Assembly: GCF_024346585.1 (NCBI RefSeq)
Contig: NZ_AP024523.1
Coordinates: forward strand, 1,807,001-1,871,000
Direction of reading: 5' to 3'
Length of the DNA stretch: 64,000 nucleotides
Source of the DNA: Streptococcus toyakuensis
GTDB lineage: Bacteria; Bacillota; Bacilli; Lactobacillales; Streptococcaceae
Positions 1 through 64,000 of this stretch are shown piece by piece (position 1 is the first letter of the stretch; each line of letters starts with the position of its first letter). The notes below the pieces were generated by a model, which saw only the letters and a program-made list of their open reading frames with translations, had not been told where the DNA came from and ran no database searches. Position numbers and translations under genes: made by a program.

Positions 1-1451
1 AACTCAGAAAGTGGGTTGTGTTGGTCCATGAACTGTGACAACTGTGATGAACCAAAGAATTCTTTAACCGCAGCTGTTACAGGACGGATATTGATAATTT
101 GTTGTGGTGTCAAGACTTCGTTGTCCTGGACAGACATACGTTCACGGACATTACGTTCCATACGAGAAAGTCCAAGACGTACTTGGTTAGCAAGCAATTC
201 ACCAACCGCACGGATACGACGGTTTCCAAGGTGGTCGATATCATCTACACGGCCAAGTCCTTCCGCCAAATTGAGGAAGTAGCTCATCTCAGCAAGGATA
301 TCTGCAGGAGTGACGATACGAACCTTGTCATCTGGATTAGCATTACCGATGATCGTTACAACACGGTCTGGATCAGTTGGTGCAACAACCTTGAATTTTT
401 GAAGAACAACTGGCTCAGTCACAACGGCTGCATCATTTGGAATGTAAACAATCTTGTTCAAATCACCATCCAAATGGCTTTCAATACTTTCAATCACGCT
501 ACGAGTCATGATTGTACCAGCTTCTACCAAGATTTCTCCTGTTTCAGGGTCTACCAATGGCTCTGCAATAGTTTGGTTGAGCAAACGTGTTTTAACATTG
601 AGTTTTTTATTGATTTTGTAACGACCAACTGCTGCTAGATCATAGCGACGTGGATCAAAGAAACGAGCCACAAGCAAGCTACGTGAGCTTTCAGCAGTCT
701 TAGGCTCACCTGGACGAAGACGTTCGTAAATTTCTTTCAAAGCTTCGTCTGTACGAGAGTCCATTGGGTTCTTATGGATATCTTTTTCAACAGTGTTGCG
801 AACCAATTCGCTGTCACCAAAGATATCAAAGATTTCATCATCACCTGAGAAACCAAGAGCACGAACCAAGGTTGTAAATGGAATCTTACGAGTACGGTCG
901 ATACGAGTGTAGGCGATATCTTTTGAGTCGCTTTCAAGTTCCAACCAAGCTCCACGGTTAGGGATAACAGTTGAACCATAGCCCACTTTACCGTTTTTAT
1001 CAACTTTGTCGTTAAAGTAAACACCTGGTGAACGGACCAACTGAGAAACGATAATACGTTCACCACCATTGATGATGAAAGTACCCATTTCTGTCATGAT
1101 TGGGAAATCACCAAAGAAAACTTCTTGGGTCTTGATTTCGCCTGTTTCTTTATTGATCAAGCGGAAGGTTACAAAAATTGGTGCTGAGTAGCTAGCATCG
1201 TGGATACGAGCTTCTTCTAGTGTGTATTTTGGTTCCTTGATTTCATATCCAACAAATTCCAACTCCATTGTGTCTGTGAAGTTTGAAATTGGCAATACAT
1301 CTTCAAATACTTCCTTCAGACCATGGTCTAGGAAATCTTTGAATGAGTCAGTTTGAATTTCAATCAAATTTGGTAAGTCAAGAACTTCTTTGATTCTTGA
1401 AAAACTACGACGGGTACGATGTTTCCCGTATTGAACGTCATGTCCTGCCAA
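1..1451 (-). CDS. rpoB: RNA polymerase beta subunit, N-terminal part (partial)
   Basis: Catalytic beta subunit of RNA polymerase. The first 483 codons are present and the gene runs off the left edge. I place the start at a TTG (1449-1451) opening [19 protein letters not shown], with AGGAG a few bases upstream; no in-frame ATG fits the conserved N terminus as well. The last visible residues, [18 protein letters not shown], are the first half of rifampicin cluster I and show the usual susceptible sequence. The second half of the cluster, with the classic His and Ser resistance positions, is outside the window. Divergent from the disrupted regulator gene on the right. Confidence 0.97.
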
Positions 1452-1611
1452 GATGATTCTCCTTTGTAAATAAGTTCCAAGCCTTGTCAATCAGGCTTTT
1501 CTAATCGTCATATGGTTTTAAAAACCCCTATCACCGTGTCCTCTTGATAAATTTTCAGAATCTTTAAGTCTTTGTTACAAACACTCAAAATCCTGAAAAA
1601 AGCACAAAAAG

Positions 1612-1649
1612 AGCAGCTAAATCTGACTTTTTCAGAAGATTTAACTGCT
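1612..1649 (-). terminator. hairpin with T-run in the rpoB leader
   Basis: A 13-bp stem with one mismatch (AGCAGTTAAATCT pairing with AGATTTAGCTGCT, read on the minus strand) is followed on the minus strand by CTTTTTGTGCTTTTTT. It lies between the rpoB promoter and start codon, so it has the form of an intrinsic terminator or attenuator acting on rpoB transcription. Confidence 0.6.
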
Positions 1650-1704
1650 GTGAGCCTTGTCTGGACAATATTTCAGACAAAACCTACGACAAATGATTAT
1701 TCAT

Positions 1705-1733
1705 ATTATACCCTATTTAGCTAGATTTTTCAA
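1705..1733 (-). promoter_or_regulatory. rpoB promoter
   Basis: On the minus strand: -35 TTGAAA, 17-bp spacer, -10 TATAAT, about 250 bp upstream of the rpoB start. This leaves a long leader holding the hairpin at 1612-1649. The rest of 1452-1936 is AT-rich and shows no gene. Confidence 0.75.
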
Positions 1734-1881
1734 GGGGATTGACGAATTTTTGACAAAATCTTTTCCTATAAAAGTAAAAAAATTAAATTCAATAATCGCT
1801 TTGCAAATTTCATTTTCAGTTTAATAATCCAAGAAAAATATAGTAAATTCAGATTTTCCTATTTTATCATAGGCTGTTTTC

Positions 1882-1910
1882 TTGACTTTACTAGGCTTTT
1901 CTTTTAATAT
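1882..1910 (+). promoter_or_regulatory. promoter of the disrupted Mga-type regulator
   Basis: -35 TTGACT, 17-bp spacer, -10 TAATAT, followed by GGGAGG eight bases before the ATG at 1937. It is intact and would still drive the 38-codon remnant and possibly transcription into the left end of the inserted element. Confidence 0.65.
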
Positions 1911-1936
1911 ATATGTATAAATATATAGGGAGGTTT

Positions 1937-2053
1937 ATGATGAATATCTTGCTATCTAAAACTGAACAAGACTTGCTATTCTTATTGGAAGAATTAACCA
2001 AACGCCATGATTGGATAGAATTGTCCGTCTTGGCTGAGAAGCTGAATTTTTAA
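1937..2053 (+). pseudogene. 5' fragment of Mga-type regulator cut by the ICE
   Basis: Encodes 38 residues (MMNILLSKTEQDLLFLLEEL..., ending AEKLNF) with a good Shine-Dalgarno and promoter. This matches the start of an HTH_Mga/PRD-type regulator. The stop codon TAA (2051-2053) is formed by the left end of the inserted element. The reading frame continues at 29043 as SIEKLQEHLF, so the fragment and the block 29043-30410 are one gene of about 493 codons split by insertion. The short remnant is unlikely to bind DNA alone. Confidence 0.8.
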
Positions 2054-2132
2054 ATTATAAAAACACAATAAAAATCTGATTATCCGCTAAAACACAGTAT
2101 CTATCAGCATTTTCAAGGAAACAAACACATCA

Positions 2133-2149
2133 ATTTACTACTTATTTAC
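2133..2149 (+). repeat. Int arm-type direct repeat, left end
   Basis: ATTTACTACTTATTTAC, identical to 28882-28898 near the right end and in the same orientation. Tn916 integrase is known to bind DR-2 type repeats inside both ends with its N-terminal domain; identity and position fit that role. The rest of 2054-2343 shows no gene. Confidence 0.7.
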
Positions 2150-2343
2150 TACTAACGAATGAGGCTTGATACGCAAGTTTTCCTAGATATGCAAAGATAT
2201 GGTACAGCACATCAGTATTGAAACAAGAAAAAATTGAATAACTTATAGACTATGGAACGCCTAAAATGACGTTCCTTTTCTATTTCCAGCCGTTCTTATT
2301 GGACGGCTATTTTATTACTCAAAATGAAAGGAGCATTAGATTT

Positions 2344-5300
2344 ATGAAAAAGACATGGAAACGATTGTGTACGGGCTTCTTAGCTCTTGCGACTGTCGTT
2401 ACTGCTTTACCGACTACACCCGTTCATGCAGAAAGTAAGCAATACTGGACGGAGTCAAAAGAGCGTGTCGGTATCGTTGAAAAAGTAATGAATGACGGTT
2501 CGATTGGTTCTACCTTTAATGAGGGACATTTGACCGTTGAGGGCGAGGACGCTTACTGTATTGACATCAACACAGACTTTAAGAATGGTTACAAGACCAG
2601 AGCTGACGCAAGCTCACGCATGAGTACCGACCAGATAAGCGACGTTGCCTTATCTATCGAATATGTAAAACAGTACACAGACAGCCACAGCGGAATAAGC
2701 AAAAATCACGCTTACCTTTTAAGACAGATTGTAGTCTGGCAGAGATTAAGCGTACATCTTGGCTGGCAATGTGATAACGTGCGAGCTTCTTATGATGAAA
2801 TTCCAAAGGCTACGCAGGACGAAGTTTTCTCTGGTGCAAAAGCCTTTGTCAAAGAGAATAAAGGACGCTATGAATGTGGCGGTTATATCTACTCTGGCGA
2901 GGGGCAGGAATTAGGGCAATTCTGGGCGAAACTGAATGTTGGAAATACGAAACTGCAAAAGGTTTCCAGTAATACCAGCATTACAGACGGTAACGGGAAT
3001 TACTCTATTGCAGGTGCGACCTATGGTGTCTTTTCTGATAAGGACTGCACGAAACAGCTTGCCACCCTTACGACTGATGAAAACGGAGATACAGATATTG
3101 CAGAGGTAAAAGCAGGGACAGTTTATATCAAGGAATTATCCGCACCAGCAGGATATAAAGTGGATAAAACAGTCTATCCATTGACAATCAAAGCTGGCGA
3201 AACAGCAACCTTGAACGTATCAGATACACCGAAAGTAACGGACACTTTGATTGAGCTTTTCAAGATTGATATGGAAACACAGAAAGACAATCCGCAAGGG
3301 AACGCTTCTTTAGCAGGTGCGGAATTTACATGGAAGTATTATGCAGGCTTCTATAATAAAGACAATCTCCCTGCCGAAGCTACTCGTACATGGGTTACAA
3401 AGACAATCGCTGAAACAGACAGCGACGGGACAACTCACTACATCACAAAATTAGCGGACGCATACAAGGTATCTGGCGACAGCTTCTATATGCAGGACGG
3501 CAAGTCGGTTCTTCCACTTGGAACGCTAACCGTAGAAGAAACAAAAGCTCCAAACGGTTACTTGTTAGACGGTGCGTATATGCAGGCTGGCGATAAGTCC
3601 GAACAGATTAAGGACTTATATGTAACACAGATTACCGAGGACGGCGACCTTGCCGTATTGACGGGAAGTAACCATTTTTCCGTATCAGATAAAGTTATCC
3701 GTGGCGGTGTGAAAATTCAGAAACGAGATTTAGAAACGGGCGATACCAAACCACAAGGAAGTGCCACTTTGAAAGATACTGCCTTTGACATCATTTCCTT
3801 AAATGATCATTCTGTATTGGTTGAGGGCAAGCTCTATAAGAAAAATGAAGTCGTAAAAACTATTCGTACAGACATTGAGGGTATCGCTTCTACTTCTGCC
3901 GACCTTTTACCTTATGGAAAATTCCGTATTGTTGAGAGTGAAGCTCCCGACGGTTACTTAACTGACGGTGCAAAACCGATTGACTTTGCAATCACAGAAA
4001 ATGGAAAAATCGTGGACTTAACCGACGAAGCTCATTCTATCTACAATCAGATTAAGCGTGGAGATATTGAGGGTGTAAAAATCGGTGCAGGCACACATAA
4101 GCGTCTTGCTGATGTTCCCTTTAGGATCACAAGCAAGACGACGGGAGAAAATCATATTGTTGTAACTGATGATAACGGGCAGTTCTCCACTTCTGCCGAC
4201 TGGGCTTCTCACAAGCATAATACTAACGCAGGCAAGACCAGTGAGGACGGTGTGTGGTTTGGGACTTCTGAACCAGACGACAGCAAGGGTGCATTACCTT
4301 ATGATACCTACATCATTGAAGAATTACGCTCTGAAAGCAACAAAGGTTTTGAACTTATCCCACCTTTTGAAATCGTGGTATCAAGAAATAATCTTGTGAT
4401 TGATTTAGGAACGCTGACTGATGAATACGAAAAAGAAATCTCTATTCATACCACAGCGACCAGCAAAGACGGCGAAAAGACTATCCTTGCAGGAAAAGAG
4501 GTTACAATCGTTGATACTGTCAAATTGGACGGACTTACAAAAGGCACAAAATACCAGTTAAAAGGCTGGCAGATGTTAAAGGAAGAAAACGCTGAGCTTA
4601 TCATTGACGGAAAGCGTGTAGAAAATGACTATACTTTTATCGCTGATGATGAGGAAATGAAAATAGAAATTACATATACATTCAATGCGTCCGAGCTTGG
4701 CGGTAAAAATCTGGTAACATTCGAGGAATTATACGATTTGAGCAATCCAGACGAACCCGTGAAAGTTGCGGAACATAAGGACATTGAGGACGACGGGCAG
4801 ACGGTACTTATCACAGAGCGTATCATCAAGATACATACAACCGCTACCGATAAGGACGGCAACAAAGAGATTGAAGCAGGAAAAGACGTTACAATCATTG
4901 ATACCGTAACCTTAGAGGGCTTAGAAGTCGGTACACAGTACAAACTTGTGGGCTGGCAGATGTTGAAAGAAGAAAATGCAGAGCTTCTTATCAATGGAAA
5001 GCGTGTAGAAAGTGATTATACGTTTACCGCTGACAGCGAAACTATGAAAGTGGAAGTTGCCTTTACCTTTGACGCTACTTCTCTTGACGGCAAACAGCTT
5101 GTAACTTTTGAAGAATTGTACGATTTAAGCAATCCAGACGAGCCGAAGAAAGTTACCGAGCATAAGGATATTGAGGATAAGGGACAGACGATTGCCTTTA
5201 AGGAAAAACCAGAAGAACCAGAGAAACCCGAAACACCACAGACACCAGAAAAGCCTAGCAGACCGAGCGACAGTCCCAAAACGGGCGATAACACCAACCT

Positions 5301-5388
5301 TTACGGACTGCTTGCACTTCTTATGACTTCTGGTGCTGGACTGGCAGGTATCTTCTTCTATAAACGCCGTAAAATGAAGAAATCATAA
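2344..5388 (+). CDS. thioester-domain, VaFE-repeat surface adhesin with SPKTG sorting signal
   Basis: Predicted cell-wall-anchored adhesin of 1,014 aa. I chose the ATG at 2344 (GGAG 10 bp upstream) over an in-frame ATG at 2266, since it gives a classic signal peptide (MKKTWKRLCTGFLALATV, cleavage near VHA-ES). An N-terminal thioester domain follows: Cys72 in AYCID and Gln128 in LRQIVVWQ are the expected cross-linking pair. Then come several SpaA/Cna-B domains (IKELSAPAGYK, VEETKAPNGYL, VESEAPDGYL) and two tandem VaFE repeats from about residues 697 and 828, which share GWQMLKEENAEL and LVTFEELYDLSNPDEP. The C terminus is a Pro/Glu spacer, SPKTG near residue 977, a hydrophobic segment and KRRKMKKS. 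It is not part of the Tn916 core. Related collagen-binding adhesins with (S/P)PxTG signals occur in clostridial elements. The ligand is unknown. Confidence 0.88.
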   Translation: MKKTWKRLCTGFLALATVVTALPTTPVHAESKQYWTESKERVGIVEKVMNDGSIGSTFNEGHLTVEGEDAYCIDINTDFKNGYKTRADASSRMSTDQISDVALSIEYVKQYTDSHSGISKNHAYLLRQIVVWQRLSVHLGWQCDNVRASYDEIPKATQDEVFSGAKAFVKENKGRYECGGYIYSGEGQELGQFWAKLNVGNTKLQKVSSNTSITDGNGNYSIAGATYGVFSDKDCTKQLATLTTDENGDTDIAEVKAGTVYIKELSAPAGYKVDKTVYPLTIKAGETATLNVSDTPKVTDTLIELFKIDMETQKDNPQGNASLAGAEFTWKYYAGFYNKDNLPAEATRTWVTKTIAETDSDGTTHYITKLADAYKVSGDSFYMQDGKSVLPLGTLTVEETKAPNGYLLDGAYMQAGDKSEQIKDLYVTQITEDGDLAVLTGSNHFSVSDKVIRGGVKIQKRDLETGDTKPQGSATLKDTAFDIISLNDHSVLVEGKLYKKNEVVKTIRTDIEGIASTSADLLPYGKFRIVESEAPDGYLTDGAKPIDFAITENGKIVDLTDEAHSIYNQIKRGDIEGVKIGAGTHKRLADVPFRITSKTTGENHIVVTDDNGQFSTSADWASHKHNTNAGKTSEDGVWFGTSEPDDSKGALPYDTYIIEELRSESNKGFELIPPFEIVVSRNNLVIDLGTLTDEYEKEISIHTTATSKDGEKTILAGKEVTIVDTVKLDGLTKGTKYQLKGWQMLKEENAELIIDGKRVENDYTFIADDEEMKIEITYTFNASELGGKNLVTFEELYDLSNPDEPVKVAEHKDIEDDGQTVLITERIIKIHTTATDKDGNKEIEAGKDVTIIDTVTLEGLEVGTQYKLVGWQMLKEENAELLINGKRVESDYTFTADSETMKVEVAFTFDATSLDGKQLVTFEELYDLSNPDEPKKVTEHKDIEDKGQTIAFKEKPEEPEKPETPQTPEKPSRPSDSPKTGDNTNLYGLLALLMTSGAGLAGIFFYKRRKMKKS
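4432..5205 (+). repeat. two tandem VaFE-repeat coding units
   Basis: Two units of roughly 390 bp inside the adhesin gene. Matching DNA starts near 4564 and 4951 (both GGCTGGCAGATGTT), an offset of 387 bp or 129 codons. The repeat is in frame, so unit number could change by recombination without frameshift. Confidence 0.75.
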
Positions 5389-5400
5389 GGCGGTAACAGT

Positions 5401-5496
5401 ATGAGAAAAGGAAAATCACGCTCTCCGCTGATAACGTATCGGAAGACTTCCGCTTATTCTGGCTTGTCTGCCAACAACCTGCAAGAACACGGATAG
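5401..5496 (+). CDS. small hypothetical peptide upstream of orf23
   Basis: A 31-residue frame (MRKGKSRSPLITYRKTSAYS...), 12 bp after the adhesin stop, preceded by AAGGCGG. It is basic and has no recognisable domain. It may be the left-end small ORF of Tn916-type elements or chance. A spacer of about 127 bp without clear signals separates it from orf23. Confidence 0.3.
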   Translation: MRKGKSRSPLITYRKTSAYSGLSANNLQEHG

Positions 5497-5623
5497 TCAA
5501 GGGTGCGAAGCATTGATTTTACCCTTTACTATCTGTGGGATTGCTGGTACTTTCCAAACCGCCAGAATAAGAAATCACAATCAAAAAACTTATCAAATAT
5601 AGAAAGAAACGAGGTAAAACAAT

Positions 5624-5950
5624 ATGGAAATGAAATATGTCGTGCCAAATATGGCACAGTCTTTTGGAACTCTTGAATTTGCAGGCGAAAGCGAGCCTAT
5701 CTTTGAAAGGGATAAAAACAACCGCAAGGTTATAGCCAGACGAAGCTATAACCTTTATTCTGACATACAGAAAGGCGAAAATGTTGTGGTGGAAATTCCC
5801 GTGCAGGCTGGCGAAAAGCATTTCAAGTATGAGCAGAAAGTAAAACTTGTCAATCCGAAGTTATACGGCAGAGGTTACGCAATCGGGGATATGGGACATA
5901 CCGATTATGTGTTAGTTGCTGATGATATTGTAGCAGTTGAAGAAAAGTAA
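5624..5950 (+). CDS. orf23: Tn916 Orf23, YdcP/DUF961 family
   Basis: A 108-aa DUF961 (YdcP) protein, the first gene of the Tn916 conjugation module. It opens MEMKYVVPNMAQSFGTLEF after a GAGG site. In ICEBs1 and Tn916, YdcP-type proteins accompany the relaxase and coupling protein, and recent work on the family links them to DNA processing at oriT. No membrane segment or signal peptide. It is followed 15 bp later by its paralogue orf22, and the two probably share a transcript with downstream transfer genes. Confidence 0.9.
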   Translation: MEMKYVVPNMAQSFGTLEFAGESEPIFERDKNNRKVIARRSYNLYSDIQKGENVVVEIPVQAGEKHFKYEQKVKLVNPKLYGRGYAIGDMGHTDYVLVADDIVAVEEK

Positions 5951-5965
5951 AGGAGTGAAGAATTT

Positions 5966-6349
5966 ATGAGATTATCAAACGGGTTTGTTATTGACAAAGA
6001 GAAAACATTTGGAGAATTAAAATTTACAGCGGTGCGTGATGTGTTCTTGCAGAACGAGGACGGAACACCGAGTACACAGCTTAAAAAGCGTATCTATGAT
6101 TTGAAGTGCAGTCTGCATGGTGGAATTATCCCCGTGTCTGTACCGCCAGAAGTACCGTTAAGGGAATTTCCGTACAATGCAGTCGTGGAACTTGTCAATC
6201 CCGTAGCCGATACTGTATCACGAAAAACCTATACGGGTGCAGATGTGGACTGGTATGTAAAGGCAGAGGATATTGTATTGAAGAATAAAGTCAACCAGAA
6301 CGCAGGCAGTTCACAAAACTCTACACCGCAGGGACAGCCGAAAAAATAG
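5966..6349 (+). CDS. orf22: Tn916 Orf22, YdcP/DUF961 family
   Basis: A 127-aa second DUF961 protein (MRLSNGFVIDKEKTFGELKF...), paralogous to Orf23 through the shared TFGELKF and VELVNP-type segments, with a disordered Gln/Ser/Pro tail. RBS AAAGGAGTG lies nine bases before the ATG. Soluble, presumed accessory DNA-processing factor for conjugation. In the Tn916 layout I know the next gene is orf21; here a VOC gene intervenes. Confidence 0.9.
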   Translation: MRLSNGFVIDKEKTFGELKFTAVRDVFLQNEDGTPSTQLKKRIYDLKCSLHGGIIPVSVPPEVPLREFPYNAVVELVNPVADTVSRKTYTGADVDWYVKAEDIVLKNKVNQNAGSSQNSTPQGQPKK

Positions 6350-6369
6350 GATTGCTGAATAGATTTTCA

Positions 6370-6398
6370 TTGTAGCGGATATATGGAACTGTTATAAT
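6370..6398 (+). promoter_or_regulatory. promoter of the VOC-family gene
   Basis: -35 TTGTAG, 17-bp spacer, -10 TATAAT, ending 47 bp before the VOC start at 6446. It lies within the space between orf22 and the VOC gene, so the cargo gene can be expressed independently of the transfer operon. Confidence 0.6.
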
Positions 6399-6445
6399 AT
6401 GGATATGAAGAAATGAACAAATTGAAACTTATGGAGGTAACGGAA

Positions 6446-6904
6446 ATGAAATTAAAAAATCCTATGCTGGTGGTAACAGATATAGACAAATCAGTTGAGT
6501 TTTATAAAAAGGTTTTCGGGCTTCATGTGATTATGGATTTTGGAGCAAATAAAACTTTAACGGGCGGTTTGGCTTTGCAGACAGTTGAAACATATAAAGA
6601 TTTTATCGGGAAAAGCGATATTTCTTTTGGTGGCAATAACTTTGAAATTTACTTTGAAGAAGATAATTTTGATGAATTTGCGGATAAGCTGAAAGAATGT
6701 GATGTTGAATATGTCCACCCTATTGTAGAACATTCATGGGGACAGCGTGTTGTTCGTTTCTATGACCCAGATAAACATATTATCGAAGTTGGCGAGAACA
6801 TGAAAATAGTATGCAAGCGTTTCTTAAACAGTGGAATGACACCAGAACAAGTAGCAGAACGCATGGACGTACCTATGAAATTTGTCAATGCCTGTATGCG
6901 TTAA
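6446..6904 (+). CDS. VOC/glyoxalase-fold protein, ICE cargo
   Basis: Vicinal-oxygen-chelate superfamily protein of 152 aa (glyoxalase / bleomycin-resistance type). I chose the ATG at 6446 because GGAGG lies eight bases upstream and the fold starts at once (MKLKNPMLVVTDIDKSVEFY); an upstream ATG at 6413 has no RBS. The C-terminal motif VVRFYDPDKHIIEVGE is typical, with Glu as a likely metal or fold residue. A poorly matched tail with an HTH-like look (MTPEQVAERMDVPMKFV) follows. It could bind or inactivate a toxic small molecule, but the substrate cannot be read from sequence. It has its own promoter and terminator between orf22 and orf21. Confidence 0.85.
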   Translation: MKLKNPMLVVTDIDKSVEFYKKVFGLHVIMDFGANKTLTGGLALQTVETYKDFIGKSDISFGGNNFEIYFEEDNFDEFADKLKECDVEYVHPIVEHSWGQRVVRFYDPDKHIIEVGENMKIVCKRFLNSGMTPEQVAERMDVPMKFVNACMR

Positions 6905-6935
6905 ATCCCAGTTTGACAATTTCATATCCTCACAC

Positions 6936-6968
6936 AAAGCAGTTAGTCTTAGGATTGACTGCTTTTTT
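6936..6968 (+). terminator. intrinsic terminator after the VOC gene
   Basis: AAAGCAGT and ACTGCTTT form an 8-bp stem around a 14-nt loop, followed by TTT. It closes the cargo transcript 30 bp after the VOC stop and just before the orf21 RBS (AAAGGAGTG). Confidence 0.65.
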
Positions 6969-6994
6969 CGTACCCAGAAAGGAGTGATTGATTT

Positions 6995-8389
6995 ATGCGT
7001 ATGATTTGGAACAAAGGACACCGTATCAGAGCCAGCGACAAGCACCTTGTCTATCACTTTTCCATAGGGACGCTTCTGTTTGTATTCGTAGCGGTTCTCC
7101 TGCTACTGAATATCAAACAGCTCATACGTACCGATTGGGAGCATTTCAGCTTGTTAGAGAATGGCTTGACGCTTTCCCCTTACAACTTCATAACCATACT
7201 GGTAGCGATTGGTGTTTGTGCATTGGTCGCTTTTCTGTATTACCGTTTCTGTTACGACGATTTCAAGAAGCTCCTGCACCGTCAAAAGCTGGCAAGAATG
7301 ATACTGGAAAATAAGTGGTATGAAGCCGATACTGTACAAGACAGCGGTTTTTTTACTGACCTGCAAAGCAGATCAAGGGAAAAAATCGTCTGGTTTCCAA
7401 AGATTTATTATCAAATGGAAAAAGGACTGCTTCATATCCGCTGTGAAATTACGCTGGGGAAATATCAAGACCAGCTTTTACGGTTAGAGGATAAATTGGA
7501 AAGTGGCTTGTATTGTGAGCTGACCGACAAGACCCTGCATGACGGCTATATCGAATATACTCTGCTTTATGATATGATAGCGAACCGCATTACCATTGAT
7601 GAAGTACGGGCAGAAAATGGCTGTCTAAAGCTGATGAAAAATCTTGTCTGGGAATATGACGCACTCCCCCACGCTCTGATTGCTGGTGGGACTGGTGGCG
7701 GTAAAACCTATTTTCTGCTGACGCTCATTGAAGCCTTACTGCATACCAACGCTGTCCTTTATATCTTAGACCCGAAAAACGGTGACCTTGCAGACTTAGG
7801 GACAGTTATGGGAAATGTGTATCATACCAAAGAAGAAATGATAGATTGCGTCCATGCCTTTTATGAGGGCATGGTACAGCGAAGTGAGGAAATGAAACGA
7901 CACCCGAACTATAAGACTGGCGAAAACTATGCCTATCTGGGACTGCCACCCTGCTTTCTTATCTTTGATGAATATGTAGCATTTTTTGAAATGCTGGGGA
8001 CGAAAGAAAGCGTAAGCCTGCTTAGCCAGTTAAAGAAAATCGTTATGTTAGGGCGACAAGCAGGATATTTCCTTATCGTTGCCTGCCAGCGTCCAGACGC
8101 AAAGTATTTCTCGGACGGTATCAGAGATAACTTCAATTTCCGTGTGGGACTTGGGCGTATCAGTGAATTAGGTTACGGTATGCTGTTCGGTTCAGATGTG
8201 AAAAAGCAGTTTTTTCAGAAGCGTATCAAGGGGCGTGGCTATTGTGATGTGGGAACAAGCGTCATAAGTGAATTTTACACGCCTTTAGTCCCAAAAGGAC
8301 ATGATTTTTTGCAGACTATCGGCTCTCTTGCACAAGCAAGGCAGGACGGGACGGCGACGTGCGAAGCGAAAGGCGACGGCACGGACTAG
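6995..8389 (+). CDS. orf21: Tn916 Orf21, FtsK/SpoIIIE-type coupling protein
   Basis: A 464-aa conjugation coupling ATPase of the FtsK/HerA type that links the relaxosome to the transfer channel. Two N-terminal membrane helices (about residues 22-42 and 62-82) anchor it. Walker A is GGTGGGKT near residue 230; Walker B-like CFLIFDEYV lies near residue 325. Start ATG has AAAGGAGTG upstream. oriT lies directly downstream, then the relaxase gene, as in Tn916 and ICEBs1. Confidence 0.95.
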   Translation: MRMIWNKGHRIRASDKHLVYHFSIGTLLFVFVAVLLLLNIKQLIRTDWEHFSLLENGLTLSPYNFITILVAIGVCALVAFLYYRFCYDDFKKLLHRQKLARMILENKWYEADTVQDSGFFTDLQSRSREKIVWFPKIYYQMEKGLLHIRCEITLGKYQDQLLRLEDKLESGLYCELTDKTLHDGYIEYTLLYDMIANRITIDEVRAENGCLKLMKNLVWEYDALPHALIAGGTGGGKTYFLLTLIEALLHTNAVLYILDPKNGDLADLGTVMGNVYHTKEEMIDCVHAFYEGMVQRSEEMKRHPNYKTGENYAYLGLPPCFLIFDEYVAFFEMLGTKESVSLLSQLKKIVMLGRQAGYFLIVACQRPDAKYFSDGIRDNFNFRVGLGRISELGYGMLFGSDVKKQFFQKRIKGRGYCDVGTSVISEFYTPLVPKGHDFLQTIGSLAQARQDGTATCEAKGDGTD

Positions 8390-8394
8390 CCGTT

Positions 8395-8452
8395 GCTGGT
8401 GTGGCGTTAGCCACGCCAGCAGGTAAAACCCCTCGGTATCTAACAGGGGGGT
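8395..8452 (+). other. oriT: origin of transfer (oriT) region
   Basis: The gap between orf21 and orf20 is where Tn916 oriT is known to lie. It holds two strong hairpins. 8395-8420 is GCTGG-T-GTGGC-GTTA-GCCAC-G-CCAGC. 8428-8452 is an ACCCCT...AGGGGGGT inverted repeat separated by CGGTATCTAAC, closely resembling the ICEBs1 oriT repeat. The rest of the gap to 8566 carries a third short repeat (GTATGTCAA / TTGACATAC) just before orf20. Confidence 0.75.
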
Positions 8453-8566
8453 ACAAATCGACAGGAAACAGTCAAAAAAACATTAGAAAATCCTTTGGTT
8501 ACAAGGGATTTACAAAATTTCAGCGTATGTCAAATGGGCTTTAAAAGTTGACATACGCCTTTTTGA

Positions 8567-9772
8567 TTGGAGGGATTTTTACTGAATGAACAAACTTGGT
8601 TACAGCATTTAAAAGAAAAACGCTTGGCTTATGGACTATCTCAAAACCGTTTAGCTGTTGCGACTGGTATTACAAGGCAGTATCTAAGCGATATTGAAAC
8701 AGGAAAAGTCAAGCCATCAGAGGATTTACAGCAGTCCCTTTGGGAAGCTCTGGAACGCTTCAATCCCGACGCTCCCCTTGAAATGCTGTTTGATTATGTA
8801 AGGATTCGCTTTCCGACAACAGACGTACAGCAGGTGGTCGAAAACATCTTACAACTGAAACTGTCCTATTTTCTTCATGAGGACTATGGTTTCTATTCTT
8901 ATTCAGAGCATTATGCTTTAGGCGACATATTCGTCCTTTGCTCCCATGAACTGGACAAAGGAGTTCTGGTGGAATTGAAAGGTCGTGGGTGCAGACAATT
9001 TGAAAGCTATCTTCTGGCACAACAAAGAAGCTGGTATGAGTTCTTTATGGACGTTTTGGTGGCTGGCGGTGTGATGAAACGCCTTGACCTTGCCATTAAC
9101 GATAAGACAGGGATTTTGAATATCCCTGTACTCACTGAAAAGTGCCAACAGGAAGAATGTATCTCCGTCTTCCGCAGTTTTAAAAGCTATCGCAGTGGCG
9201 AACTGGTACGCAAAGAGGAAAAGGAATGTATGGGAAACACCCTCTATATCGGTTCATTACAAAGTGAAGTTTATTTCTGTATCTATGAAAAGGACTACGA
9301 GCAGTACAAGAAAAATGATATTCCCATTGAAGACGCAGAAGTAAAAAACCGTTTTGAGATTCGATTGAAAAATGAGCGTGCCTATTATGCAGTCCGTGAT
9401 TTACTCGTCTATGACAATCCAGAGCATACCGCCTTTAAAATTATCAATCGGTATATCCGTTTTGTAGATAAAGACGATTCCAAACCTCGTTCTGATTGGA
9501 AACTGAATGAAGAATGGGCTTGGTTTATTGGGAACAATCGTGAACGATTAAAACTAACCACAAAACCAGAGCCTTACTCCTTCCAAAGGACGCTGAACTG
9601 GCTATCTCATCAAGTTGCCCCGACCTTAAAGGTTGCGATTAAACTTGATGAAATCAACCAGACGCAGGTTGTAAAAGACATTCTCGACCATGCGAAACTG
9701 ACAGACCGACACAAGCAGATTTTGAAGCAACAGTCAGTAAAAGAACAGGACGTGATAACAACAAAAAAATAA
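8567..9772 (+). CDS. orf20: Tn916 Orf20, MobT/Rep_trans relaxase
   Basis: A 401-aa relaxase that nicks oriT. An N-terminal Xre-type helix-turn-helix (about residues 15-60, LSQNRLAVATGITRQYLSDI) precedes a replication-initiation-factor (Rep_trans) domain, the MobT family arrangement of Tn916 and ICEBs1. The start is ambiguous. TTG at 8567 is used by convention, but GGAGGG at 8569-8574 overlaps it, so initiation a few codons downstream (CTG at 8582) is physically more sensible. No other break in the gene. Confidence 0.93.
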   Translation: MEGFLLNEQTWLQHLKEKRLAYGLSQNRLAVATGITRQYLSDIETGKVKPSEDLQQSLWEALERFNPDAPLEMLFDYVRIRFPTTDVQQVVENILQLKLSYFLHEDYGFYSYSEHYALGDIFVLCSHELDKGVLVELKGRGCRQFESYLLAQQRSWYEFFMDVLVAGGVMKRLDLAINDKTGILNIPVLTEKCQQEECISVFRSFKSYRSGELVRKEEKECMGNTLYIGSLQSEVYFCIYEKDYEQYKKNDIPIEDAEVKNRFEIRLKNERAYYAVRDLLVYDNPEHTAFKIINRYIRFVDKDDSKPRSDWKLNEEWAWFIGNNRERLKLTTKPEPYSFQRTLNWLSHQVAPTLKVAIKLDEINQTQVVKDILDHAKLTDRHKQILKQQSVKEQDVITTKK

Positions 9773-9814
9773 CTCAAATACAAATTCATTGAATATAGAG
9801 AGGAGAACATTTTT

Positions 9815-10036
9815 ATGAATTTTGGACAAAACCTTTATAACTGGTTTCTATCAAACGCTCAATCACTGGTGCTTTTAGCAATCGTTGTGATTGGCTTGTA
9901 TCTTGGCTTCAAGCGTGAGTTTAGCAAACTGATTGGCTTTTTAATTATTGCGATTATTGCGGTTGGCTTAGTCTTCAACGCTGCTGGAGTAAAAGACATT
10001 TTACTAGAGCTATTCAATCGCATTATTGGTGCTTAA
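9815..10036 (+). CDS. orf19: Tn916 Orf19, small membrane protein
   Basis: A 73-aa membrane protein with two predicted helices (about residues 15-32 and 38-58). It sits between the relaxase and ardA, 42 bp after orf20, with GAGGAG before its ATG. Its place and size match Orf19 of Tn916, an uncharacterised component of the transfer region (TcpD-like by topology). A hairpin-rich 116-bp gap with GTTCCGCAAAGGAATGG follows. Confidence 0.85.
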   Translation: MNFGQNLYNWFLSNAQSLVLLAIVVIGLYLGFKREFSKLIGFLIIAIIAVGLVFNAAGVKDILLELFNRIIGA

Positions 10037-10152
10037 ATAAAACCGTTCTTTTGTGGAATATAAGTGGTTTTCTTATGTTCCGCAAAGGAATGGTACACCA
10101 AACGAAGTGCGGTAGGGATTTTTGAATCTCTACAAAGAAAGGACGTGAATAT

Positions 10153-10650
10153 ATGGACGATATGCAAGTCTATATTGCGAATTTAGGCAAATACAATGAG
10201 GGCGAATTGGTCGGTGCGTGGTTTACCTTTCCCATTGACTTTGAGGAAGTCAAAGAGAAAATCGGCTTGAATGATGAATATGAGGAATACGCCATTCATG
10301 ACTACGAGTTACCCTTTACGGTTGACGAATACACTTCCATTGGCGAACTCAATCGACTATGGGAAATGGTATCGGAATTACCCGAAGAATTACAATCGGA
10401 GCTATCTGCTCTGCTCACTCATTTTTCAAGCATTGAAGAACTAAGCGAACATCAAGAGGATATTATCATTCATTCCGATTGTGATGATATGTATGACGTG
10501 GCACGCTACTACATTGAAGAAACGGGTGCTTTAGGCGAAGTACCAGCTAGTCTTCAAAACTATATTGATTATCAAGCCTATGGTCGGGATTTAGACCTTT
10601 CAGGAACGTTTATCTCAACCAATCATGGGATTTTTGAAATCGTCTATTAA
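10153..10650 (+). CDS. ardA: ArdA antirestriction protein (Tn916 Orf18)
   Basis: ArdA is a DNA mimic that blocks type I restriction enzymes so incoming single-stranded DNA, once duplicated, survives in a new host. The 165-aa protein is highly acidic (EEYEEYAIHDYELPF, HQEDIIIHSDCDDMYD), as expected of a DNA mimic, and matches Orf18 of Tn916 in length and location. RBS AAAGGACGTG. The stop is 88 bp before the orf17 start chosen here. Confidence 0.95.
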   Translation: MDDMQVYIANLGKYNEGELVGAWFTFPIDFEEVKEKIGLNDEYEEYAIHDYELPFTVDEYTSIGELNRLWEMVSELPEELQSELSALLTHFSSIEELSEHQEDIIIHSDCDDMYDVARYYIEETGALGEVPASLQNYIDYQAYGRDLDLSGTFISTNHGIFEIVY

Positions 10651-10738
10651 ATCTGTCGGTACATTACTACTGGCAGATTTTCTATTTTACGGGGTGGCTC
10701 AATCAGCTACCCCTATTTTTTATGAAAGGATTGATTAC

Positions 10739-11059
10739 ATGAAGAAAATACGAAGCTATACCAGTATCTGGTCTGTGGAAAAGGTACTGTATTCTATCAA
10801 TGATTTTAGACTTCCGTTTCCCATAACCTTTACGCAAATGACATGGTTTGTCGTGTCACCCTTTGCAGTGATGATACTTGGCAACTTGCCCCCTCTTTCC
10901 ATGATAGAGGGAGCATTTCTCAAATACTTTGGGATTCCTGTGGCTTTCACATGGTTTATGTCTACAAAAACTTTTGATGGTAAAAAGCCTTATGGATTTT
11001 TGAAGTCTGTCATTGCTTATGCACTGCGACCAAAGCTGACCTATGCAGGAAAAAAGTAA
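10739..11059 (+). CDS. orf17: Tn916 Orf17, TcpE-family transfer protein, apparently frameshifted
   Basis: TcpE-like inner-membrane component of the conjugation channel; 106 aa from ATG 10739 (GAAAGGATTG upstream), with two hydrophobic segments around residues 27-50 and 55-72. The frame stops right after YAGKK in a run of six A (11052-11057). One more A would continue into a coherent 24-residue tail (VTLGRNQPQEAITAV then RSEFYGISN) ending at 11130 and overlapping the orf16 start by 17 bp. I infer a one-base deletion that removes the tail, or a sequencing slip. Confidence 0.75.
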   Translation: MKKIRSYTSIWSVEKVLYSINDFRLPFPITFTQMTWFVVSPFAVMILGNLPPLSMIEGAFLKYFGIPVAFTWFMSTKTFDGKKPYGFLKSVIAYALRPKLTYAGKK

Positions 11060-11113
11060 CGCTTGGCAGAAACCAGCCACAAGAAGCCATTACAGCAGTT
11101 AGGAGTGAATTTT

Positions 11114-13561
11114 ATGGCATATCCAATTAAATACATTGAAAACAATCTCGTCTGGAATAAAGACGGGGAATGTTATGCTTACTATGAGCTTGTTCCTTAC
11201 AATTACTCATTTCTAAGTCCAGAACAGAAAATACAAGTGCATGATTCTTTCAGACAGCTTATCGCACAAAATCGTGATGGCAAAATTCATGCTTTACAAA
11301 TCAGTACAGAATCCAGCATACGTTCTGCACAAGAGCGTTCCAAAAATGAAGTCACTGGCAAGCTCAAAGCGGTTGCCTATGACAAAATCGACCAACAGAC
11401 AGACGCTTTAATATCCATGATTGGCGAAAATCAAGTGAACTACCGTTTCTTTATCGGCTTTAAGTTGCTTCTCAACGATCAGGAGTTTTCTATGAAAAGT
11501 CTTACCGTTGAAGCAAAAAATGCTTTGTCTGATTTTGTCTATGATGTGAACCATAAGCTGATGGGCGATTTTGTTAGTATGAGTAATGATGAAATCCTGC
11601 GTTTTCAGAAGATGGAAAAGCTCTTAGAAAATAAAATCTCTCGTCGTTTCAAAATCCGCAGGTTAGATAAGGACGACTTCGGCTATCTGATTGAACACCT
11701 TTACGGACAGACAGGCACTGCCTATGAAGAGTATGAGTACCATCTATCAAAGAAAAAGCTGGATAATGAAACGCTGATTAAATACTATGACTTGATTAAG
11801 CCTACTCGCTGTTTGGTGGAAGAAAAACAGCGATATTTGAAAATCCAGCAGGAAGATGAAACCGTCTATGTAGCTTACTTTACCATTAACAGCATTGTCG
11901 GAGAACTGGACTTCCCGTCCTCTGAAATCTTCTACTACCAGCAACAGCAATTTACATTCCCGATTGATACGTCAATGAATGTGGAAATTGTAGCGAATCG
12001 TAAAGCCCTATCTACTGTCCGCAATAAAAAGAAAGAACTGAAAGACTTGGATAACCACGCTTGGCAAAGTGATAATGAAACCAGCTCCAATGTGGCGGAA
12101 GCTCTGGAAAGTGTGAATGAGCTGGAAACCAATTTAGACCAAAGCAAGGAATCTATGTACAAGCTGTCTTATGTGGTAAGGGTATCAGCAAATGATCTTG
12201 ACGAACTCAAACGTCGTTGTAATGAAGTGAAAGATTTTTATGACGATTTAAGCGTAAAACTGGTACGACCATTTGGGGATATGCTCGGCTTACATGAAGA
12301 ATTTTTACCTGCCAGCAAGCGTTATATGAATGATTATATTCAATACGTGACCTCTGATTTCCTCGCTGGTTTAGGTTTTGGTGCTACTCAAATGCTGGGG
12401 GAAAATGAGGGGATTTATGTTGGCTACAGCTTAGATACTGGACGCAATGTCTATCTGAAACCTGCTCTTGCCAGTCAAGGGGTTAAGGGTTCAGTAACCA
12501 ATGCGTTAGCGTCGGCTTTTGTTGGTTCGCTGGGTGGTGGTAAATCCTTTGCGAATAACCTTATCGTCTATTATGCGGTGCTTTATGGGGCACAAGCAGT
12601 GATTGTAGACCCAAAAGCAGAACGTGGCAGATGGAAAGAAACCTTGCCAGAGATTTCCCATGAAATCAATATCGTCACTCTGACTTCTGATGAGAAAAAC
12701 AAAGGCTTACTTGACCCTTATGTGATTATGAAAAATCCCAAAGATTCTGAATCACTGGCTATTGATATTCTGACATTCCTTACGGGGATTTCCTCTCGTG
12801 ATGGGGAACGCTTCCCAATCCTTAGAAAAGCCATTCGTGCAGTAACCAATAGTGAAGTACGAGGGTTGATGAAAGTGATTGAGGAATTACGGGTTGAGAA
12901 TACGCCACTAAGTACCAGTATAGCCGACCATATCGAAAGTTTTACAGACTATGACTTTGCACATTTATTATTCAGTAATGGTTATGTGGAGCAGTCTATC
13001 AGCTTAGAAAAACAACTGAACATTATACAGGTTGCGGACTTGGTACTTCCCGACAAGGAAACTTCCTTTGAGGAATATACCACTATGGAGCTTTTATCCG
13101 TTGCTATGCTGATTGTCATTAGTACCTTTGCTTTAGACTTTATCCATACAGACCGAAGCATTTTCAAGATTGTAGATTTAGACGAAGCATGGAGCTTTTT
13201 ACAGGTAGCACAAGGAAAAACACTATCTATGAAGCTGGTTCGGGCTGGTCGTGCTATGAACGCTGGGGTATATTTCGTGACCCAAAATACAGACGACCTC
13301 TTAGATGAAAAACTGAAAAATAACCTCGGCTTAAAATTTGCATTTCGTTCCACTGACCTTAACGAGATTAAAAAGACCTTAGCCTTTTTTGGTGTAGACC
13401 CAGAGGACGAAAACAATCAGAAGCGATTGCGTGATTTGGAAAACGGGCAATGCCTTATCAGTGATTTATATGGTCGTGTCGGTGTGATACAGTTCCACCC
13501 TGTATTTGAAGAACTGCTCCATGCCTTTGATACCAGACCACCTGTGCGAAAAGAGGTGTAA
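11114..13561 (+). CDS. orf16: Tn916 Orf16, VirB4-like conjugation ATPase
   Basis: A VirB4/TraE-type ATPase of 815 aa that powers assembly and use of the conjugation channel (ConE in ICEBs1). I chose ATG 11114, preceded by TTAGGAGTG, over an in-frame TTG at 11063. Walker A is GSLGGGKS near residue 475; Walker B is FKIVDLDEAW near residue 690. It is followed two bases later by orf15, so translation is coupled. No damage seen. Confidence 0.95.
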   Translation: MAYPIKYIENNLVWNKDGECYAYYELVPYNYSFLSPEQKIQVHDSFRQLIAQNRDGKIHALQISTESSIRSAQERSKNEVTGKLKAVAYDKIDQQTDALISMIGENQVNYRFFIGFKLLLNDQEFSMKSLTVEAKNALSDFVYDVNHKLMGDFVSMSNDEILRFQKMEKLLENKISRRFKIRRLDKDDFGYLIEHLYGQTGTAYEEYEYHLSKKKLDNETLIKYYDLIKPTRCLVEEKQRYLKIQQEDETVYVAYFTINSIVGELDFPSSEIFYYQQQQFTFPIDTSMNVEIVANRKALSTVRNKKKELKDLDNHAWQSDNETSSNVAEALESVNELETNLDQSKESMYKLSYVVRVSANDLDELKRRCNEVKDFYDDLSVKLVRPFGDMLGLHEEFLPASKRYMNDYIQYVTSDFLAGLGFGATQMLGENEGIYVGYSLDTGRNVYLKPALASQGVKGSVTNALASAFVGSLGGGKSFANNLIVYYAVLYGAQAVIVDPKAERGRWKETLPEISHEINIVTLTSDEKNKGLLDPYVIMKNPKDSESLAIDILTFLTGISSRDGERFPILRKAIRAVTNSEVRGLMKVIEELRVENTPLSTSIADHIESFTDYDFAHLLFSNGYVEQSISLEKQLNIIQVADLVLPDKETSFEEYTTMELLSVAMLIVISTFALDFIHTDRSIFKIVDLDEAWSFLQVAQGKTLSMKLVRAGRAMNAGVYFVTQNTDDLLDEKLKNNLGLKFAFRSTDLNEIKKTLAFFGVDPEDENNQKRLRDLENGQCLISDLYGRVGVIQFHPVFEELLHAFDTRPPVRKEV

Positions 13562-13563
13562 AT

Positions 13564-15741
13564 GTGAAACCATCAATAGTAAACAGAATAAAATCAAACT
13601 GGACGCTGAAACGTCTAGGTAAAGTGGCAATGACAGTGGCTTTCACACTTGTGATTGCCATTTTTCTTTTAGCCATGCTGGGAACGGTGGTTCAAGCTGC
13701 GGGCTTGGTAGATGATACGGTCAATGTGGCAAATGAATACAGCCGATACCCACTTGAAAACTATCAACTGGATTTTTATGTGGATAATAGCTGGGGCTGG
13801 CTTCCGTGGAACTGGTCGGACGGGATTGGAAAACAGGTCATGTATGGACTATATGCCATTACCAATTTTATTTGGACAATCAGTTTGTATGTTTCCAATG
13901 CGACAGGTTACTTAGTACAGGAAGCCTATTCCTTAGACTTCATTTCCGCTACAGCAGATTCCATTGGTAAGAATATGCAGACCTTAGCTGGTGTGAGTGC
14001 AAACGGATTTTCAACAGAGGGTTTCTATGTTGGATTCCTCTTACTCTTGATTTTGGTTCTTGGGGTTTATGTTGCCTATACGGGACTGATAAAGAGAGAA
14101 ACCACAAAGGCAATTCATGCCATTATGAATTTTGTGCTGGTGTTTATCCTATCGGCTTCCTTTATTGCCTACGCTCCCGACTACATTAAAAAAATCAATG
14201 ACTTTTCATCAGACATCAGTAATGCCAGTTTATCACTTGGCACGAAGATTGTCATGCCCCATTCCGATAGTCAAGGCAAGGACAGCGTGGACTTAATCAG
14301 AGATAGCCTGTTTTCCATACAGGTTCAGCAACCGTGGCTACTGCTTCAATACAACAGTTCAGACATTGAAAGTATCGGTATTGACCGTGTGGAAAGCCTG
14401 CTCTCCACCAGCCCAGATTCCAACAATGGCGAAGACAGAGAAAAAATTGTTGCGGAAGAAATTGAAGACAGAAGCAATACCAATCTAACCATTACAAAGA
14501 CCATTAACCGTTTAGGTACAGTCTTCTTCCTATTTGTCTTCAATATTGGGATTTCCATATTTGTATTCCTATTAACAGGAATCATGATTTTCTCGCAGGT
14601 ACTTTTTATCATCTATGCTATGTTTCTGCCTGTGAGCTTTATTTTAAGCATGATTCCATCATTTGATGGTATGTCAAAACGAGCCATAACAAAGCTCTTT
14701 AATACCATTTTGACACGAGCTGGAATCACATTGATTATTACGACAGCATTTAGTATTTCAACCATGCTCTATACCTTATCGGCTGGTTATCCGTTCTTTT
14801 TGATTGCTTTTCTACAGATTGTGACCTTTGCAGGAATCTACTTCAAGCTGGGCGATTTAATGAGTATGTTTTCTCTACAGAGTAACGATTCTCAAAGTGT
14901 GGGAAGTCGTGTGATGAGAAAACCTCGTATGCTTATGCACGCTCACATGCACCGTCTACAGCGGAAACTTGGACGTTCCATGACTACTCTAGGGGCTGGG
15001 TCTGCCATTGTTACAGGTAAAAAAGGACAGTCGGGTTCGGGGAGTTCTGCAAGGACACAAGCAGATCACTCCCGACCAGACGGAAAGGAAAAATCAACAC
15101 TTGGAAAACGTATCGGTCAAACCATCGGTACAGTAGCTGATACCAAAGACAGAATGGTAGACACTGCTAGTGGTTTGAAAGAACAGGTTAAAGATTTGCC
15201 GACCAATGCAAGATATGCAGTATATCAAGGAAAATCCAAAGTAAAAGAGAATGTCCGTGATTTAACCAGTAGTATTTCTCAAACCAAAGCGGACAGAGCC
15301 AGTGGACGCAAGGAACAGCAGGAACAAAGGCGAAAAACCATTGCGAAGCGTCGCTCTGAAATGGAACAGGTCAAACAGAAAAAACAGCCTGCTTCTTCTG
15401 TTCATGAAAGACCGACTACAAGACAAGAACAATATCATGATGAACAGACCTCAAAACAGTCTAATATTCAGACTTCATATAAGGAATCTCAACAAGCCAA
15501 ACAAGAGCGTCCAGCAGTTAAGTCCGATTTTTCAAGTCCAAAAGTGGAACGCCAAGGCAATACCGTTCAAGAAAAAACCGTTCAAAAGCCAGCAACTTCA
15601 ACCACTACAGCAGATAGAACTTCACAACGTCCAATCACAAAAGAACGTCCGTCTACTGTTCAAAGAGTACCACTACAAAATACAAGAAGTAGACCACCAA
15701 TCAAAACCGCCACCATTAAGAAAGTCGGTAAGAAACCATGA
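13564..15741 (+). CDS. orf15: Tn916 Orf15, VirB6-like channel membrane protein
   Basis: A 725-aa polytopic membrane protein, counterpart of ConG/VirB6, thought to form the membrane channel. It starts at GTG 13564 with GAGGTGTAAAT upstream. About seven to eight hydrophobic segments fill the first 430 residues, one near the N terminus and a cluster at about 315-425. The last 270 residues are soluble, basic and Gln/Lys-rich, with repeated EQQEQRRK-type blocks. It overlaps orf14 by four bases (ATGA). Confidence 0.93.
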   Translation: MKPSIVNRIKSNWTLKRLGKVAMTVAFTLVIAIFLLAMLGTVVQAAGLVDDTVNVANEYSRYPLENYQLDFYVDNSWGWLPWNWSDGIGKQVMYGLYAITNFIWTISLYVSNATGYLVQEAYSLDFISATADSIGKNMQTLAGVSANGFSTEGFYVGFLLLLILVLGVYVAYTGLIKRETTKAIHAIMNFVLVFILSASFIAYAPDYIKKINDFSSDISNASLSLGTKIVMPHSDSQGKDSVDLIRDSLFSIQVQQPWLLLQYNSSDIESIGIDRVESLLSTSPDSNNGEDREKIVAEEIEDRSNTNLTITKTINRLGTVFFLFVFNIGISIFVFLLTGIMIFSQVLFIIYAMFLPVSFILSMIPSFDGMSKRAITKLFNTILTRAGITLIITTAFSISTMLYTLSAGYPFFLIAFLQIVTFAGIYFKLGDLMSMFSLQSNDSQSVGSRVMRKPRMLMHAHMHRLQRKLGRSMTTLGAGSAIVTGKKGQSGSGSSARTQADHSRPDGKEKSTLGKRIGQTIGTVADTKDRMVDTASGLKEQVKDLPTNARYAVYQGKSKVKENVRDLTSSISQTKADRASGRKEQQEQRRKTIAKRRSEMEQVKQKKQPASSVHERPTTRQEQYHDEQTSKQSNIQTSYKESQQAKQERPAVKSDFSSPKVERQGNTVQEKTVQKPATSTTTADRTSQRPITKERPSTVQRVPLQNTRSRPPIKTATIKKVGKKP

Positions 15742-16739
15742 AGTTGAAAACTTTAGTGATTGGTGGTTCTGGATTATTCTTGATGGTCTTCTCACTGCTT
15801 CTGTTTGTTGCCATTTTATTTTCAGATGAACAGGACAGCGGAATTTCCAATATTCATTATGGAGGTGTGAATGTTTCCGCAGAAGTGCTGGCTCATAAGC
15901 CTATGGTAGAAAAATATGCCAAAGAATATGGCGTTGAAGAATATGTCAACATACTTCTTGCGATTATACAGGTGGAATCGGGCGATACTGCGGAAGATGT
16001 TATGCAGTCCTCGGAATCCCTCGGTCTTCCACCTAATTCATTGAGTACAGAAGAATCCATTAAGCAAGGTGTGAAGTATTTCAGTGAATTATTAGCCAGT
16101 AGCGAAAGGCTCAGTGTAGATTTAGAATCGGTTATCCAGTCCTACAATTATGGTGGTGGTTTCTTAGGGTATGTGGCTAATCGTGGAAATAAATATACCT
16201 TTGAACTGGCTCAAAGTTTCTCAAAAGAGTATTCAGGTGGCGAAAAAGTGTCTTACCCCAATCCCATAGCCATACCTATCAATGGGGGCTGGCGATACAA
16301 CTATGGCAATATGTTTTATGTGCAACTGGTAACGCAGTATCTTGTCACAACAGAGTTTGATGATGATACGGTACAAGCCATCATGGACGAAGCACTGAAA
16401 TATGAGGGCTGGCGATACGTTTACGGTGGAGCTTCCCCGACTACTTCTTTTGATTGTAGCGGACTGACACAATGGACGTATGGAAAAGCTGGAATTAACT
16501 TACCACGAACCGCACAACAGCAATATGATGTGACCCAGCATATCCCACTATCGGAAGCACAAGCTGGCGATTTGGTTTTCTTTCATTCTACCTATAACGC
16601 TGGCTCTTATATTACTCATGTTGGGATATACCTTGGCAATAACCGTATGTTTCATGCAGGCGACCCAATCGGTTATGCCGACTTAACAAGCCCCTACTGG
16701 CAACAGCATTTAGTGGGAGCAGGACGAATCAAACAATGA
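15738..16739 (+). CDS. orf14: Tn916 Orf14, CwlT-type bifunctional peptidoglycan hydrolase
   Basis: A 333-aa cell-wall hydrolase that opens peptidoglycan for the conjugation machinery. One N-terminal membrane helix (residues 5-27) is followed by a lysozyme-like muramidase domain (AIIQVESG with the catalytic Glu, then SYNYGGGFLGYV) and a C-terminal NlpC/P60 endopeptidase domain (catalytic Cys in SFDCSGLTQW, His in ITHVGIYLG). This is the CwlT arrangement of ICEBs1. Translationally coupled to orf15 and orf13. Confidence 0.95.
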   Translation: MKLKTLVIGGSGLFLMVFSLLLFVAILFSDEQDSGISNIHYGGVNVSAEVLAHKPMVEKYAKEYGVEEYVNILLAIIQVESGDTAEDVMQSSESLGLPPNSLSTEESIKQGVKYFSELLASSERLSVDLESVIQSYNYGGGFLGYVANRGNKYTFELAQSFSKEYSGGEKVSYPNPIAIPINGGWRYNYGNMFYVQLVTQYLVTTEFDDDTVQAIMDEALKYEGWRYVYGGASPTTSFDCSGLTQWTYGKAGINLPRTAQQQYDVTQHIPLSEAQAGDLVFFHSTYNAGSYITHVGIYLGNNRMFHAGDPIGYADLTSPYWQQHLVGAGRIKQ

Positions 16740-17668
16740 GAAAGGAAGATTTAATGATGAAATTTAGAAAAAATCAGAATAAAGAAAAACAGATACCAAA
16801 GGAAAAGAAACCTCGTGTCTATAAGGTCAATCCTCATAAAAAGGTTGTGATTGCCTTGTGGGTACTTTTAGGGCTTAGTTTCAGCTTTGCGATATTCAAG
16901 CACTTTACAGCTATAGATACTCATACTATTCACGAAACAACTATCATAGAAAAGGAATACGTTGATACTCATCATGTAGAAAATTTTGTAGAGAACTTTG
17001 CGAAAGTCTACTATTCATGGGAGCAATCCGATAAGTCCATTGATAATCGAATGGAAAGTCTAAAAGGCTATCTGACAGATGAACTTCAAGCTCTCAATGT
17101 TGATACAGTACGCAAAGATATTCCTGTATCGTCTTCTGTAAGAGGATTTCAGATATGGACGGTAGAGCCAACTGGCGACAATGAGTTTAATGTAACCTAC
17201 AGTGTAGACCAGCTCATTACAGAGGGAGAAAATACAAAGACCGTCCACTCTGCTTATATAGTGAGTGTCTATGTAGATGGTTCTGGAAATATGGTACTGG
17301 TTAAGAATCCGACCATTACCAACATACCTAAGAAATCAAGTTATAAACCAAAAGCCATTGAAAGTGAGGGGACGGTTGATTCCATTACAACCAATGAAAT
17401 CAATGAGTTTTTAACGACGTTCTTCAAGCTCTATCCTACAGCGACAGCCAGTGAACTTTCCTACTATGTGAATGACGGGATATTAAAACCAATCGGAAAA
17501 GAGTACATCTTTCAAGAACTGGTAAATCCTATTCACAATCGTAAGGATAATCAAGTCACGGTATCGCTGACAGTGGAGTATATCGACCAGCAGACCAAAG
17601 CAACGCAGGTATCTCAATTTGATTTGGTACTTGAAAAGAACGGGAGTAATTGGAAGATTATAGAATAA
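16736..17668 (+). CDS. orf13: Tn916 Orf13, TcpC-like transfer protein
   Basis: A 310-aa bitopic membrane protein of the TcpC/ConC family, a VirB8-like scaffold. A basic N terminus (KKPRVYKVNPHKK) and one helix at about residues 38-57 are followed by two tandem NTF2-like domains. It begins within the orf14 stop (ATGA at 16736); ATG at 16754 is an alternative, with AAGGAAG upstream. Last gene of the transfer block before tet(M). Confidence 0.93.
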   Translation: MRKEDLMMKFRKNQNKEKQIPKEKKPRVYKVNPHKKVVIALWVLLGLSFSFAIFKHFTAIDTHTIHETTIIEKEYVDTHHVENFVENFAKVYYSWEQSDKSIDNRMESLKGYLTDELQALNVDTVRKDIPVSSSVRGFQIWTVEPTGDNEFNVTYSVDQLITEGENTKTVHSAYIVSVYVDGSGNMVLVKNPTITNIPKKSSYKPKAIESEGTVDSITTNEINEFLTTFFKLYPTATASELSYYVNDGILKPIGKEYIFQELVNPIHNRKDNQVTVSLTVEYIDQQTKATQVSQFDLVLEKNGSNWKIIE

Positions 17669-17737
17669 CAAATATTGGTACATTATTACAGCTATTTTGT
17701 AATCACGTACTCTCTTTGATAAAAAATTGGAGATTCC

Positions 17738-17766
17738 TTTACAAATATGCTCTTATGTGCTATTAT
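17738..17766 (+). promoter_or_regulatory. tet(M) promoter
   Basis: -35 TTTACA, 17-bp spacer, -10 TATTAT. Known Tn916 behaviour: transcripts from here stop in the leader unless tetracycline is present, and read-through around the excised circle reaches the transfer genes. Confidence 0.8.
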
Positions 17767-17797
17767 TTAAGTATCTATTTAAAAGGAGTTAATAAAT

Positions 17798-17821
17798 ATG
17801 CGGCAAGGTATTCTTAAATAA
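17798..17821 (+). CDS. tet(M) leader heptapeptide
   Basis: ATG to TAA encodes MRQGILK, with AAAAGGAG ten bases upstream. Its codons overlap the left arm of a long inverted repeat (AAGGTATTCTTAAA with TTTAAGAATACCTT at 17895-17910). Ribosome position here could affect RNA folding. Its regulatory role is inferred from layout. Confidence 0.5.
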   Translation: MRQGILK

Positions 17822-17942
17822 ACTGTCAATTTGATAGTGGGAACAAATAATTGGATGTCCTTTTTTAGGAGGGCTTAGTTTTTTGTACCCAGTTTAAGAA
17901 TACCTTTATCATGTGATTCTAAAGTATCCGGAGAATATCTGT

Positions 17943-18029
17943 ATGCTTTGTATGCCTATGGTTATGCATAAAAATCCCAGTGATAAAAGTATTTATCACT
18001 GGGATTTTTATGCCCTTTTGGGTTTTTGA
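17943..18029 (+). CDS. orf12: Orf12, tet(M) leader peptide
   Basis: A 28-residue leader (MLCMPMVMHKNPSDKS...) spans the attenuator hairpin at 17971-18008 and ends 15 bp before tet(M). In the established attenuation model, tetracycline raises the charged tRNA pool and ribosome flow on orf12, melting the hairpin and allowing transcription of tet(M). Confidence 0.85.
   Translation: MLCMPMVMHKNPSDKSIYHWDFYALLGF
17971..18013 (+). terminator. tet(M) attenuator hairpin
   Basis: A perfect 17-bp stem (AAAATCCCAGTGATAAA with its complement, 17971-17987 and 17992-18008), a 4-nt loop, then a T-run. It lies inside orf12. Confidence 0.85.
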
Positions 18030-18044
18030 ATGGAGGAAAATCAC

Positions 18045-19964
18045 ATGAAAATTATTAATATTGGAGTTTTAGCTCATGTTGATGCAGGAAAAACTACCTT
18101 AACAGAAAGCTTATTATATAACAGTGGAGCGATTACAGAATTAGGAAGCGTGGACAAAGGTACAACGAGGACGGATAATACGCTTTTAGAACGTCAGAGA
18201 GGAATTACAATTCAGACAGGAATAACCTCTTTTCAGTGGGAAAATACGAAGGTGAACATCATAGACACGCCAGGACATATGGATTTCTTAGCAGAAGTAT
18301 ATCGTTCATTATCAGTTTTAGATGGGGCAATTCTACTGATTTCTGCAAAAGATGGCGTACAAGCACAAACTCGTATATTATTTCATGCACTTAGGAAAAT
18401 GGGGATTCCCACAATCTTTTTTATCAATAAGATTGACCAAAATGGAATTGATTTATCAACGGTTTATCAGGATATTAAAGAGAAACTTTCTGCCGAAATT
18501 GTAATCAAACAGAAGGTAGAACTGTATCCTAATATGTGTGTGACGAACTTTACCGAATCTGAACAATGGGATACGGTAATAGAGGGAAACGATGACCTTT
18601 TAGAGAAATATATGTCCGGTAAATCATTAGAAGCATTGGAACTCGAACAAGAGGAAAGCATAAGATTTCAGAATTGTTCTCTGTTCCCTCTTTATCATGG
18701 AAGTGCAAAAAGTAATATAGGGATTGATAACCTTATAGAAGTTATTACTAATAAATTTTATTCATCAACACATCGAGGTCAGTCTGAACTTTGCGGAAAA
18801 GTTTTCAAAATTGAGTATTCGGAAAAAAGACAGCGTCTTGCATATATACGTCTTTATAGTGGCGTACTGCATTTGCGAGATTCGGTTAGAATATCGGAAA
18901 AGGAAAAAATAAAAATTACAGAAATGTATACTTCAATAAATGGTGAATTATGTAAAATCGATAAGGCTTATTCCGGGGAAATTGTTATTTTGCAGAATGA
19001 GTTTTTGAAGTTAAATAGTGTTCTTGGAGATACAAAGCTATTGCCACAGAGAAAAAAGATTGAAAATCCGCACCCTCTACTACAAACAACTGTTGAACCG
19101 AGTAAACCTGAACAGAGAGAAATGTTGCTTGATGCCCTTTTGGAAATCTCAGATAGTGATCCGCTTCTACGATATTACGTGGATTCTACGACACATGAAA
19201 TCATACTTTCTTTCTTAGGGAAAGTACAAATGGAAGTGACTTGTGCTCTGCTGCAAGAAAAGTATCATGTGGAGATAGAAATAAAAGAGCCTACAGTCAT
19301 TTATATGGAAAGACCGTTAAAAAAAGCAGAGTATACCATTCACATCGAAGTGCCGCCAAATCCTTTCTGGGCTTCCATTGGTTTATCTGTATCACCGCTT
19401 CCGTTGGGAAGTGGAATGCAGTATGAGAGCTCGGTTTCTCTTGGATACTTAAATCAATCATTTCAAAATGCAGTTATGGAAGGGATACGCTATGGTTGCG
19501 AACAAGGATTATATGGTTGGAATGTGACGGACTGTAAAATCTGTTTTAAGTATGGCTTATACTATAGCCCTGTTAGTACCCCAGCAGATTTTCGGATGCT
19601 TGCTCCTATTGTATTGGAACAAGTCTTAAAAAAAGCTGGAACAGAATTGTTAGAGCCATATCTTAGTTTTAAAATTTATGCGCCACAGGAATATCTTTCA
19701 CGAGCATACAACGATGCTCCTAAATATTGTGCGAACATCGTAGACACTCAATTGAAAAATAATGAGGTCATTCTTAGTGGAGAAATCCCTGCTCGGTGTA
19801 TTCAAGAATATCGTAGTGATTTAACTTTCTTTACAAATGGACGTAGTGTTTGTTTAACAGAGTTAAAAGGGTACCATGTTACTACCGGTGAACCTGTTTG
19901 CCAGCCCCGTCGTCCAAATAGTCGGATAGATAAAGTACGATATATGTTCAATAAAATAACTTAG
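18045..19964 (+). CDS. tet(M): TetM ribosomal protection protein
   Basis: A 639-aa EF-G-like GTPase that dislodges tetracycline from the ribosome. ATG 18045 (GGAGG eight bases upstream) gives the family length; an ATG at 18030 adds five residues and overlaps the RBS. G motifs are visible: G1 [10 protein letters not shown]2 GITIQT, G3 DTPGHMDF, G4 NKIDQ. The C-terminal domain IV/V region is intact to MFNKIT. It confers tetracycline and minocycline resistance. Downstream it converges on the orf6/orf9 terminator. Confidence 0.98.
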
Positions 19965-20064
19965 TGTATTTTATGTTGTTATATAAATATGGTTTCTTGT
20001 TAAATAAGATGAAATATTTTTTAATAAAGATTTGAATTAAAGTGTAAAGGAGGAGATAGTTATT

Positions 20065-20250
20065 ATAAACTACAAGTGGATATTGTGTCCTGTATGTGGA
20101 AATAAAACACGATTAAAGATAAGGGAAGATACTGAATTAAAAAAATTCCCCCTCTATTGTCCGAAATGCAGACAAGAAAATTTAATTGAAATAAAGCAGT
20201 TCAAAGTAACTGTGATTACAGAGCCAGACGCAAAGACGCAGAGCCGATAA
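20065..20250 (+). CDS. orf6: Tn916 Orf6, cysteine-rich KTR zinc-ribbon protein with no ordinary start codon
   Basis: A 61-residue frame with two CPxC pairs (WILCPVCGNKTRLK and LYCPKCRQE), the KTR-domain zinc ribbon of Tn916 Orf6. No ATG, GTG or TTG is in position: AAAGGAGGAGAT is followed by GTT ATT ATA AAC TAC. Initiation would have to be at ATT (20062) or ATA (20065). The function is unknown. The stop overlaps a perfect 20-bp terminator stem. Confidence 0.7.
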   Translation: MNYKWILCPVCGNKTRLKIREDTELKKFPLYCPKCRQENLIEIKQFKVTVITEPDAKTQSR

Positions 20251-20284
20251 AATGAGATTAATACAATCTCATTTTATCGGCTCT
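20240..20284. terminator. bidirectional terminator between orf6 and orf9
   Basis: A perfect 20-bp inverted repeat at 20240-20259 and 20265-20284 with a 5-nt loop (AATAC), overlapping the orf6 stop. It separates the rightward tet(M)-orf6 transcript from the leftward orf9 transcript. Confidence 0.85.
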
Positions 20285-20309
20285 TTCCGTTATGTATGGA
20301 TTCTTTTAA

Positions 20310-20446
20310 TTAGTCTTCGATGTTTCTTGCTTCGTTGATACCGCTGGCTAAAGATTCCATTAAGGATAGTTCTTTGTCTGTAAAGCTATCCATGTATTTC
20401 TCTATCTGTAATCGTCGGGTGCTTTTTACCAAGTTATTAGCAGGTA
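20310..20446 (-). pseudogene. orf9: 3' part of orf9, cut off by Tn917
   Basis: The minus-strand frame ANNLVKSTRRLQ...INEARNIED is the C-terminal part of Orf9. Joined to 25531-25752 with the AGGTA duplication counted once, it restores a 117-residue gene, the length of Tn916 Orf9. It has no start of its own and should be silent. Confidence 0.9.
20442..20446. repeat. 5-bp target-site duplication, left copy (AGGTA)
   Basis: AGGTA borders the left terminal repeat of Tn917; the same five bases follow the right end at 25531-25535. A 5-bp duplication is the signature of Tn3-family transposition. Confidence 0.93.
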
Positions 20447-20519
20447 GGGGTCCCGAGCGCCTACGAGGAATTTGTATCGATAAGAAATAGATTTAAAAAT
20501 TTCGCTGTTATTTTGTACA
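20447..20519 (+). repeat. Tn917 left terminal repeat (73-bp unit)
   Basis: Starts GGGGTCCCGAGCGCC. The first 38 bp match the right end inverted (25493-25530), and the whole 73 bp recur with a few changes at 21726-21798. Confidence 0.9.
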
Positions 20520-20617
20520 TTTAACTTGACGGTGACATCTCTCTATTGTGAGTTATTAGTGGTACAGTTTTCAACCGTTTTAATTATAAAAAAGTGGTGC
20601 ATTATCTTAAAATTTTG

Positions 20618-20623
20618 TATAAT
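20618..20623 (+). promoter_or_regulatory. probable -10 box for erm(B)
   Basis: TATAAT about 58 bp before the leader peptide start. I see no good -35 at the expected spacing, so promoter strength is uncertain. Confidence 0.4.
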
Positions 20624-20680
20624 AGGAATTGAAGTTAAATTAGATGCTAAAAATTTGTAATTAAGAAGGAGGGATTCGTC

Positions 20681-20764
20681 ATGTTGGTATTCCAAATGCG
20701 TAATGTAGATAAAACATCTACTGTTTTGAAACAGACTAAAAACAGTGATTACACAGATAAATAA
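20681..20764 (+). CDS. ermBL: erm(B) leader peptide
   Basis: A 27-residue leader opening MLVFQMRNVDKT, after AAGGAGGG. Known mechanism: macrolide-stalled ribosomes in ErmBL remodel the mRNA and expose the erm(B) start. A 124-bp spacer to erm(B) contains the pairing segments. The leader is intact, which predicts inducible rather than deletion-type constitutive expression. Confidence 0.88.
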   Translation: MLVFQMRNVDKTSTVLKQTKNSDYTDK

Positions 20765-20888
20765 ATACGTTAGATTAATTCCTACCAGTGACTAATCTTA
20801 TGACTTTTTAAACAGATAACTAAAATTACAAACAAATCGTTTAACTTCTGTATTTATTTATAGATGTAATCACTTCAGGAGTGATTAC

Positions 20889-21626
20889 ATGAACAAAAAT
20901 ATAAAATATTCTCAAAACTTTTTAACGAGTGAAAAAGTACTCAACCAAATAATAAAACAATTGAATTTAAAAGAAACCGATACCGTTTACGAAATTGGAA
21001 CAGGTAAAGGGCATTTAACGACGAAACTGGCTAAAATAAGTAAACAGGTAACGTCTATTGAATTAGACAGTCATCTATTCAACTTATCGTCAGAAAAATT
21101 AAAACTGAACATTCGTGTCACTTTAATTCACCAAGATATTCTACAGTTTCAATTCCCTAACAAACAGAGGTATAAAATTGTTGGGAATATTCCTTACCAT
21201 TTAAGCACACAAATTATTAAAAAAGTGGTTTTTGAAAGCCATGCGTCTGACATCTATCTGATTGTTGAAGAAGGATTCTACAAGCGTACCTTGGATATTC
21301 ACCGAACACTAGGGTTGCTCTTGCACACTCAAGTCTCGATTCAGCAATTGCTTAAGCTGCCAGCGGAATGCTTTCATCCTAAACCAAAAGTAAACAGTGT
21401 CTTAATAAAACTTACCCGCCATACCACAGATGTTCCAGATAAATATTGGAAGCTATATACGTACTTTGTTTCAAAATGGGTCAATCGAGAATATCGTCAA
21501 CTGTTTACTAAAAATCAGTTTCATCAAGCAATGAAACACGCCAAAGTAAACAATTTAAGTACCGTTACTTATGAGCAAGTATTGTCTATTTTTAATAGTT
21601 ATCTATTATTTAACGGGAGGAAATAA
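20889..21626 (+). CDS. erm(B): ErmB 23S rRNA A2058 N6-dimethyltransferase
   Basis: A 245-aa S-adenosylmethionine-dependent methyltransferase that dimethylates A2058 of 23S rRNA, giving macrolide-lincosamide-streptogramin B resistance. The SAM-binding motif [15 protein letters not shown] lies near residues 35-49; the catalytic NIPYHL motif lies near residue 101. Full family length, no break. GGAG lies close before the ATG and is masked by leader RNA folding. Flanked by the two 73-bp repeats. Confidence 0.98.
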
Positions 21627-21630
21627 TTCT

Positions 21631-21762
21631 ATGAGTCGCTTTTGTAAATTTGGAAAGTTACACGTTACTAAAGGGAATGTAGATAAATTATTAGGTATAC
21701 TACTGACAGCTTCCAAGGAGCTAAAGAGGTCCCTAGCGCCTACGGGGAATTTGTATCGATAA
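21631..21762 (+). CDS. small ORF running into the internal Tn917 repeat
   Basis: A 43-residue frame (MSRFCKFGKLHVTKGNVDKL...) starting four bases after erm(B), with CGGGAGG upstream. The last dozen codons are supplied by the internal terminal-repeat copy (LAPTGNLYR), so it looks like a gene fragment fused to transposon end sequence. No function recognised. Probably co-transcribed with erm(B). Confidence 0.45.
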   Translation: MSRFCKFGKLHVTKGNVDKLLGILLTASKELKRSLAPTGNLYR

Positions 21763-21798
21763 GGAATAGATTTAAAAATTTCGCTGTTATTTTGTACA
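21726..21798 (+). repeat. internal copy of the Tn917 left end
   Basis: 73 bp matching 20447-20519 in direct orientation with few differences. Together they bracket the erm(B) module (about 1.28 kb repeat to repeat). Confidence 0.88.
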
Positions 21799-21815
21799 AT
21801 AAGGATAAATTTGAA

Positions 21816-21844
21816 TGGTACCATAAACGACCGTTTATGGTACC
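21816..21844 (+). terminator. terminator after the erm(B) unit
   Basis: GGTACCATAAAC and GTTTATGGTACC form a 12-bp perfect stem with a 4-nt loop, followed by TTTTC. From here to the tnpR start at 21981 lies the likely res site and tnpR promoter region; I could not define res subsites by eye. Confidence 0.7.
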
Positions 21845-21980
21845 TTTTCATTTTCCTGCTTTTTCTAAATGTTTTTTAAGTAAATCAAGTACCAAAATCC
21901 GTTCCTTTTTCATAGTTCCTATATAGTTATACTTAATGAGTTATGGTACATTTAAATTATAAAATTAAGGAGGTTTTTTT

Positions 21981-22535
21981 ATGATTTTTGGCTATGCTCG
22001 AGTGAGTACGGATGATCAAAATCTTAGTTTACAAATTGATGCACTTACTCATTATGGAATTGATAAATTATTTCAAGAAAAAGTAACTGGTGCGAAAAAA
22101 GACCGACCGCAATTAGAAGAAATGATCAACCTACTACGTGAAGGAGATTCTGTTGTCATTTACAAGTTAGATCGAATTTCACGATCAACTAAACATTTGA
22201 TTGAACTTTCTGAATTATTTGAAGAACTTAGTGTCAATTTTATATCTATTCAAGATAACGTAGATACTTCAACGTCTATGGGAAGATTCTTTTTCCGAGT
22301 TATGGCTAGTTTAGCAGAACTGGAACGGGATATTATTATTGAACGAACTAACTCTGGTCTTAAGGCAGCCAGAGTCCGAGGAAAAAAAGGGGGCCGTCCA
22401 AGTAAAGGTAAGCTATCAATTGATTTAGCTTTAAAAATGTATGACAGCAAAGAGTATTCTATTCGTCAAATTCTTGATGCCTCTAAATTAAGCAAAACAA
22501 CCTTTTACCGTTACCTCAATAAAAGGAATGCTTAA
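21981..22535 (+). CDS. tnpR: Tn917 resolvase, serine recombinase
   Basis: A 184-aa serine resolvase that separates cointegrates at res. Catalytic Ser lies in FGYARVSTDDQ (residue 9); the conserved arginine segment is VIYKLDRISRSTKHL; a C-terminal helix-turn-helix (SIRQILDASKLSKTTFYRYL) binds res. RBS AAGGAGG lies nine bases upstream. It ends three bases before the tnpA start. Confidence 0.96.
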   Translation: MIFGYARVSTDDQNLSLQIDALTHYGIDKLFQEKVTGAKKDRPQLEEMINLLREGDSVVIYKLDRISRSTKHLIELSELFEELSVNFISIQDNVDTSTSMGRFFFRVMASLAELERDIIIERTNSGLKAARVRGKKGGRPSKGKLSIDLALKMYDSKEYSIRQILDASKLSKTTFYRYLNKRNA

Positions 22536-22538
22536 GAT

Positions 22539-25457
22539 ATGGCTATGAAAAGAATTTTAACTACTTCACAGCGTGAACAACTTCTTTCTGTAGACCACTT
22601 ATCAGAAGAGGATTTTAAAGCGTATTTTAGTTTTTCTGATTATGATCTGGAGGTTATTAATCAACACCGTGGAAAGGTCAATAAACTAGGATTTGCGATA
22701 CAACTTTGTTTGGCCCGGTATCCTGGGTGTTCTTTAAGTAATTGGCCGATTAAATCAACCAGACTAACTTCTTATGTGAGTCGACAGCTCCATCTTGATG
22801 CAATTGATTTAAATTCATATGATCATAGAAATACACGTGCAAATCACTTCAACGAGATCTTAGAAGTATTCAACTATCATCGATTCGGTAGTGCTAATAC
22901 ACAAAAACAGTTAATAGAATATTTAATTGAACTAGCTTTAGAAAATGATGACTCTATCTATCTAATGAAAAAAACAATTGATTTCTTAACTCGAAAAAGA
23001 ATTATTTTTCCATCTATAGCTACACTTGAAGACATTATAAGCCGCTGTCGAGATAAAGCAGAAAACAACTTATTTTCAATATTACTCTGTTCATTAACAG
23101 ATATACAAATTGAAAAACTAGAGAGTTTGTTTCAAATTTATGAAGAGACGAAAATAACTAAACTCGCTTGGCTAAAAGACATTCCAGGTAAGGCAAATCC
23201 AGAAAGCTTTATGAGTATTTGTAAAAAAGTGGAAGTGATTGCTTCCATGGGACTCGGGACAATTAATGTCTCCCATATTAATCGGAACAGGTTTCTTCAG
23301 CTAGCTAGACTAGGGGAAAATTATGATGCATATGACTTCTCCCGTTTTGAGCTTGAAAAAAGATACTCTTTACTTATTGCTTTTTTAGTCAATCATCATC
23401 AATATCTGATCGATCAACTGATTGAGATTAATGACCGCATTTTAGCAAGTATTAAACGCAAAGGGACACGTGATTCACAAGAACAGTTAAAAGAAAAAGG
23501 AAAATTGGCTACTAAAAAATTGGAACATTATGCTTCTTTAATTGATGCTCTTCACTTTGCAAAAGATAATGATAGTAATCCTTTTGACGAAATTGAACGA
23601 ATCATGCCTTGGGAAGATTTAGTACAAGATGGAGAAGAAGCTAAAAAAATTACAGGTAATAAAAATCATGGCTATTTAGAAATGGTTCGAAATAAAGCTA
23701 ATTACCTCCGAAGATACACGCCAATGTTATTGAGGACCCTTTCGTTCAAAGCAACTCCGGCAGCAAATCCAGTCCTCATGGCCCTAACTCAACTAACTGA
23801 TTTACACAATAGTGGTAAAAGAAAAATACCGGCAGATACTTCTACTGATTTTGTGAGTAAAAAATGGAAAAGCCTTGTTCGGCCAGAAGAGGGGAAAATA
23901 GATCGGTCTTACTATGAGTTAGTAGCTTTCACCGAGCTAAAGAACAATATTCGATCAGGAGATATTTCAGTTGAAGGAAGTATGATCCATCGAAATATTG
24001 ATGATTACTTAGTTGATTTATCTGCTTGTATTGATTCAGAAACTATTCCAGACACGTTTGAGGACTATTTAAAGGATCGGGAAATAATTTTAGATTTACA
24101 GCTTCAATTTTATTCGACAGTTGATAAGAGAATTTCAAGAGCAAACCTTAAAAAGTTGGAAAAAGTTACACCTAGCGAAGCAGAAATATATAGAAAAAAA
24201 CTTTATTCAATAATTCCTAAGATAAGGCTTAGTGATCTTTTAATTGAGGTGGACAGTTGGACCAACTTTTCACAAGAATTTAGTCATGATTCTACAGGGA
24301 AACCGCCGAGTGAACAAGAAAGAAAAATTATTTTTGCTGCTTTGCTGGGTTTAGGGATGAATATTGGTCTTGAAAAAATGGCCCAATCAACTCCTGGAAT
24401 TTCTTATTCTCAGTTAGCCAATGCCAAACAATGGCGCTTTTATAAAGAAGCTCTGACTCGTGCTCAATCTGTTTTGGTTAATTATCAGTTAAAGCTTCCT
24501 GTTGCAGACTTTTGGGGTGAAGGAAAAACCACTGCTTCAGACGGAATGCGCGTCCCAGTGGGCGTCTCAGCTCTAAAATCCGATGTTAATCCACATTACA
24601 AAAGTATGGAAAAAGGAGCTACAATGATTCGATCAATAAATGATAGGCATACGACTCATCATATCGAGGTTGCTTCAACTAATACAAGGGAAGCTACTCA
24701 TACCCTTGATGGCCTACTTTATCATGAAACAGATCTAGATATTGAGGAACATTTTACTGATACAAATGGGTATTCTGATCAGGTGTTTGGAATGACCGCA
24801 TTACTAGGCTTTGATTTTGAACCTCGCATCAGAAATATAAAAAAATCACAATTATTTTCTATCAAATCACCTTCCTACTACCCTAACTTATCAGAAGATA
24901 TAAGCGGAAAAATCAATGTAAAAATTATTGAAGAAAACTATGATGAAATTAAACGAATCGCCTATTCGATTCAAACAGGAAAAGTATCTAGTTCTTTACT
25001 ATTAGGAAAGCTAGGCTCATACGCACGTAAGAATAGAGTAGCTCTTGCACTGAGAGAACTAGGTCGCATTGAAAAGAGCATTTTTATGATAGATTATATT
25101 ACAGATAGTGAGCTACGGCGAAGGATCACTCATGGACTAAATAAGACAGAAGCGATTAATGCTTTAGCTAGAGAACTATTTTTTGGGCGACGCGGAAAAT
25201 TTATGGAGCGCGATATTCGCCGACAACTTCAAAGTGCTAGTGCGCTTAATGTGTTAATAAATGCAATAAGTATATGGAACGCCGTCTACTTACAAGCAGC
25301 TTATAATTATCTCGTCAAAATAGATCCCGAAGTAACTAAGTATATGAAGCATGTATCTCCTATTAATTGGGAGCATATCACTTTTCTTGGAGAGTATAAA
25401 TTTGACTTGTTATCTATTCCTAAACACTTAAGAGAATTGAATATAAAAAATAAATAG
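22539..25457 (+). CDS. tnpA: Tn917 transposase, Tn3 family
   Basis: A 972-aa DDE transposase, full family length. The N-terminal DUF4158 DNA-binding region (EDFKAYFSFSDYDLEVI) is followed by the catalytic core: Asp in ASDGMRVPV, Asp in HFTDTNGYSDQVFG, Glu in LNKTEAINALAREL. No frameshift is seen, so autonomous transposition is plausible. The stop is 36 bp before the right inverted repeat. Confidence 0.96.
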   Translation: MAMKRILTTSQREQLLSVDHLSEEDFKAYFSFSDYDLEVINQHRGKVNKLGFAIQLCLARYPGCSLSNWPIKSTRLTSYVSRQLHLDAIDLNSYDHRNTRANHFNEILEVFNYHRFGSANTQKQLIEYLIELALENDDSIYLMKKTIDFLTRKRIIFPSIATLEDIISRCRDKAENNLFSILLCSLTDIQIEKLESLFQIYEETKITKLAWLKDIPGKANPESFMSICKKVEVIASMGLGTINVSHINRNRFLQLARLGENYDAYDFSRFELEKRYSLLIAFLVNHHQYLIDQLIEINDRILASIKRKGTRDSQEQLKEKGKLATKKLEHYASLIDALHFAKDNDSNPFDEIERIMPWEDLVQDGEEAKKITGNKNHGYLEMVRNKANYLRRYTPMLLRTLSFKATPAANPVLMALTQLTDLHNSGKRKIPADTSTDFVSKKWKSLVRPEEGKIDRSYYELVAFTELKNNIRSGDISVEGSMIHRNIDDYLVDLSACIDSETIPDTFEDYLKDREIILDLQLQFYSTVDKRISRANLKKLEKVTPSEAEIYRKKLYSIIPKIRLSDLLIEVDSWTNFSQEFSHDSTGKPPSEQERKIIFAALLGLGMNIGLEKMAQSTPGISYSQLANAKQWRFYKEALTRAQSVLVNYQLKLPVADFWGEGKTTASDGMRVPVGVSALKSDVNPHYKSMEKGATMIRSINDRHTTHHIEVASTNTREATHTLDGLLYHETDLDIEEHFTDTNGYSDQVFGMTALLGFDFEPRIRNIKKSQLFSIKSPSYYPNLSEDISGKINVKIIEENYDEIKRIAYSIQTGKVSSSLLLGKLGSYARKNRVALALRELGRIEKSIFMIDYITDSELRRRITHGLNKTEAINALARELFFGRRGKFMERDIRRQLQSASALNVLINAISIWNAVYLQAAYNYLVKIDPEVTKYMKHVSPINWEHITFLGEYKFDLLSIPKHLRELNIKNK

Positions 25458-25492
25458 GCCTTGAAACATTGGTTTAGTGGGAATTTGTACCC

Positions 25493-26256
<764 letters not shown>

Positions 26257-26679
26257 ATGAAACCATCTTCTTTTCAGACCACAATAGAAAATCAGTTTGA
26301 CTATATCTGTAAACGTGCTATGGAAGACGAGCGAAAGAATTATATGCTTTATCTTTCAAGGATTGCAAAGCGTGAGGTGTCCTTTTCGGATGTTGGCGAT
26401 TATCTTGTTAGCCAGTTTGCGACAACAGATAACTATTCAACTGACTTTCAGATTTTTACACTCAATGGGTTATCAGTAGGCGTTGAAAATGATTTGTTGA
26501 GTGAAGCATTACGTGAGTTGCCAGACAAGAAACGTGAAATTCTACTGCTGTTTTACTTTATGGACATGAGCGATTCAGAAATTGCAGACCTGTTGAAATT
26601 GAACCGTTCTACTGTCTATCGGCATAGAACCAGTGGACTAGCCTTAATTAAAAAGTTTATGGAGGAATTTGAAGAATGA
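26257..26679 (+). CDS. orf7: Tn916 Orf7, sigma-70-like regulator
   Basis: A 140-aa protein with a C-terminal sigma region 4-type HTH (LPDKKREILLLFYF, then SDSEIADLLKLNRSTVYRHR). I chose ATG 26257, preceded by AAGGGGGTG; a GTG at 26248 overlaps that RBS. In Tn916 Orf7 activates transcription through xis/int and into the transfer genes after circularisation. It overlaps orf8 by four bases. Confidence 0.92.
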   Translation: MKPSSFQTTIENQFDYICKRAMEDERKNYMLYLSRIAKREVSFSDVGDYLVSQFATTDNYSTDFQIFTLNGLSVGVENDLLSEALRELPDKKREILLLFYFMDMSDSEIADLLKLNRSTVYRHRTSGLALIKKFMEEFEE

Positions 26680-26906
26680 AAACACAATATCCTATGATTC
26701 CCTTTCCTCTCATTGTAAAGGCAACAGATGGCGATACCGAAGCGATTAACCAGATTCTACATCATTACAGAGGGTACATAACGAAGCGTTCCCTACGACT
26801 TATGAAAGATGAATATGGCAATCAAAGTATGGTCGTTGATGAAGTCTTACGTGGAAGAATGGAAACCAGACTGATTACAAAGATTTTGTCATTTGAAATT
26901 AAGTAA
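26676..26906 (+). CDS. orf8: Tn916 Orf8, HTH-type partner of Orf7
   Basis: A 76-aa protein (MKTQYPMIPFPLIVKATDGD...) with similarity to the N-terminal part of small sigma-like factors (INQILHHYRGYITKRSLR). It starts inside the orf7 stop codon, so it is translationally coupled, and is known to act with Orf7 in the Tn916 regulatory cascade. Confidence 0.88.
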   Translation: MKTQYPMIPFPLIVKATDGDTEAINQILHHYRGYITKRSLRLMKDEYGNQSMVVDEVLRGRMETRLITKILSFEIK

Positions 26907-27366
26907 TATCCTCTCTCCTTTCGTGGAAGCGTGCTAAACCATTCCACGCTTCCCGAACAGGGAGGTTTGTTATTCCACCAAAGCATATTGAGCTTTCAAT
27001 GTGTTTTGATAGGCTAACGAGCCATTGTTCTTTGAAAACTGAATAAAAGTAATCGAATACGTTTCGATAAGAAAAGAGCCAACGGAACTAACCGCCATGA
27101 CCTATCTTATAAAGATAGCGAGCGATTCATGTTAGTGATCCGAGAAGCAATCTTTAGCAGGATTGCCTGCAACGACATTCTTATCGTGATAATGATACTC
27201 CCATACAGTCAATAGTCCGAGCGTGATAAAACCGTCGCAGGCAATGAGTATGGCTACATGAGAACCATGCAGGGGTGGAACTCCCGTGAGCTTTGCTAAA
27301 GCTGTTCGATTGCTGGTAAAACAACTTTTATGAAATCCAAATAAGTGATTTGGAAAGGAGGATTTT
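26907..27366 (+). other. leader region between orf8 and xis
   Basis: A 460-bp stretch with no well-supported plus-strand gene. It opens with a hairpin (26925-26953, GGAAGCGTG pairing with CACGCTTCC) and then has many short repeats around GATAAG/CTTATC. This may be a structured leader for xis-int. The antisense frame orf5 (27132-27383) lies here. Confidence 0.5.
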
Positions 27367-27383
27367 ATGAAGCAGACTGACAT
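27132..27383 (-). CDS. orf5: Orf5, antisense frame overlapping the xis start
   Basis: An 83-residue minus-strand frame ([20 protein letters not shown]...), the size given for orf5 in Tn916 maps. It has no domain I recognise and overlaps the first 17 bases and RBS of xis, so it may be only a conserved shadow of the structured leader. Confidence 0.3.
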
Positions 27384-27570
27384 TCCGATTTGGGAGCGTT
27401 ATACCCTAACTATTGAAGAAGCGTCAAAATATTTTCGTATTGGCGAAAACAAGCTGCGTCGTTTGGCAGAAGAAAATAAAAATGCAAACTGGCTGATTAT
27501 GAATGGCAATCGTATTCAGGTTAAACGAAAACAATTTGAAAAAATTATAGATACATTGGACGCAATCTAG
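27367..27570 (+). CDS. xis: Tn916 excisionase
   Basis: A 67-aa winged-helix excisionase ([20 protein letters not shown]...) that binds near both ends of the element and directs integrase toward excision. GGAAAGGAGG lies six bases upstream. It is 81 bp before int. Intact, so excision should be possible. Confidence 0.96.
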
Positions 27571-27651
27571 CGTCGCCAAAGGGTCTTGTATATGATAAAA
27601 TAGTATTAAGTCGTATCAAGGCTCTTTCCATAAAGGAAAGGAGCAAATGCC

Positions 27652-28869
27652 ATGTCAGAAAAAAGACGTGACAATAAAGGTCGAATCTTAAAGACTGGAG
27701 AGAGCCAACGAAAAGACGGAAGATACTTATACAAATATATAGATTCATTTGGAGAACCGCAATTTGTTTACTCGTGGAAACTTGTGGCTACAGACCGAGT
27801 ACCAGCAGGAAAGCGTGATTGTATCTCACTTAGAGAGAAAATCGCAGAGTTACAGAAAGACATTCATGATGGTATTGATGTTGTAGGAAAGAAAATGACA
27901 CTCTGCCAGCTTTACGCAAAACAGAACGCTCAAAGACCAAAGGTTAGAAAAAACACTGAAACTGGACGCAAATATCTTATGGATATTTTGAAGAAAGACA
28001 AGTTAGGTGTAAGAAGTATTGACAGTATTAAGCCATCAGACGCTAAAGAATGGGCTATTAGAATGAGTGAAAATGGTTATGCTTATCAAACCATCAATAA
28101 CTACAAACGTTCTTTAAAGGCTTCATTCTATATTGCTATACAAGATGATTGTGTTCGGAAGAATCCATTTGACTTTCAACTGAAAGCAGTTCTTGATGAT
28201 GATACTGTCCCTAAGACCGTACTAACAGAAGAACAGGAAGAAAAACTGTTAGCCTTTGCAAAAGCTGATAAAACCTACAGCAAAAATTATGATGAAATTC
28301 TGATACTCTTAAAAACAGGTCTTCGTATTTCAGAGTTTGGTGGTTTGACACTTCCAGATTTAGATTTTGAGAATCGTCTTGTCAATATAGACCATCAGCT
28401 ATTGAGAGATACTGAAATTGGGTACTACATTGAAACACCAAAGACCAAAAGTGGCGAACGTCAAGTTCCTATGGTTGAAGAAGCCTATCAAGCATTTAAG
28501 CGAGTGTTAGCGAATCGAAAGAATGATAAGCGTGTTGAGATTGATGGATATAGTGATTTCCTCTTTCTTAATAGAAAGAACTATCCAAAAGTGGCAAGTG
28601 ATTACAACGGCATGATGAAAGGTCTTGTTAAGAAATACAATAAGTATAACGAGGATAAATTGCCACACATCACTCCACATAGTTTGCGACATACATTCTG
28701 TACCAACTATGCAAATGCAGGAATGAATCCAAAGGCATTACAGTACATTATGGGACATGCTAATATAGCCATGACGCTGAACTATTACGCACATGCAACA
28801 TTCGATTCTGCAATGGCAGAAATGAAACGCTTGAATAAAGAGAAGCAACAGGAGCGTCTTGTTGCTTAG
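27652..28869 (+). CDS. int: Tn916 tyrosine integrase
   Basis: A 405-aa tyrosine recombinase. The N-terminal arm-binding domain is followed by a core-binding domain and a catalytic domain with Arg in LLKTGLRISEFG, HxxR in TPHSLRHTFCT, and the GHANIAMTLNYYAH segment with His and nucleophile Tyr. Full length. It acts on T-rich/A-rich targets with variable coupling sequence, consistent with the junctions seen here. Confidence 0.97.
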   Translation: MSEKRRDNKGRILKTGESQRKDGRYLYKYIDSFGEPQFVYSWKLVATDRVPAGKRDCISLREKIAELQKDIHDGIDVVGKKMTLCQLYAKQNAQRPKVRKNTETGRKYLMDILKKDKLGVRSIDSIKPSDAKEWAIRMSENGYAYQTINNYKRSLKASFYIAIQDDCVRKNPFDFQLKAVLDDDTVPKTVLTEEQEEKLLAFAKADKTYSKNYDEILILLKTGLRISEFGGLTLPDLDFENRLVNIDHQLLRDTEIGYYIETPKTKSGERQVPMVEEAYQAFKRVLANRKNDKRVEIDGYSDFLFLNRKNYPKVASDYNGMMKGLVKKYNKYNEDKLPHITPHSLRHTFCTNYANAGMNPKALQYIMGHANIAMTLNYYAHATFDSAMAEMKRLNKEKQQERLVA

Positions 28870-28881
28870 TAGTACAAATGA

Positions 28882-28898
28882 ATTTACTACTTATTTAC
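28882..28898 (+). repeat. Int arm-type direct repeat, right end
   Basis: Identical to 2133-2149. It lies 13 bp after the int stop. The rest of 28899-29042 is the right terminal region of the element with no gene. Confidence 0.7.
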
Positions 28899-29042
28899 CA
28901 CTTCTGACAGCTAAGACATGAGGAAATATGCAAAGAAACGTGAAGTATCTTCCTACAGTAAAAATACTCGAAAGCACATAGAATAAGGCTTTACGAGCAT
29001 TTAAGAAAATATAAAAAGATAATTAGAAATTTATACTTTGTT

Positions 29043-30410
29043 TCAATAGAAAAATTGCAAGAACACCTTTTTAAGCTTGAGCAATTGTTTCCTAACCTCC
29101 TGCTTCAATCAAGAAAAAAAGGCATTCAATTGCAGTTTGACTTCCAAAACACCTTAGATCCCAGGATTGCGATTCTTAAACAATCTGAAACCTATTCTTT
29201 TTTGAACCAGTTATTTTTCAAAGAGGGGCAATCGCTTGAGCAAATATGTCAGGTACTTTCCACTAATCAAGAGCATATTGAGGAAATCATTCATCGTATC
29301 AACACTAAACTTCCACAACACTATAGCGTCAACATCCAACTTTCTCCTTTAGTCTTGAAGGGAGCAGAAGAGGATATTCGTGCCTTTTATCTAGACTACT
29401 TTAGCCAAAGTTACAGTTTTCTGGATTGGCCCTTTCCTTCTATTTCTGAAGAATCACTCACTCACCTGATTCAGCTATTTTTAAAGGCCCAACAAGTTTC
29501 ACCCAACCTCAGTAGTTTACGGCAAATCAAATATACCCTGGCTATCAATCTGGAGCGTTTTAACAAGAGTCATTTCATTGAAAATCCTAGTCCGCTCTTA
29601 ACCAGTCATTACAGCTCCCTCATGCAGATTCCCCAGTTTGAACAAGATATCAAAAAGCTGGCTAAAAAGCTCCATTTTGAAGCTACAAAGGAGACGCTAG
29701 AACAGCTATTTTCAAATCCAGTAAAGTCTCCTCAAATCATAAACAATCCTAGCAATGGAGCACTGGGTAATATTCATCATATCCAAAAATCTTACCGTTT
29801 ATTGAGCCAAATACTAGAAGAACTAGCTAAAGAATTTCACCTACAGATTGAAAATCGCGAGGAATTGATTTGGCTCCTCCACTACACTGCCCAATCTGAT
29901 TTCTTTCATTTACTCAGTAACCAGTCTCTCGACAGACAGAAATCCCAAATTTTAAGCAGTTATCAAGTAGAATTTCCAAAACTATTTGAAGTAAGTCAAC
30001 ACAAATTCCAATCTTACCTTACTGAAATGGGGCTAGAAAATCACCCAAGTAAGCTACAAGAACTTGTCTACACCTTTTCTATCCAAGGGCAACGAATTTT
30101 AGTCCAATTACTTCAAAAACTTCCCAAAATACGTGTTTTAGTCATTAGTCATTTGGATAGTCATCACGCACAAAACCTTATCGACACCCTTGCTCACTAC
30201 GGCAATAATCTCTATCTCTTTGATTCTTGGGAAGAATCTGCGATTTCTTTCTCAATTCTCAATCAAATTCCTCACGATATTATTATCACTACCTTTCCTG
30301 TCACCAACTCTCCTAAACCACTTATCTACAATCGTAACTTCTCTACTTCAGAATTATTTCATCACCTTCACCTTCTTGCTTCTCAAATTCATAAAGAAAG
30401 ACTGGCTTAA
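29043..30410 (+). pseudogene. 3' part of Mga-type regulator separated by the ICE
   Basis: 455 codons continuing the frame broken at 2050 (SIEKLQEHLFKLEQLF...). The residual frame contains the second HTH region (GQSLEQICQVLSTNQEHIEEI), PRD-like middle segments and a C-terminal EIIB-like domain (RVLVISHLDSHHAQNLI, DIIITTFPVTN), the Mga/AtxA architecture. The first in-frame start is a TTG at 29055 without RBS, so expression is unlikely. spuA follows 114 bp later, which raises the possibility that the intact regulator acted on spuA. Confidence 0.85.
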
Positions 30411-30453
30411 TCGTAACAAAATTTGTTGCGATTTTTTCTTTTATTTTAATTTC

Positions 30454-30492
30454 AGGAAAACGCTTGCATCTTATTTTACTAAGTGCTATACT
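30454..30492 (+). promoter_or_regulatory. spuA promoter with overlapping CcpA cre site
   Basis: -35 TTGCAT (30464-30469), 17-bp spacer, -10 TATACT (30487-30492). A cre-like sequence AGGAAAACGCTTGCAT (30454-30469) covers the -35 box, so CcpA should repress when preferred sugars are present, fitting a starch/glycogen enzyme. Confidence 0.75.
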
Positions 30493-30524
30493 GATGATAG
30501 AAATTTATTGATTGGAGAATCATT

Positions 30525-33500
30525 ATGAGAAAAATACCATCTCAAACTGAGAAAAAAATGGTTTACAGCATCCGTTCCCTCAAAAATGGAACTGGTTCTG
30601 TCCTTATTGGAGCAAGCCTTGTCCTGCTTGCCATGGCTACACCAACTATCTCAGCAAACGAAAATACACCAACCACTAACGAACCCAGCAACAGAAATAC
30701 GACCTCCCTTACTCAACCTCTTACTGATGCAACAAACATCGCTGGCAAGAACGAAAGCGATTTTTCTTCACCTGATAGTGCAAACGCTTCCCTAGAGAAA
30801 AAAGAAGAAAAAGCTGCAACAGAGGTACCCACTCCTGCTACAACACCAGCCGATTCAGCCCCACAAACCGGACAAGATCGTTCAAGTGAACCAACTACTT
30901 CTACGAGTCCAGTAACGACTGAAACTAAGGCAGAAGAACCAATAGAAGACAACTACTTCCGTATCCATGTCAAAAAGCTTCCTGAAGAAAACAAGGATGC
31001 TCAAGGACTATGGACTTGGGACGATGTTGAAAAACCATCTGAAAACTGGCCTAACGGAGCCTTGTCCTTTAAGGATGCCAAAAAAGATGACTATGGCTAC
31101 TACCTAGATGTCAAATTAAAGGGAGAACAAGCCAAGAAAATTAGCTTCCTCATCAATAATACAGCTGGGAAAAATCTAACCGGCGATAAATCGATAGAAA
31201 AACTGGCACCAAATATGAATGAGGCTTGGTTGGACCAAGAACACAAGGTTTTCTCTTACGAGCCACAACCTGCAGGAACTATTCGCGTCAACTACTACCG
31301 TACAGATGGCAACTATGACAAGAAATCTCTCTGGTACTGGGGAGATGTGAAAAATCCAAGTAGTGGTGAATGGCCTAACGGAACAGATTTTACGGCTACA
31401 GGCAAATATGGTCGCTATATCGATATTCCACTCAAAGATGCAGCTAAAGACCTTGGATTTTTATTACTAGACAGAAACAAACAAGGAGACGATGTGAAAA
31501 TCCGTAAAGAAGATTATAAGTTCACAGATTTAAAAAATCATAGCCAAATTTTCCTAAAAGACGATGATGAATCGATTTACACAAATCCATACTATGTCCA
31601 TGATATCCGTATGACAGGAGCCCAACACGTAGGTACTTCTAGCATTGAGAGTAGTTTTTCAACACTTGTCGGTGCTAAAAAAGAGGATATCCTCAAACAC
31701 TCTAACATCACTAATCACCTAGGAAACAAAGTAGCTATTACTGATGTTGCAATAGATGAAGCTGGTAAGAAAGTGACCTACAGCGGAGATTTCTCGGACA
31801 CAAAACATCCATATACTGTTAGCTACAATTCCGACCAATTCACTACCAAAACAAGCTGGCGACTTAAAGATGAGACATACAGTTATGATGGCAAACTTGG
31901 AGCTGACTTAAAAGAAGAAGGAAAACAGGTTGATTTAACCCTTTGGTCACCAAGTGCTGATAAGGTTTCTGTCGTTGTCTACGACAAGAATGACCCTGAA
32001 AAAGTGGTTGGAACTGTCGCTCTTGAAAAAGGGGAAAGAGGAACTTGGAAACAAACTCTAGATAGCACAAATAAATTAGGAATCACAGATTTCACTGGCT
32101 ACTATTATCAATACCAAATTGAACGTCAAGGTAAAACTGTTCTTGCACTCGATCCTTACGCTAAGTCCCTCGCTGCTTGGAATAGTGATCTTGCAAAAAC
32201 AGACGCTTCCCATAAAGTGGCTAAAGCCGCCTTTGTAGATCCAGCCAAACTAGGACCTCAAGACTTGACTTATGGTAAGATTCACAACTTCAAGACTCGT
32301 GAAGATGCCGTTATCTACGAAGCTCATGTGCGTGACTTCACTTCAGATCCCGCTATCGCAAAAGACTTGACCAAACCATTTGGTACCTTTGAAGCCTTTA
32401 TTGAAAAACTAGACTACCTCAAAGACTTGGGTGTAACCCACATCCAGCTCCTTCCCGTCTTGTCTTACTACTTTGTCAATGAATTGAAAAACCATGAACG
32501 CTTGTCTGACTACGCTTCAAGCAACAGCAACTATAACTGGGGATATGATCCTCAAAACTACTTCTCCTTGACTGGTATGTATTCAAGCGATCCTAAAAAT
32601 CCAGAAAAACGAATCGCAGAATTTAAAAACCTCATCAACGAGATCCACAAACGTGGTATGGGAGCTATCCTAGATGTAGTGTATAACCATACAGCCAAGG
32701 TCGATATCTTTGAAGATTTAGAGCCAAACTACTACCACTTTATGGATGCTGATGGGACACCTCGCACTAGCTTTGGTGGTGGACGCTTGGGGACAACCCA
32801 CCATATGACCAAACGACTCCTAGTTGACTCTATCAAATATCTAGTTGATACCTACAAAGTGGATGGATTCCGCTTCGATATGATGGGAGACCATGATGCA
32901 GCTTCTATTGAAGAAGCGTACAAGGCCGCACGCGCCCTCAATCCACACTTAATCATGCTTGGTGAAGGTTGGAGAACCTATGCTGGTGATGAGAACATGC
33001 CTACTAAAGCTGCTGACCAAGATTGGATGAAACATACCGATACTGTCGCTGTCTTCTCAGATGACATCCGTAACAACCTCAAGTCTGGTTATCCAAACGA
33101 AGGTCAACCTGCCTTTATCACAGGTGGCAAGCGTGATATCAACACTATTTTTAAAAATCTCATTGCTCAGCCAACCAACTTTGAAGCTGATAGTCCTGGA
33201 GATGTTATCCAGTATATCGCAGCCCATGATAACTTGACCCTCTTTGACATCATTGCCCAGTCTATCAAAAAAGACCCAAGCAAGGCTGAAAACTATGCTG
33301 AAATTCATCGTCGTTTGCGACTTGGAAATCTCATGGTTTTGACAGCTCAAGGAACTCCATTTATTCACTCTGGTCAGGAATATGGTCGCACCAAACAATT
33401 CCGTGACCCAGCCTACAAGACTCCAGTAGCGGAGGATAAGGTTCCAAACAAATCTCACTTGTTGCGTGATAAGGATGGCAATCCATTTGACTATCCTTAC

Positions 33501-34421
33501 TTCATCCATGACTCTTACGATTCGAGTGATGCTATTAACAAGTTTGACTGGACTAAGGCTACAGATGGTAAAGCTTATCCTGAAAATGTCAAGAGCCGTG
33601 ACTATATGAAAGGTTTGATTGCCCTTCGTCAATCTACAGATGCCTTCCGACTTAAGAGTCTCCAAGATATCAAAGACCGTGTCCACCTCATCACTGTTCC
33701 AGGCCAAAATGGTGTGGCAAAAGAGGACGTGGTAATTGGCTACCAAATCACTGCTCCAAACGGTGATATCTACGCAGTCTTTGTCAATGCGGATGAAAAA
33801 GCTCGCGAATTTAATTTGGGGACTGCCTTTGCCCACCTCAGAAATGCTGAAGTTTTGGCAGATGAAAACCAAGCAGGACCAGTAGGAATTGCCAACCCTA
33901 AAGGACTTGAGTGGACTGAAAAAGGCTTGAAATTAAATGCCCTTACAGCTACTGTTCTTCGAGTCTCTCAAGGTGGTGCCATCGTTGCCCCAGCTGTGGA
34001 AGAAAAACCAGAATTTGACCTTTCTAGCTTAAAACAAGAACAAGGGCAATATAATATCCAAGACAATATTCCAAACCGAGTAGTCAAACCGGAACAGCAA
34101 ACTCCAGCTCCACAGGCTAAACCTGATTCTGCAAAACCAGATGCAAAAGTAGCCGATGCGGAAAATAAACCTAGCCAAGCTACAACTGATTCACAAACTT
34201 CACAACCAACACAAGAAGCACAAGCATCATCTGTAAAAGAGGCGGTTCAAAACGAATCGGTAGAAAACTCTAGCAAGGAAAATAAACCTGCCCCCCTAGC
34301 TAAACAAGCTGAACTTCCAAATACAGGAACCAAAAACGATCACAAACTCCTGTTTGCAGGAATTAGTCTCCTCACCCTTCTAGGTCTCGGTTTCTTACTA
34401 AAAAACAAAAAAGAGAACTAA
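30525..34421 (+). CDS. spuA: cell-wall-anchored pullulanase (SpuA type)
   Basis: A 1,298-aa enzyme cutting alpha-1,6 branches of glycogen, starch or pullulan at the cell surface. The signal peptide is of the YSIRK-like class (VYSIRSLKNGTGSVLIGASL). Two N-terminal CBM41-type glycan-binding modules follow (about 140-370, WTWDDVEKPSENWPNG and WYWGDVKNPSSGEWPNG), then CBM48 and a GH13_14 catalytic domain. Catalytic residues: Asp near 784 in DGFRFDMMGD, Glu near 814 in LGEGWRTY, Asp near 902 in AAHDNLTL. It ends with LPNTG, a hydrophobic segment and KNKKEN for sortase anchoring. SpuA binds lung glycogen in pneumococcus and contributes to virulence. Confidence 0.95.
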   Translation: MRKIPSQTEKKMVYSIRSLKNGTGSVLIGASLVLLAMATPTISANENTPTTNEPSNRNTTSLTQPLTDATNIAGKNESDFSSPDSANASLEKKEEKAATEVPTPATTPADSAPQTGQDRSSEPTTSTSPVTTETKAEEPIEDNYFRIHVKKLPEENKDAQGLWTWDDVEKPSENWPNGALSFKDAKKDDYGYYLDVKLKGEQAKKISFLINNTAGKNLTGDKSIEKLAPNMNEAWLDQEHKVFSYEPQPAGTIRVNYYRTDGNYDKKSLWYWGDVKNPSSGEWPNGTDFTATGKYGRYIDIPLKDAAKDLGFLLLDRNKQGDDVKIRKEDYKFTDLKNHSQIFLKDDDESIYTNPYYVHDIRMTGAQHVGTSSIESSFSTLVGAKKEDILKHSNITNHLGNKVAITDVAIDEAGKKVTYSGDFSDTKHPYTVSYNSDQFTTKTSWRLKDETYSYDGKLGADLKEEGKQVDLTLWSPSADKVSVVVYDKNDPEKVVGTVALEKGERGTWKQTLDSTNKLGITDFTGYYYQYQIERQGKTVLALDPYAKSLAAWNSDLAKTDASHKVAKAAFVDPAKLGPQDLTYGKIHNFKTREDAVIYEAHVRDFTSDPAIAKDLTKPFGTFEAFIEKLDYLKDLGVTHIQLLPVLSYYFVNELKNHERLSDYASSNSNYNWGYDPQNYFSLTGMYSSDPKNPEKRIAEFKNLINEIHKRGMGAILDVVYNHTAKVDIFEDLEPNYYHFMDADGTPRTSFGGGRLGTTHHMTKRLLVDSIKYLVDTYKVDGFRFDMMGDHDAASIEEAYKAARALNPHLIMLGEGWRTYAGDENMPTKAADQDWMKHTDTVAVFSDDIRNNLKSGYPNEGQPAFITGGKRDINTIFKNLIAQPTNFEADSPGDVIQYIAAHDNLTLFDIIAQSIKKDPSKAENYAEIHRRLRLGNLMVLTAQGTPFIHSGQEYGRTKQFRDPAYKTPVAEDKVPNKSHLLRDKDGNPFDYPYFIHDSYDSSDAINKFDWTKATDGKAYPENVKSRDYMKGLIALRQSTDAFRLKSLQDIKDRVHLITVPGQNGVAKEDVVIGYQITAPNGDIYAVFVNADEKAREFNLGTAFAHLRNAEVLADENQAGPVGIANPKGLEWTEKGLKLNALTATVLRVSQGGAIVAPAVEEKPEFDLSSLKQEQGQYNIQDNIPNRVVKPEQQTPAPQAKPDSAKPDAKVADAENKPSQATTDSQTSQPTQEAQASSVKEAVQNESVENSSKENKPAPLAKQAELPNTGTKNDHKLLFAGISLLTLLGLGFLLKNKKEN

Positions 34422-34440
34422 ACTAGCCCTCCTATAGAAC

Positions 34441-34477
34441 AATCCCCCAAGCCTTAACGCTCGGGGGATTGATTTTT
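34441..34477 (+). terminator. spuA terminator
   Basis: AATCCCCCAAGC and GCTCGGGGGATT form a strong stem with a 6-nt loop, followed by GATTTTT. It stops spuA before the convergent ABC transporter operon. Confidence 0.85.
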
Positions 34478-34496
34478 GCCCTGATAAGCCTATCTA

Positions 34497-35261
34497 TCAA
34501 ATCATATATTCTACACTATAGGTCGCATCCGAAAGAATTCGTGCCAAAAATTGCTTGGTTCGTTCTTCCTGTGGGCGACTAAAGAAATCATGGGCATTAT
34601 TTTCTTCAACAATTTTCCCGCCATCCATAAAAATGACATGATTGGCTACATCTCTAGCAAAACCCATCTTATGTGTCACTACTACCATAGTAACTCCTTC
34701 TTTAGCTAACTGTTTTAAAACATCTAAAACATCCCCTACCAACTCTGGATCCAAGGCCGATGTCGGCTCATCTAATAAAATGACCTCTGGTTTCACAGCG
34801 ATGGCACGGGCAATACCGATTCGTTGTTGCTGACCTCCAGAAAGCTGAGAAGGATAATAATCTTTATAAGCTAGTAAACCAACCTTTTCTAAGGCAACTT
34901 CCGCACGTTTAGTTGCTTCTTCCTTAGGAATTTTCCGAGCAATCACCAGGCCCTCCAAAATATTTTCCAAGGCCGTTTTATTAGCAAATAAATTATAATG
35001 TTGAAAAACAAAGGCGGTCTTCTGGCGAATTTCTAAAATATCTTTTTTGGTCAATTTGCCAAGATCGTAGTCTTTGTCAGCAAGCTTCAAAGAGCCACTA
35101 TCGGCTTTTTCTAAATGATTGAGACATCTGAGAAAAGTCGTTTTACCTGATCCAGATGGCCCCAATATTACAACCACATCCCCTTGGTTGACCTTGAGAT
35201 TAACATCTTCTAAGACTTGTCTGTCTCCAAATTTTTTTGCAACATGTTCTACTTGTAACAT
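34497..35261 (-). CDS. polar amino-acid ABC transporter ATPase
   Basis: A 254-aa ATPase of the GlnQ/TcyN type. Walker [10 protein letters not shown] near residue 34, signature LSGGQQQR near 138, Walker B VILLDEP near 158, H-loop VVVTHKMG. Last gene of a seven-gene minus-strand operon, 9 bp after its permease. It energises uptake of the ligand bound by the product of 36723-37601. Confidence 0.93.
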
Positions 35262-35270
35262 TGTCTCCTC

Positions 35271-35993
35271 CTATGCTAAACCTGTACGGGGCACTACTTG
35301 TCCCTGTTCTCTTCGAATATAGCGTTTCTCTAAGAGTGAAAAACCCCATTGAATCAAACCGCAAATAAGAATGTACTGTAAAAAGATAACAAAGTATGAT
35401 TCAAAATACTGATAACCATAAGACGCTTCAACACGGGCAATAGCTGTAATATCCTTAATGGTCATCACAAAGACCAAAGAGGTTCCTTTTACAATATTTA
35501 TGACTAGATTCGCAAGATTAGGCAGGGCTGAACGCAAGGCCTGTGGAAAAAGAATCCTCACATAGGCCTGACTATTACTCAATCCAATCGCTTGTGCAGC
35601 TTCTAATTGTCCCTTATCCACAGTCAAAATAGCCGAACGTAAGATTTCTGATAAACTACCCGTTGTCATTAAGCTATAGATAATAAAGGCATAATAGATC
35701 GGATTGAGTTTAAAGATATCAACATTACTTCCTATGCTTTTAAGAAATTGATTGAGCAAACTCGGAAACAAACTATAAAAGAAAAGAATCAGCAAAATCG
35801 GAGGTGTTGCTCTTATAAAAGCTAGATACACGAGAGAGAAAGTTCGAACACCTTTGACTTTATATATTTGTCCCAGAGCTAAAAACAAGGCTGGTAGAAA
35901 ACTTAAGACCATGGCTACAATCATGATAATCAAGGTGGTCGGTACCCCTTTTAAGGTCTCTAAAAAGGTTTTTGCAATATAGTCTAAATCCAT
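35271..35993 (-). CDS. amino-acid ABC transporter permease (second)
   Basis: A 240-aa permease of the HisM/GlnP type with about five membrane helices and the coupling EAA loop (EAAQAIGLSNSQAYVRILFPQALRSALP). It follows the first permease by 3 bp. Two different permeases plus one ATPase resemble TcyLMN-type cystine/sulfur amino-acid systems, although substrate cannot be fixed from sequence. Confidence 0.92.
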   Translation of the reverse strand: MDLDYIAKTFLETLKGVPTTLIIMIVAMVLSFLPALFLALGQIYKVKGVRTFSLVYLAFIRATPPILLILFFYSLFPSLLNQFLKSIGSNVDIFKLNPIYYAFIIYSLMTTGSLSEILRSAILTVDKGQLEAAQAIGLSNSQAYVRILFPQALRSALPNLANLVINIVKGTSLVFVMTIKDITAIARVEASYGYQYFESYFVIFLQYILICGLIQWGFSLLEKRYIRREQGQVVPRTGLA

Positions 35994-35996
35994 ATC

Positions 35997-36689
35997 CTAT
36001 CTCCCTTTCGTTTCCAAAGATTTTTCTAACAAGCGACTCAAGAAGGAAACAGCCAAAGCTAACCCCCAATAAAGAATGGCAACCGCTGTATAGGTTTCAA
36101 GAGAGTAATTCCCCAAGTTGCGACTGATTAAGAGATTCCCAGCCCCCATGACATCCACAAAACCAATCGTATAGGCTAGGGCAGCGTCCCGCATCAAATT
36201 TAGAATAGCGGTCGTCACATTTGGAAGGGATACTTGAAAAGCCTGAGGAAAAATGATTCTCCAAAATGTCTGACTAGGTGTCAGACCAATACTGACTCCA
36301 GCTTCCATCTGACCTTTGGGAATTGCCTGATAGGACGCCTTAAATACTTCTGCAATGATAGCCGCAAATAGCAAGACCATAGTGAATAAGACAAAGACCG
36401 TCTTAGACCAGTTGTTGATATCTAAATTCAACCACCATTTTAAAAATTCAGGTAAACCATAAAAGACTAAAAACAGTAAGACAATGGGGGGAGTACAGCG
36501 AAGAGTGAAAATATAGCCCTTGGAAAGACCTGCAAAAGTCTTGTCTTCTCCCACTTGAGCCCAAGCCAATAAGCCACCGAAAAGGGAACCAAGGATTGTA
36601 GTAAAAAAGAGAATGGACAAGGTCATAGGAAGAGCCTGCCATAAGGTGGGTAAAAATTGGAACACTCTTGAAAAATCATATGAAACCAT
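35997..36689 (-). CDS. amino-acid ABC transporter permease (first)
   Basis: A 230-aa HisM/GlnP-type permease with an EAA loop (MEAGVSIGLTPSQTFWRIIF). It pairs with the permease at 35271-35993 to form the membrane channel. It lies 33 bp after the binding-protein gene. Confidence 0.92.
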   Translation of the reverse strand: MVSYDFSRVFQFLPTLWQALPMTLSILFFTTILGSLFGGLLAWAQVGEDKTFAGLSKGYIFTLRCTPPIVLLFLVFYGLPEFLKWWLNLDINNWSKTVFVLFTMVLLFAAIIAEVFKASYQAIPKGQMEAGVSIGLTPSQTFWRIIFPQAFQVSLPNVTTAILNLMRDAALAYTIGFVDVMGAGNLLISRNLGNYSLETYTAVAILYWGLALAVSFLSRLLEKSLETKGR

Positions 36690-36722
36690 GTAAACCTCTT
36701 TCTAACATGCCTGCTTGCTTAT

Positions 36723-37601
36723 CTAATCTTTATCAACGTAACTAAAGACATCTTCTTTAAAGTATTTTTGAGAAAGTTTAGCTAGAGTGCCGTCTTCTTT
36801 TAATTCTTTAATCGCTTTTTCATACTCTTTAGCAAACTTCTCGCCCTTTTCATCACGGTGAATCAATGGATAGGTTGGGATTCCTTTATAAGGGAACCAG
36901 CTAAGTTTGTCCGCATATTGGTGGTAAGAACCATCCTCTGCTGTCACTGCTTTTTCAAAAGACAACTTGATATCAAAGAAGGCATCGTATCGTCCTTCTA
37001 AAACCCAAGCATAAGCATCTGCCACCTTGAATGATTCAGCAGCTGTCAACTCAATTGGTGTATCCTTATGCTTGTCATTATAGCTATTGATGACATTCCA
37101 CTGGGCATTTTGAGGAGAGATGGGTACTAATTTTCCTTTATTTTTGGCGAAATCATCAATATTCTTATATTTGGCTTCATCTTCTTTTCTAACAGTAAAA
37201 CCAATAATGCTGGCTCCTACTGGCTCAGATGGAATAATGAATTTCTTAGCCCGTTCATCTGTATACCAAGCACCTTTAGTTCCAATATCGTACTTGCCAG
37301 ACTCAAGTCCAATCAAGAGATCATCATCACTAGTTCCAGTATACTCAAATTTATAATCTGCTAATTTCTCATCAACCGCCTTTAAAACAGCGACTTCATA
37401 ACCATCTGATCCCCCTTTTTCGTCAATAAAATCATAAGGGACATAGTTTTGAGTATGGGCAACTTTTAAAGTTGTTACTTGTCCAGACGAAGCTGCATCT
37501 GCACCTTTAGCAGATGCTCCCGCCAAAGTTCTACCAACAATCGTTGCTCCAAGAACTGCCACAACTGCAACTCCACCAATAATCCATGTTTTCTTACTCA
37601 T
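36723..37601 (-). CDS. amino-acid ABC transporter substrate-binding protein, no lipobox
   Basis: A 292-aa family 3 solute-binding protein (VAHTQNYVPYDFIDEKGGSDGYEV...; DIGTKGAWYTDERAKKF). The N terminus is a hydrophobic segment (WIIGGVAVVAVLGATIVG) with no cysteine, so it cannot be lipidated; it is either anchored by an uncleaved helix or released. Streptococcal binding proteins are usually lipoproteins, so this is unusual. It lies 11 bp after the methyltransferase gene upstream. Confidence 0.9.
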   Translation of the reverse strand: MSKKTWIIGGVAVVAVLGATIVGRTLAGASAKGADAASSGQVTTLKVAHTQNYVPYDFIDEKGGSDGYEVAVLKAVDEKLADYKFEYTGTSDDDLLIGLESGKYDIGTKGAWYTDERAKKFIIPSEPVGASIIGFTVRKEDEAKYKNIDDFAKNKGKLVPISPQNAQWNVINSYNDKHKDTPIELTAAESFKVADAYAWVLEGRYDAFFDIKLSFEKAVTAEDGSYHQYADKLSWFPYKGIPTYPLIHRDEKGEKFAKEYEKAIKELKEDGTLAKLSQKYFKEDVFSYVDKD

Positions 37602-37612
37602 ATTCTTCTCCT

Positions 37613-38611
37613 TTATTTAGCTAATGCTTCTCTCACCCACTGGATACGCTCAACTGCAATATCGCTCGGAATGGTACAATCTGCCCCAAGTATGAGGCCA
37701 TCTTTACCTGTTTCTTCTATCAAGCGTTTGGTTTCAGCTTGAATTTCTTCCTTACTGCCTCGATAAAGAAGGCCATCTTCACCGTTTTCAAATCCTCCCA
37801 GAACAGCACGACCCTTGAAAATCTCACGACCTTCTTTTAGGCTAATTCCTTCTGGACCAACTGCCCAGTTAAAAACATGAGCTGGATAGTCGGCAAAGAT
37901 ATGAATATCATTTCGAGCTCCTTCATAGCCACAGATATGAAGGATATTTACCCCACCAACCGACTTAGCCGCTTTTAAAACAGTCAGTTCACTCGGCGCA
38001 ATAATCTCCTGATAGGCTTCAGCAGAAACACGCGCATCCTGAATACTTTGCACACTGAGATAAATACCGTCTGCTCCTGCATCTTTAATAATAGCTTGAC
38101 TCAAGCTAGCGATATCTTGCGCAATCACATCAAGGACTTTTTTCAATTTCTGAGAATCTTGAACTAAGAAATCTGCAATGAGATCATCTCCACCAGACAC
38201 TTCTCCAAGTAACCATTTGAGGTAGGTCACAGGCGCAAAAATATTGTAAATAGCAACAATATCTTCCGTAAACTCCTGCTTAATCTTCTTCACTAATTCT
38301 ACCTGCTCTCTAATCCACGGATGATCTTCACCCAGAGGTTCAATCTCTGCCAACTCTTGGAGTGATTTCCCTTTACCTATAACTGGATTTGGATAAGCAA
38401 AATAGCCATCACTCATCAACTTGATAAAGTCTGGATGTAGGTCACGGATAAAACGTTTGTGACCTTGTATGTTCTTTTCAATAATCACAGGATTGGAAAA
38501 TCCCTTTAACCATTCCTCTTCTGATGTAAAGTGGTGCCAAAAACCTACAGGTACACGGTCAACTACTTCTCCTCTAAATGCTTTTAAAACCCATTCTCTT
38601 TTTTCTGACAT
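37613..38611 (-). CDS. MtaA/CmuA-type methyltransferase (uroporphyrinogen decarboxylase fold), copy 2
   Basis: A 332-aa uroporphyrinogen decarboxylase-superfamily protein, but the pattern fits the zinc methyltransferase branch: HIC (in VNILHICGYEGA) and a distal Cys (LGADCTIPSDIAVERIQW) match the His-x-Cys...Cys zinc site of MtaA/MtbA/CmuA. True heme-type UroD is not expected in a streptococcus, which lacks tetrapyrrole synthesis. It is a paralogue of 38827-39834 and precedes the transporter genes, suggesting action on the imported compound. The methyl donor and acceptor are unknown. Confidence 0.85.
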   Translation of the reverse strand: MSEKREWVLKAFRGEVVDRVPVGFWHHFTSEEEWLKGFSNPVIIEKNIQGHKRFIRDLHPDFIKLMSDGYFAYPNPVIGKGKSLQELAEIEPLGEDHPWIREQVELVKKIKQEFTEDIVAIYNIFAPVTYLKWLLGEVSGGDDLIADFLVQDSQKLKKVLDVIAQDIASLSQAIIKDAGADGIYLSVQSIQDARVSAEAYQEIIAPSELTVLKAAKSVGGVNILHICGYEGARNDIHIFADYPAHVFNWAVGPEGISLKEGREIFKGRAVLGGFENGEDGLLYRGSKEEIQAETKRLIEETGKDGLILGADCTIPSDIAVERIQWVREALAK

Positions 38612-38613
38612 CC

Positions 38614-38817
38614 CTATTCTCCATTTCTTTCTTTTTCAACTAATAAAACACTGGCAATATCATTGGTTTGAATAAAGTGAAGACTTCCTTTCTGAAAATC
38701 CTGAACTCCATGACATCTTGGCCCTTCCTTACAAGTAAGTCCCTTTGTAAGACTGATCGCAAGTAAGATGACAAAGCCGAGGGCCGTCCCTACCAATAGC
38801 CACTTTTTTCTTTTCAT
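38614..38817 (-). CDS. small membrane protein between the two methyltransferases
   Basis: 67 aa: an N-terminal membrane helix (KWLLVGTALGFVILLAISL), then a short outside segment with two cysteines (TCKEGPRCHG) that could form a disulfide or bind metal. Spaced 9 bp after the first and 2 bp before the second methyltransferase gene, so clearly in the operon. I do not recognise the family. Confidence 0.7.
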   Translation of the reverse strand: MKRKKWLLVGTALGFVILLAISLTKGLTCKEGPRCHGVQDFQKGSLHFIQTNDIASVLLVEKERNGE

Positions 38818-38826
38818 AAGGCCCTC

Positions 38827-39834
38827 CTATTCTAAAATAGCAGCCTGACGAATCCAGTCTAATCTTTCTAATTCAAAGTCATCTGGAACTGTGCAATCTG
38901 CTCCAAGAAGAACTCCTCTACGTCCAGCCTCATCTAACAAGCGTTTGGTTTCCTCTTGTAGTTTAGCCTTGCTACCTCCATAAAGCAGGCTCTGCTTCCC
39001 ATTTTCAAAACCACCCAAGACCGCTTTGCCATGAAATAGCTCCTGACCTTGAGGTAAACTGACTGCTTCATGGTGGGTTGCCCAATTGAAAACCTGGGCT
39101 GGATAATCTTTGAAAATAGTCACATTGTTACTGGCACCTTGGAAACCGCAGATATGCAGGATATTTACCCCACCTACCTGATTGGCAGCTTCTAAAACCT
39201 TTATGTTGCTTGGCTCGATATAGGTCTGATACAATTCTGCTGTGATGCGCTCATCCTGAATTTCTTGTGTACTGAGATAGATTCCATCTGCTCCACCATC
39301 CTGAATGATTGCCTTGGTTAGGATTGCGATATCCTCAGCTATTACATCTAAAATCTCCCTGAATAGCTCTGGATTTTCGAGTAATAGATTAGCAACCTCC
39401 TTATCACCTCTAGAAGTCTCTGTACGAAACCAACGTTTCAGGTAGGAAATCGGAGAAAAGATATTGTAGAATGAAGCAATGTCCTCAGTGAAGGTTGCTC
39501 GAATAGCTTCTACCACTTCTACTTGTTGCTGAATCCAAGGATGGTTTTCACCAATCGACTCAATAGAAGCCAGCTCCTGAATACTTGAAACCAAAGGACT
39601 GTAGACATTACTTGGATAAATGAAAAATCCGTCACTCATCATTTTGACAAAATCAGGATGAATTCTTTCAACGTACTTCCGATGTCCCTCTACACTTTTT
39701 TGAAAGATACGTGGGTTATTTAAACCTTGCCCTTTTTCCTCCAGTGTTACAAAATGAAACCAAAAGCCTACAGGAACTCGTTCCACCTCTTCTCCTCGGA
39801 TGGCTTTAAAAACCAGCTCTCTTTTACTTGTCAT
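38827..39834 (-). CDS. MtaA/CmuA-type methyltransferase (uroporphyrinogen decarboxylase fold), copy 1
   Basis: A 335-aa first gene of the operon. ATG 39834 has GAAGGAG eight bases upstream; a GTG 13 codons earlier lacks an RBS. It is strongly similar to the copy at 37613-38611 (shared VPVGFW, HPDFVKMMSDG-type, GGADGIYLS and VGGVNILHICG segments). The same zinc ligands are seen: HIC in ILHICGFQGA and Cys in LLGADCTVPDDFEL. It probably transfers a methyl group to or from a thiol; duplication suggests two different substrates or a heterodimer. Confidence 0.85.
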   Translation of the reverse strand: MTSKRELVFKAIRGEEVERVPVGFWFHFVTLEEKGQGLNNPRIFQKSVEGHRKYVERIHPDFVKMMSDGFFIYPSNVYSPLVSSIQELASIESIGENHPWIQQQVEVVEAIRATFTEDIASFYNIFSPISYLKRWFRTETSRGDKEVANLLLENPELFREILDVIAEDIAILTKAIIQDGGADGIYLSTQEIQDERITAELYQTYIEPSNIKVLEAANQVGGVNILHICGFQGASNNVTIFKDYPAQVFNWATHHEAVSLPQGQELFHGKAVLGGFENGKQSLLYGGSKAKLQEETKRLLDEAGRRGVLLGADCTVPDDFELERLDWIRQAAILE

Positions 39835-39914
39835 ACTTTTCTCCTTCCATTTGGATTGAAACCATCTTACCACTCCTTTTGACCTTTTCCCAATATATAT
39901 TGACTATCGACTTG

Positions 39915-39935
39915 ATTGATATTGTTTATATCAAT
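39915..39935. promoter_or_regulatory. candidate operator upstream of the methyltransferase operon
   Basis: A perfect 7-bp dyad, ATTGATA-N7-TATCAAT, about 80 bp upstream of the operon start. It lies between the oxidoreductase terminator and the first methyltransferase gene, where a regulator site would be expected. No regulator is encoded next to it. Confidence 0.4.
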
Positions 39936-39940
39936 AACGA

Positions 39941-39983
39941 AAAAATCTCTGGAAAGCTTGATTTTACTAGCTTTTCAGAGATT
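39941..39983 (-). terminator. terminator of the luciferase-like oxidoreductase gene
   Basis: AATCTCTGAAAAGCT and AGCTTTCCAGAGATT (minus strand) form a stem with one mismatch, followed on the minus strand by TTTTT. It separates the oxidoreductase from the methyltransferase operon. Confidence 0.75.
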
Positions 39984-40053
39984 CTTTTCTGTTTATTGCT
40001 TTTTTAAAATAGTTGTTATATAGATTTTTTATCAGCCTGATTAGGATTTTTTA

Positions 40054-41103
40054 TTAAGCCTCTTTCATGGCAAAGTATTCCCGTACTTTGGGTGCCACTT
40101 GCATTCCGAATAGTTCAATAGCTCTCAGAACCTGGTCATGGGTCATGGAACCAAGCGGTAGATGGAGCATGAAGCGGTCCAAACCTAAGTCTTCAATCAT
40201 ACGAATCAATTTTTCGGCCACCTGATCTGGATTGCCCACAAACATAGCACCATTTGGCCCAACTTGCTCCAAATATTGCTCATAACGCAATTCCTGCCAG
40301 TGCGGACGGTCTTTGGAAATAGCATCCACCACTTGCTTAGTCGGATGGAAATAATCTTTTACAGCCTGCTCACCATCTTCAGCAATCCAACCCCAAGAAT
40401 GAGCTCCAACCTTTAGTTCCTGACTGGCATAACCCGCTTCGCTTCCAATCTCACGATAAGCCTGAATCAACTTTTTAAAATAACGAGGGTTACCACCAAT
40501 AATGGCATAGACAATCGGTAGGCCTGTCTGAGCAATCTTCACTGTTGATTCTACATGACCACCTGTCGCTATCCACAAGGGCAATTTGTCCTGAACTGGA
40601 CGAGGATAAACTTCTTTGCCAGAGATTGTTTGGGTCAATCGACCTTGCCAATCTAGTTTTATCTTTTCATTGACTAATTGAAGCAAGTCTAATTTCTCAT
40701 CAAAAAGAGCTTCGTAGTCTTTCAAATCATAGCCAAACAAGGGAAAAGATTCCGTGAAAGAACCCCTTCCGGCCATAATCTCCGCACGTCCATTTGACAA
40801 AGCATCGATAGTGGCATATTGTTGGAACAATCGAATCGGATCCATACTTGAGAGAATGCTGACTGCACTGGTCAAACGGATTTTTTTGGTATTGACTGCC
40901 CCAGCTGCCAGGACAATCTCTGGGGCTGATACTGCAAAATCTGCTCGATGATGCTCACCAATCCCATACACATCCAAACCAACCTTGTCAGCCAGCTCAA
41001 TCTCCGCCACCAACTGACGAATGCGTTCAGCATGACTGTAAGTTTGCCCAATCCCTTCAAGCTCCGTTGTTTCCCCAAATGTTGAAATTCCCAATTCTAC
41101 CAT
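40054..41103 (-). CDS. luciferase-like FMN-dependent monooxygenase
   Basis: A 349-aa LLM-class flavin oxidoreductase with TIM-barrel signatures of bacterial luciferase (GIGEHHRADFAVSAPEIVLA, TSAVSILSSMDPIRLFQQY, MAGRGSF). It probably uses reduced FMN; the substrate is unknown. In pneumococcus the equivalent gene lies between glmS and spuA. RBS GGGAGAATC upstream. It is a stand-alone transcript here because a BOX element lies upstream and a terminator downstream. Confidence 0.88.
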   Translation of the reverse strand: MVELGISTFGETTELEGIGQTYSHAERIRQLVAEIELADKVGLDVYGIGEHHRADFAVSAPEIVLAAGAVNTKKIRLTSAVSILSSMDPIRLFQQYATIDALSNGRAEIMAGRGSFTESFPLFGYDLKDYEALFDEKLDLLQLVNEKIKLDWQGRLTQTISGKEVYPRPVQDKLPLWIATGGHVESTVKIAQTGLPIVYAIIGGNPRYFKKLIQAYREIGSEAGYASQELKVGAHSWGWIAEDGEQAVKDYFHPTKQVVDAISKDRPHWQELRYEQYLEQVGPNGAMFVGNPDQVAEKLIRMIEDLGLDRFMLHLPLGSMTHDQVLRAIELFGMQVAPKVREYFAMKEA

Positions 41104-41152
41104 TGTGATTCTCCCTGTCTATTTCTGTCCTTCAATTTGAAAAATTATTCTA

Positions 41153-41308
41153 ATACTCAATGAAAATCAAAGAGCAAACTAGGAAGCTAGCCGCAGGCTG
41201 CTCAAAGCACTGCTTTGAGGTGGTAGATAGAACTGATGAAGTCAGCTCAAAATACTGTTTTGAGGTTGCAGATGGATGCTAACCTGATTTGAAGAGATTT
41301 TCGAAAAA
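41153..41308 (-). repeat. BOX element, boxA partly deleted
   Basis: It begins with an inverted boxC (ATACTCAATGAAAATCAAAG), then boxB-like units (CTCAAAGCACTGCTTTGAGG and CTCAAAATACTGTTTTGAGG), and ends with the outer part of boxA (GAAGAGATTTTCGAA). The central boxA segment with GGCAAGGCGACGCTGAC is missing. It lies between mtlD and the oxidoreductase. Confidence 0.85.
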
Positions 41309-41310
41309 GA

Positions 41311-42447
41311 TTAAATATACTCTACAATTTGCTCAATCAATTCTGGGTCGTCTAAACCTGTAACTTGTATAACAACATCTTTGACTGATTGTTTAGCCAA
41401 CAATTCACCTAATCGAATACTTTCTTCATCATTTACATCGCGATAGTCAAAGGCATAGCCAACTGTTTTAAGTAGGTTTTTATATGACAAACTGAGTTCT
41501 TTCAATTCACGTATCGGCCGGATGAATCGTTCATTATAGCCTAATTTTCGGATTGGAGTACGAGCTACGCGACTAACTTCGTCCACTATGAAAGGATTTT
41601 CAAACCGTTCTATAATGACTTTGTGATAATTCTCCAATTCTTTTTTATCAAAGTTCCATTTGGCAATCAAGAGACTCCGAATTTCAGCTAATACAGATTC
41701 AATCCGAGATTTGATATTAGGATTTTGAAGAGCTTCCAAAATTGTCTTGGCACCATAATGCGCACCAATGTAAGCTGAAGTTGCATGTCCAGAATTGACT
41801 GAAAAAAGTTTTCGCTCAATAAAGGGTTCTAAATCTTCTTCATAATGCACATCTTTTAGACGTAAATCTGGATTTTTAAGACGCTTGGTTTCCACGACCC
41901 ATTCATTAAAGGGTTCGACCACAACAAAAAGGGAATCTTCGTGACTTTGTGCTGGAACAATCCTGTCTACTGCAGCATTTGGAAAACCGATGTAGTTATC
42001 AGCAAATGTCAAACCTTCCGGACTTAAATATTTCTTGACTTCTTGATAAAGAAATTGAGACCCGCCAATCATATTTTCACAGGCCATAACATCCAATGCC
42101 TGTGTATTTCCTGCAACTCGGCGAGCTTCGATTCCTTTGGCTAGAAGTTCAGCGATAAAAGGGAGTATATTAGGTCCGATTGCAGTAGTAATAATATCCG
42201 TCTTTTGAATCGCTTCAATGACTTGCTCAGGGTCTTCTTTGCTATTAATGCCAGCCACATTAGTTACTTCTATACGAGACTGTCCTTTCTGTGCAATTTC
42301 AATTTCATACTTGCCCTTTTCATTTAGAGCATGAATTATCTGATTATTGACATCCACAAAATCAATATGGAAACCATTTTTAAATAGAATTTCACCTATA
42401 AAACCACGACCGATATTACCGGCACCAAAATGAACAGAATGTTTCAT
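41311..42447 (-). CDS. mtlD: mannitol-1-phosphate 5-dehydrogenase
   Basis: A 378-aa NAD-dependent enzyme converting mannitol-1-phosphate to fructose-6-phosphate. The N-terminal Rossmann motif is [14 protein letters not shown]; the catalytic-domain motif is [24 protein letters not shown] (start [10 protein letters not shown]). Full length. Last gene of the operon mtlA-mtlR-mtlF-mtlD, 61 bp after mtlF; GGAG lies eight bases upstream. Confidence 0.97.
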
Positions 42448-42508
42448 TCAATTTCTCCTTTTCCTATTTGAGGGACATATATACTAGATGACAAATGACG
42501 AAATTCAA

Positions 42509-42946
42509 TTATTCAACAGCATCAAATAAGCGCAACACTTCCTCTTTTGACTGAGCATCTGCTAGTTTAAGAACATTATCTACATCTGCACAGAAGATAG
42601 AAATTTTCTGAATAATTTCTAAGTGTTCATTACCAATACCAGCAATACCAAAAAGAACCGTTGCCACTTGAGGGTTAGATACATTCCCAAAATCAACCCC
42701 TCTAGGGACTTGAACGACTGTAATACCAGACTTGAGGACATCCTTTTTTGCTGCATCTGTTCCATGCGGTATGGCGATAAAGTTACCCATGTAAACAGAT
42801 AGCTCTTTATCTCGCTCAATCATGGCTTCAATATAGTCTTCATTAACATATCCACCCTCATAAAGAACTTGCCCACAATAACAAATAGCTTCCTCCTTGT
42901 TAGAAAATTGTTTATTAAGCTTAATCAAATGTTTTTCAAGTTTCAT
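42509..42946 (-). CDS. mtlF: mannitol PTS EIIA component
   Basis: A 145-aa EIIA of the mannitol/fructose family that passes phosphate from HPr to MtlA. The phosphorylated His is in [14 protein letters not shown] (about residue 62). One base after mtlR, so tightly coupled. AAGATGTTTTT-type spacing and an RBS (GAGAACTAAT) are weak, in keeping with coupling. Confidence 0.95.
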
Positions 42947-42947
42947 A

Positions 42948-44903
42948 TTAGTTCTCCAATTTCTTAATTTTTTCTTTAAAAATAGTATTTAGCATCTGAT
43001 AAATAATGGATTGATTTCCCGTCTTGTAAATCTCTGTATAAAGATGATTTTCAATAATCGACTGACTAATAGCTGTCATTAAATCTCTAGCTTCCTCGCT
43101 AGCTTCTTTAGACATTAGCATTAGCAGACACCTTTTGACCTCTTCTTCCTCTCGTTTCATTGACAATGCGGAGATAGGTAGTTTGAGTTCAAACATAGTA
43201 AAACTATTTGTTGTTACTTTGCTAGACTGACTATGTAAAAGCACCAGACCAGTATTAGGAATAGCCATAGGACTATTCTGGAAGTGAGATAACAATTTTC
43301 TTGTTAGGTAATCTCTGTCACTCACATTCTTCTGATATTGGATGATTTGTTCTACCGTGTGCTCAAATGATTGATTATTCTCCAATTGAACCAACTCGAA
43401 TTGACTCAAAAGCTGACTACTAGATATTAAATAATCTTGCAAGTCATAACTTTTCTCTGGAGCGATAGCATCACGCGCGACAATTGTACGATGTGCCTGT
43501 ACATACTGAAGTCGTTCCTGTAATTCAAGCAGTTCTTTGACGGTTGGAAAACTAGAAATTACATCGATTTCCTGATTAGTCAGCGGCTTGGTAGATAAAA
43601 TATAATCATACTGACTGAGATCAATACTGTGGTAATCTACTAGAGACTGAATATCTATCAACTCTACAAAAGGAGCAACACTCTTAATTTTACTGACTAA
43701 TAAATCTCTAGTGACCCGACGTTCATCCGTTAAAAGCAAAACACGGACTGGATAAATCTCTGGACTACGGCCTAAGCTAGAGATAAAATGTAGGGCAATC
43801 ATGCCATACTCATACTCTGTATGAAGATATTTCGGAAAAATATCATTCACTAAAAGACTGATGACTGTATAAAGAAATTTATTCCTTTCAACTAAAATCT
43901 GGACAGATTCTGGCAAATTTTCACCCTGAAAAAGGATAGGGACACCTAAACTGAGCCGAATATGATGGAAAAGAAAATTGAATAAAACCTTGTCCTTAAA
44001 AAAGTCAATCTTGGTATACATGGAAACCGTATCAATCAGATTTGAAATATTGTAGAAAAATTCACCATCAAATTTCTCCGTAAAGAGCGGATTGTCCTGA
44101 CGTTTAATGATTAATTCATCTAAGATGCTCGCAAAATAGATAATTTCCTGAATACTATAAAATTGTGCAGTCTGCTTAGAGTAAGCTTGAAAAATTTTTT
44201 GAGAAATTTCCAAAGCCTGCTTACTAGTATTAGGTGAATTTTCAATGTTTTGCTCCTGACCTATAAGAGATAACAAGATCGCAAAAAACATCTTCATCCT
44301 AGCATCCATATCTGGAAAACCTGACAGTTGCTTATTAACAATCTGACTGGCCAGCCTAGTTCTATCTGCTTCTAAAATATCAAAGCTCCCAAAATTACCG
44401 GTTGAAAAATCTGCTACTGAGATACAGTTTGTCAGTAAAATAGCCAAAAATCTTCTCTTACCAACTGAATCACCAGAAATACGATAACCTTTTTGTCGTT
44501 CAATTTTCAGATCAAAGTCTAAAAGACGCTTATCAATATCTGAAATATCCTGAATAATAGTTACATTACTGACTTTCATGCACTCTTGCAATGCTTCATT
44601 GGTGACAAAACCACTCTCAGTCAGAAGGCGATAGGTAATCAACTCTTGTCTTTCTTGGGGACTATACTCAACTAACACTTCAAGTTCTGTCGGCAAATCA
44701 TCCAACTCTCCAGTCAAAATATAGTATTTCCCATGCTTCGTTATTTCGATTCCATATTGCTCCATGCTATCTGTCAAATCTGATAAAGTTCGATAAATTG
44801 TTCTAGATGAAACCTGTAAGATTTCAGTCATGTCTTGCATTGAAAGCTTCCCTACATGTAGGAAAGCCTTCAATAATTGTTCTTCTCGTTTGGTTAATAG
44901 CAT
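42948..44903 (-). CDS. mtlR: mannitol operon regulator, PRD type
   Basis: A 651-aa activator: N-terminal HTH ([21 protein letters not shown]), a second HTH region, two PTS regulation domains (about 180-400), an EIIB-Gat-like segment and a C-terminal EIIA-like domain. Phosphorylation by the PTS tunes activity according to mannitol and glucose supply. The EIIB-like segment ([17 protein letters not shown]) lacks a cysteine at the usual phosphorylation loop, unlike Bacillus MtlR, so control through that domain may be lost. Likely binds the dyad at 46755-46787. Confidence 0.93.
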
Positions 44904-44926
44904 TCGTAATTTAGAAACCTCTAGTT

Positions 44927-46696
44927 CTATTTGTACATTCTAACAGCCATTTTGTCATATTCTGGTGTTGTTACTAAACTATCCACAATAAGAAATTGAG
45001 AATTCGGTGCTGTTTGCTGCACTTCTGCCTGTAAAGAAATAGTTGTTACAATCATTATGTTTTTAGAATTAAATTCACCTAATTCTGAAATTTTGGCAGT
45101 AGAAACTGGAATACGAATATTCTTGTTTCTAAAGATAGCCCGAATCGTTTCACAGCCCATAGTTGCAGATCCCTGTGCTTTACCATAAGCAACTACTACA
45201 GCATCAATATGGTTAAGGTCAATTTCCTGACTATCTACTGGTGCTGAAGTTGATATATCTCCTTCAATTTCTGCTATTGGAGAAGCTCCTGTTAATGAAG
45301 CTACAATTTCATCATAACGAGGGGACGCTAAGAAATTATCAACAGAAACATGAATAGCACTTGGACTCTTGTCTTTAGCTCTTGGTGTCAGTTCTTCCTG
45401 AGTAACAATTAATGTTTTTGGTGTATCAAGCAAATTTGAGATTGCCTGATTAGATACTGGAATCTCTAGACCTGCTTTTTTAACCTTATCTCGAAGAATA
45501 CTAGCTCCCATAGCAGAGCTTCCCATACCAGCATCGCAGGCGAAAATGATTTTTTCCACTGAGTCTGTCGAAACAACTGCATCAACAGAAGTTGATACTA
45601 ACTGACCTTTAGACTGAGCCTTAGCTGCTTGGGTAGCCGCCTGAGCAGCTTCGAGCGAATCCTCAGTTGACTTGTCTGCATGAAGAATAAGGGCTGCTAC
45701 AAGGAAAGAAACAACTGCTGCCACTAAAACACCTAGAAGAACATTTAGATGGGGCCAAACGCCTTTTGGCGCCGTAGCCATAATCGCAATAATAGAACCT
45801 GGTGAAGCTGGAGATTTAAGACCAGCGTCTAAGAGTTGAAAAGTAAAAGTTCCAGAGATACCTCCTGCCATAGCAGCTAAAAATAGAGTAGGCTTCATCA
45901 TAACATAAGGAAAGTAAATTTCATGAATCCCTCCGAAGAAATGAATAAGCATTGCCCCCCAAGAAGAAGATTTAGCAGAACCTTTACCGAATACAGCATA
46001 AGCTAATAGAATTCCCAGGCCTGGTCCAGGATTAGCTTCCAATAGGAAGAGAATTGACTTACCAGCTTGAGCTACCTGTTCTACTCCCAGAGGAGTAAAA
46101 ATGCCATGATTGAGGGCATTATTGAGGAAAAGGACTTTAGCCGGTTCGATGATAATATTAGCTATAGGAAGGAGGCGAGCATTAACAATAGCCTCAACAC
46201 CATTCCCAACAGCTCCAGTAAGAGTCGATACGACTGGACCGATTGCGTAGAAAGCCAAAAGCAATAATGCAAAACCAACGAGACCAGCTGAGAAATTATT
46301 AACTAACATTTCAAATCCGGGACGAATTTTTTCCTGGAACTTTTCATCAAATTTCTTGATAGTCCATCCTCCCAGTGAGCCCATTACCATAGCTCCGATA
46401 AACATAGGAACACTAGAACCTGTGATTGCACCAACAGTAGCAATAGCTCCTACAACGGCACCACGTTGACCATGGATCATATATCCACCTGTGTAACCAA
46501 TCAGGATTGGCAATAAATACGTTAACATAGGACCAACAACAGTAGCTAACTGTTCATTTGGCAGATAGCCATCAGCGATAAAGAGGGCAGTCAACACTCC
46601 CCAAGCAATAAATGCTCCAATATTGGGCATAACCATATTTGAAAGCGATGTCCCTAGTTTTTGAACTCTGACTTTCAATGATACTTTTTCTTCCAT
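44927..46696 (-). CDS. mtlA: mannitol PTS EIICB transporter
   Basis: A 589-aa membrane transporter that imports and phosphorylates mannitol. ATG 46696 with AAAGGAGG fits; a longer frame upstream runs through an interspersed palindrome and is rejected. The EIIC domain (about 1-345) has multiple helices. The EIIB domain has the phosphorylated Cys in IIFACDAGMGSSAMGA. A second IIB-like segment at the C terminus (VVAYGKAQGSATMGCETIRA) has lost the Cys in that loop. First gene of the operon. Confidence 0.95.
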   Translation of the reverse strand: MEEKVSLKVRVQKLGTSLSNMVMPNIGAFIAWGVLTALFIADGYLPNEQLATVVGPMLTYLLPILIGYTGGYMIHGQRGAVVGAIATVGAITGSSVPMFIGAMVMGSLGGWTIKKFDEKFQEKIRPGFEMLVNNFSAGLVGFALLLLAFYAIGPVVSTLTGAVGNGVEAIVNARLLPIANIIIEPAKVLFLNNALNHGIFTPLGVEQVAQAGKSILFLLEANPGPGLGILLAYAVFGKGSAKSSSWGAMLIHFFGGIHEIYFPYVMMKPTLFLAAMAGGISGTFTFQLLDAGLKSPASPGSIIAIMATAPKGVWPHLNVLLGVLVAAVVSFLVAALILHADKSTEDSLEAAQAATQAAKAQSKGQLVSTSVDAVVSTDSVEKIIFACDAGMGSSAMGASILRDKVKKAGLEIPVSNQAISNLLDTPKTLIVTQEELTPRAKDKSPSAIHVSVDNFLASPRYDEIVASLTGASPIAEIEGDISTSAPVDSQEIDLNHIDAVVVAYGKAQGSATMGCETIRAIFRNKNIRIPVSTAKISELGEFNSKNIMIVTTISLQAEVQQTAPNSQFLIVDSLVTTPEYDKMAVRMYK

Positions 46697-46723
46697 TAGA
46701 ATCATCCTCCTTTTCTTAAAACT

Positions 46724-46787
46724 AGTATATACAAAGTTAAAAACCTTTAAAACTAAAGTTTTGTCACAGATTTTGTGCCAAAACTTT
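46724..46787 (-). promoter_or_regulatory. mtlA promoter with MtlR-type operator
   Basis: -10 TATACT at 46724-46729 (minus strand), with only a weak -35. Upstream lies a dyad at 46755-46787: AAAGTTTTGTCACA and TGTGCCAAAACTTT, 14-bp arms with one mismatch and a 5-bp spacer. The core TTGTCACA...TGTGCCAA resembles the Bacillus MtlR site TTGNCACAN4TGTGNCAA. A weak -35 is consistent with activation. Confidence 0.75.
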
Positions 46788-46796
46788 ACTTTTGAC

Positions 46797-46928
46797 GAGG
46801 CTGGGCAAAAAGGCTTAAAAATGATAAAACGCATCATATCAGGTGTACAAAACCTTAATATGATGCGTTTTATCATGGAAAGATTTACTGAATTTTCTCT
46901 TCAAATTGAGTTTTTGCCCAGCTTCCTC
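46797..46928. repeat. MITE-like palindromic element
   Basis: Outer imperfect inverted repeats (GAGGCTGGGCAAAAA at 46797-46811, TTTTTGCCCAGCTTCCTC at 46911-46928) enclose a 19-bp perfect inner palindrome (46821-46839 with 46858-46876, ATGATAAAACGCATCATAT). About 130 bp, no coding capacity. It looks like a degenerate insertion sequence end pair or MITE; I cannot assign it to RUP or a named IS. The rest up to 47140 is intergenic, with a weak hairpin after glmS. Confidence 0.65.
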
Positions 46929-47140
46929 TTTTTATAGTAGTTTGAAATAAGATACGAACAAATCAATTGGAAAATTCAAATTAATTTCTAGAAATATTTT
47001 AGTATTCCTGTGTACTGTTCTAAATTCAATCTGCTATAATTATTGAAAAGTAAACCCCTATCATCATTTGTAACATAAAAAATAGGCTGTAAAACCTTAT
47101 AGGATAAACCTATGGCTTTACGCCCGTATATTCATAGATT

Positions 47141-48949
47141 CTATTCTACCGTTACTGATTTAGCAAGGTTACGTGGTTTGTCCACATCAAGACCACGGTG
47201 GAGGGTTGCAAAGTAAGCGACCAATTGTGTTGGTACGACCATTGAAATTGGTGAGAGGTAAGGGTGTACAGTCGTAAGGACGATATCGTCTGTCTCTTTA
47301 GCAACATTTTCTTCTGCGATAGTGAGGACTTTTGCACCACGGGCTGCCACCTCTTGGATATTTCCACGAGTGTGGTTGGCAAGGACTGGATCTGACAAGA
47401 GAGTCAAAACAGGTGTTCCTTCTTCAATCAAGGCAATAGTTCCGTGCTTGAGTTCTCCTGCCGCAAAGCCTTCACACTGGATGTAAGAAATCTCTTTAAG
47501 TTTGAGACTTGCTTCCATGGCTACGTAGTAATCTTGACCACGTCCGATGTAAAAGGCGTTACGAGTTGTTTCAAGTAGCTCACGAACCTTGACTTCAATG
47601 GTTTCTTTCTCTGAAAGAGTTGATTCGATAGACTGAGCTACGATTGACAACTCATGAACTAAATCAAAGGCTTGCGCTTTGGCATTGCCATTTGCTTCTC
47701 CGACTGCTTTTGCAAGGAAGGCAAGGGCTGCAATTTGCGCTGTATAGGCCTTGGTTGAGGCTACGGCAATTTCAGGACCTGCGTGAAGGAGCATGGTATG
47801 GTTAGCTTCACGTGAAAGGGTTGAACCTGGGACATTTGTCACTGTCAAGCTTGGGATTCCCATTTCATTAGCCTTGACCAAAACCTGACGGCTATCCGCT
47901 GTTTCACCAGACTGGCTGATAAAGATGAAAAGTGGTTTCTTGCTGAGAAGTGGCATACCGTAGCCCCACTCAGATGAGATTCCAAGTTCAACTGGCGTAT
48001 CTGTCAATTCTTCCAACATTTTCTTAGAAGCAAATCCTGCGTGGTAAGATGTTCCAGCTGCAAGGATGTAGATACGGTCTGCGTCTTGAACAGCCTTGAT
48101 AATAGCTGGGGCTACGACAACTTGACCAGCCTCATCTGTGTAGGCTTGGATAAGTTTCCGCATAACCGTTGGTTGCTCGTCAATTTCCTTGAGCATGTAG
48201 TAAGGATAAGTTCCCTTACCGATATCTGACAAGTCAAGTTCTGCAGTATAGCTAGCACGTTCACGACGATTGCCATCATAGTCTTGAACTTCTACGCTAT
48301 CTGCCTTGACGATTACCAACTCTTGGTCATGAATTTCCATATATTGATTAGTCTCACGAATCATAGCCATAGCATCTGAACAGACCATGTTATAGCCTTC
48401 TCCAAGACCAATCAAAAGTGGTGATTTATTCTTAGCTACGTAGATAACTTCAGGATCTTGTGAGTCAACCAAGGCAAAAGCATAAGAACCACGGATGATG
48501 TGAAGAGCTTTTTTGAAAGCTTCAAGAACTGACAAGCCATCTTCTTCCGCAAATTTTCCGATCAAGTGAACGGCGATTTCCGTATCTGTTTGCCCTTTGA
48601 AGTTGTGCCCCGCAAGGTATTCTTCCTTGATTTCAAGATAGTTCTCAATCACCCCGTTATGCACCAAGACAAAACGTTCAGTCTCAGAGCGGTGTGGGTG
48701 AGCATTGTCTTCCGTTGGTTTTCCGTGAGTCGCCCAACGAGTATGTCCAATACCAGTTGTTCCCTCCACACCAGCTGTCTTAGCAGACAATTCTGCAATA
48801 CGGCCAACCGCCTTGACCAGATGATTTTCAGCACCACCTAGGACAAAAATTCCCGCAGAATCATAGCCACGGTATTCAAGCTTTTCAAGCCCTTGAATCA
48901 AAATATCAGTTGCATTTGTGTTTCCAACAACACCAACAATTCCACACAT
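47141..48949 (-). CDS. glmS: glutamine--fructose-6-phosphate aminotransferase
   Basis: A 602-aa first enzyme of UDP-GlcNAc synthesis. The N-terminal glutaminase domain has catalytic Cys2 exposed after Met removal ([10 protein letters not shown]), and [20 protein letters not shown]. Two SIS sugar-isomerase domains follow ([31 protein letters not shown]). Full length. Its own promoter is upstream. No glmS ribozyme seen. Confidence 0.97.
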
Positions 48950-49030
48950 AGTATATACGACACAGACAAGCTGTGCTTTCTCCTTAAAATTGGTATAGTC
49001 TAATTCTTCTTTTATAGAATCAGCAAAAAC

Positions 49031-49059
49031 AGTATATACTTGTTTCTTTAACTTGTCAA
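49031..49059 (-). promoter_or_regulatory. glmS promoter
   Basis: On the minus strand: -35 TTGACA, 17-bp spacer, -10 TATACT, an almost consensus promoter about 80 bp before the glmS start. Confidence 0.8.
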
Positions 49060-49104
49060 GAGTAAAAATTGGTATAGTTCACATTAACTTCTTGTAAACA
49101 AAAA

Positions 49105-49135
49105 ACTCTGACCAATTAGGATAATCAGTCAGAGT
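49105..49135 (-). terminator. terminator of the 6-phospho-beta-glucosidase gene
   Basis: ACTCTGAC and GTCAGAGT arms around a 15-nt loop, with TTTTTTG following on the minus strand, just after the stop at 49141. Stops read-through toward glmS. Confidence 0.75.
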
Positions 49136-49140
49136 CCTTT

Positions 49141-50520
49141 TTAAAATCCATTATTATCGCTTAATTCCTTGAACCAGTGCCCTGATTTCTTCAGACGGCG
49201 TTCTTGCGTTTTCAAGTCTAATTCGACCAAACCATAGCGATTTTTATAGCTGTTGAGCCATGACCAGCAATCGATAAAGGTCCAAATCAAGTAGCCCTTG
49301 CAATTGGCTCCGTCTTCAATGGCACGGTGAAGTTCCCGAAGATGACCTTTTACAAAGTCAATACGGTAATCATCTTGAATCATTCCATCTTGACGGAATT
49401 TTTCTTCCCCTTCAACACCCATGCCATTCTCTGTCAACATCCACTCGATATTACCATAATTTTCCTTGATATTTTGGGCAATGTCATAAATCCCTTGCTC
49501 ATAAATTTCCCAGCCACGATGAGGATTGATTTTACGTCCAGGCATCACATAAGGCTCGTAAAAATGTTCTGGTAAGAGTGGACTCTCTGGATGCTTCGCA
49601 AATCGAGGAGCCATAACACGCAAAGGTTGATAGTAGTTGACACCAAGGAAGTCCACCGTATTGTCACGAATGAGCTCCAACTCCTCCTCTGTAGCATCAG
49701 GCAAGAGACCGTATTCATGTAAGATTTCTACCAACTCCTGTGGATAAGTCCCCAAAACAGACGGATCTAAGAAAGATTGGGCTTGAAAAAGGTCCGCAAT
49801 ACGAGCCGCCTTGACATCAGCAGGATGCTGGCTACGTGGATGAGCGGGTGTCAAGTTTAAGACAATCCCAATCTTAGCATCAGGCAAGAGTTCATGACAG
49901 GCCTTGACCGCCCGACTGCTGGCCAATTGTGTATGATAGGCTACTTTAACGGCTGCCTCTGCATCCACCTTATGTGGATAATGGGCATCGTAAAAATAGC
50001 CAAATTCTACAGGAACGATGGGCTCGTTAAAGGTAATCCATTGATCCACTAAATCTCCATAAGTCTCAAAACAAAAACGAGCATAGTCTTCATAGGCTGA
50101 GACAGTCGCCTTATTTTCCCAACCATCACCATCTTCTTGAAGGGCAAAAGGCAAATCAAAATGATAAAGATTGACTAAAAGACGAATCCCTTTGGCCTTA
50201 ATAGCCTCAAAAACCTTACGGTAAAAGTCTACACCTTGAGGATTGACTTCCCCACGCCCTTGTGGAAAAATCCGTGACCACTGAATAGAAGTCCGAAAGG
50301 CCGTGTGACCAGTTTCTAACAGTAGCTCAATATCCTTTTCCCAATTTTCATAAAAGGTCGATGTCTTATCTGGACCAATCCCATTATAGTAACGGTTTGG
50401 CTCCACTTGGTACCAATAATCCCAGAGATTATCTCCCTTACCGTCACCAGCTACACGTCCTTCTGTTTGTGGTCCAGAAGTAGAGGATCCCCAGACAAAA
50501 TCCTTTGGAAATCTTAGCAT
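49141..50520 (-). CDS. GH1 6-phospho-beta-glucosidase
   Basis: A 459-aa glycoside hydrolase family 1 enzyme that splits phosphorylated beta-glucosides after PTS import. Acid/base Glu in WITFNEPIVP, nucleophile Glu in WMLTENGMGVEG, substrate Trp in YLIWTFIDCWSW. Cytoplasmic, no signal peptide. Matches the bgl gene that lies between proS and glmS in pneumococcus. No PTS gene is adjacent. Short gap to proS on the upstream side. Confidence 0.93.
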   Translation of the reverse strand: MLRFPKDFVWGSSTSGPQTEGRVAGDGKGDNLWDYWYQVEPNRYYNGIGPDKTSTFYENWEKDIELLLETGHTAFRTSIQWSRIFPQGRGEVNPQGVDFYRKVFEAIKAKGIRLLVNLYHFDLPFALQEDGDGWENKATVSAYEDYARFCFETYGDLVDQWITFNEPIVPVEFGYFYDAHYPHKVDAEAAVKVAYHTQLASSRAVKACHELLPDAKIGIVLNLTPAHPRSQHPADVKAARIADLFQAQSFLDPSVLGTYPQELVEILHEYGLLPDATEEELELIRDNTVDFLGVNYYQPLRVMAPRFAKHPESPLLPEHFYEPYVMPGRKINPHRGWEIYEQGIYDIAQNIKENYGNIEWMLTENGMGVEGEEKFRQDGMIQDDYRIDFVKGHLRELHRAIEDGANCKGYLIWTFIDCWSWLNSYKNRYGLVELDLKTQERRLKKSGHWFKELSDNNGF

Positions 50521-50560
50521 ACATTTACCTCTTTATCTAGTCATTTTTCCCATTATACAG

Positions 50561-50602
50561 AAAAAACAAGGTAAAAACTAGTTACATTTTTTCCTTGTTT
50601 TT
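50561..50602 (-). terminator. proS terminator
   Basis: AAAAACAAGG-type arm at 50587-50602 pairs with its complement at 50561-50577, with T-run on the minus strand. It lies 17 bp after the proS stop. Confidence 0.65.
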
Positions 50603-50618
50603 CTTCTGATTATAGTTT

Positions 50619-52484
<1,866 letters not shown>

Positions 52485-53744
52485 TTATCTAAAAAAGAGT
52501 CGCATGATGTCATTCCAAGTCACAGCAATCATCAAGACAACCATGATGACCACTCCGGCCAAGGTGACATAGGTTTCAATTTCTTGTTTCAATGGTTTGC
52601 GGCGAATGGCTTCCAGGATATTGAGCACAATCTTACCACCATCCAGGGCTGGAATCGGAATAAGATTAAAAATCCCAATATTGATGGAAATCATTGCCAA
52701 GAAGTACAAGACATTCTCAATTCCATTTTTAGCAGCATCACTACTTGCCTTAAAGATAGCAACAGGTCCACCTAGCTTGTTCAAATCCGGTTGGAAAATC
52801 AGATTTTTCAGAGCTGATAGAATTCGGAGGGCCGAGTCAGCAGCAGTTGTAAAACCACCTACAAACATAGATACAAAATCTGACTTAATCCCCGGTTGAA
52901 CACCTAGAAGGTAACGGCCTTGACTTTCTTCCGGAGTAACAGTGACTTGTTTGTCACTCCCCTTTTCAGAAATAGTCACATCCAAGGTCGGGGCCGTCTT
53001 ATCTTTGGTTTCTGATTCCACAGCCTGAATCAAACTTTCCCAGTTGCTAATCTCATGTGAGCCGATCTTGGTAATTTGTGCCGTTTCTGGTACTCCCACC
53101 TTAGCCAAGGCCCCTTGAGGCATGACATGGAACTGATTGGTATCAACATCTCTGACACCACCCTGCATGAAGATTAAAATCCAGAAAACAACGACACCTA
53201 AGATAAAGTTGTTCATGGGGCCTGCAAAATTAGTAATGAGTTTACCCCAGATAGTTGCATTTTGATATTGAACATCCAAGGGTGCAATCCGAACCTCAGT
53301 TCCATCTGCTTCCACAACCGTTGCATCGTGATCCACTGCAAATGTTTTTTCTTCTTCCAGAACCAATCCTTTGATAAAGAGCTTGTCTTCAAAATCAAAC
53401 TGGGTCACCTGCATAGGGAGGGCTGTTTGATCCAATTTTTTACCTGAGAGATTGATGCGTTTAACCTTACCATCATCAGCAAGTGTCAAACTAACAGGCG
53501 TTCCTGTCTTGATTTCAGTTGTATCATCACCCCAACCAGCCATGCGGACATAGCCACCCAGAGGCAAGATTCGAATGGTATAGGCCGTTCCATCCTTGCC
53601 AATGTGAGCAAAGATTTTGGGTCCCATACCGATGGCAAATTCACGTACTAAAATCCCTGATTTCTTGGCAAAGTAGAAGTGCCCGAACTCGTGCACCACT
53701 ACAATAATCCCAAAAACCAGAATAAAGGTTAAAATTCCGAGCAT
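52485..53744 (-). CDS. rseP: site-2 metalloprotease RseP/Eep
   Basis: A 419-aa intramembrane zinc protease. HEFGH ([16 protein letters not shown]) and [11 protein letters not shown] provide the metal ligands. A PDZ domain lies in the middle, split by two strands of periplasmic-type sequence. In streptococci Eep processes signal peptides of lipoproteins and Rgg-associated peptide pheromones. It lies 21 bp after cdsA. Confidence 0.96.
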
Positions 53745-53765
53745 AGTGTTTCCTCCGTCTTTTGA

Positions 53766-54569
53766 TTAAAAGAGTCCAAATAAGTGCATGATTGGAAATA
53801 CAAGCAACATACTATCGAAACGATCCAAAACACCACCATGTCCAGGGATAAATTTCCCAGAATCCTTAACACCAAAATGACGTTTGATCGAACTTTCTAG
53901 TAAATCACCAAATTGTCCAGCAATACTAAAGAAAATAGCAAAGACTGACATCTTGTAAATTCCATATGGAAGAGCAACTGTACTGTCAACTATCATAAAG
54001 ATAATGGTTACTAAAATCGCTCCTAAAATACCACCCAAGGCACCCTCAAGGGTTTTATTAGGCGATACCCTTGGTGCTAACTTTCGTTTCCCATAGTTCA
54101 TCCCAACAAGATAGGCACCACTGTCTGTCGCCCAGACGATACACAAGGCCAAAAGCGCCTTATCTAAACCTGCAACACGAGCATCTAGTAAAGCATTAAA
54201 TCCAAAGCCCACGTAGAAGCTCATAGCAAGAGGGAAAACCGCATCCTCAATCGTATAAGACTTGCTAAACACAGTCGTTCCTAACATGATTGAAATCAAC
54301 ACACTATAGGCAACCACATTCCCATCAACTGGCAAAAAAGTCAGGTAATTCTCCAAGGGAATGGTCAAGGCAAAGGTTGCAAAGAGGGTCAAGAGGCCCT
54401 CCATAGTCATGGTCTCTAGACCTCTCATCCTCAAAAGTTCATGCATGGCTAGCATGGCTATGATTCCGATTGCTATCTGAAGCAAGAGTCCCCCAATCAT
54501 CAAAATCGGTAGGAAAATAGCCAGGGCAATCCCTGCAAACAAGGTTCTTTTCTGTAAATCCTGTGTCAT
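53766..54569 (-). CDS. cdsA: phosphatidate cytidylyltransferase
   Basis: A 267-aa membrane enzyme making CDP-diacylglycerol from phosphatidate and CTP. About eight helices; the signature near the C terminus reads KFIPGHGGVLDRFDSML, with the conserved Asp residues. It starts 8 bp after uppS; same operon. Confidence 0.96.
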   Translation of the reverse strand: MTQDLQKRTLFAGIALAIFLPILMIGGLLLQIAIGIIAMLAMHELLRMRGLETMTMEGLLTLFATFALTIPLENYLTFLPVDGNVVAYSVLISIMLGTTVFSKSYTIEDAVFPLAMSFYVGFGFNALLDARVAGLDKALLALCIVWATDSGAYLVGMNYGKRKLAPRVSPNKTLEGALGGILGAILVTIIFMIVDSTVALPYGIYKMSVFAIFFSIAGQFGDLLESSIKRHFGVKDSGKFIPGHGGVLDRFDSMLLVFPIMHLFGLF

Positions 54570-54577
54570 ATTTCCTC

Positions 54578-55336
54578 CTAAACTCCTCCAAATCGGCGGT
54601 GACGACGATTATAGGCAAGAATGGCTTCCTGCAAGGCCGCCTCGTCAAAATCAGGCCACAAGGTATCTGTAAAATAGAGTTCACTATAGGCCCCCTGCCA
54701 TGGTAGGAAATTACTCAAACGCAATTCTCCACTGGTACGGATAATCAAGTCTGGGTCTCGTAAGTCCTTAGGTAAATGCTGGGTGAAGAGATAGTTGCCA
54801 ATCAATTCCTCTGTGATGTCACCTGGGTTGATTTTGGCATCTAAAACATCCTGGGAAATCAACTTAAGAGCCTGTGTAATCTCAGCACGTCCACCATAGT
54901 TGAGGGCAAAATTAAGAATTAATCCTGTGTTGTTCTTAGTTAATTCCTCAGCCTTGGTCAGAGCTTCAAAGGTTTGCTTAGGCAGGCGGTCCGTTTCTCC
55001 GATCATTTGAATCTTAACATTATTCGCATGCAGTTCCGGGACATAATTATCATAAAACTCTACTGGCAAGTTCATGATAAACTTGACTTCCTGATCTGGA
55101 CGGGTCCAGTTTTCTGTAGAAAAAGCATAGACCGTAATAACCTTAACGCCTAGTTTGTTAGCTGCCTTGGTCACAGTTTGCAATGCTTCCATGCCCGCCT
55201 TATGTCCAAAAACTCGCGGTTGCATACGTTTTTTAGCCCAACGGCCATTGCCATCCATGATGATGCCGATATGAGCAGGAACCTGTGTCGGAACCTCTAC
55301 TTCCACAGCCTTATCTTTCTTAAACAATCCAAACAT
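54578..55336 (-). CDS. uppS: undecaprenyl diphosphate synthase
   Basis: A 252-aa cis-prenyltransferase that makes the lipid carrier for peptidoglycan and capsule. Catalytic Asp in IGIIMDGNGRWAKKR; C-terminal motif RTSGELRLSNFLPWQ. I chose ATG 55336 (AGGAATAAG upstream) over an ATG six codons earlier, giving the usual streptococcal start MFGLFKK. First gene of the uppS-cdsA-rseP-proS group. Confidence 0.97.
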   Translation of the reverse strand: MFGLFKKDKAVEVEVPTQVPAHIGIIMDGNGRWAKKRMQPRVFGHKAGMEALQTVTKAANKLGVKVITVYAFSTENWTRPDQEVKFIMNLPVEFYDNYVPELHANNVKIQMIGETDRLPKQTFEALTKAEELTKNNTGLILNFALNYGGRAEITQALKLISQDVLDAKINPGDITEELIGNYLFTQHLPKDLRDPDLIIRTSGELRLSNFLPWQGAYSELYFTDTLWPDFDEAALQEAILAYNRRHRRFGGV

Positions 55337-55410
55337 GATCTTATTCCTATTCAAAAATCTATCGTTTCATTATACCATATTTCCCTATTTTCTTCTATCA
55401 CTAAGCTATT

Positions 55411-55525
55411 TATACTCTTCGAAAATCTCTTCAAACCACGTCAGCTCTATCTGCAACCTCAAAACAGTGTTTTGAGCAACCTGCGGTTAGCTTCCTAGTT
55501 TACACTTTGATTTTCATTGAGTATT
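55411..55525 (+). repeat. BOX element, boxA partly deleted
   Basis: TATACTCTTCGAAAATCTCT (boxA outer part), AACCTCAAAACAGTGTTTTG (boxB) and a boxC ending GATTTTCATTGAGTATT. As in the copy at 41153 the inner boxA sequence is missing. It lies between uppS and a CiaR-controlled small RNA. Confidence 0.88.
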
Positions 55526-55551
55526 ATTCTCAGGCACCAAGCCCATTTTTC

Positions 55552-55647
55552 AAAAAAATAAGCCGCCTGATTGGGCGACTTTATTTTTTATAGGGAGATT
55601 ATTATGAAAAAGTTTTAGGAGTTTAAGTTAAGGTCTTCTTAACTTAT
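55552..55647 (-). ncRNA. CiaR-dependent small RNA (csRNA), copy 1
   Basis: About 96 nt, transcribed leftward. It has the csRNA layout: promoter with CiaR repeat, a segment complementary to start regions (CATAATAATCTCCC), and a terminator GTCGCC-CAATCA-GGCGGC followed by TTATTTTTTT. csRNAs base-pair with Shine-Dalgarno/AUG regions; comC is a known pneumococcal target. The 5' end is inferred from the -10 box. Confidence 0.85.
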
Positions 55648-55653
55648 GAACTT

Positions 55654-55686
55654 AGTATACACTCCCTAGCTTAAAGTTTCCTTAAG
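55654..55686 (-). promoter_or_regulatory. CiaR-controlled promoter of csRNA copy 1
   Basis: On the minus strand CTTAAG-GAAAC-TTTAAG (55670-55686), 10 bp, then -10 TATACT (55654-55659). This matches the CiaR consensus NTTAAG-N5-WTTAAG in the -35 position. The site overlaps the stop codon of the nucleotidyltransferase gene. Confidence 0.88.
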
Positions 55687-56254
55687 AAGTTTTAAAAATC
55701 AAATTTTTCCATTTCTCCTGACAATTTTTCTTGGATAAACGTGTTTGATAAAGCTCCATTCGGTCTTCATTTTCTAAGAAATGAGGAGTTGGACGAACTT
55801 GAAAATTCAAAATATCCTCGAGTCCGTAAGGAGTAAAGAGTTCTAAAGTAGAATCTTCATTCAAGCGCAGTCCAACAGCCGTACATCGTTCTGGATACTT
55901 ACTCATGGCATCACGGGAACTGGTATAGGGAGCAGTATGAGGGCTGTGCTGGTGCATATAGACCTGATTTTTCAATTCCCACTGATACTGAGGAAAATCC
56001 GCTCTCAACTTTTTCTCTAGGAACAAGGTTTCCTCATAAGAAATATCCGGATCAAAGAAAATCACATCTACATCTGTTTCAAGATCAAATGCTGGTCTCT
56101 CTGACAAGAGATTCCAGATAAAATTTCTGACAGAACCTGCTGCCAACCAAGAATCTTTCAGACCAAGGTTTCGGATGATAGTCAAAATAGCCATCATATC
56201 CGGATTTTCTCTGAAAGAGTCTAAAATTTCAGCCTTATTTTTCAATATATTCAT
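55682..56254 (-). CDS. nucleotidyltransferase-fold protein (DUF925-type)
   Basis: A 190-aa protein of the nucleotidyltransferase family (DUF925), often named only by fold. It has [19 protein letters not shown] with acidic residues and GSVRNFIWN near residue 42. Substrate unknown. It overlaps the ruvB 3' end by 20 bp, so it is translationally coupled, and its stop lies within the CiaR box of csRNA copy 1. Confidence 0.8.
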
Positions 56255-57233
56255 ACCCTAAATGCTCATATGCCTTAGCAGTCGCCACCCGTCCAGAACG
56301 TGTCCGCATGATAAAACCTTTTTGAATCAAGTAGGGCTCATACATGTCTTCAACTGTCTCACGCTCTTCTGCTATGTTAACAGAAAGAGTTCCTAGACCA
56401 ACAGGACCACCACCGTACATCTCAATCATGGTGCGAAGGATTTTTTGGTCCACATAGTCCAAACCTTCATGGTCAACATCCAGCATGGTCAAAGCCTTAT
56501 CAGTAATAAGATTATCGATAACCCCATTCCCCATAATCTGGGCAAAATCGCGCACGCGCTTGAGGAGGCGATTGGCAATACGAGGAGTACCTCGACTACG
56601 TAGGGCCAGCTCAGAAGCTGCCTCATGAGTAATTTCCATCTCAAAAATATCTGCCGTCCGCTCAACAATTTCTGTCAAGTCAGCATGGGCATAGTATTCC
56701 ATATGCCCCGTAATCCCAAAACGTGCCCGTAGAGGATTTGACAGCATACCAGCCCGAGTCGTCGCACCAATCAAGGTAAAAGGTGGCAACTCCAAATGAA
56801 CACTGCGACTGCCTTCACCAGCTCCAATCATGATGTCAATGTAGAAGTCCTCCATAGCACTATAAAGCACCTCTTCCACCGACATGGGCAAGCGATGAAT
56901 CTCATCAATAAAAAGGACATCCCCAGGCTCTAAGTCATTCAAAATCGCTACCAAATCACCAGCTTTTTCGATAACAGGACCCGACGTCTGCTTGAGATTG
57001 ACACCCAGTTCGTTTGCAATAACAAAGGCCATGGTCGTCTTCCCCAAACCTGGAGGCCCGAAAAGGAGCACATGATCCAGCGCTTCATCCCGCATTTTAG
57101 CGGCTTCGATAAAGATTTGAAGCTGGTCCTTAACCTTATCCTGCCCGATATATTCACGTAAATACTGAGGACGGAGCGTGCGTTCTACTAACTCCTCATC
57201 CCCCATTATCTCATTATCTAAAATTCTGCTCAT
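56235..57233 (-). CDS. ruvB: Holliday junction branch-migration helicase RuvB
   Basis: A 332-aa AAA+ motor that drives branch migration with RuvA. Walker [12 protein letters not shown] near residue 60, Walker [11 protein letters not shown] near 110, sensor 1 GATTRAG, C-terminal winged helix ([16 protein letters not shown]). Full length. Start ATG 57233; the upstream side is the toxin-antitoxin locus. Confidence 0.97.
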
Positions 57234-57261
57234 GGCTCTATTATATCAAAAAACCAAGCCA

Positions 57262-57290
57262 CAAACAAAAACTCCACCCGATTGGGTGAC
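57262..57290 (-). terminator. csRNA-like terminator remnant
   Basis: Minus strand GTCACCC-AATC-GGGTGGAG followed by TTTTTG. The hairpin resembles those of the three csRNAs, but no CiaR box or -10 lies upstream on the minus strand at the usual distance. It sits just upstream of the toxin promoter. Confidence 0.5.
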
Positions 57291-57313
57291 TCCCGACTTT
57301 AGCACTTATGTGG

Positions 57314-57319
57314 TATAAT
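57314..57319 (+). promoter_or_regulatory. extended -10 promoter of the Fst-like toxin RNA
   Basis: TGG-TATAAT gives an extended -10. No clear -35 at 17 bp. The predicted transcript starts near 57326 and runs about 180 nt to the shared terminator. Confidence 0.65.
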
Positions 57320-57364
57320 ATTGTTTGGCACTGCTACACCGCCTACGAAAGGAGGTGAGATAGC

Positions 57365-57387
57365 CCATGATGGAACTAATCCTTAAA
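57365..57387 (+). repeat. direct repeat of the toxin-antitoxin module, copy in toxin RNA
   Basis: CCATGATGGAACTAATCCTT covers the toxin start codon and recurs with a small insertion at 57514-57537. In pAD1 par such repeats let the convergent RNAs pair at their 5' ends. Confidence 0.8.
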
Positions 57388-57459
57388 ACTATCATCGGAC
57401 CAATTGTGGTCGGTGTTATTCTTCGCTTAGTCGATAAATGGCTAAACAAAGATAGATAG
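57367..57459 (+). CDS. Fst-family type I toxin peptide
   Basis: A 30-residue peptide (MMELILKTIIGPIVVGVILR then LVDKWLNKDR). It shows the Fst/Ldr pattern: a single membrane helix with Pro near its start, then a charged tail. SD AAAGGAGGTGAG lies upstream of two tandem ATG codons; the second, at 57370, may be used. Fst-type peptides damage the membrane when the antisense RNA is lost. The convergent RNA, direct repeats and terminator around it complete the module. Confidence 0.85.
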   Translation: MMELILKTIIGPIVVGVILRLVDKWLNKDR

Positions 57460-57465
57460 TGTCAA

Positions 57466-57507
57466 AAAAGACCCTAAGCTTAATGTGGAAGTTAGCTTGG
57501 GGTCTTT
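57466..57507. terminator. bidirectional terminator of the toxin-antitoxin module
   Basis: AAAAGACCCTAAGCT and AGCTTGGGGTCTTTT form an imperfect stem with A-run and T-run on both sides, 7 bp after the toxin stop. It serves both convergent RNAs. Confidence 0.85.
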
Positions 57508-57513
57508 TCTAGT

Positions 57514-57537
57514 CCATGATATAGAACTAATCCTTAA
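57514..57537 (+). repeat. direct repeat of the toxin-antitoxin module, copy in antitoxin RNA
   Basis: CCATGAT-ATAGAACTAATCCTTAA, the counterpart of 57365-57387. Confidence 0.8.
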
Positions 57538-57546
57538 TTCCTCTCC

Positions 57547-57575
57547 ATTATCCCACAGTTCACAAAATTTGTCAA
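57547..57575 (-). promoter_or_regulatory. antitoxin RNA promoter
   Basis: Minus strand: -35 TTGACA (57570-57575), 17-bp spacer, -10 GATAAT (57547-57552). Near consensus, stronger than the toxin promoter, as expected when antitoxin must be in excess. Confidence 0.85.
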
Positions 57576-57646
57576 AGGTTTATATCCTCAGCTTCTCAAG
57601 CTTTAACCGTTTTACAACAAGACTTTCAAGTTTAAGAGAAAGTTAG

Positions 57647-57856
57647 GTATTCTATCAATTTCATATTCATAGAAATTTTGATTTAGTAAACGAAGAGACA
57701 ATCTTACATGTCACTCCTCATTTAATACGCCACTACTGGACAAGCAAAATCATTATTACAGCAGTTCCAGTCCTTCACTTAACAGTCACTTACAATCAAA
57801 TTGAGTTTGAAGTAGCTGAAGCGACAACAGACCTATTTCTTAGTCATATTTTCTAA
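57647..57856 (+). pseudogene. coding remnant of unknown origin
   Basis: An open stretch of 69 codons ending TAA at 57854 (reading ...VNEETILHVTPHLIRHYW...) without start codon or RBS. Another frame just upstream (SSASQALTVLQQDFQV, to about 57635) also looks coding, so this may be the frameshifted tail of a decayed gene. I do not recognise the family. Nothing else is seen up to csRNA copy 2. Confidence 0.35.
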
Positions 57857-57952
57857 AAAAGTCTCCGCCAATTCCCCGACCAAAATCCGAAAAATACCGG
57901 AAAACATCGGAAAATTATTTTTAGAATAGTCCCCAAAAGCCTGAAATAGAGC

Positions 57953-58050
57953 CAAAAAACTCCACCTGATTGGGTGGAGTTAAGGGAGATTATTATGAAA
58001 AAGAAAAGTTTAGGATTTTATTAAATAAAGTTAGGAGGTCTTTATTTAAT
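57953..58050 (-). ncRNA. CiaR-dependent small RNA (csRNA), copy 2
   Basis: About 98 nt leftward. It holds two segments that can pair with Shine-Dalgarno sequences (GACCTCCTAAC and CATAATAATCTCCC) and a terminator ACTCCACC-CAATCA-GGTGGAGT followed by TTTTTT. Closely related to copy 3 over the first 50 nt. Confidence 0.88.
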
Positions 58051-58056
58051 AACTAT

Positions 58057-58089
58057 ATGATACAAGACGAAGCTTAAAACTAGCTTAAC
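58057..58089 (-). promoter_or_regulatory. CiaR-controlled promoter of csRNA copy 2
   Basis: Minus strand GTTAAG-CTAGT-TTTAAG (58073-58089), 10 bp, -10 TATCAT (58057-58062). Confidence 0.85.
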
Positions 58090-58144
58090 TTTTCTCAAAT
58101 TCTACCATTTTGCCAAAAATTTCTATCAGCATCTATCCACCCCA

Positions 58145-58241
58145 CAAAAAAAGCCACCTGATTGGGTGACTTCATTAGGAGATTATGATGAAAAAAAGTT
58201 TTAGGATTTCATTAAATAAAGTTAGGAGGTCTTTATTTAAT
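58145..58241 (-). ncRNA. CiaR-dependent small RNA (csRNA), copy 3
   Basis: About 97 nt leftward. It has GACCTCCTAAC and CATCATAATCTCC anti-Shine-Dalgarno segments and a terminator GTCACC-CAATCA-GGTGGC followed by a T-run. Tandem with copy 2. Confidence 0.88.
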
Positions 58242-58247
58242 GGTTAT

Positions 58248-58280
58248 ATAATACTAGACCATCCTTAAACTTTGCTTAAG
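58248..58280 (-). promoter_or_regulatory. CiaR-controlled promoter of csRNA copy 3
   Basis: Minus strand CTTAAG-CAAAG-TTTAAG (58264-58280), 10 bp, -10 TATTAT (58248-58253). It begins 15 bp after the stop of the acetyltransferase gene. Confidence 0.88.
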
Positions 58281-58294
58281 AAAAACAAGTTTTG

Positions 58295-58711
58295 TTATTT
58301 TTCTCTATTCACCCAAGTCATCCCTATACAATTATAGGTGGATAAGATTTCAAAGCCCATAGAACGATAGAATCTCAAGGTTCTTTCTGTCTGTTCTGTC
58401 ACCAGCTGGACTTGATAGACATCTTTGTAAGCCTCTAAAGCCTCTTTCATTAGGGCACTACCAATCCCTTGACGCTGATAGATAGGTAAAACGATTAAAT
58501 CTTGAACCAATACTGATGAGAATCCATCTCCAACCAAACGAATCAAGCCCACCACAGTATCATCATCAAGCGCCACATAAATCGCTAATGAATGAGATAA
58601 GGCCTGCTCCAGCATCTCTGGTTGATGGGTATAATTTGTCCAACCGACAGCCTGATAGAGATGCAAAACATCCTCTAACTTGACAATTTCTTGCTTTTTA
58701 ATAGTGATCAT
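58295..58711 (-). CDS. GNAT-family N-acetyltransferase
   Basis: A 138-aa GNAT enzyme using acetyl-CoA. Motif A is VQDLIVLPIYQRQGIGSALM, with the Q/RxxGxG/A pyrophosphate loop; FYRSMGFEIL marks the C-terminal region. Substrate unknown. It lies 11 bp after a second acetyltransferase gene. Confidence 0.88.
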   Translation of the reverse strand: MITIKKQEIVKLEDVLHLYQAVGWTNYTHQPEMLEQALSHSLAIYVALDDDTVVGLIRLVGDGFSSVLVQDLIVLPIYQRQGIGSALMKEALEAYKDVYQVQLVTEQTERTLRFYRSMGFEILSTYNCIGMTWVNREK

Positions 58712-58722
58712 GTCAACACCTA

Positions 58723-59418
58723 TTAAAGCTCTCTTAAGCTCTTGTACTGTCGTCCATTTTTATCAAAATTTTCAGGAGCCAACCATGCTTCCAATCGAGC
58801 TTTGACTTTGGGCCAGTCCTTATCAATCATAGACAACCAATCCGTATCACGAGTACGCCCCTTATATACGACTGCCTGGCGGAAGGTCCCTTCATAGACA
58901 AATCCCAAACGCTCCGCAGCTCGTCTGGATGGCAGATTAAGAGAATCACATTTCCATTCGTAGCGACGATAGTTAAGCTCCTCAAAAACATAGCGCGCCA
59001 AGAGATAGTGAGCTTCTGTCCCTATTCGTGTTCCCCTGAGCTCTGGAGAAAAAGTGACCGCTCCCACTTCTATCACTCGGTTATTTTGGTCAATGCGCAT
59101 GAGAGAAAAAGTTCCCAAAGCCTTACCAGTTGCCTTGTCTATGATTGCATAGTAAAAACGGTCCTTACGAGCCAACATCTGATTTAAAAGGCTAACCAAC
59201 TCCTCCATATCTGCTACTGGCTCCTGAAAAAGGTAGGTCCACATCTCCCGAGGAGTATCCAGGCCATAAACAGCTAGCAAATCCTCCGCATGTTTTTCTA
59301 CCGAGAGAGCCTCTATCCGAGCATAACGCCCTTCTAAGAAATCAATAGAAGGCAATTCACCTGGTGTATAACCTTCCATTGACTCCCCAACCATTTGACC
59401 ATATTCGTTTACTGGCAT
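58723..59418 (-). CDS. GNAT-family acetyltransferase, RimJ/RimL-like
   Basis: A 231-aa protein of the RimJ/RimL type, which acetylate N termini or small molecules. VGAVTFSPELRGTRIGTEAHY is motif A, followed by NLPSRRAAERLGFVYEGTFR. RBS AAGGAGAAG upstream. Probably co-transcribed with the smaller acetyltransferase downstream. Confidence 0.88.
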   Translation of the reverse strand: MPVNEYGQMVGESMEGYTPGELPSIDFLEGRYARIEALSVEKHAEDLLAVYGLDTPREMWTYLFQEPVADMEELVSLLNQMLARKDRFYYAIIDKATGKALGTFSLMRIDQNNRVIEVGAVTFSPELRGTRIGTEAHYLLARYVFEELNYRRYEWKCDSLNLPSRRAAERLGFVYEGTFRQAVVYKGRTRDTDWLSMIDKDWPKVKARLEAWLAPENFDKNGRQYKSLREL

Positions 59419-59512
59419 CTTTCTTCTCCTTGTTTTACGCTGAAAATACTATATCACAAATTGTTCTCTTTGGAAACTGGCACTGTCTTCAAACTTCATC
59501 CTCAACACTATA

Positions 59513-59932
59513 TTAGTGACCCGTTTTCTGTCTTTTATCCTCTAAGGCTTGATTAATTCGTTGGGTGAGTTTGTGATTTTTCCAGATTTGATACAACCAT
59601 ATCAATCCATAAATTAACAAGAAAAAGAACCAAAGCAAGGGACTCCACAAGGCTGAACCCCAGCCCAAAAATAGAGAGGTCAATACTAAAATAGTAGCTG
59701 TCACTAATAAATGAACTCCTACACGTATACTAAAAGCAAGAAACTCTAGCTTTTCAAGTATTAAAGTCAATACCCCCATAATTCCACCCATTAAAAACAG
59801 AGCTAGAATATTTTTTATCATTGGTTCAGGATAGGTAATACCTGGATAACACTGAGCTAATAACATCATACTCAAATAAAAGAAGGAAGCCGTACGCATT
59901 CCCGATACAAAATAATCAATTAATCGTTTCAT
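59513..59932 (-). CDS. DUF3021 membrane protein, likely LytTR partner
   Basis: A 139-aa protein with four membrane helices (about 15-33, 42-60, 70-92, 98-118) and a basic tail. DUF3021 proteins are typically encoded next to LytTR regulators and are proposed membrane-bound inhibitors or sensors of those regulators. It follows the LytTR gene by 9 bp and is last in the operon. Confidence 0.88.
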   Translation of the reverse strand: MKRLIDYFVSGMRTASFFYLSMMLLAQCYPGITYPEPMIKNILALFLMGGIMGVLTLILEKLEFLAFSIRVGVHLLVTATILVLTSLFLGWGSALWSPLLWFFFLLIYGLIWLYQIWKNHKLTQRINQALEDKRQKTGH

Positions 59933-59941
59933 GATTTTCTC

Positions 59942-60397
59942 CTATAAACCTAGATAATTCATTAAGGACTTAACGTATTTCCGACTCACACTAGATTTGA
60001 TGCCCCGAGTCATTTTAGCCATCATGTTCCCTGAAAAACTATCTGATAACGATTCTAAGTGGTCAATGTTTATAATTGAATGGCGTGATATCTGTATAAA
60101 GTTCCGTCGGTTAATCCTATTCTGAAAGTTTGTCAATGTTTCCTTAGTTTTATAAATCCCGTCTACCGTATAAATGGTCAACAAGTTCTTATCGATATCT
60201 GCTAAAATAAGATCCTCAATTTTCACCATAACCAGATGATCATCCGTTCGAATAGGAATGACCACCTGATTGGTTGTTGAAAATTGTTCTAAATACTCCA
60301 TGACTTCCCTCGCTTGGTCGGTTAACTGAGCTGCCTGAATTACAATATGTGGGTCCTTTTCTGAAAACTCTGCCTTCATTTCAAAACGAATCTTCAT
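59942..60397 (-). CDS. LytTR-family DNA-binding regulator
   Basis: A 151-aa transcription regulator without receiver domain: an N-terminal alpha/beta extension and a C-terminal LytTR domain (about 50-148; VKIEDLILADIDKNLLTIYT, then FIQISRHSIINIDHLESL). It probably binds the phased repeats at 62191-62241 and activates its own operon, held in check by the DUF3021 protein. Confidence 0.92.
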   Translation of the reverse strand: MKIRFEMKAEFSEKDPHIVIQAAQLTDQAREVMEYLEQFSTTNQVVIPIRTDDHLVMVKIEDLILADIDKNLLTIYTVDGIYKTKETLTNFQNRINRRNFIQISRHSIINIDHLESLSDSFSGNMMAKMTRGIKSSVSRKYVKSLMNYLGL

Positions 60398-60415
60398 TTT
60401 CTCTCCAATATACTT

Positions 60416-61258
60416 TTATTTTCTCTTGCTAAACACTTTAACAAATAAAATCCAAAGAAAAATAGCGACAAGACTGATAATAACCACTATAAAGTATGTC
60501 TCTTCCTTTGTCAATAGTTCTTGCCAGTTGATTTGGATTCCCATTTTTTCTTGAAATTCCTTTAACAATCTGCTATTTCCTGTAAATGCAGTTTCTAACC
60601 GCTCTTTCATTAAAATTTGTCGATAGAGAGAAGCAATATAAGTTGCAGGGGTACACTTCATGATAATTTGTGCAAAATCAGGTAATACTCCAATGGGGAT
60701 ATAAGTTCCTACCAAAAATCCAGAAGCAGTCCCCACTATAGTTGCCAGTTTGCCAAGACTATCTACAGATTGAAAACGGTAAATCAAAAGAATATTTACC
60801 ACACTTGAAAGCAGACTGCTTAACAGCATAATCAAAGTAATTTCCGGTAAATAACTGATAACTGGACTTTCTCTAAAATAAAGGCTCATAACAGCAAACA
60901 TAAACACCTGCATGATAAAAGAGATGGCAATACTACTGATTAGATAGGACACCTGTAAACCCCAGCTACCTAAATCTGTCAAGAAGAGATCTTGATCCAC
61001 TTGATTTTCACGATCCTGTACCATTTGTGTAAGAGCCGTAAAACTGGTTGTAATCCCAGTCACAGCCAAGGTCCCACCCATCAGCCAGTTATTTAAAAGG
61101 TTCTTATTATCAGGGAGTTGGGACCAAGCATCCGTCAAGTTCTTCTGCAAAAAAATGATATAAAGGAAGAAGGAAATCAATGCCCCCAATAATGAGAAAA
61201 ATACTCCTGAACGATTACGAAAATATAAGATAAAATTCCGTTTCAATAAAGCTAACAT
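60416..61258 (-). CDS. ABC-2 type transporter permease
   Basis: A 280-aa permease with six membrane helices of the ABC-2 family (drug/peptide/lipid exporters). A large loop lies between helices 1 and 2, and GTYIPIGVLPDFAQIIMKCTP is the ABC-2 signature region. It shares one base with the ATPase stop, so it is coupled. 18 bp before the LytTR gene. Confidence 0.92.
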   Translation of the reverse strand: MLALLKRNFILYFRNRSGVFFSLLGALISFFLYIIFLQKNLTDAWSQLPDNKNLLNNWLMGGTLAVTGITTSFTALTQMVQDRENQVDQDLFLTDLGSWGLQVSYLISSIAISFIMQVFMFAVMSLYFRESPVISYLPEITLIMLLSSLLSSVVNILLIYRFQSVDSLGKLATIVGTASGFLVGTYIPIGVLPDFAQIIMKCTPATYIASLYRQILMKERLETAFTGNSRLLKEFQEKMGIQINWQELLTKEETYFIVVIISLVAIFLWILFVKVFSKRK

Positions 61259-62124
61259 TAGCGAACCTCTCTTCCTGTAAGTGCAATAAAGGCATCATCC
61301 ATAGTACCTGGACGAAACTCAAAAGAATCAATTTCTTCTCGAACTTTTTCCAAATATTCAATGGCTTCCTGTGACGTCCTTGGATAAAAAAGATATTCCA
61401 TCTCATTTTCTTCCTTTACTGTCATTCCAGTCTGTAATAACTTTTCTAAATCCTTCATTTCTTTAAAACGAATTTTTAGGATATTGGATGCATACTGACT
61501 TTTAATAGCCGTCGCAGAACCTTTCGCAATCACTTTCCCATGATCAACGATATAAATCTGATCCGCTTCATCCGCTTCATCCAGATAATGAGTCGTTAAG
61601 ATAATAGTCATCCCTTCATCCTTTTGTAGTCGAGACAGTAAATCCCAAATGGCTTTGCGAGTCTGAATATCTAGACCTGTCGTTGGTTCATCTAAGAAAA
61701 GAATATCTGGCTGTGAAAGAAGAGCACGCGCAATATCAACCCGACGTTTTTGTCCACCTGACAAAGTCCCATATAGTTGTTTCTGGAAAGCAGTCAAGCC
61801 CAGTTGATGGATCAAATCATCCACACGACTTGCTACAATCTCCTTATACTGTTGAGCACGAATCGTGAGATTTTCCCTAACCGTTAACATCTCATCTAGT
61901 ACACTAGCTTGAAAAACAACTCCGATTTTCGTATTTGGCGCATAGCGAATCTGACCTTGTGTCGGCTTTTTCAAGCCGATTAACATGGAAATAGTGGTTG
62001 ATTTACCTGCACCATTGGGACCCAAAATAGCATTGAAACTTCCTTTTTCAAACTCTAACTGAATATCGTCAACAGCCATATGAGTACCGTACCGTTTAAT
62101 CAAATGTTTAGCTTGTAAAATCAT
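61258..62124 (-). CDS. ABC-2 type transporter ATPase
   Basis: A 288-aa exporter ATPase (NatA/CcmA class). Walker A LGPNGAGKSTT near residue 36, signature LSGGQKRRVDIARAL near 132, Walker B ILFLDEPTTGLD near 155, H-loop TTHYLDEADEAD. First gene of the exporter-regulator operon. RBS AGGAGGAAAT. Exported compound unknown. Confidence 0.93.
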   Translation of the reverse strand: MILQAKHLIKRYGTHMAVDDIQLEFEKGSFNAILGPNGAGKSTTISMLIGLKKPTQGQIRYAPNTKIGVVFQASVLDEMLTVRENLTIRAQQYKEIVASRVDDLIHQLGLTAFQKQLYGTLSGGQKRRVDIARALLSQPDILFLDEPTTGLDIQTRKAIWDLLSRLQKDEGMTIILTTHYLDEADEADQIYIVDHGKVIAKGSATAIKSQYASNILKIRFKEMKDLEKLLQTGMTVKEENEMEYLFYPRTSQEAIEYLEKVREEIDSFEFRPGTMDDAFIALTGREVR

Positions 62125-62150
62125 ATTTATTTCCTCCTCTTTACCTCACC

Positions 62151-62156
62151 AGTTTA
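62151..62156 (-). promoter_or_regulatory. probable -10 of the exporter/LytTR operon
   Basis: Minus strand TGT-TAAACT, an extended -10 about 27 bp before the start codon. There is no good -35, in keeping with an activator-dependent promoter. Confidence 0.5.
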
Positions 62157-62190
62157 ACAAAAATAATGAAAGAAAAATCGACTTTTGAGA

Positions 62191-62241
62191 TAAGTGGTTA
62201 AAATGAGAGGTTAAGTGGTGAGATGATTAGGGTTAAGTTAA
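62191..62241. promoter_or_regulatory. phased direct repeats, candidate LytTR binding site
   Basis: TAAGTGGT at 62191-62198 and again at 62212-62219, exactly 21 bp apart (two helical turns). A weaker third copy, TAAGTTAA, lies at 62234-62241. They lie about 35-85 bp upstream of the probable -10, the position of LytTR activator sites. Confidence 0.65.
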
Positions 62242-62328
62242 AGTAGAGAAGGCTACAGCCATTTTTCTCCTACCGAATTGCTAAATGAAGCTTAAAAACA
62301 CTTACAAAAACACATTATATTTTTAAAT

Positions 62329-62549
62329 ATGCGCTATAAAAGAGATGTTTTACCGCATCTGGCCGAAAAATTCAAGAATCGGTAGTATTATTCTCGCCAA
62401 ATCAAACAATAAAAAATTAACTAGAAATCATGACACACAATCCCTTCTATCAAAATGAAACTGCTGAATATGATATGATTGAATTTGAAGCAAGTAAGTA
62501 TTGTCCTGAATTTGAAACTTCCATTAGCCAAATTTTTGACGACAAGTAA
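62329..62549 (+). pseudogene. degenerate small-gene remnant
   Basis: A frame from ATG 62329 reads MRYKRDVLPHLAEKFKNR then TAG, continues open (YYSRQIKQ) to another stop, and after a frame change an ATG at 62430 gives 39 residues (MTHNPFYQNETAEYDMIEFE...). It looks like a decayed coding segment, though the second part could be a small acidic protein. The rest of 62550-62794 shows nothing clear. Confidence 0.3.
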
Positions 62550-62794
62550 ATCCATTAGGAAATAATATATGAAAAGAATTTTCAATACAAGCAAAAAACA
62601 GCTCTTTTTATCCGAGAAGAACTGTTCTATTTTATGAAAGAGAAAGTCACTAGTAACTCTTGTACTTCTCTCTACGTTTTTACTGTTTGAGTTCAAATTT
62701 CTCTTATTTTAGTGTTTGCTTTTGTAGACTGAACTACCAACCAGAACTGTGTTTTTATCTTAGTTGGAACTATTATAGTACGGTTCAGCACTAT

Positions 62795-64000
62795 CTACAA
62801 ATTTTTCAGATGTGTATCAAAATAATTTATCGTGGCAAACCAAGAGTCTACACTTTCTTTCATTAATAAGCGCCAATCTTTTCGATAACGATGATTCGCT
62901 TGATAAGCAACCGTCAACATATGCCCTGTTTCATGGTATTTTTTAAACAAAATGGATTCCCCTTTATAATGTGAAATGATATCATCTATCGCGGATGATG
63001 CATTCCATATTTCATCAACATCGCTTCCTAGTAATAATAAGGGAGAGGAAATTTTACTCACATCAATCTGGGCCCTACTATCTTCAGGAATATGTTTTCC
63101 AAAAAACTTGTTTAACAAGTAATTTCCTAACTGAAATTTTTGATACGGAAGTTCTTTTTGCAAATATGTCCAAGAAGATGAATGAGAGTTGAGTTTTCCC
63201 TTTATTCCCTCAAATATTACATTTGAGGGGGAATTGAGTACCAAACATTGCACATCATCCAAAATACTTTGTCCAGCCAGAACAAGCTCTGCTCCTTTAG
63301 AGCGACCATATATTCCTATTTTTGTATTATCAACTTGAGGATGATGGTATAGAAAATCTTTCGCCTCCTCCAGACATTCTATCGGAATTCGTTCTAAATT
63401 TTGAGATAATCCCTCTAAACCAAAATAAGCTATCGCAAGACAAATATAGCCTCTTGAAGATAAAAGTTGGGCAATATTCTGAGCTTTTTCAATTCTTCCC
63501 TCACTACCGCTAACAATAATCACGGCTGGCGCCCTTCTTAACTTTTCATCATAGAATAATCGACCTTGAAAATGCTTGTCATAGATATCTTGATATCTTA
63601 CTCCTAGATTCATATAACGCCTTACGAAACTTTGCTCCGCGACCACATCTTTCCCCAGCTTGATTTTAATTTCAACACCAAAACAATCTCGTAATGGAAT
63701 TCTATCAAGAGAACTCGGTAATCTCCTTTTCCTATTCTTCAACGGTTTCGCATTAAAGAATAATCCCATTTCTGAAACCCCTTTATAAGATCCCGAAATA
63801 GATGCTGTCTGAGAGGTATCAATCATACCGTCCTGATCAGATAAAAAAATTGCGGTTGATTTCCATATAACATCATGATCTAAAAGCAAGGGAGCATTTA
63901 TACAGTAATAATCAGACAGGTACATTTCTACACAATACATTGCCCTTGGTTCTAAACCATTAATAGCAATATAAAAAGATTCATCCGCTAAATCTGTTTG
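62795..64000 (-). CDS. acyl-CoA thioesterase / BAAT-family alpha/beta hydrolase (partial)
   Basis: 402 codons to the right edge; the frame stays open past an internal ATG at 63940, with NGLEPRAMYCVEMYL reading across it, so the start lies outside. N-terminal acyl-CoA thioesterase beta-sandwich, then a BAAT C-terminal alpha/beta-hydrolase domain: nucleophile Ser in GIYGRSKGAELVLA, Asp in LLLLGSDVDEIWN, His in HETGHML. Bacterial members have been linked to acyl transfer or thioester hydrolysis; the substrate here is unknown. Confidence 0.88.
   Translation of the reverse strand, partial: QTDLADESFYIAINGLEPRAMYCVEMYLSDYYCINAPLLLDHDVIWKSTAIFLSDQDGMIDTSQTASISGSYKGVSEMGLFFNAKPLKNRKRRLPSSLDRIPLRDCFGVEIKIKLGKDVVAEQSFVRRYMNLGVRYQDIYDKHFQGRLFYDEKLRRAPAVIIVSGSEGRIEKAQNIAQLLSSRGYICLAIAYFGLEGLSQNLERIPIECLEEAKDFLYHHPQVDNTKIGIYGRSKGAELVLAGQSILDDVQCLVLNSPSNVIFEGIKGKLNSHSSSWTYLQKELPYQKFQLGNYLLNKFFGKHIPEDSRAQIDVSKISSPLLLLGSDVDEIWNASSAIDDIISHYKGESILFKKYHETGHMLTVAYQANHRYRKDWRLLMKESVDSWFATINYFDTHLKNL

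Follow-up and report, generated by a model that had tools for sequence, protein, structure and literature searches.

What is the function of an operon that joins two enzymes of the uroporphyrinogen decarboxylase (UroD) superfamily to an amino-acid ABC importer in a Streptococcus? An earlier note on this DNA had proposed import of a methylated amino-acid-like compound followed by corrinoid-free methyl transfer. The window, that is, the whole stretch of 64,000 nucleotides from Streptococcus toyakuensis that was analysed, holds the complete seven-gene operon on the minus strand (34497-39834), at the positions described earlier, and gene coordinates and Pfam matches agree with the order of tightly packed genes that had been claimed (Table 1). 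The intergenic gaps from MT1 to the ATPase are 9, 2, 11, 33, 3 and 9 nt. MT1 starts at an ATG preceded by GGAGAAAAG, and an in-frame GTG at 39873 is a possible alternative start. The operon's probable role is to provide methionine or cysteine independently of vitamin B12, and its best overall explanation, with a chance somewhat short of even, is sulfur amino-acid import combined with B12-free S-alkyl transfer.

Table 1. Features of the operon and of its upstream region in the window.
Feature	Position	Strand	Remarks
MT1, UroD-superfamily enzyme, 335 aa from ATG	38827-39834	minus	Pfam URO-D; Zn triad kept
Small single-TM or secreted protein, 67 aa	38614-38817	minus	occurs with MT1
MT2, UroD-superfamily enzyme, 332 aa, widely conserved copy	37613-38611	minus	Pfam URO-D; H225, C227, C312
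Family-3 binding protein, TcyK/YtmK-like	36723-37601	minus	Pfam SBP_bac_3
ABC permease A	35997-36689	minus	Pfam BPD_transp_1
ABC permease B	35271-35993	minus	Pfam BPD_transp_1
ABC ATPase	34497-35261	minus	Pfam ABC_tran; best NCBIfam match TcyN
Region upstream of the operon	39835-39960	minus	palindrome and GATAG..ATATATT block

Both enzymes are members of the URO-D family (PF01208), with 67.3 and 82.9 bits against a gathering cut-off of 23.9. The His-x-Cys...Cys zinc pattern attributed to them, which in MT2 corresponds to H225, C227 and C312, is intact in 123 of the 124 MT open reading frames of at least 250 aa found in 83 loci and the window, and the ligands are thus retained in close homologues; only one, a distant UroD from Aerococcus, departs from it and by eye reads H-A-H. 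It is likely that MT1 and MT2 carry out zinc-thiolate chemistry. Current annotation names the enzyme a uroporphyrinogen decarboxylase family protein or a hypothetical protein. The uroporphyrinogen decarboxylase HemE has an N-terminal motif of the PVWxMRQAGR type; MT2 was rejected as a HemE, reading RVPVGFWHHF by eye at this position. Among the matches listed from the open-access literature, no paper on the function of the operon's UroD-like enzyme was recognised.

The label "MtaA/CmuA-like" turned out to describe only a remote resemblance, since the two enzymes score 40.1 and 42.6 bits against TIGR01463, whose curated cut-off is 235.4. They do share the H-x-C...C ligands of that family, and among proteins of solved structure a methylcobalamin:CoM methyltransferase is their best relative by sequence; when the enzyme alignment was searched as a profile against solved structures, a single relevant match came up, a weak one (4ay7, E 0.023). 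These likenesses would suit an MtaA/CmuA-type corrinoid methyltransferase that uses scavenged cobamide, but the corrinoid partner of such an enzyme is missing. Neither a RACE activase nor a corrinoid protein was found among the operon's seven genes by Pfam and NCBIfam, and the earlier statement that no corrinoid protein lies nearby can be extended to the whole genome, which has no match to the B12-binding domain (PF02310), and to the genus, with 0 of 284 Streptococcus genomes over the cut-off in a search that gave a match in 12 of 14 control genomes. Five weak matches below the cut-off occur in the genus, two of them in operon-bearing genomes (G134 and G193). With these data and the low family scores, use of scavenged cobamide is extremely improbable.

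MetE is among the fold matches of the enzyme. In MtaA the fourth zinc ligand is Glu. This is also the case in MetE, as stated in the available text of PMC7857596; from the MetE-type set of His, Cys, Glu and Cys, the operon enzymes keep the His and both Cys; a Glu is not apparent from sequence, the aligned strand reading N248-W249. The similarity is one of fold only, as no operon protein matched PF01717, the catalytic domain of MetE and core methionine synthases, at E <= 0.01. The enzyme could nevertheless be a homocysteine methyltransferase, or "core" methionine synthase, drawing on a putative intracellular methyl donor, with an importer for homocysteine, methionine or cystathionine. MesD offers a precedent for a B12-independent core synthase (PMC7857596, same text), MetE/MetF genes lie near 4 of 25 non-streptococcal loci, and the methionine-type T-box discussed below would fit as well. 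This possibility is weakened not only by the missing PF01717 match but also by the lack of the MesX partner (DUF1852) among the seven genes. Moreover, MetE is present in 106 of the 109 operon-bearing Streptococcus genomes, which rules out the enzyme as a replacement for MetE, and we regard a core synthase as quite unlikely.

The conserved core of the operon is the UroD-like enzyme, the binding protein, the two permeases and the ATPase. In 78 of the 79 loci retained from named genomes, the enzyme gene has those for the binding protein and the permeases next to it, so that the coupling of enzyme to importer, for which a genome-neighbourhood search had been suggested as a check, is supported. The core extends beyond Streptococcus into Enterococcus, Clostridia and Treponema, and occurs in oral streptococci, lactobacilli, and gut and rumen bacteria. 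Within Streptococcus, the enzyme is encoded at full similarity in 109 of 284 genomes, a count that leaves out five weaker P0003 matches (G124, G211, G219, G246 and G249), and the second enzyme, MT1, is found in the mitis, oralis, parasanguinis and sanguinis groups. Distant UroD homologues gave matches in 15 of 398 genomes within the phylum; for the ten that are more distant, no binding protein or permease matching this importer was found in the stretches read, some of which are short.

These genomes also bear on S-methylmethionine as the imported compound, with transfer of its methyl group to homocysteine in a manner analogous to MmuP/MmuM. Such a system would be consistent with corrinoid-free zinc chemistry and with methionine supply, and the window's own genome has no match to PF02574 (MmuM/BHMT), nor do MT1 and MT2 match this domain. 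However, PF02574 matches, MmuM-type or fused, are commoner with the operon than without it (53 of 109 against 46 of 175 other Streptococcus genomes, uncorrected for relatedness and with fused long forms counted). The enzyme was thus rejected as a replacement for MmuM, and S-methylmethionine becomes less attractive as a substrate because PF02574 is not rarer in operon-bearing genomes; we consider this system very unlikely.

The binding protein is TcyK-like, with YtmK as its closest solved protein by profile, and may bind cystine or a related sulfur compound. YtmK (2o1m) was the top match of the profile search, the best of 18 (E 4.6e-23), whereas 4eq9, 4c0r and 9d5w ranked above it when a single sequence was used. 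Residue R117 is present in 23 of 23 aligned relatives and D210 in 20 of 23; the D210 position is missing in both lactobacillar proteins and is Asn in one clostridial protein, and therefore the ligands may differ between lineages. By eye, the N-terminus is hydrophobic and has no lipobox Cys. A structure model of the protein (mean pLDDT 75.2) was too weak for use. The ATPase has TcyN as its best NCBIfam match, at 320.5 bits and below the cut-off of 406. The TcyK-like binding protein agrees with the likeness to sulfur amino-acid importers noticed earlier. The ligands of the related TcyK of Listeria are cystine and cysteine, but methionine is not bound, according to the text available for PMC9239247.

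Outside the streptococci the neighbouring genes point in the same direction, with genes of the cystathionine-synthase/lyase type near the operon in 14 of 25 non-streptococcal loci and PatB-type genes in 13 of 25. Sulfur genes were found beside none of the 54 streptococcal loci and are also missing in two of four further close relatives (L180 and L181). One could suppose from the C-S lyase-type neighbours, from the TcyK-like binding protein and TcyN-like ATPase, and from the published assignment to cysteine transport (PMC5131005 and PMC10233336, in their available text) that this is an importer operon of the cystine/cysteine type, whose UroD-like protein acts on the imported thiol or thioether in some way other than alkyl transfer, for example by cleaving it, by capturing the thiol or by serving to protect. 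We hold this to be unlikely, as enzyme and importer stay together more strictly than mere transport would call for and the T-box of the Lentilactobacillus kefiri operon is apparently specific for methionine and not for cysteine. Furthermore, the zinc triad corresponds to what is presumably the thiol-alkyl-transfer site of the best solved relative.

A T-box over the gathering score was found in only 2 of the 18 relatives' loci scanned. One stands before the L. kefiri operon; the other belongs to E. malodoratus, the only one of 5 Enterococcus loci to have it, and is separated from the enzyme downstream by about 3.5 kb. The L. kefiri specifier was first read by eye as AUG. In T-boxes of the window's genome that served as controls, the distance to the GAA box varies, and one positional analogy would give UGA; AUG as the specifier therefore depends chiefly on the genes downstream of related T-boxes, of which 4 of the 10 scanned are not methionine-specific. 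No Rfam leader or riboswitch exceeds the gathering scores before the operon of the window or before that of L086, the only further locus from a streptococcus that the scan covered. Upstream of the window operon there is a palindrome, ATTGATATaaacaATATCAAT, at 39915-39935, followed downstream by the GATAG..ATATATT block, which by eye is common to other streptococci. The palindrome was discarded as a conserved operator, being perfect only in the window and L036 among the loci compared. For the published CmbR consensus, 12 of 20 upstream regions gave a match that no more than 5% of 60 shuffles attained; the share for the window was 18%, which leaves it outside these 12. For the CmhR consensus no region passed the 5% level. 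The shuffles preserve base content alone.

In all 38 loci with both MT1 and MT2, the small protein is encoded between them. It has no Pfam match, ends in the motif D/N-(I/L)-A-x-x-L-L, and its C-terminus is probably outside the cell. Its description as a small bis-cysteine membrane protein stands as to presence and place but not as to the cysteines, a pair confined to the mitis/oralis type; loci of the parasanguinis/sanguinis type have a protein of equal size and place that lacks it.

Taken together, neighbours, L. kefiri T-box and TcyK-like binding protein support the link to sulfur amino acids, and the operon is very probably a sulfur amino-acid supply unit. From the earlier interpretation, coupling, zinc ligands, absence of a corrinoid partner and the sulfur link stand; the MtaA/CmuA label and the novelty of the core operon do not. 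In the mechanism that we favour, import with B12-free S-alkyl transfer, the TcyK-type binding protein and ABC importer would bring in a sulfur-containing alpha-amino acid, as family, neighbours and regulation in relatives suggest. One or two UroD-superfamily enzymes, by their fold and conserved ligands, would then bind zinc through H225, C227 and C312 and activate a thiol. In the weakest step, an alkyl group bound to sulfur, in the simplest case methyl, might pass without a corrinoid protein between the compound taken up and the homocysteine or cysteine thiol. Because thioethers donate methyl groups poorly when no corrinoid takes part, the donor would probably be a sulfonium or otherwise activated compound. 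The products would then be handled by the ordinary pathway, through cystathionine enzymes, a C-S lyase of the PatB type, cysteine synthase and MetE/MetF; genes for some of these lie near the operon in other bacteria. Further points that speak against this mechanism are the fourth zinc ligand that is not apparent, the variable D210 position, the ligand preference of Listeria TcyK, the CmbR result for the window, the small number of T-boxes and the lack of sulfur-gene neighbours in streptococci. Alkyl or methyl transfer by MT1 and MT2 has slightly less than an even chance of being right, methyl transfer by the operon enzymes being plausible.

O-, S- and halogen-demethylases of the UroD superfamily are known as corrinoid enzymes (PMC10418091, available text), and B12-free alkyl transfer, if true, would add a new branch to this superfamily and would show how bacteria of the mouth might draw on methylated sulfur compounds as nutrients. 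Tentatively, and with a fair measure of doubt, the enzymes could form a new family of B12-free, zinc-dependent thiol alkyl/methyl transferases with its own importer, through which oral streptococci and kefir lactobacilli would convert a methylated or alkylated sulfur amino acid from outside the cell into methionine or cysteine, with MT1 and the small membrane protein as a streptococcal addition for a second substrate. The enzyme is widespread, in streptococci and with its importer in gut and rumen bacteria, yet its annotation stops at family level or at hypothetical protein. Given the methionine-type T-box and the C-S lyase-type neighbours, the question of function is testable with a short substrate panel.

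Compared with known systems, the enzymes differ from the MtaA/MtbA and CmuA methyltransferases in scoring far below the family cut-offs, in having no corrinoid partner and in a fourth ligand position that is not apparent. With MetE and the core methionine synthases (MesA-D) they share the fold and three zinc-ligand types, but they lack a PF01717 match and co-occur with MetE. The Type 1 mlp clusters of Kountz and Balskus (PMC10418091) likewise have several UroD-superfamily paralogues tied to methyl-sulfur metabolism; those clusters, from obligate anaerobes, include a corrinoid protein and a RACE activase, whereas the operon described here has neither. None of the terms Streptococcus, Lactobacill and ABC transporter appears in the main text available for that paper. 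The TcyJKLMN system of B. subtilis and Listeria has a binding protein of the same family (TcyK/YtmK), and its Listeria operon includes a monooxygenase and an FMN reductase, with no UroD enzyme named in the available text (PMC9239247).

The closest counterpart is found in S. mutans, and the view that no such system had been described is wrong for the core operon. The operons known there as tcyDEFGH and SMU.932-936 are presumably one and the same. In the text available, tcyDEFGH is a HomR-activated cysteine transport operon (PMC5131005, citing the original HomR work), and in SMU.932-936 (PMC10900908, PMC10782952) SMU.932 is called hypothetical. The orthologous operon has thus been assigned in print, though as a transporter. 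The C-termini of SMU.932 and SMU.933 given in the accessible Table 1 of PMC10782952 both occur exactly in L144 and L148, where the full core operon is present. The gene order is alike, with the UroD-like enzyme, the binding protein, two permeases and the ATPase, and to this core the full seven-gene form of the window adds MT1 and the small protein.

The seven-gene operon reported by the earlier note is in place in the window, with all genes on the minus strand, head to tail. In this genome, a single contig of 2,055,023 bases, the enzyme has two matches. MT1 and MT2 both belong to the UROD superfamily, scoring far below the MtaA/CmuA cut-off (Pfam, NCBIfam). MT2 is 95-97% identical to its counterparts in loci named S. 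mitis, which makes this species or a near relative the most likely source of the window. Convergent with the operon is the gene of a large surface protein of LPxTG type, which by eye resembles a pullulanase, and Rfam matches several RNAs in the window, three of them Cia-dependent.

Features of the operon and other elements observed in the window
Feature	Coordinates	Strand
MT1	38827-39834	-
Small protein, 67 aa	38614-38817	-
MT2	37613-38611	-
Binding protein, family 3	36723-37601	-
Permease	35997-36689	-
Permease	35271-35993	-
ATPase	34497-35261	-
Surface protein gene	30525-34421	+
SQ2397 (Rfam)	25740-25969	+
pemK RNA (Rfam)	27189-27289	+
csRNA family (Rfam)	55556-55648	-
csRNA family (Rfam)	57955-58050	-
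csRNA family (Rfam)	58147-58241	-

Scanning named genomes yielded 161 confirmed relatives, the best of which were kept as 79 distinct loci (54 streptococcal, 25 others). Among these best loci, the binding protein and both permeases adjoin the enzyme in 54/54 streptococcal loci and 24/25 others, the sole exception (L106) being a sequence that stops at the enzyme, and the ATPase is present in 76/79. The usual gene order is enzyme, binding protein, permease, permease, ATPase; the ATPase comes first in L086, and the binding protein does so in L113; the binding protein is duplicated in L048, L049 and L114; and lactobacillar plasmids show the order enzyme, ATPase, permeases, binding protein. A Nicoliella plasmid carries two enzymes in tandem. 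Strict enzyme-importer coupling is weakened by an L. mucosae plasmid, whose enzyme copy has no importer annotated alongside. In Aerococcus tenax (L035, 5167-8546), a distant UroD protein with H-A-H replacing H-x-C adjoins metNPQ-type genes, which may be a further and separate instance of a UroD enzyme paired with a transporter of methionine type. Distribution is patchy: of 284 Streptococcus genomes, 109 carry the enzyme at full similarity, and a survey of 398 genomes across the phylum gave 15 that match it at E <= 1e-10, six of them closely, including two Streptococcus (one being the window's genome).

The 25 non-streptococcal loci encode enzymes of cystathionine-synthase/lyase type (14 loci), PatB/MalY type (13) and cysteine-synthase type (5), and MetE with MetF (4), all by tblastn at >=100 bits; the set includes closely related loci and cases in which two contigs belong to the same assembly, so these counts are not independent. 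Four further close relatives in the phylum have such neighbours in two cases (L179, L182) and lack them in two, and at the same threshold none was found at the 54 streptococcal loci. In the L. kefiri operon (L033) the last gene (12103-12642) is of the ATC_hydrolase family (PF14196), a further hint of an unusual sulfur substrate.

The binding protein keeps R117 in 23/23 aligned rows and D210 in 20/23; pairs of this kind hold the amino-acid ligand in place in this family. In a profile search, the solved structures closest to it are YtmK/TcyK and Lmo2349, followed by 4c0r and 4eq9, which we take to be GshT proteins. By eye, in alignment A5 of binding-protein loci, Lactobacillales forms (that of the window included) look TM-anchored, without a lipobox, and those of several clostridial and Treponema loci lipoprotein-like. 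The ligands of Listeria TcyK are cystine and cysteine (PMC9239247).

T-boxes were found in two of 18 relatives' loci scanned: in L. kefiri one ends 67 nt upstream of the enzyme gene, and in E. malodoratus one precedes a patB-type gene, ~3.5 kb upstream of the enzyme gene. The two share the 15-mer GAAGAUGAGCUCUGA, which occurs 17 times in 198 Lactobacillales genomes, with a T-box core 112-132 nt downstream in 16. Six of ten downstream proteins scanned best match MetQ, MetN, MetA, cystathionine synthase, PatB and B12-independent methionine synthase (four of them below curated cut-offs), which supports a methionine specifier at a putative codon position; the remaining four are OppA-like, aminotransferase-like (two) or without a family at E <= 1e-30. 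Downstream of apparent Met T-boxes in two genomes lie proteins cyclase-like by eye (L126, 1927-2664; L127, 1732-2469), that of L127 matching no NCBIfam family at E <= 1e-30. The Rfam scan of the window gave no T-box leader for its operon. Together, the sulfur-gene neighbours, the TcyK-like binding protein and the Met-type T-boxes bear out the sulfur link of the earlier note.

Its corrinoid-free setting is also upheld. The B12-binding domain PF02310 had no match in the window's genome (12/14 control genomes were positive) and none above cut-off in 284 Streptococcus genomes, with weaker matches in five, two of them operon-bearing. This makes it very unlikely that the system relies on a corrinoid in streptococci. 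MetE is found in 106/109 operon-type Streptococcus genomes vs 129/175 others, and PF02574 proteins in 53/109 vs 46/175, counts not corrected for relatedness. This co-occurrence rules out the operon as a stand-in for MetE or MmuM. The operon tends to occur in species equipped with a methionine pathway, which is what a role in supplying that pathway would predict.

A protein of 66-67 aa lies between the enzymes in 38/38 named loci with MT1 ahead of MT2, greater lengths stemming only from start choice or masked bases. Its motif is matched in 37 (L042 is off by one residue), and a C-terminal D-(I/L)-A-x-x-L-L is conserved, with Asn for Asp (D53) in L043. Only M1, D53, A55, L58 and L59 are invariant across eight diverse rows, and the cysteine pair is confined to mitis/oralis rows. 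The hydrophobic N-terminus and charge pattern suggest that this membrane or secreted protein has its C-terminus outward; transporter subunit, peptide and inhibitor are candidate roles. A profile search gave 423 clusters, and all organisms named in the 120 rows listed are Streptococcus.

Methyl transfer by MT1 and MT2, as the earlier note proposed, is unproven, and no work on the function of the core operon's UroD-like enzyme was found in the open-access literature searched. Which reaction is carried out by a UroD-superfamily zinc enzyme conserved beside a sulfur amino-acid importer is a real and testable question. We take tcyDEFGH and SMU.932-936 of S. mutans to be one operon, in agreement with the five-gene layout. 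PMC10900908 lists SMU.932-936 as predicted ABC transporters for amino acids, PMC10782952 gives the C-terminal residues of SMU.932, termed 'hypothetical', and of SMU.933, and tcyDEFGH is described as a cysteine transport operon (PMC10233336) activated by HomR along with metBC (PMC5131005). Both C-terminal decapeptides from PMC10782952 are present and stop-ended in two of the compared loci, L144 and L148. The claim that no described system has this make-up must thus be withdrawn for the core operon, which matches SMU.932-936 and is already described, as a transporter.
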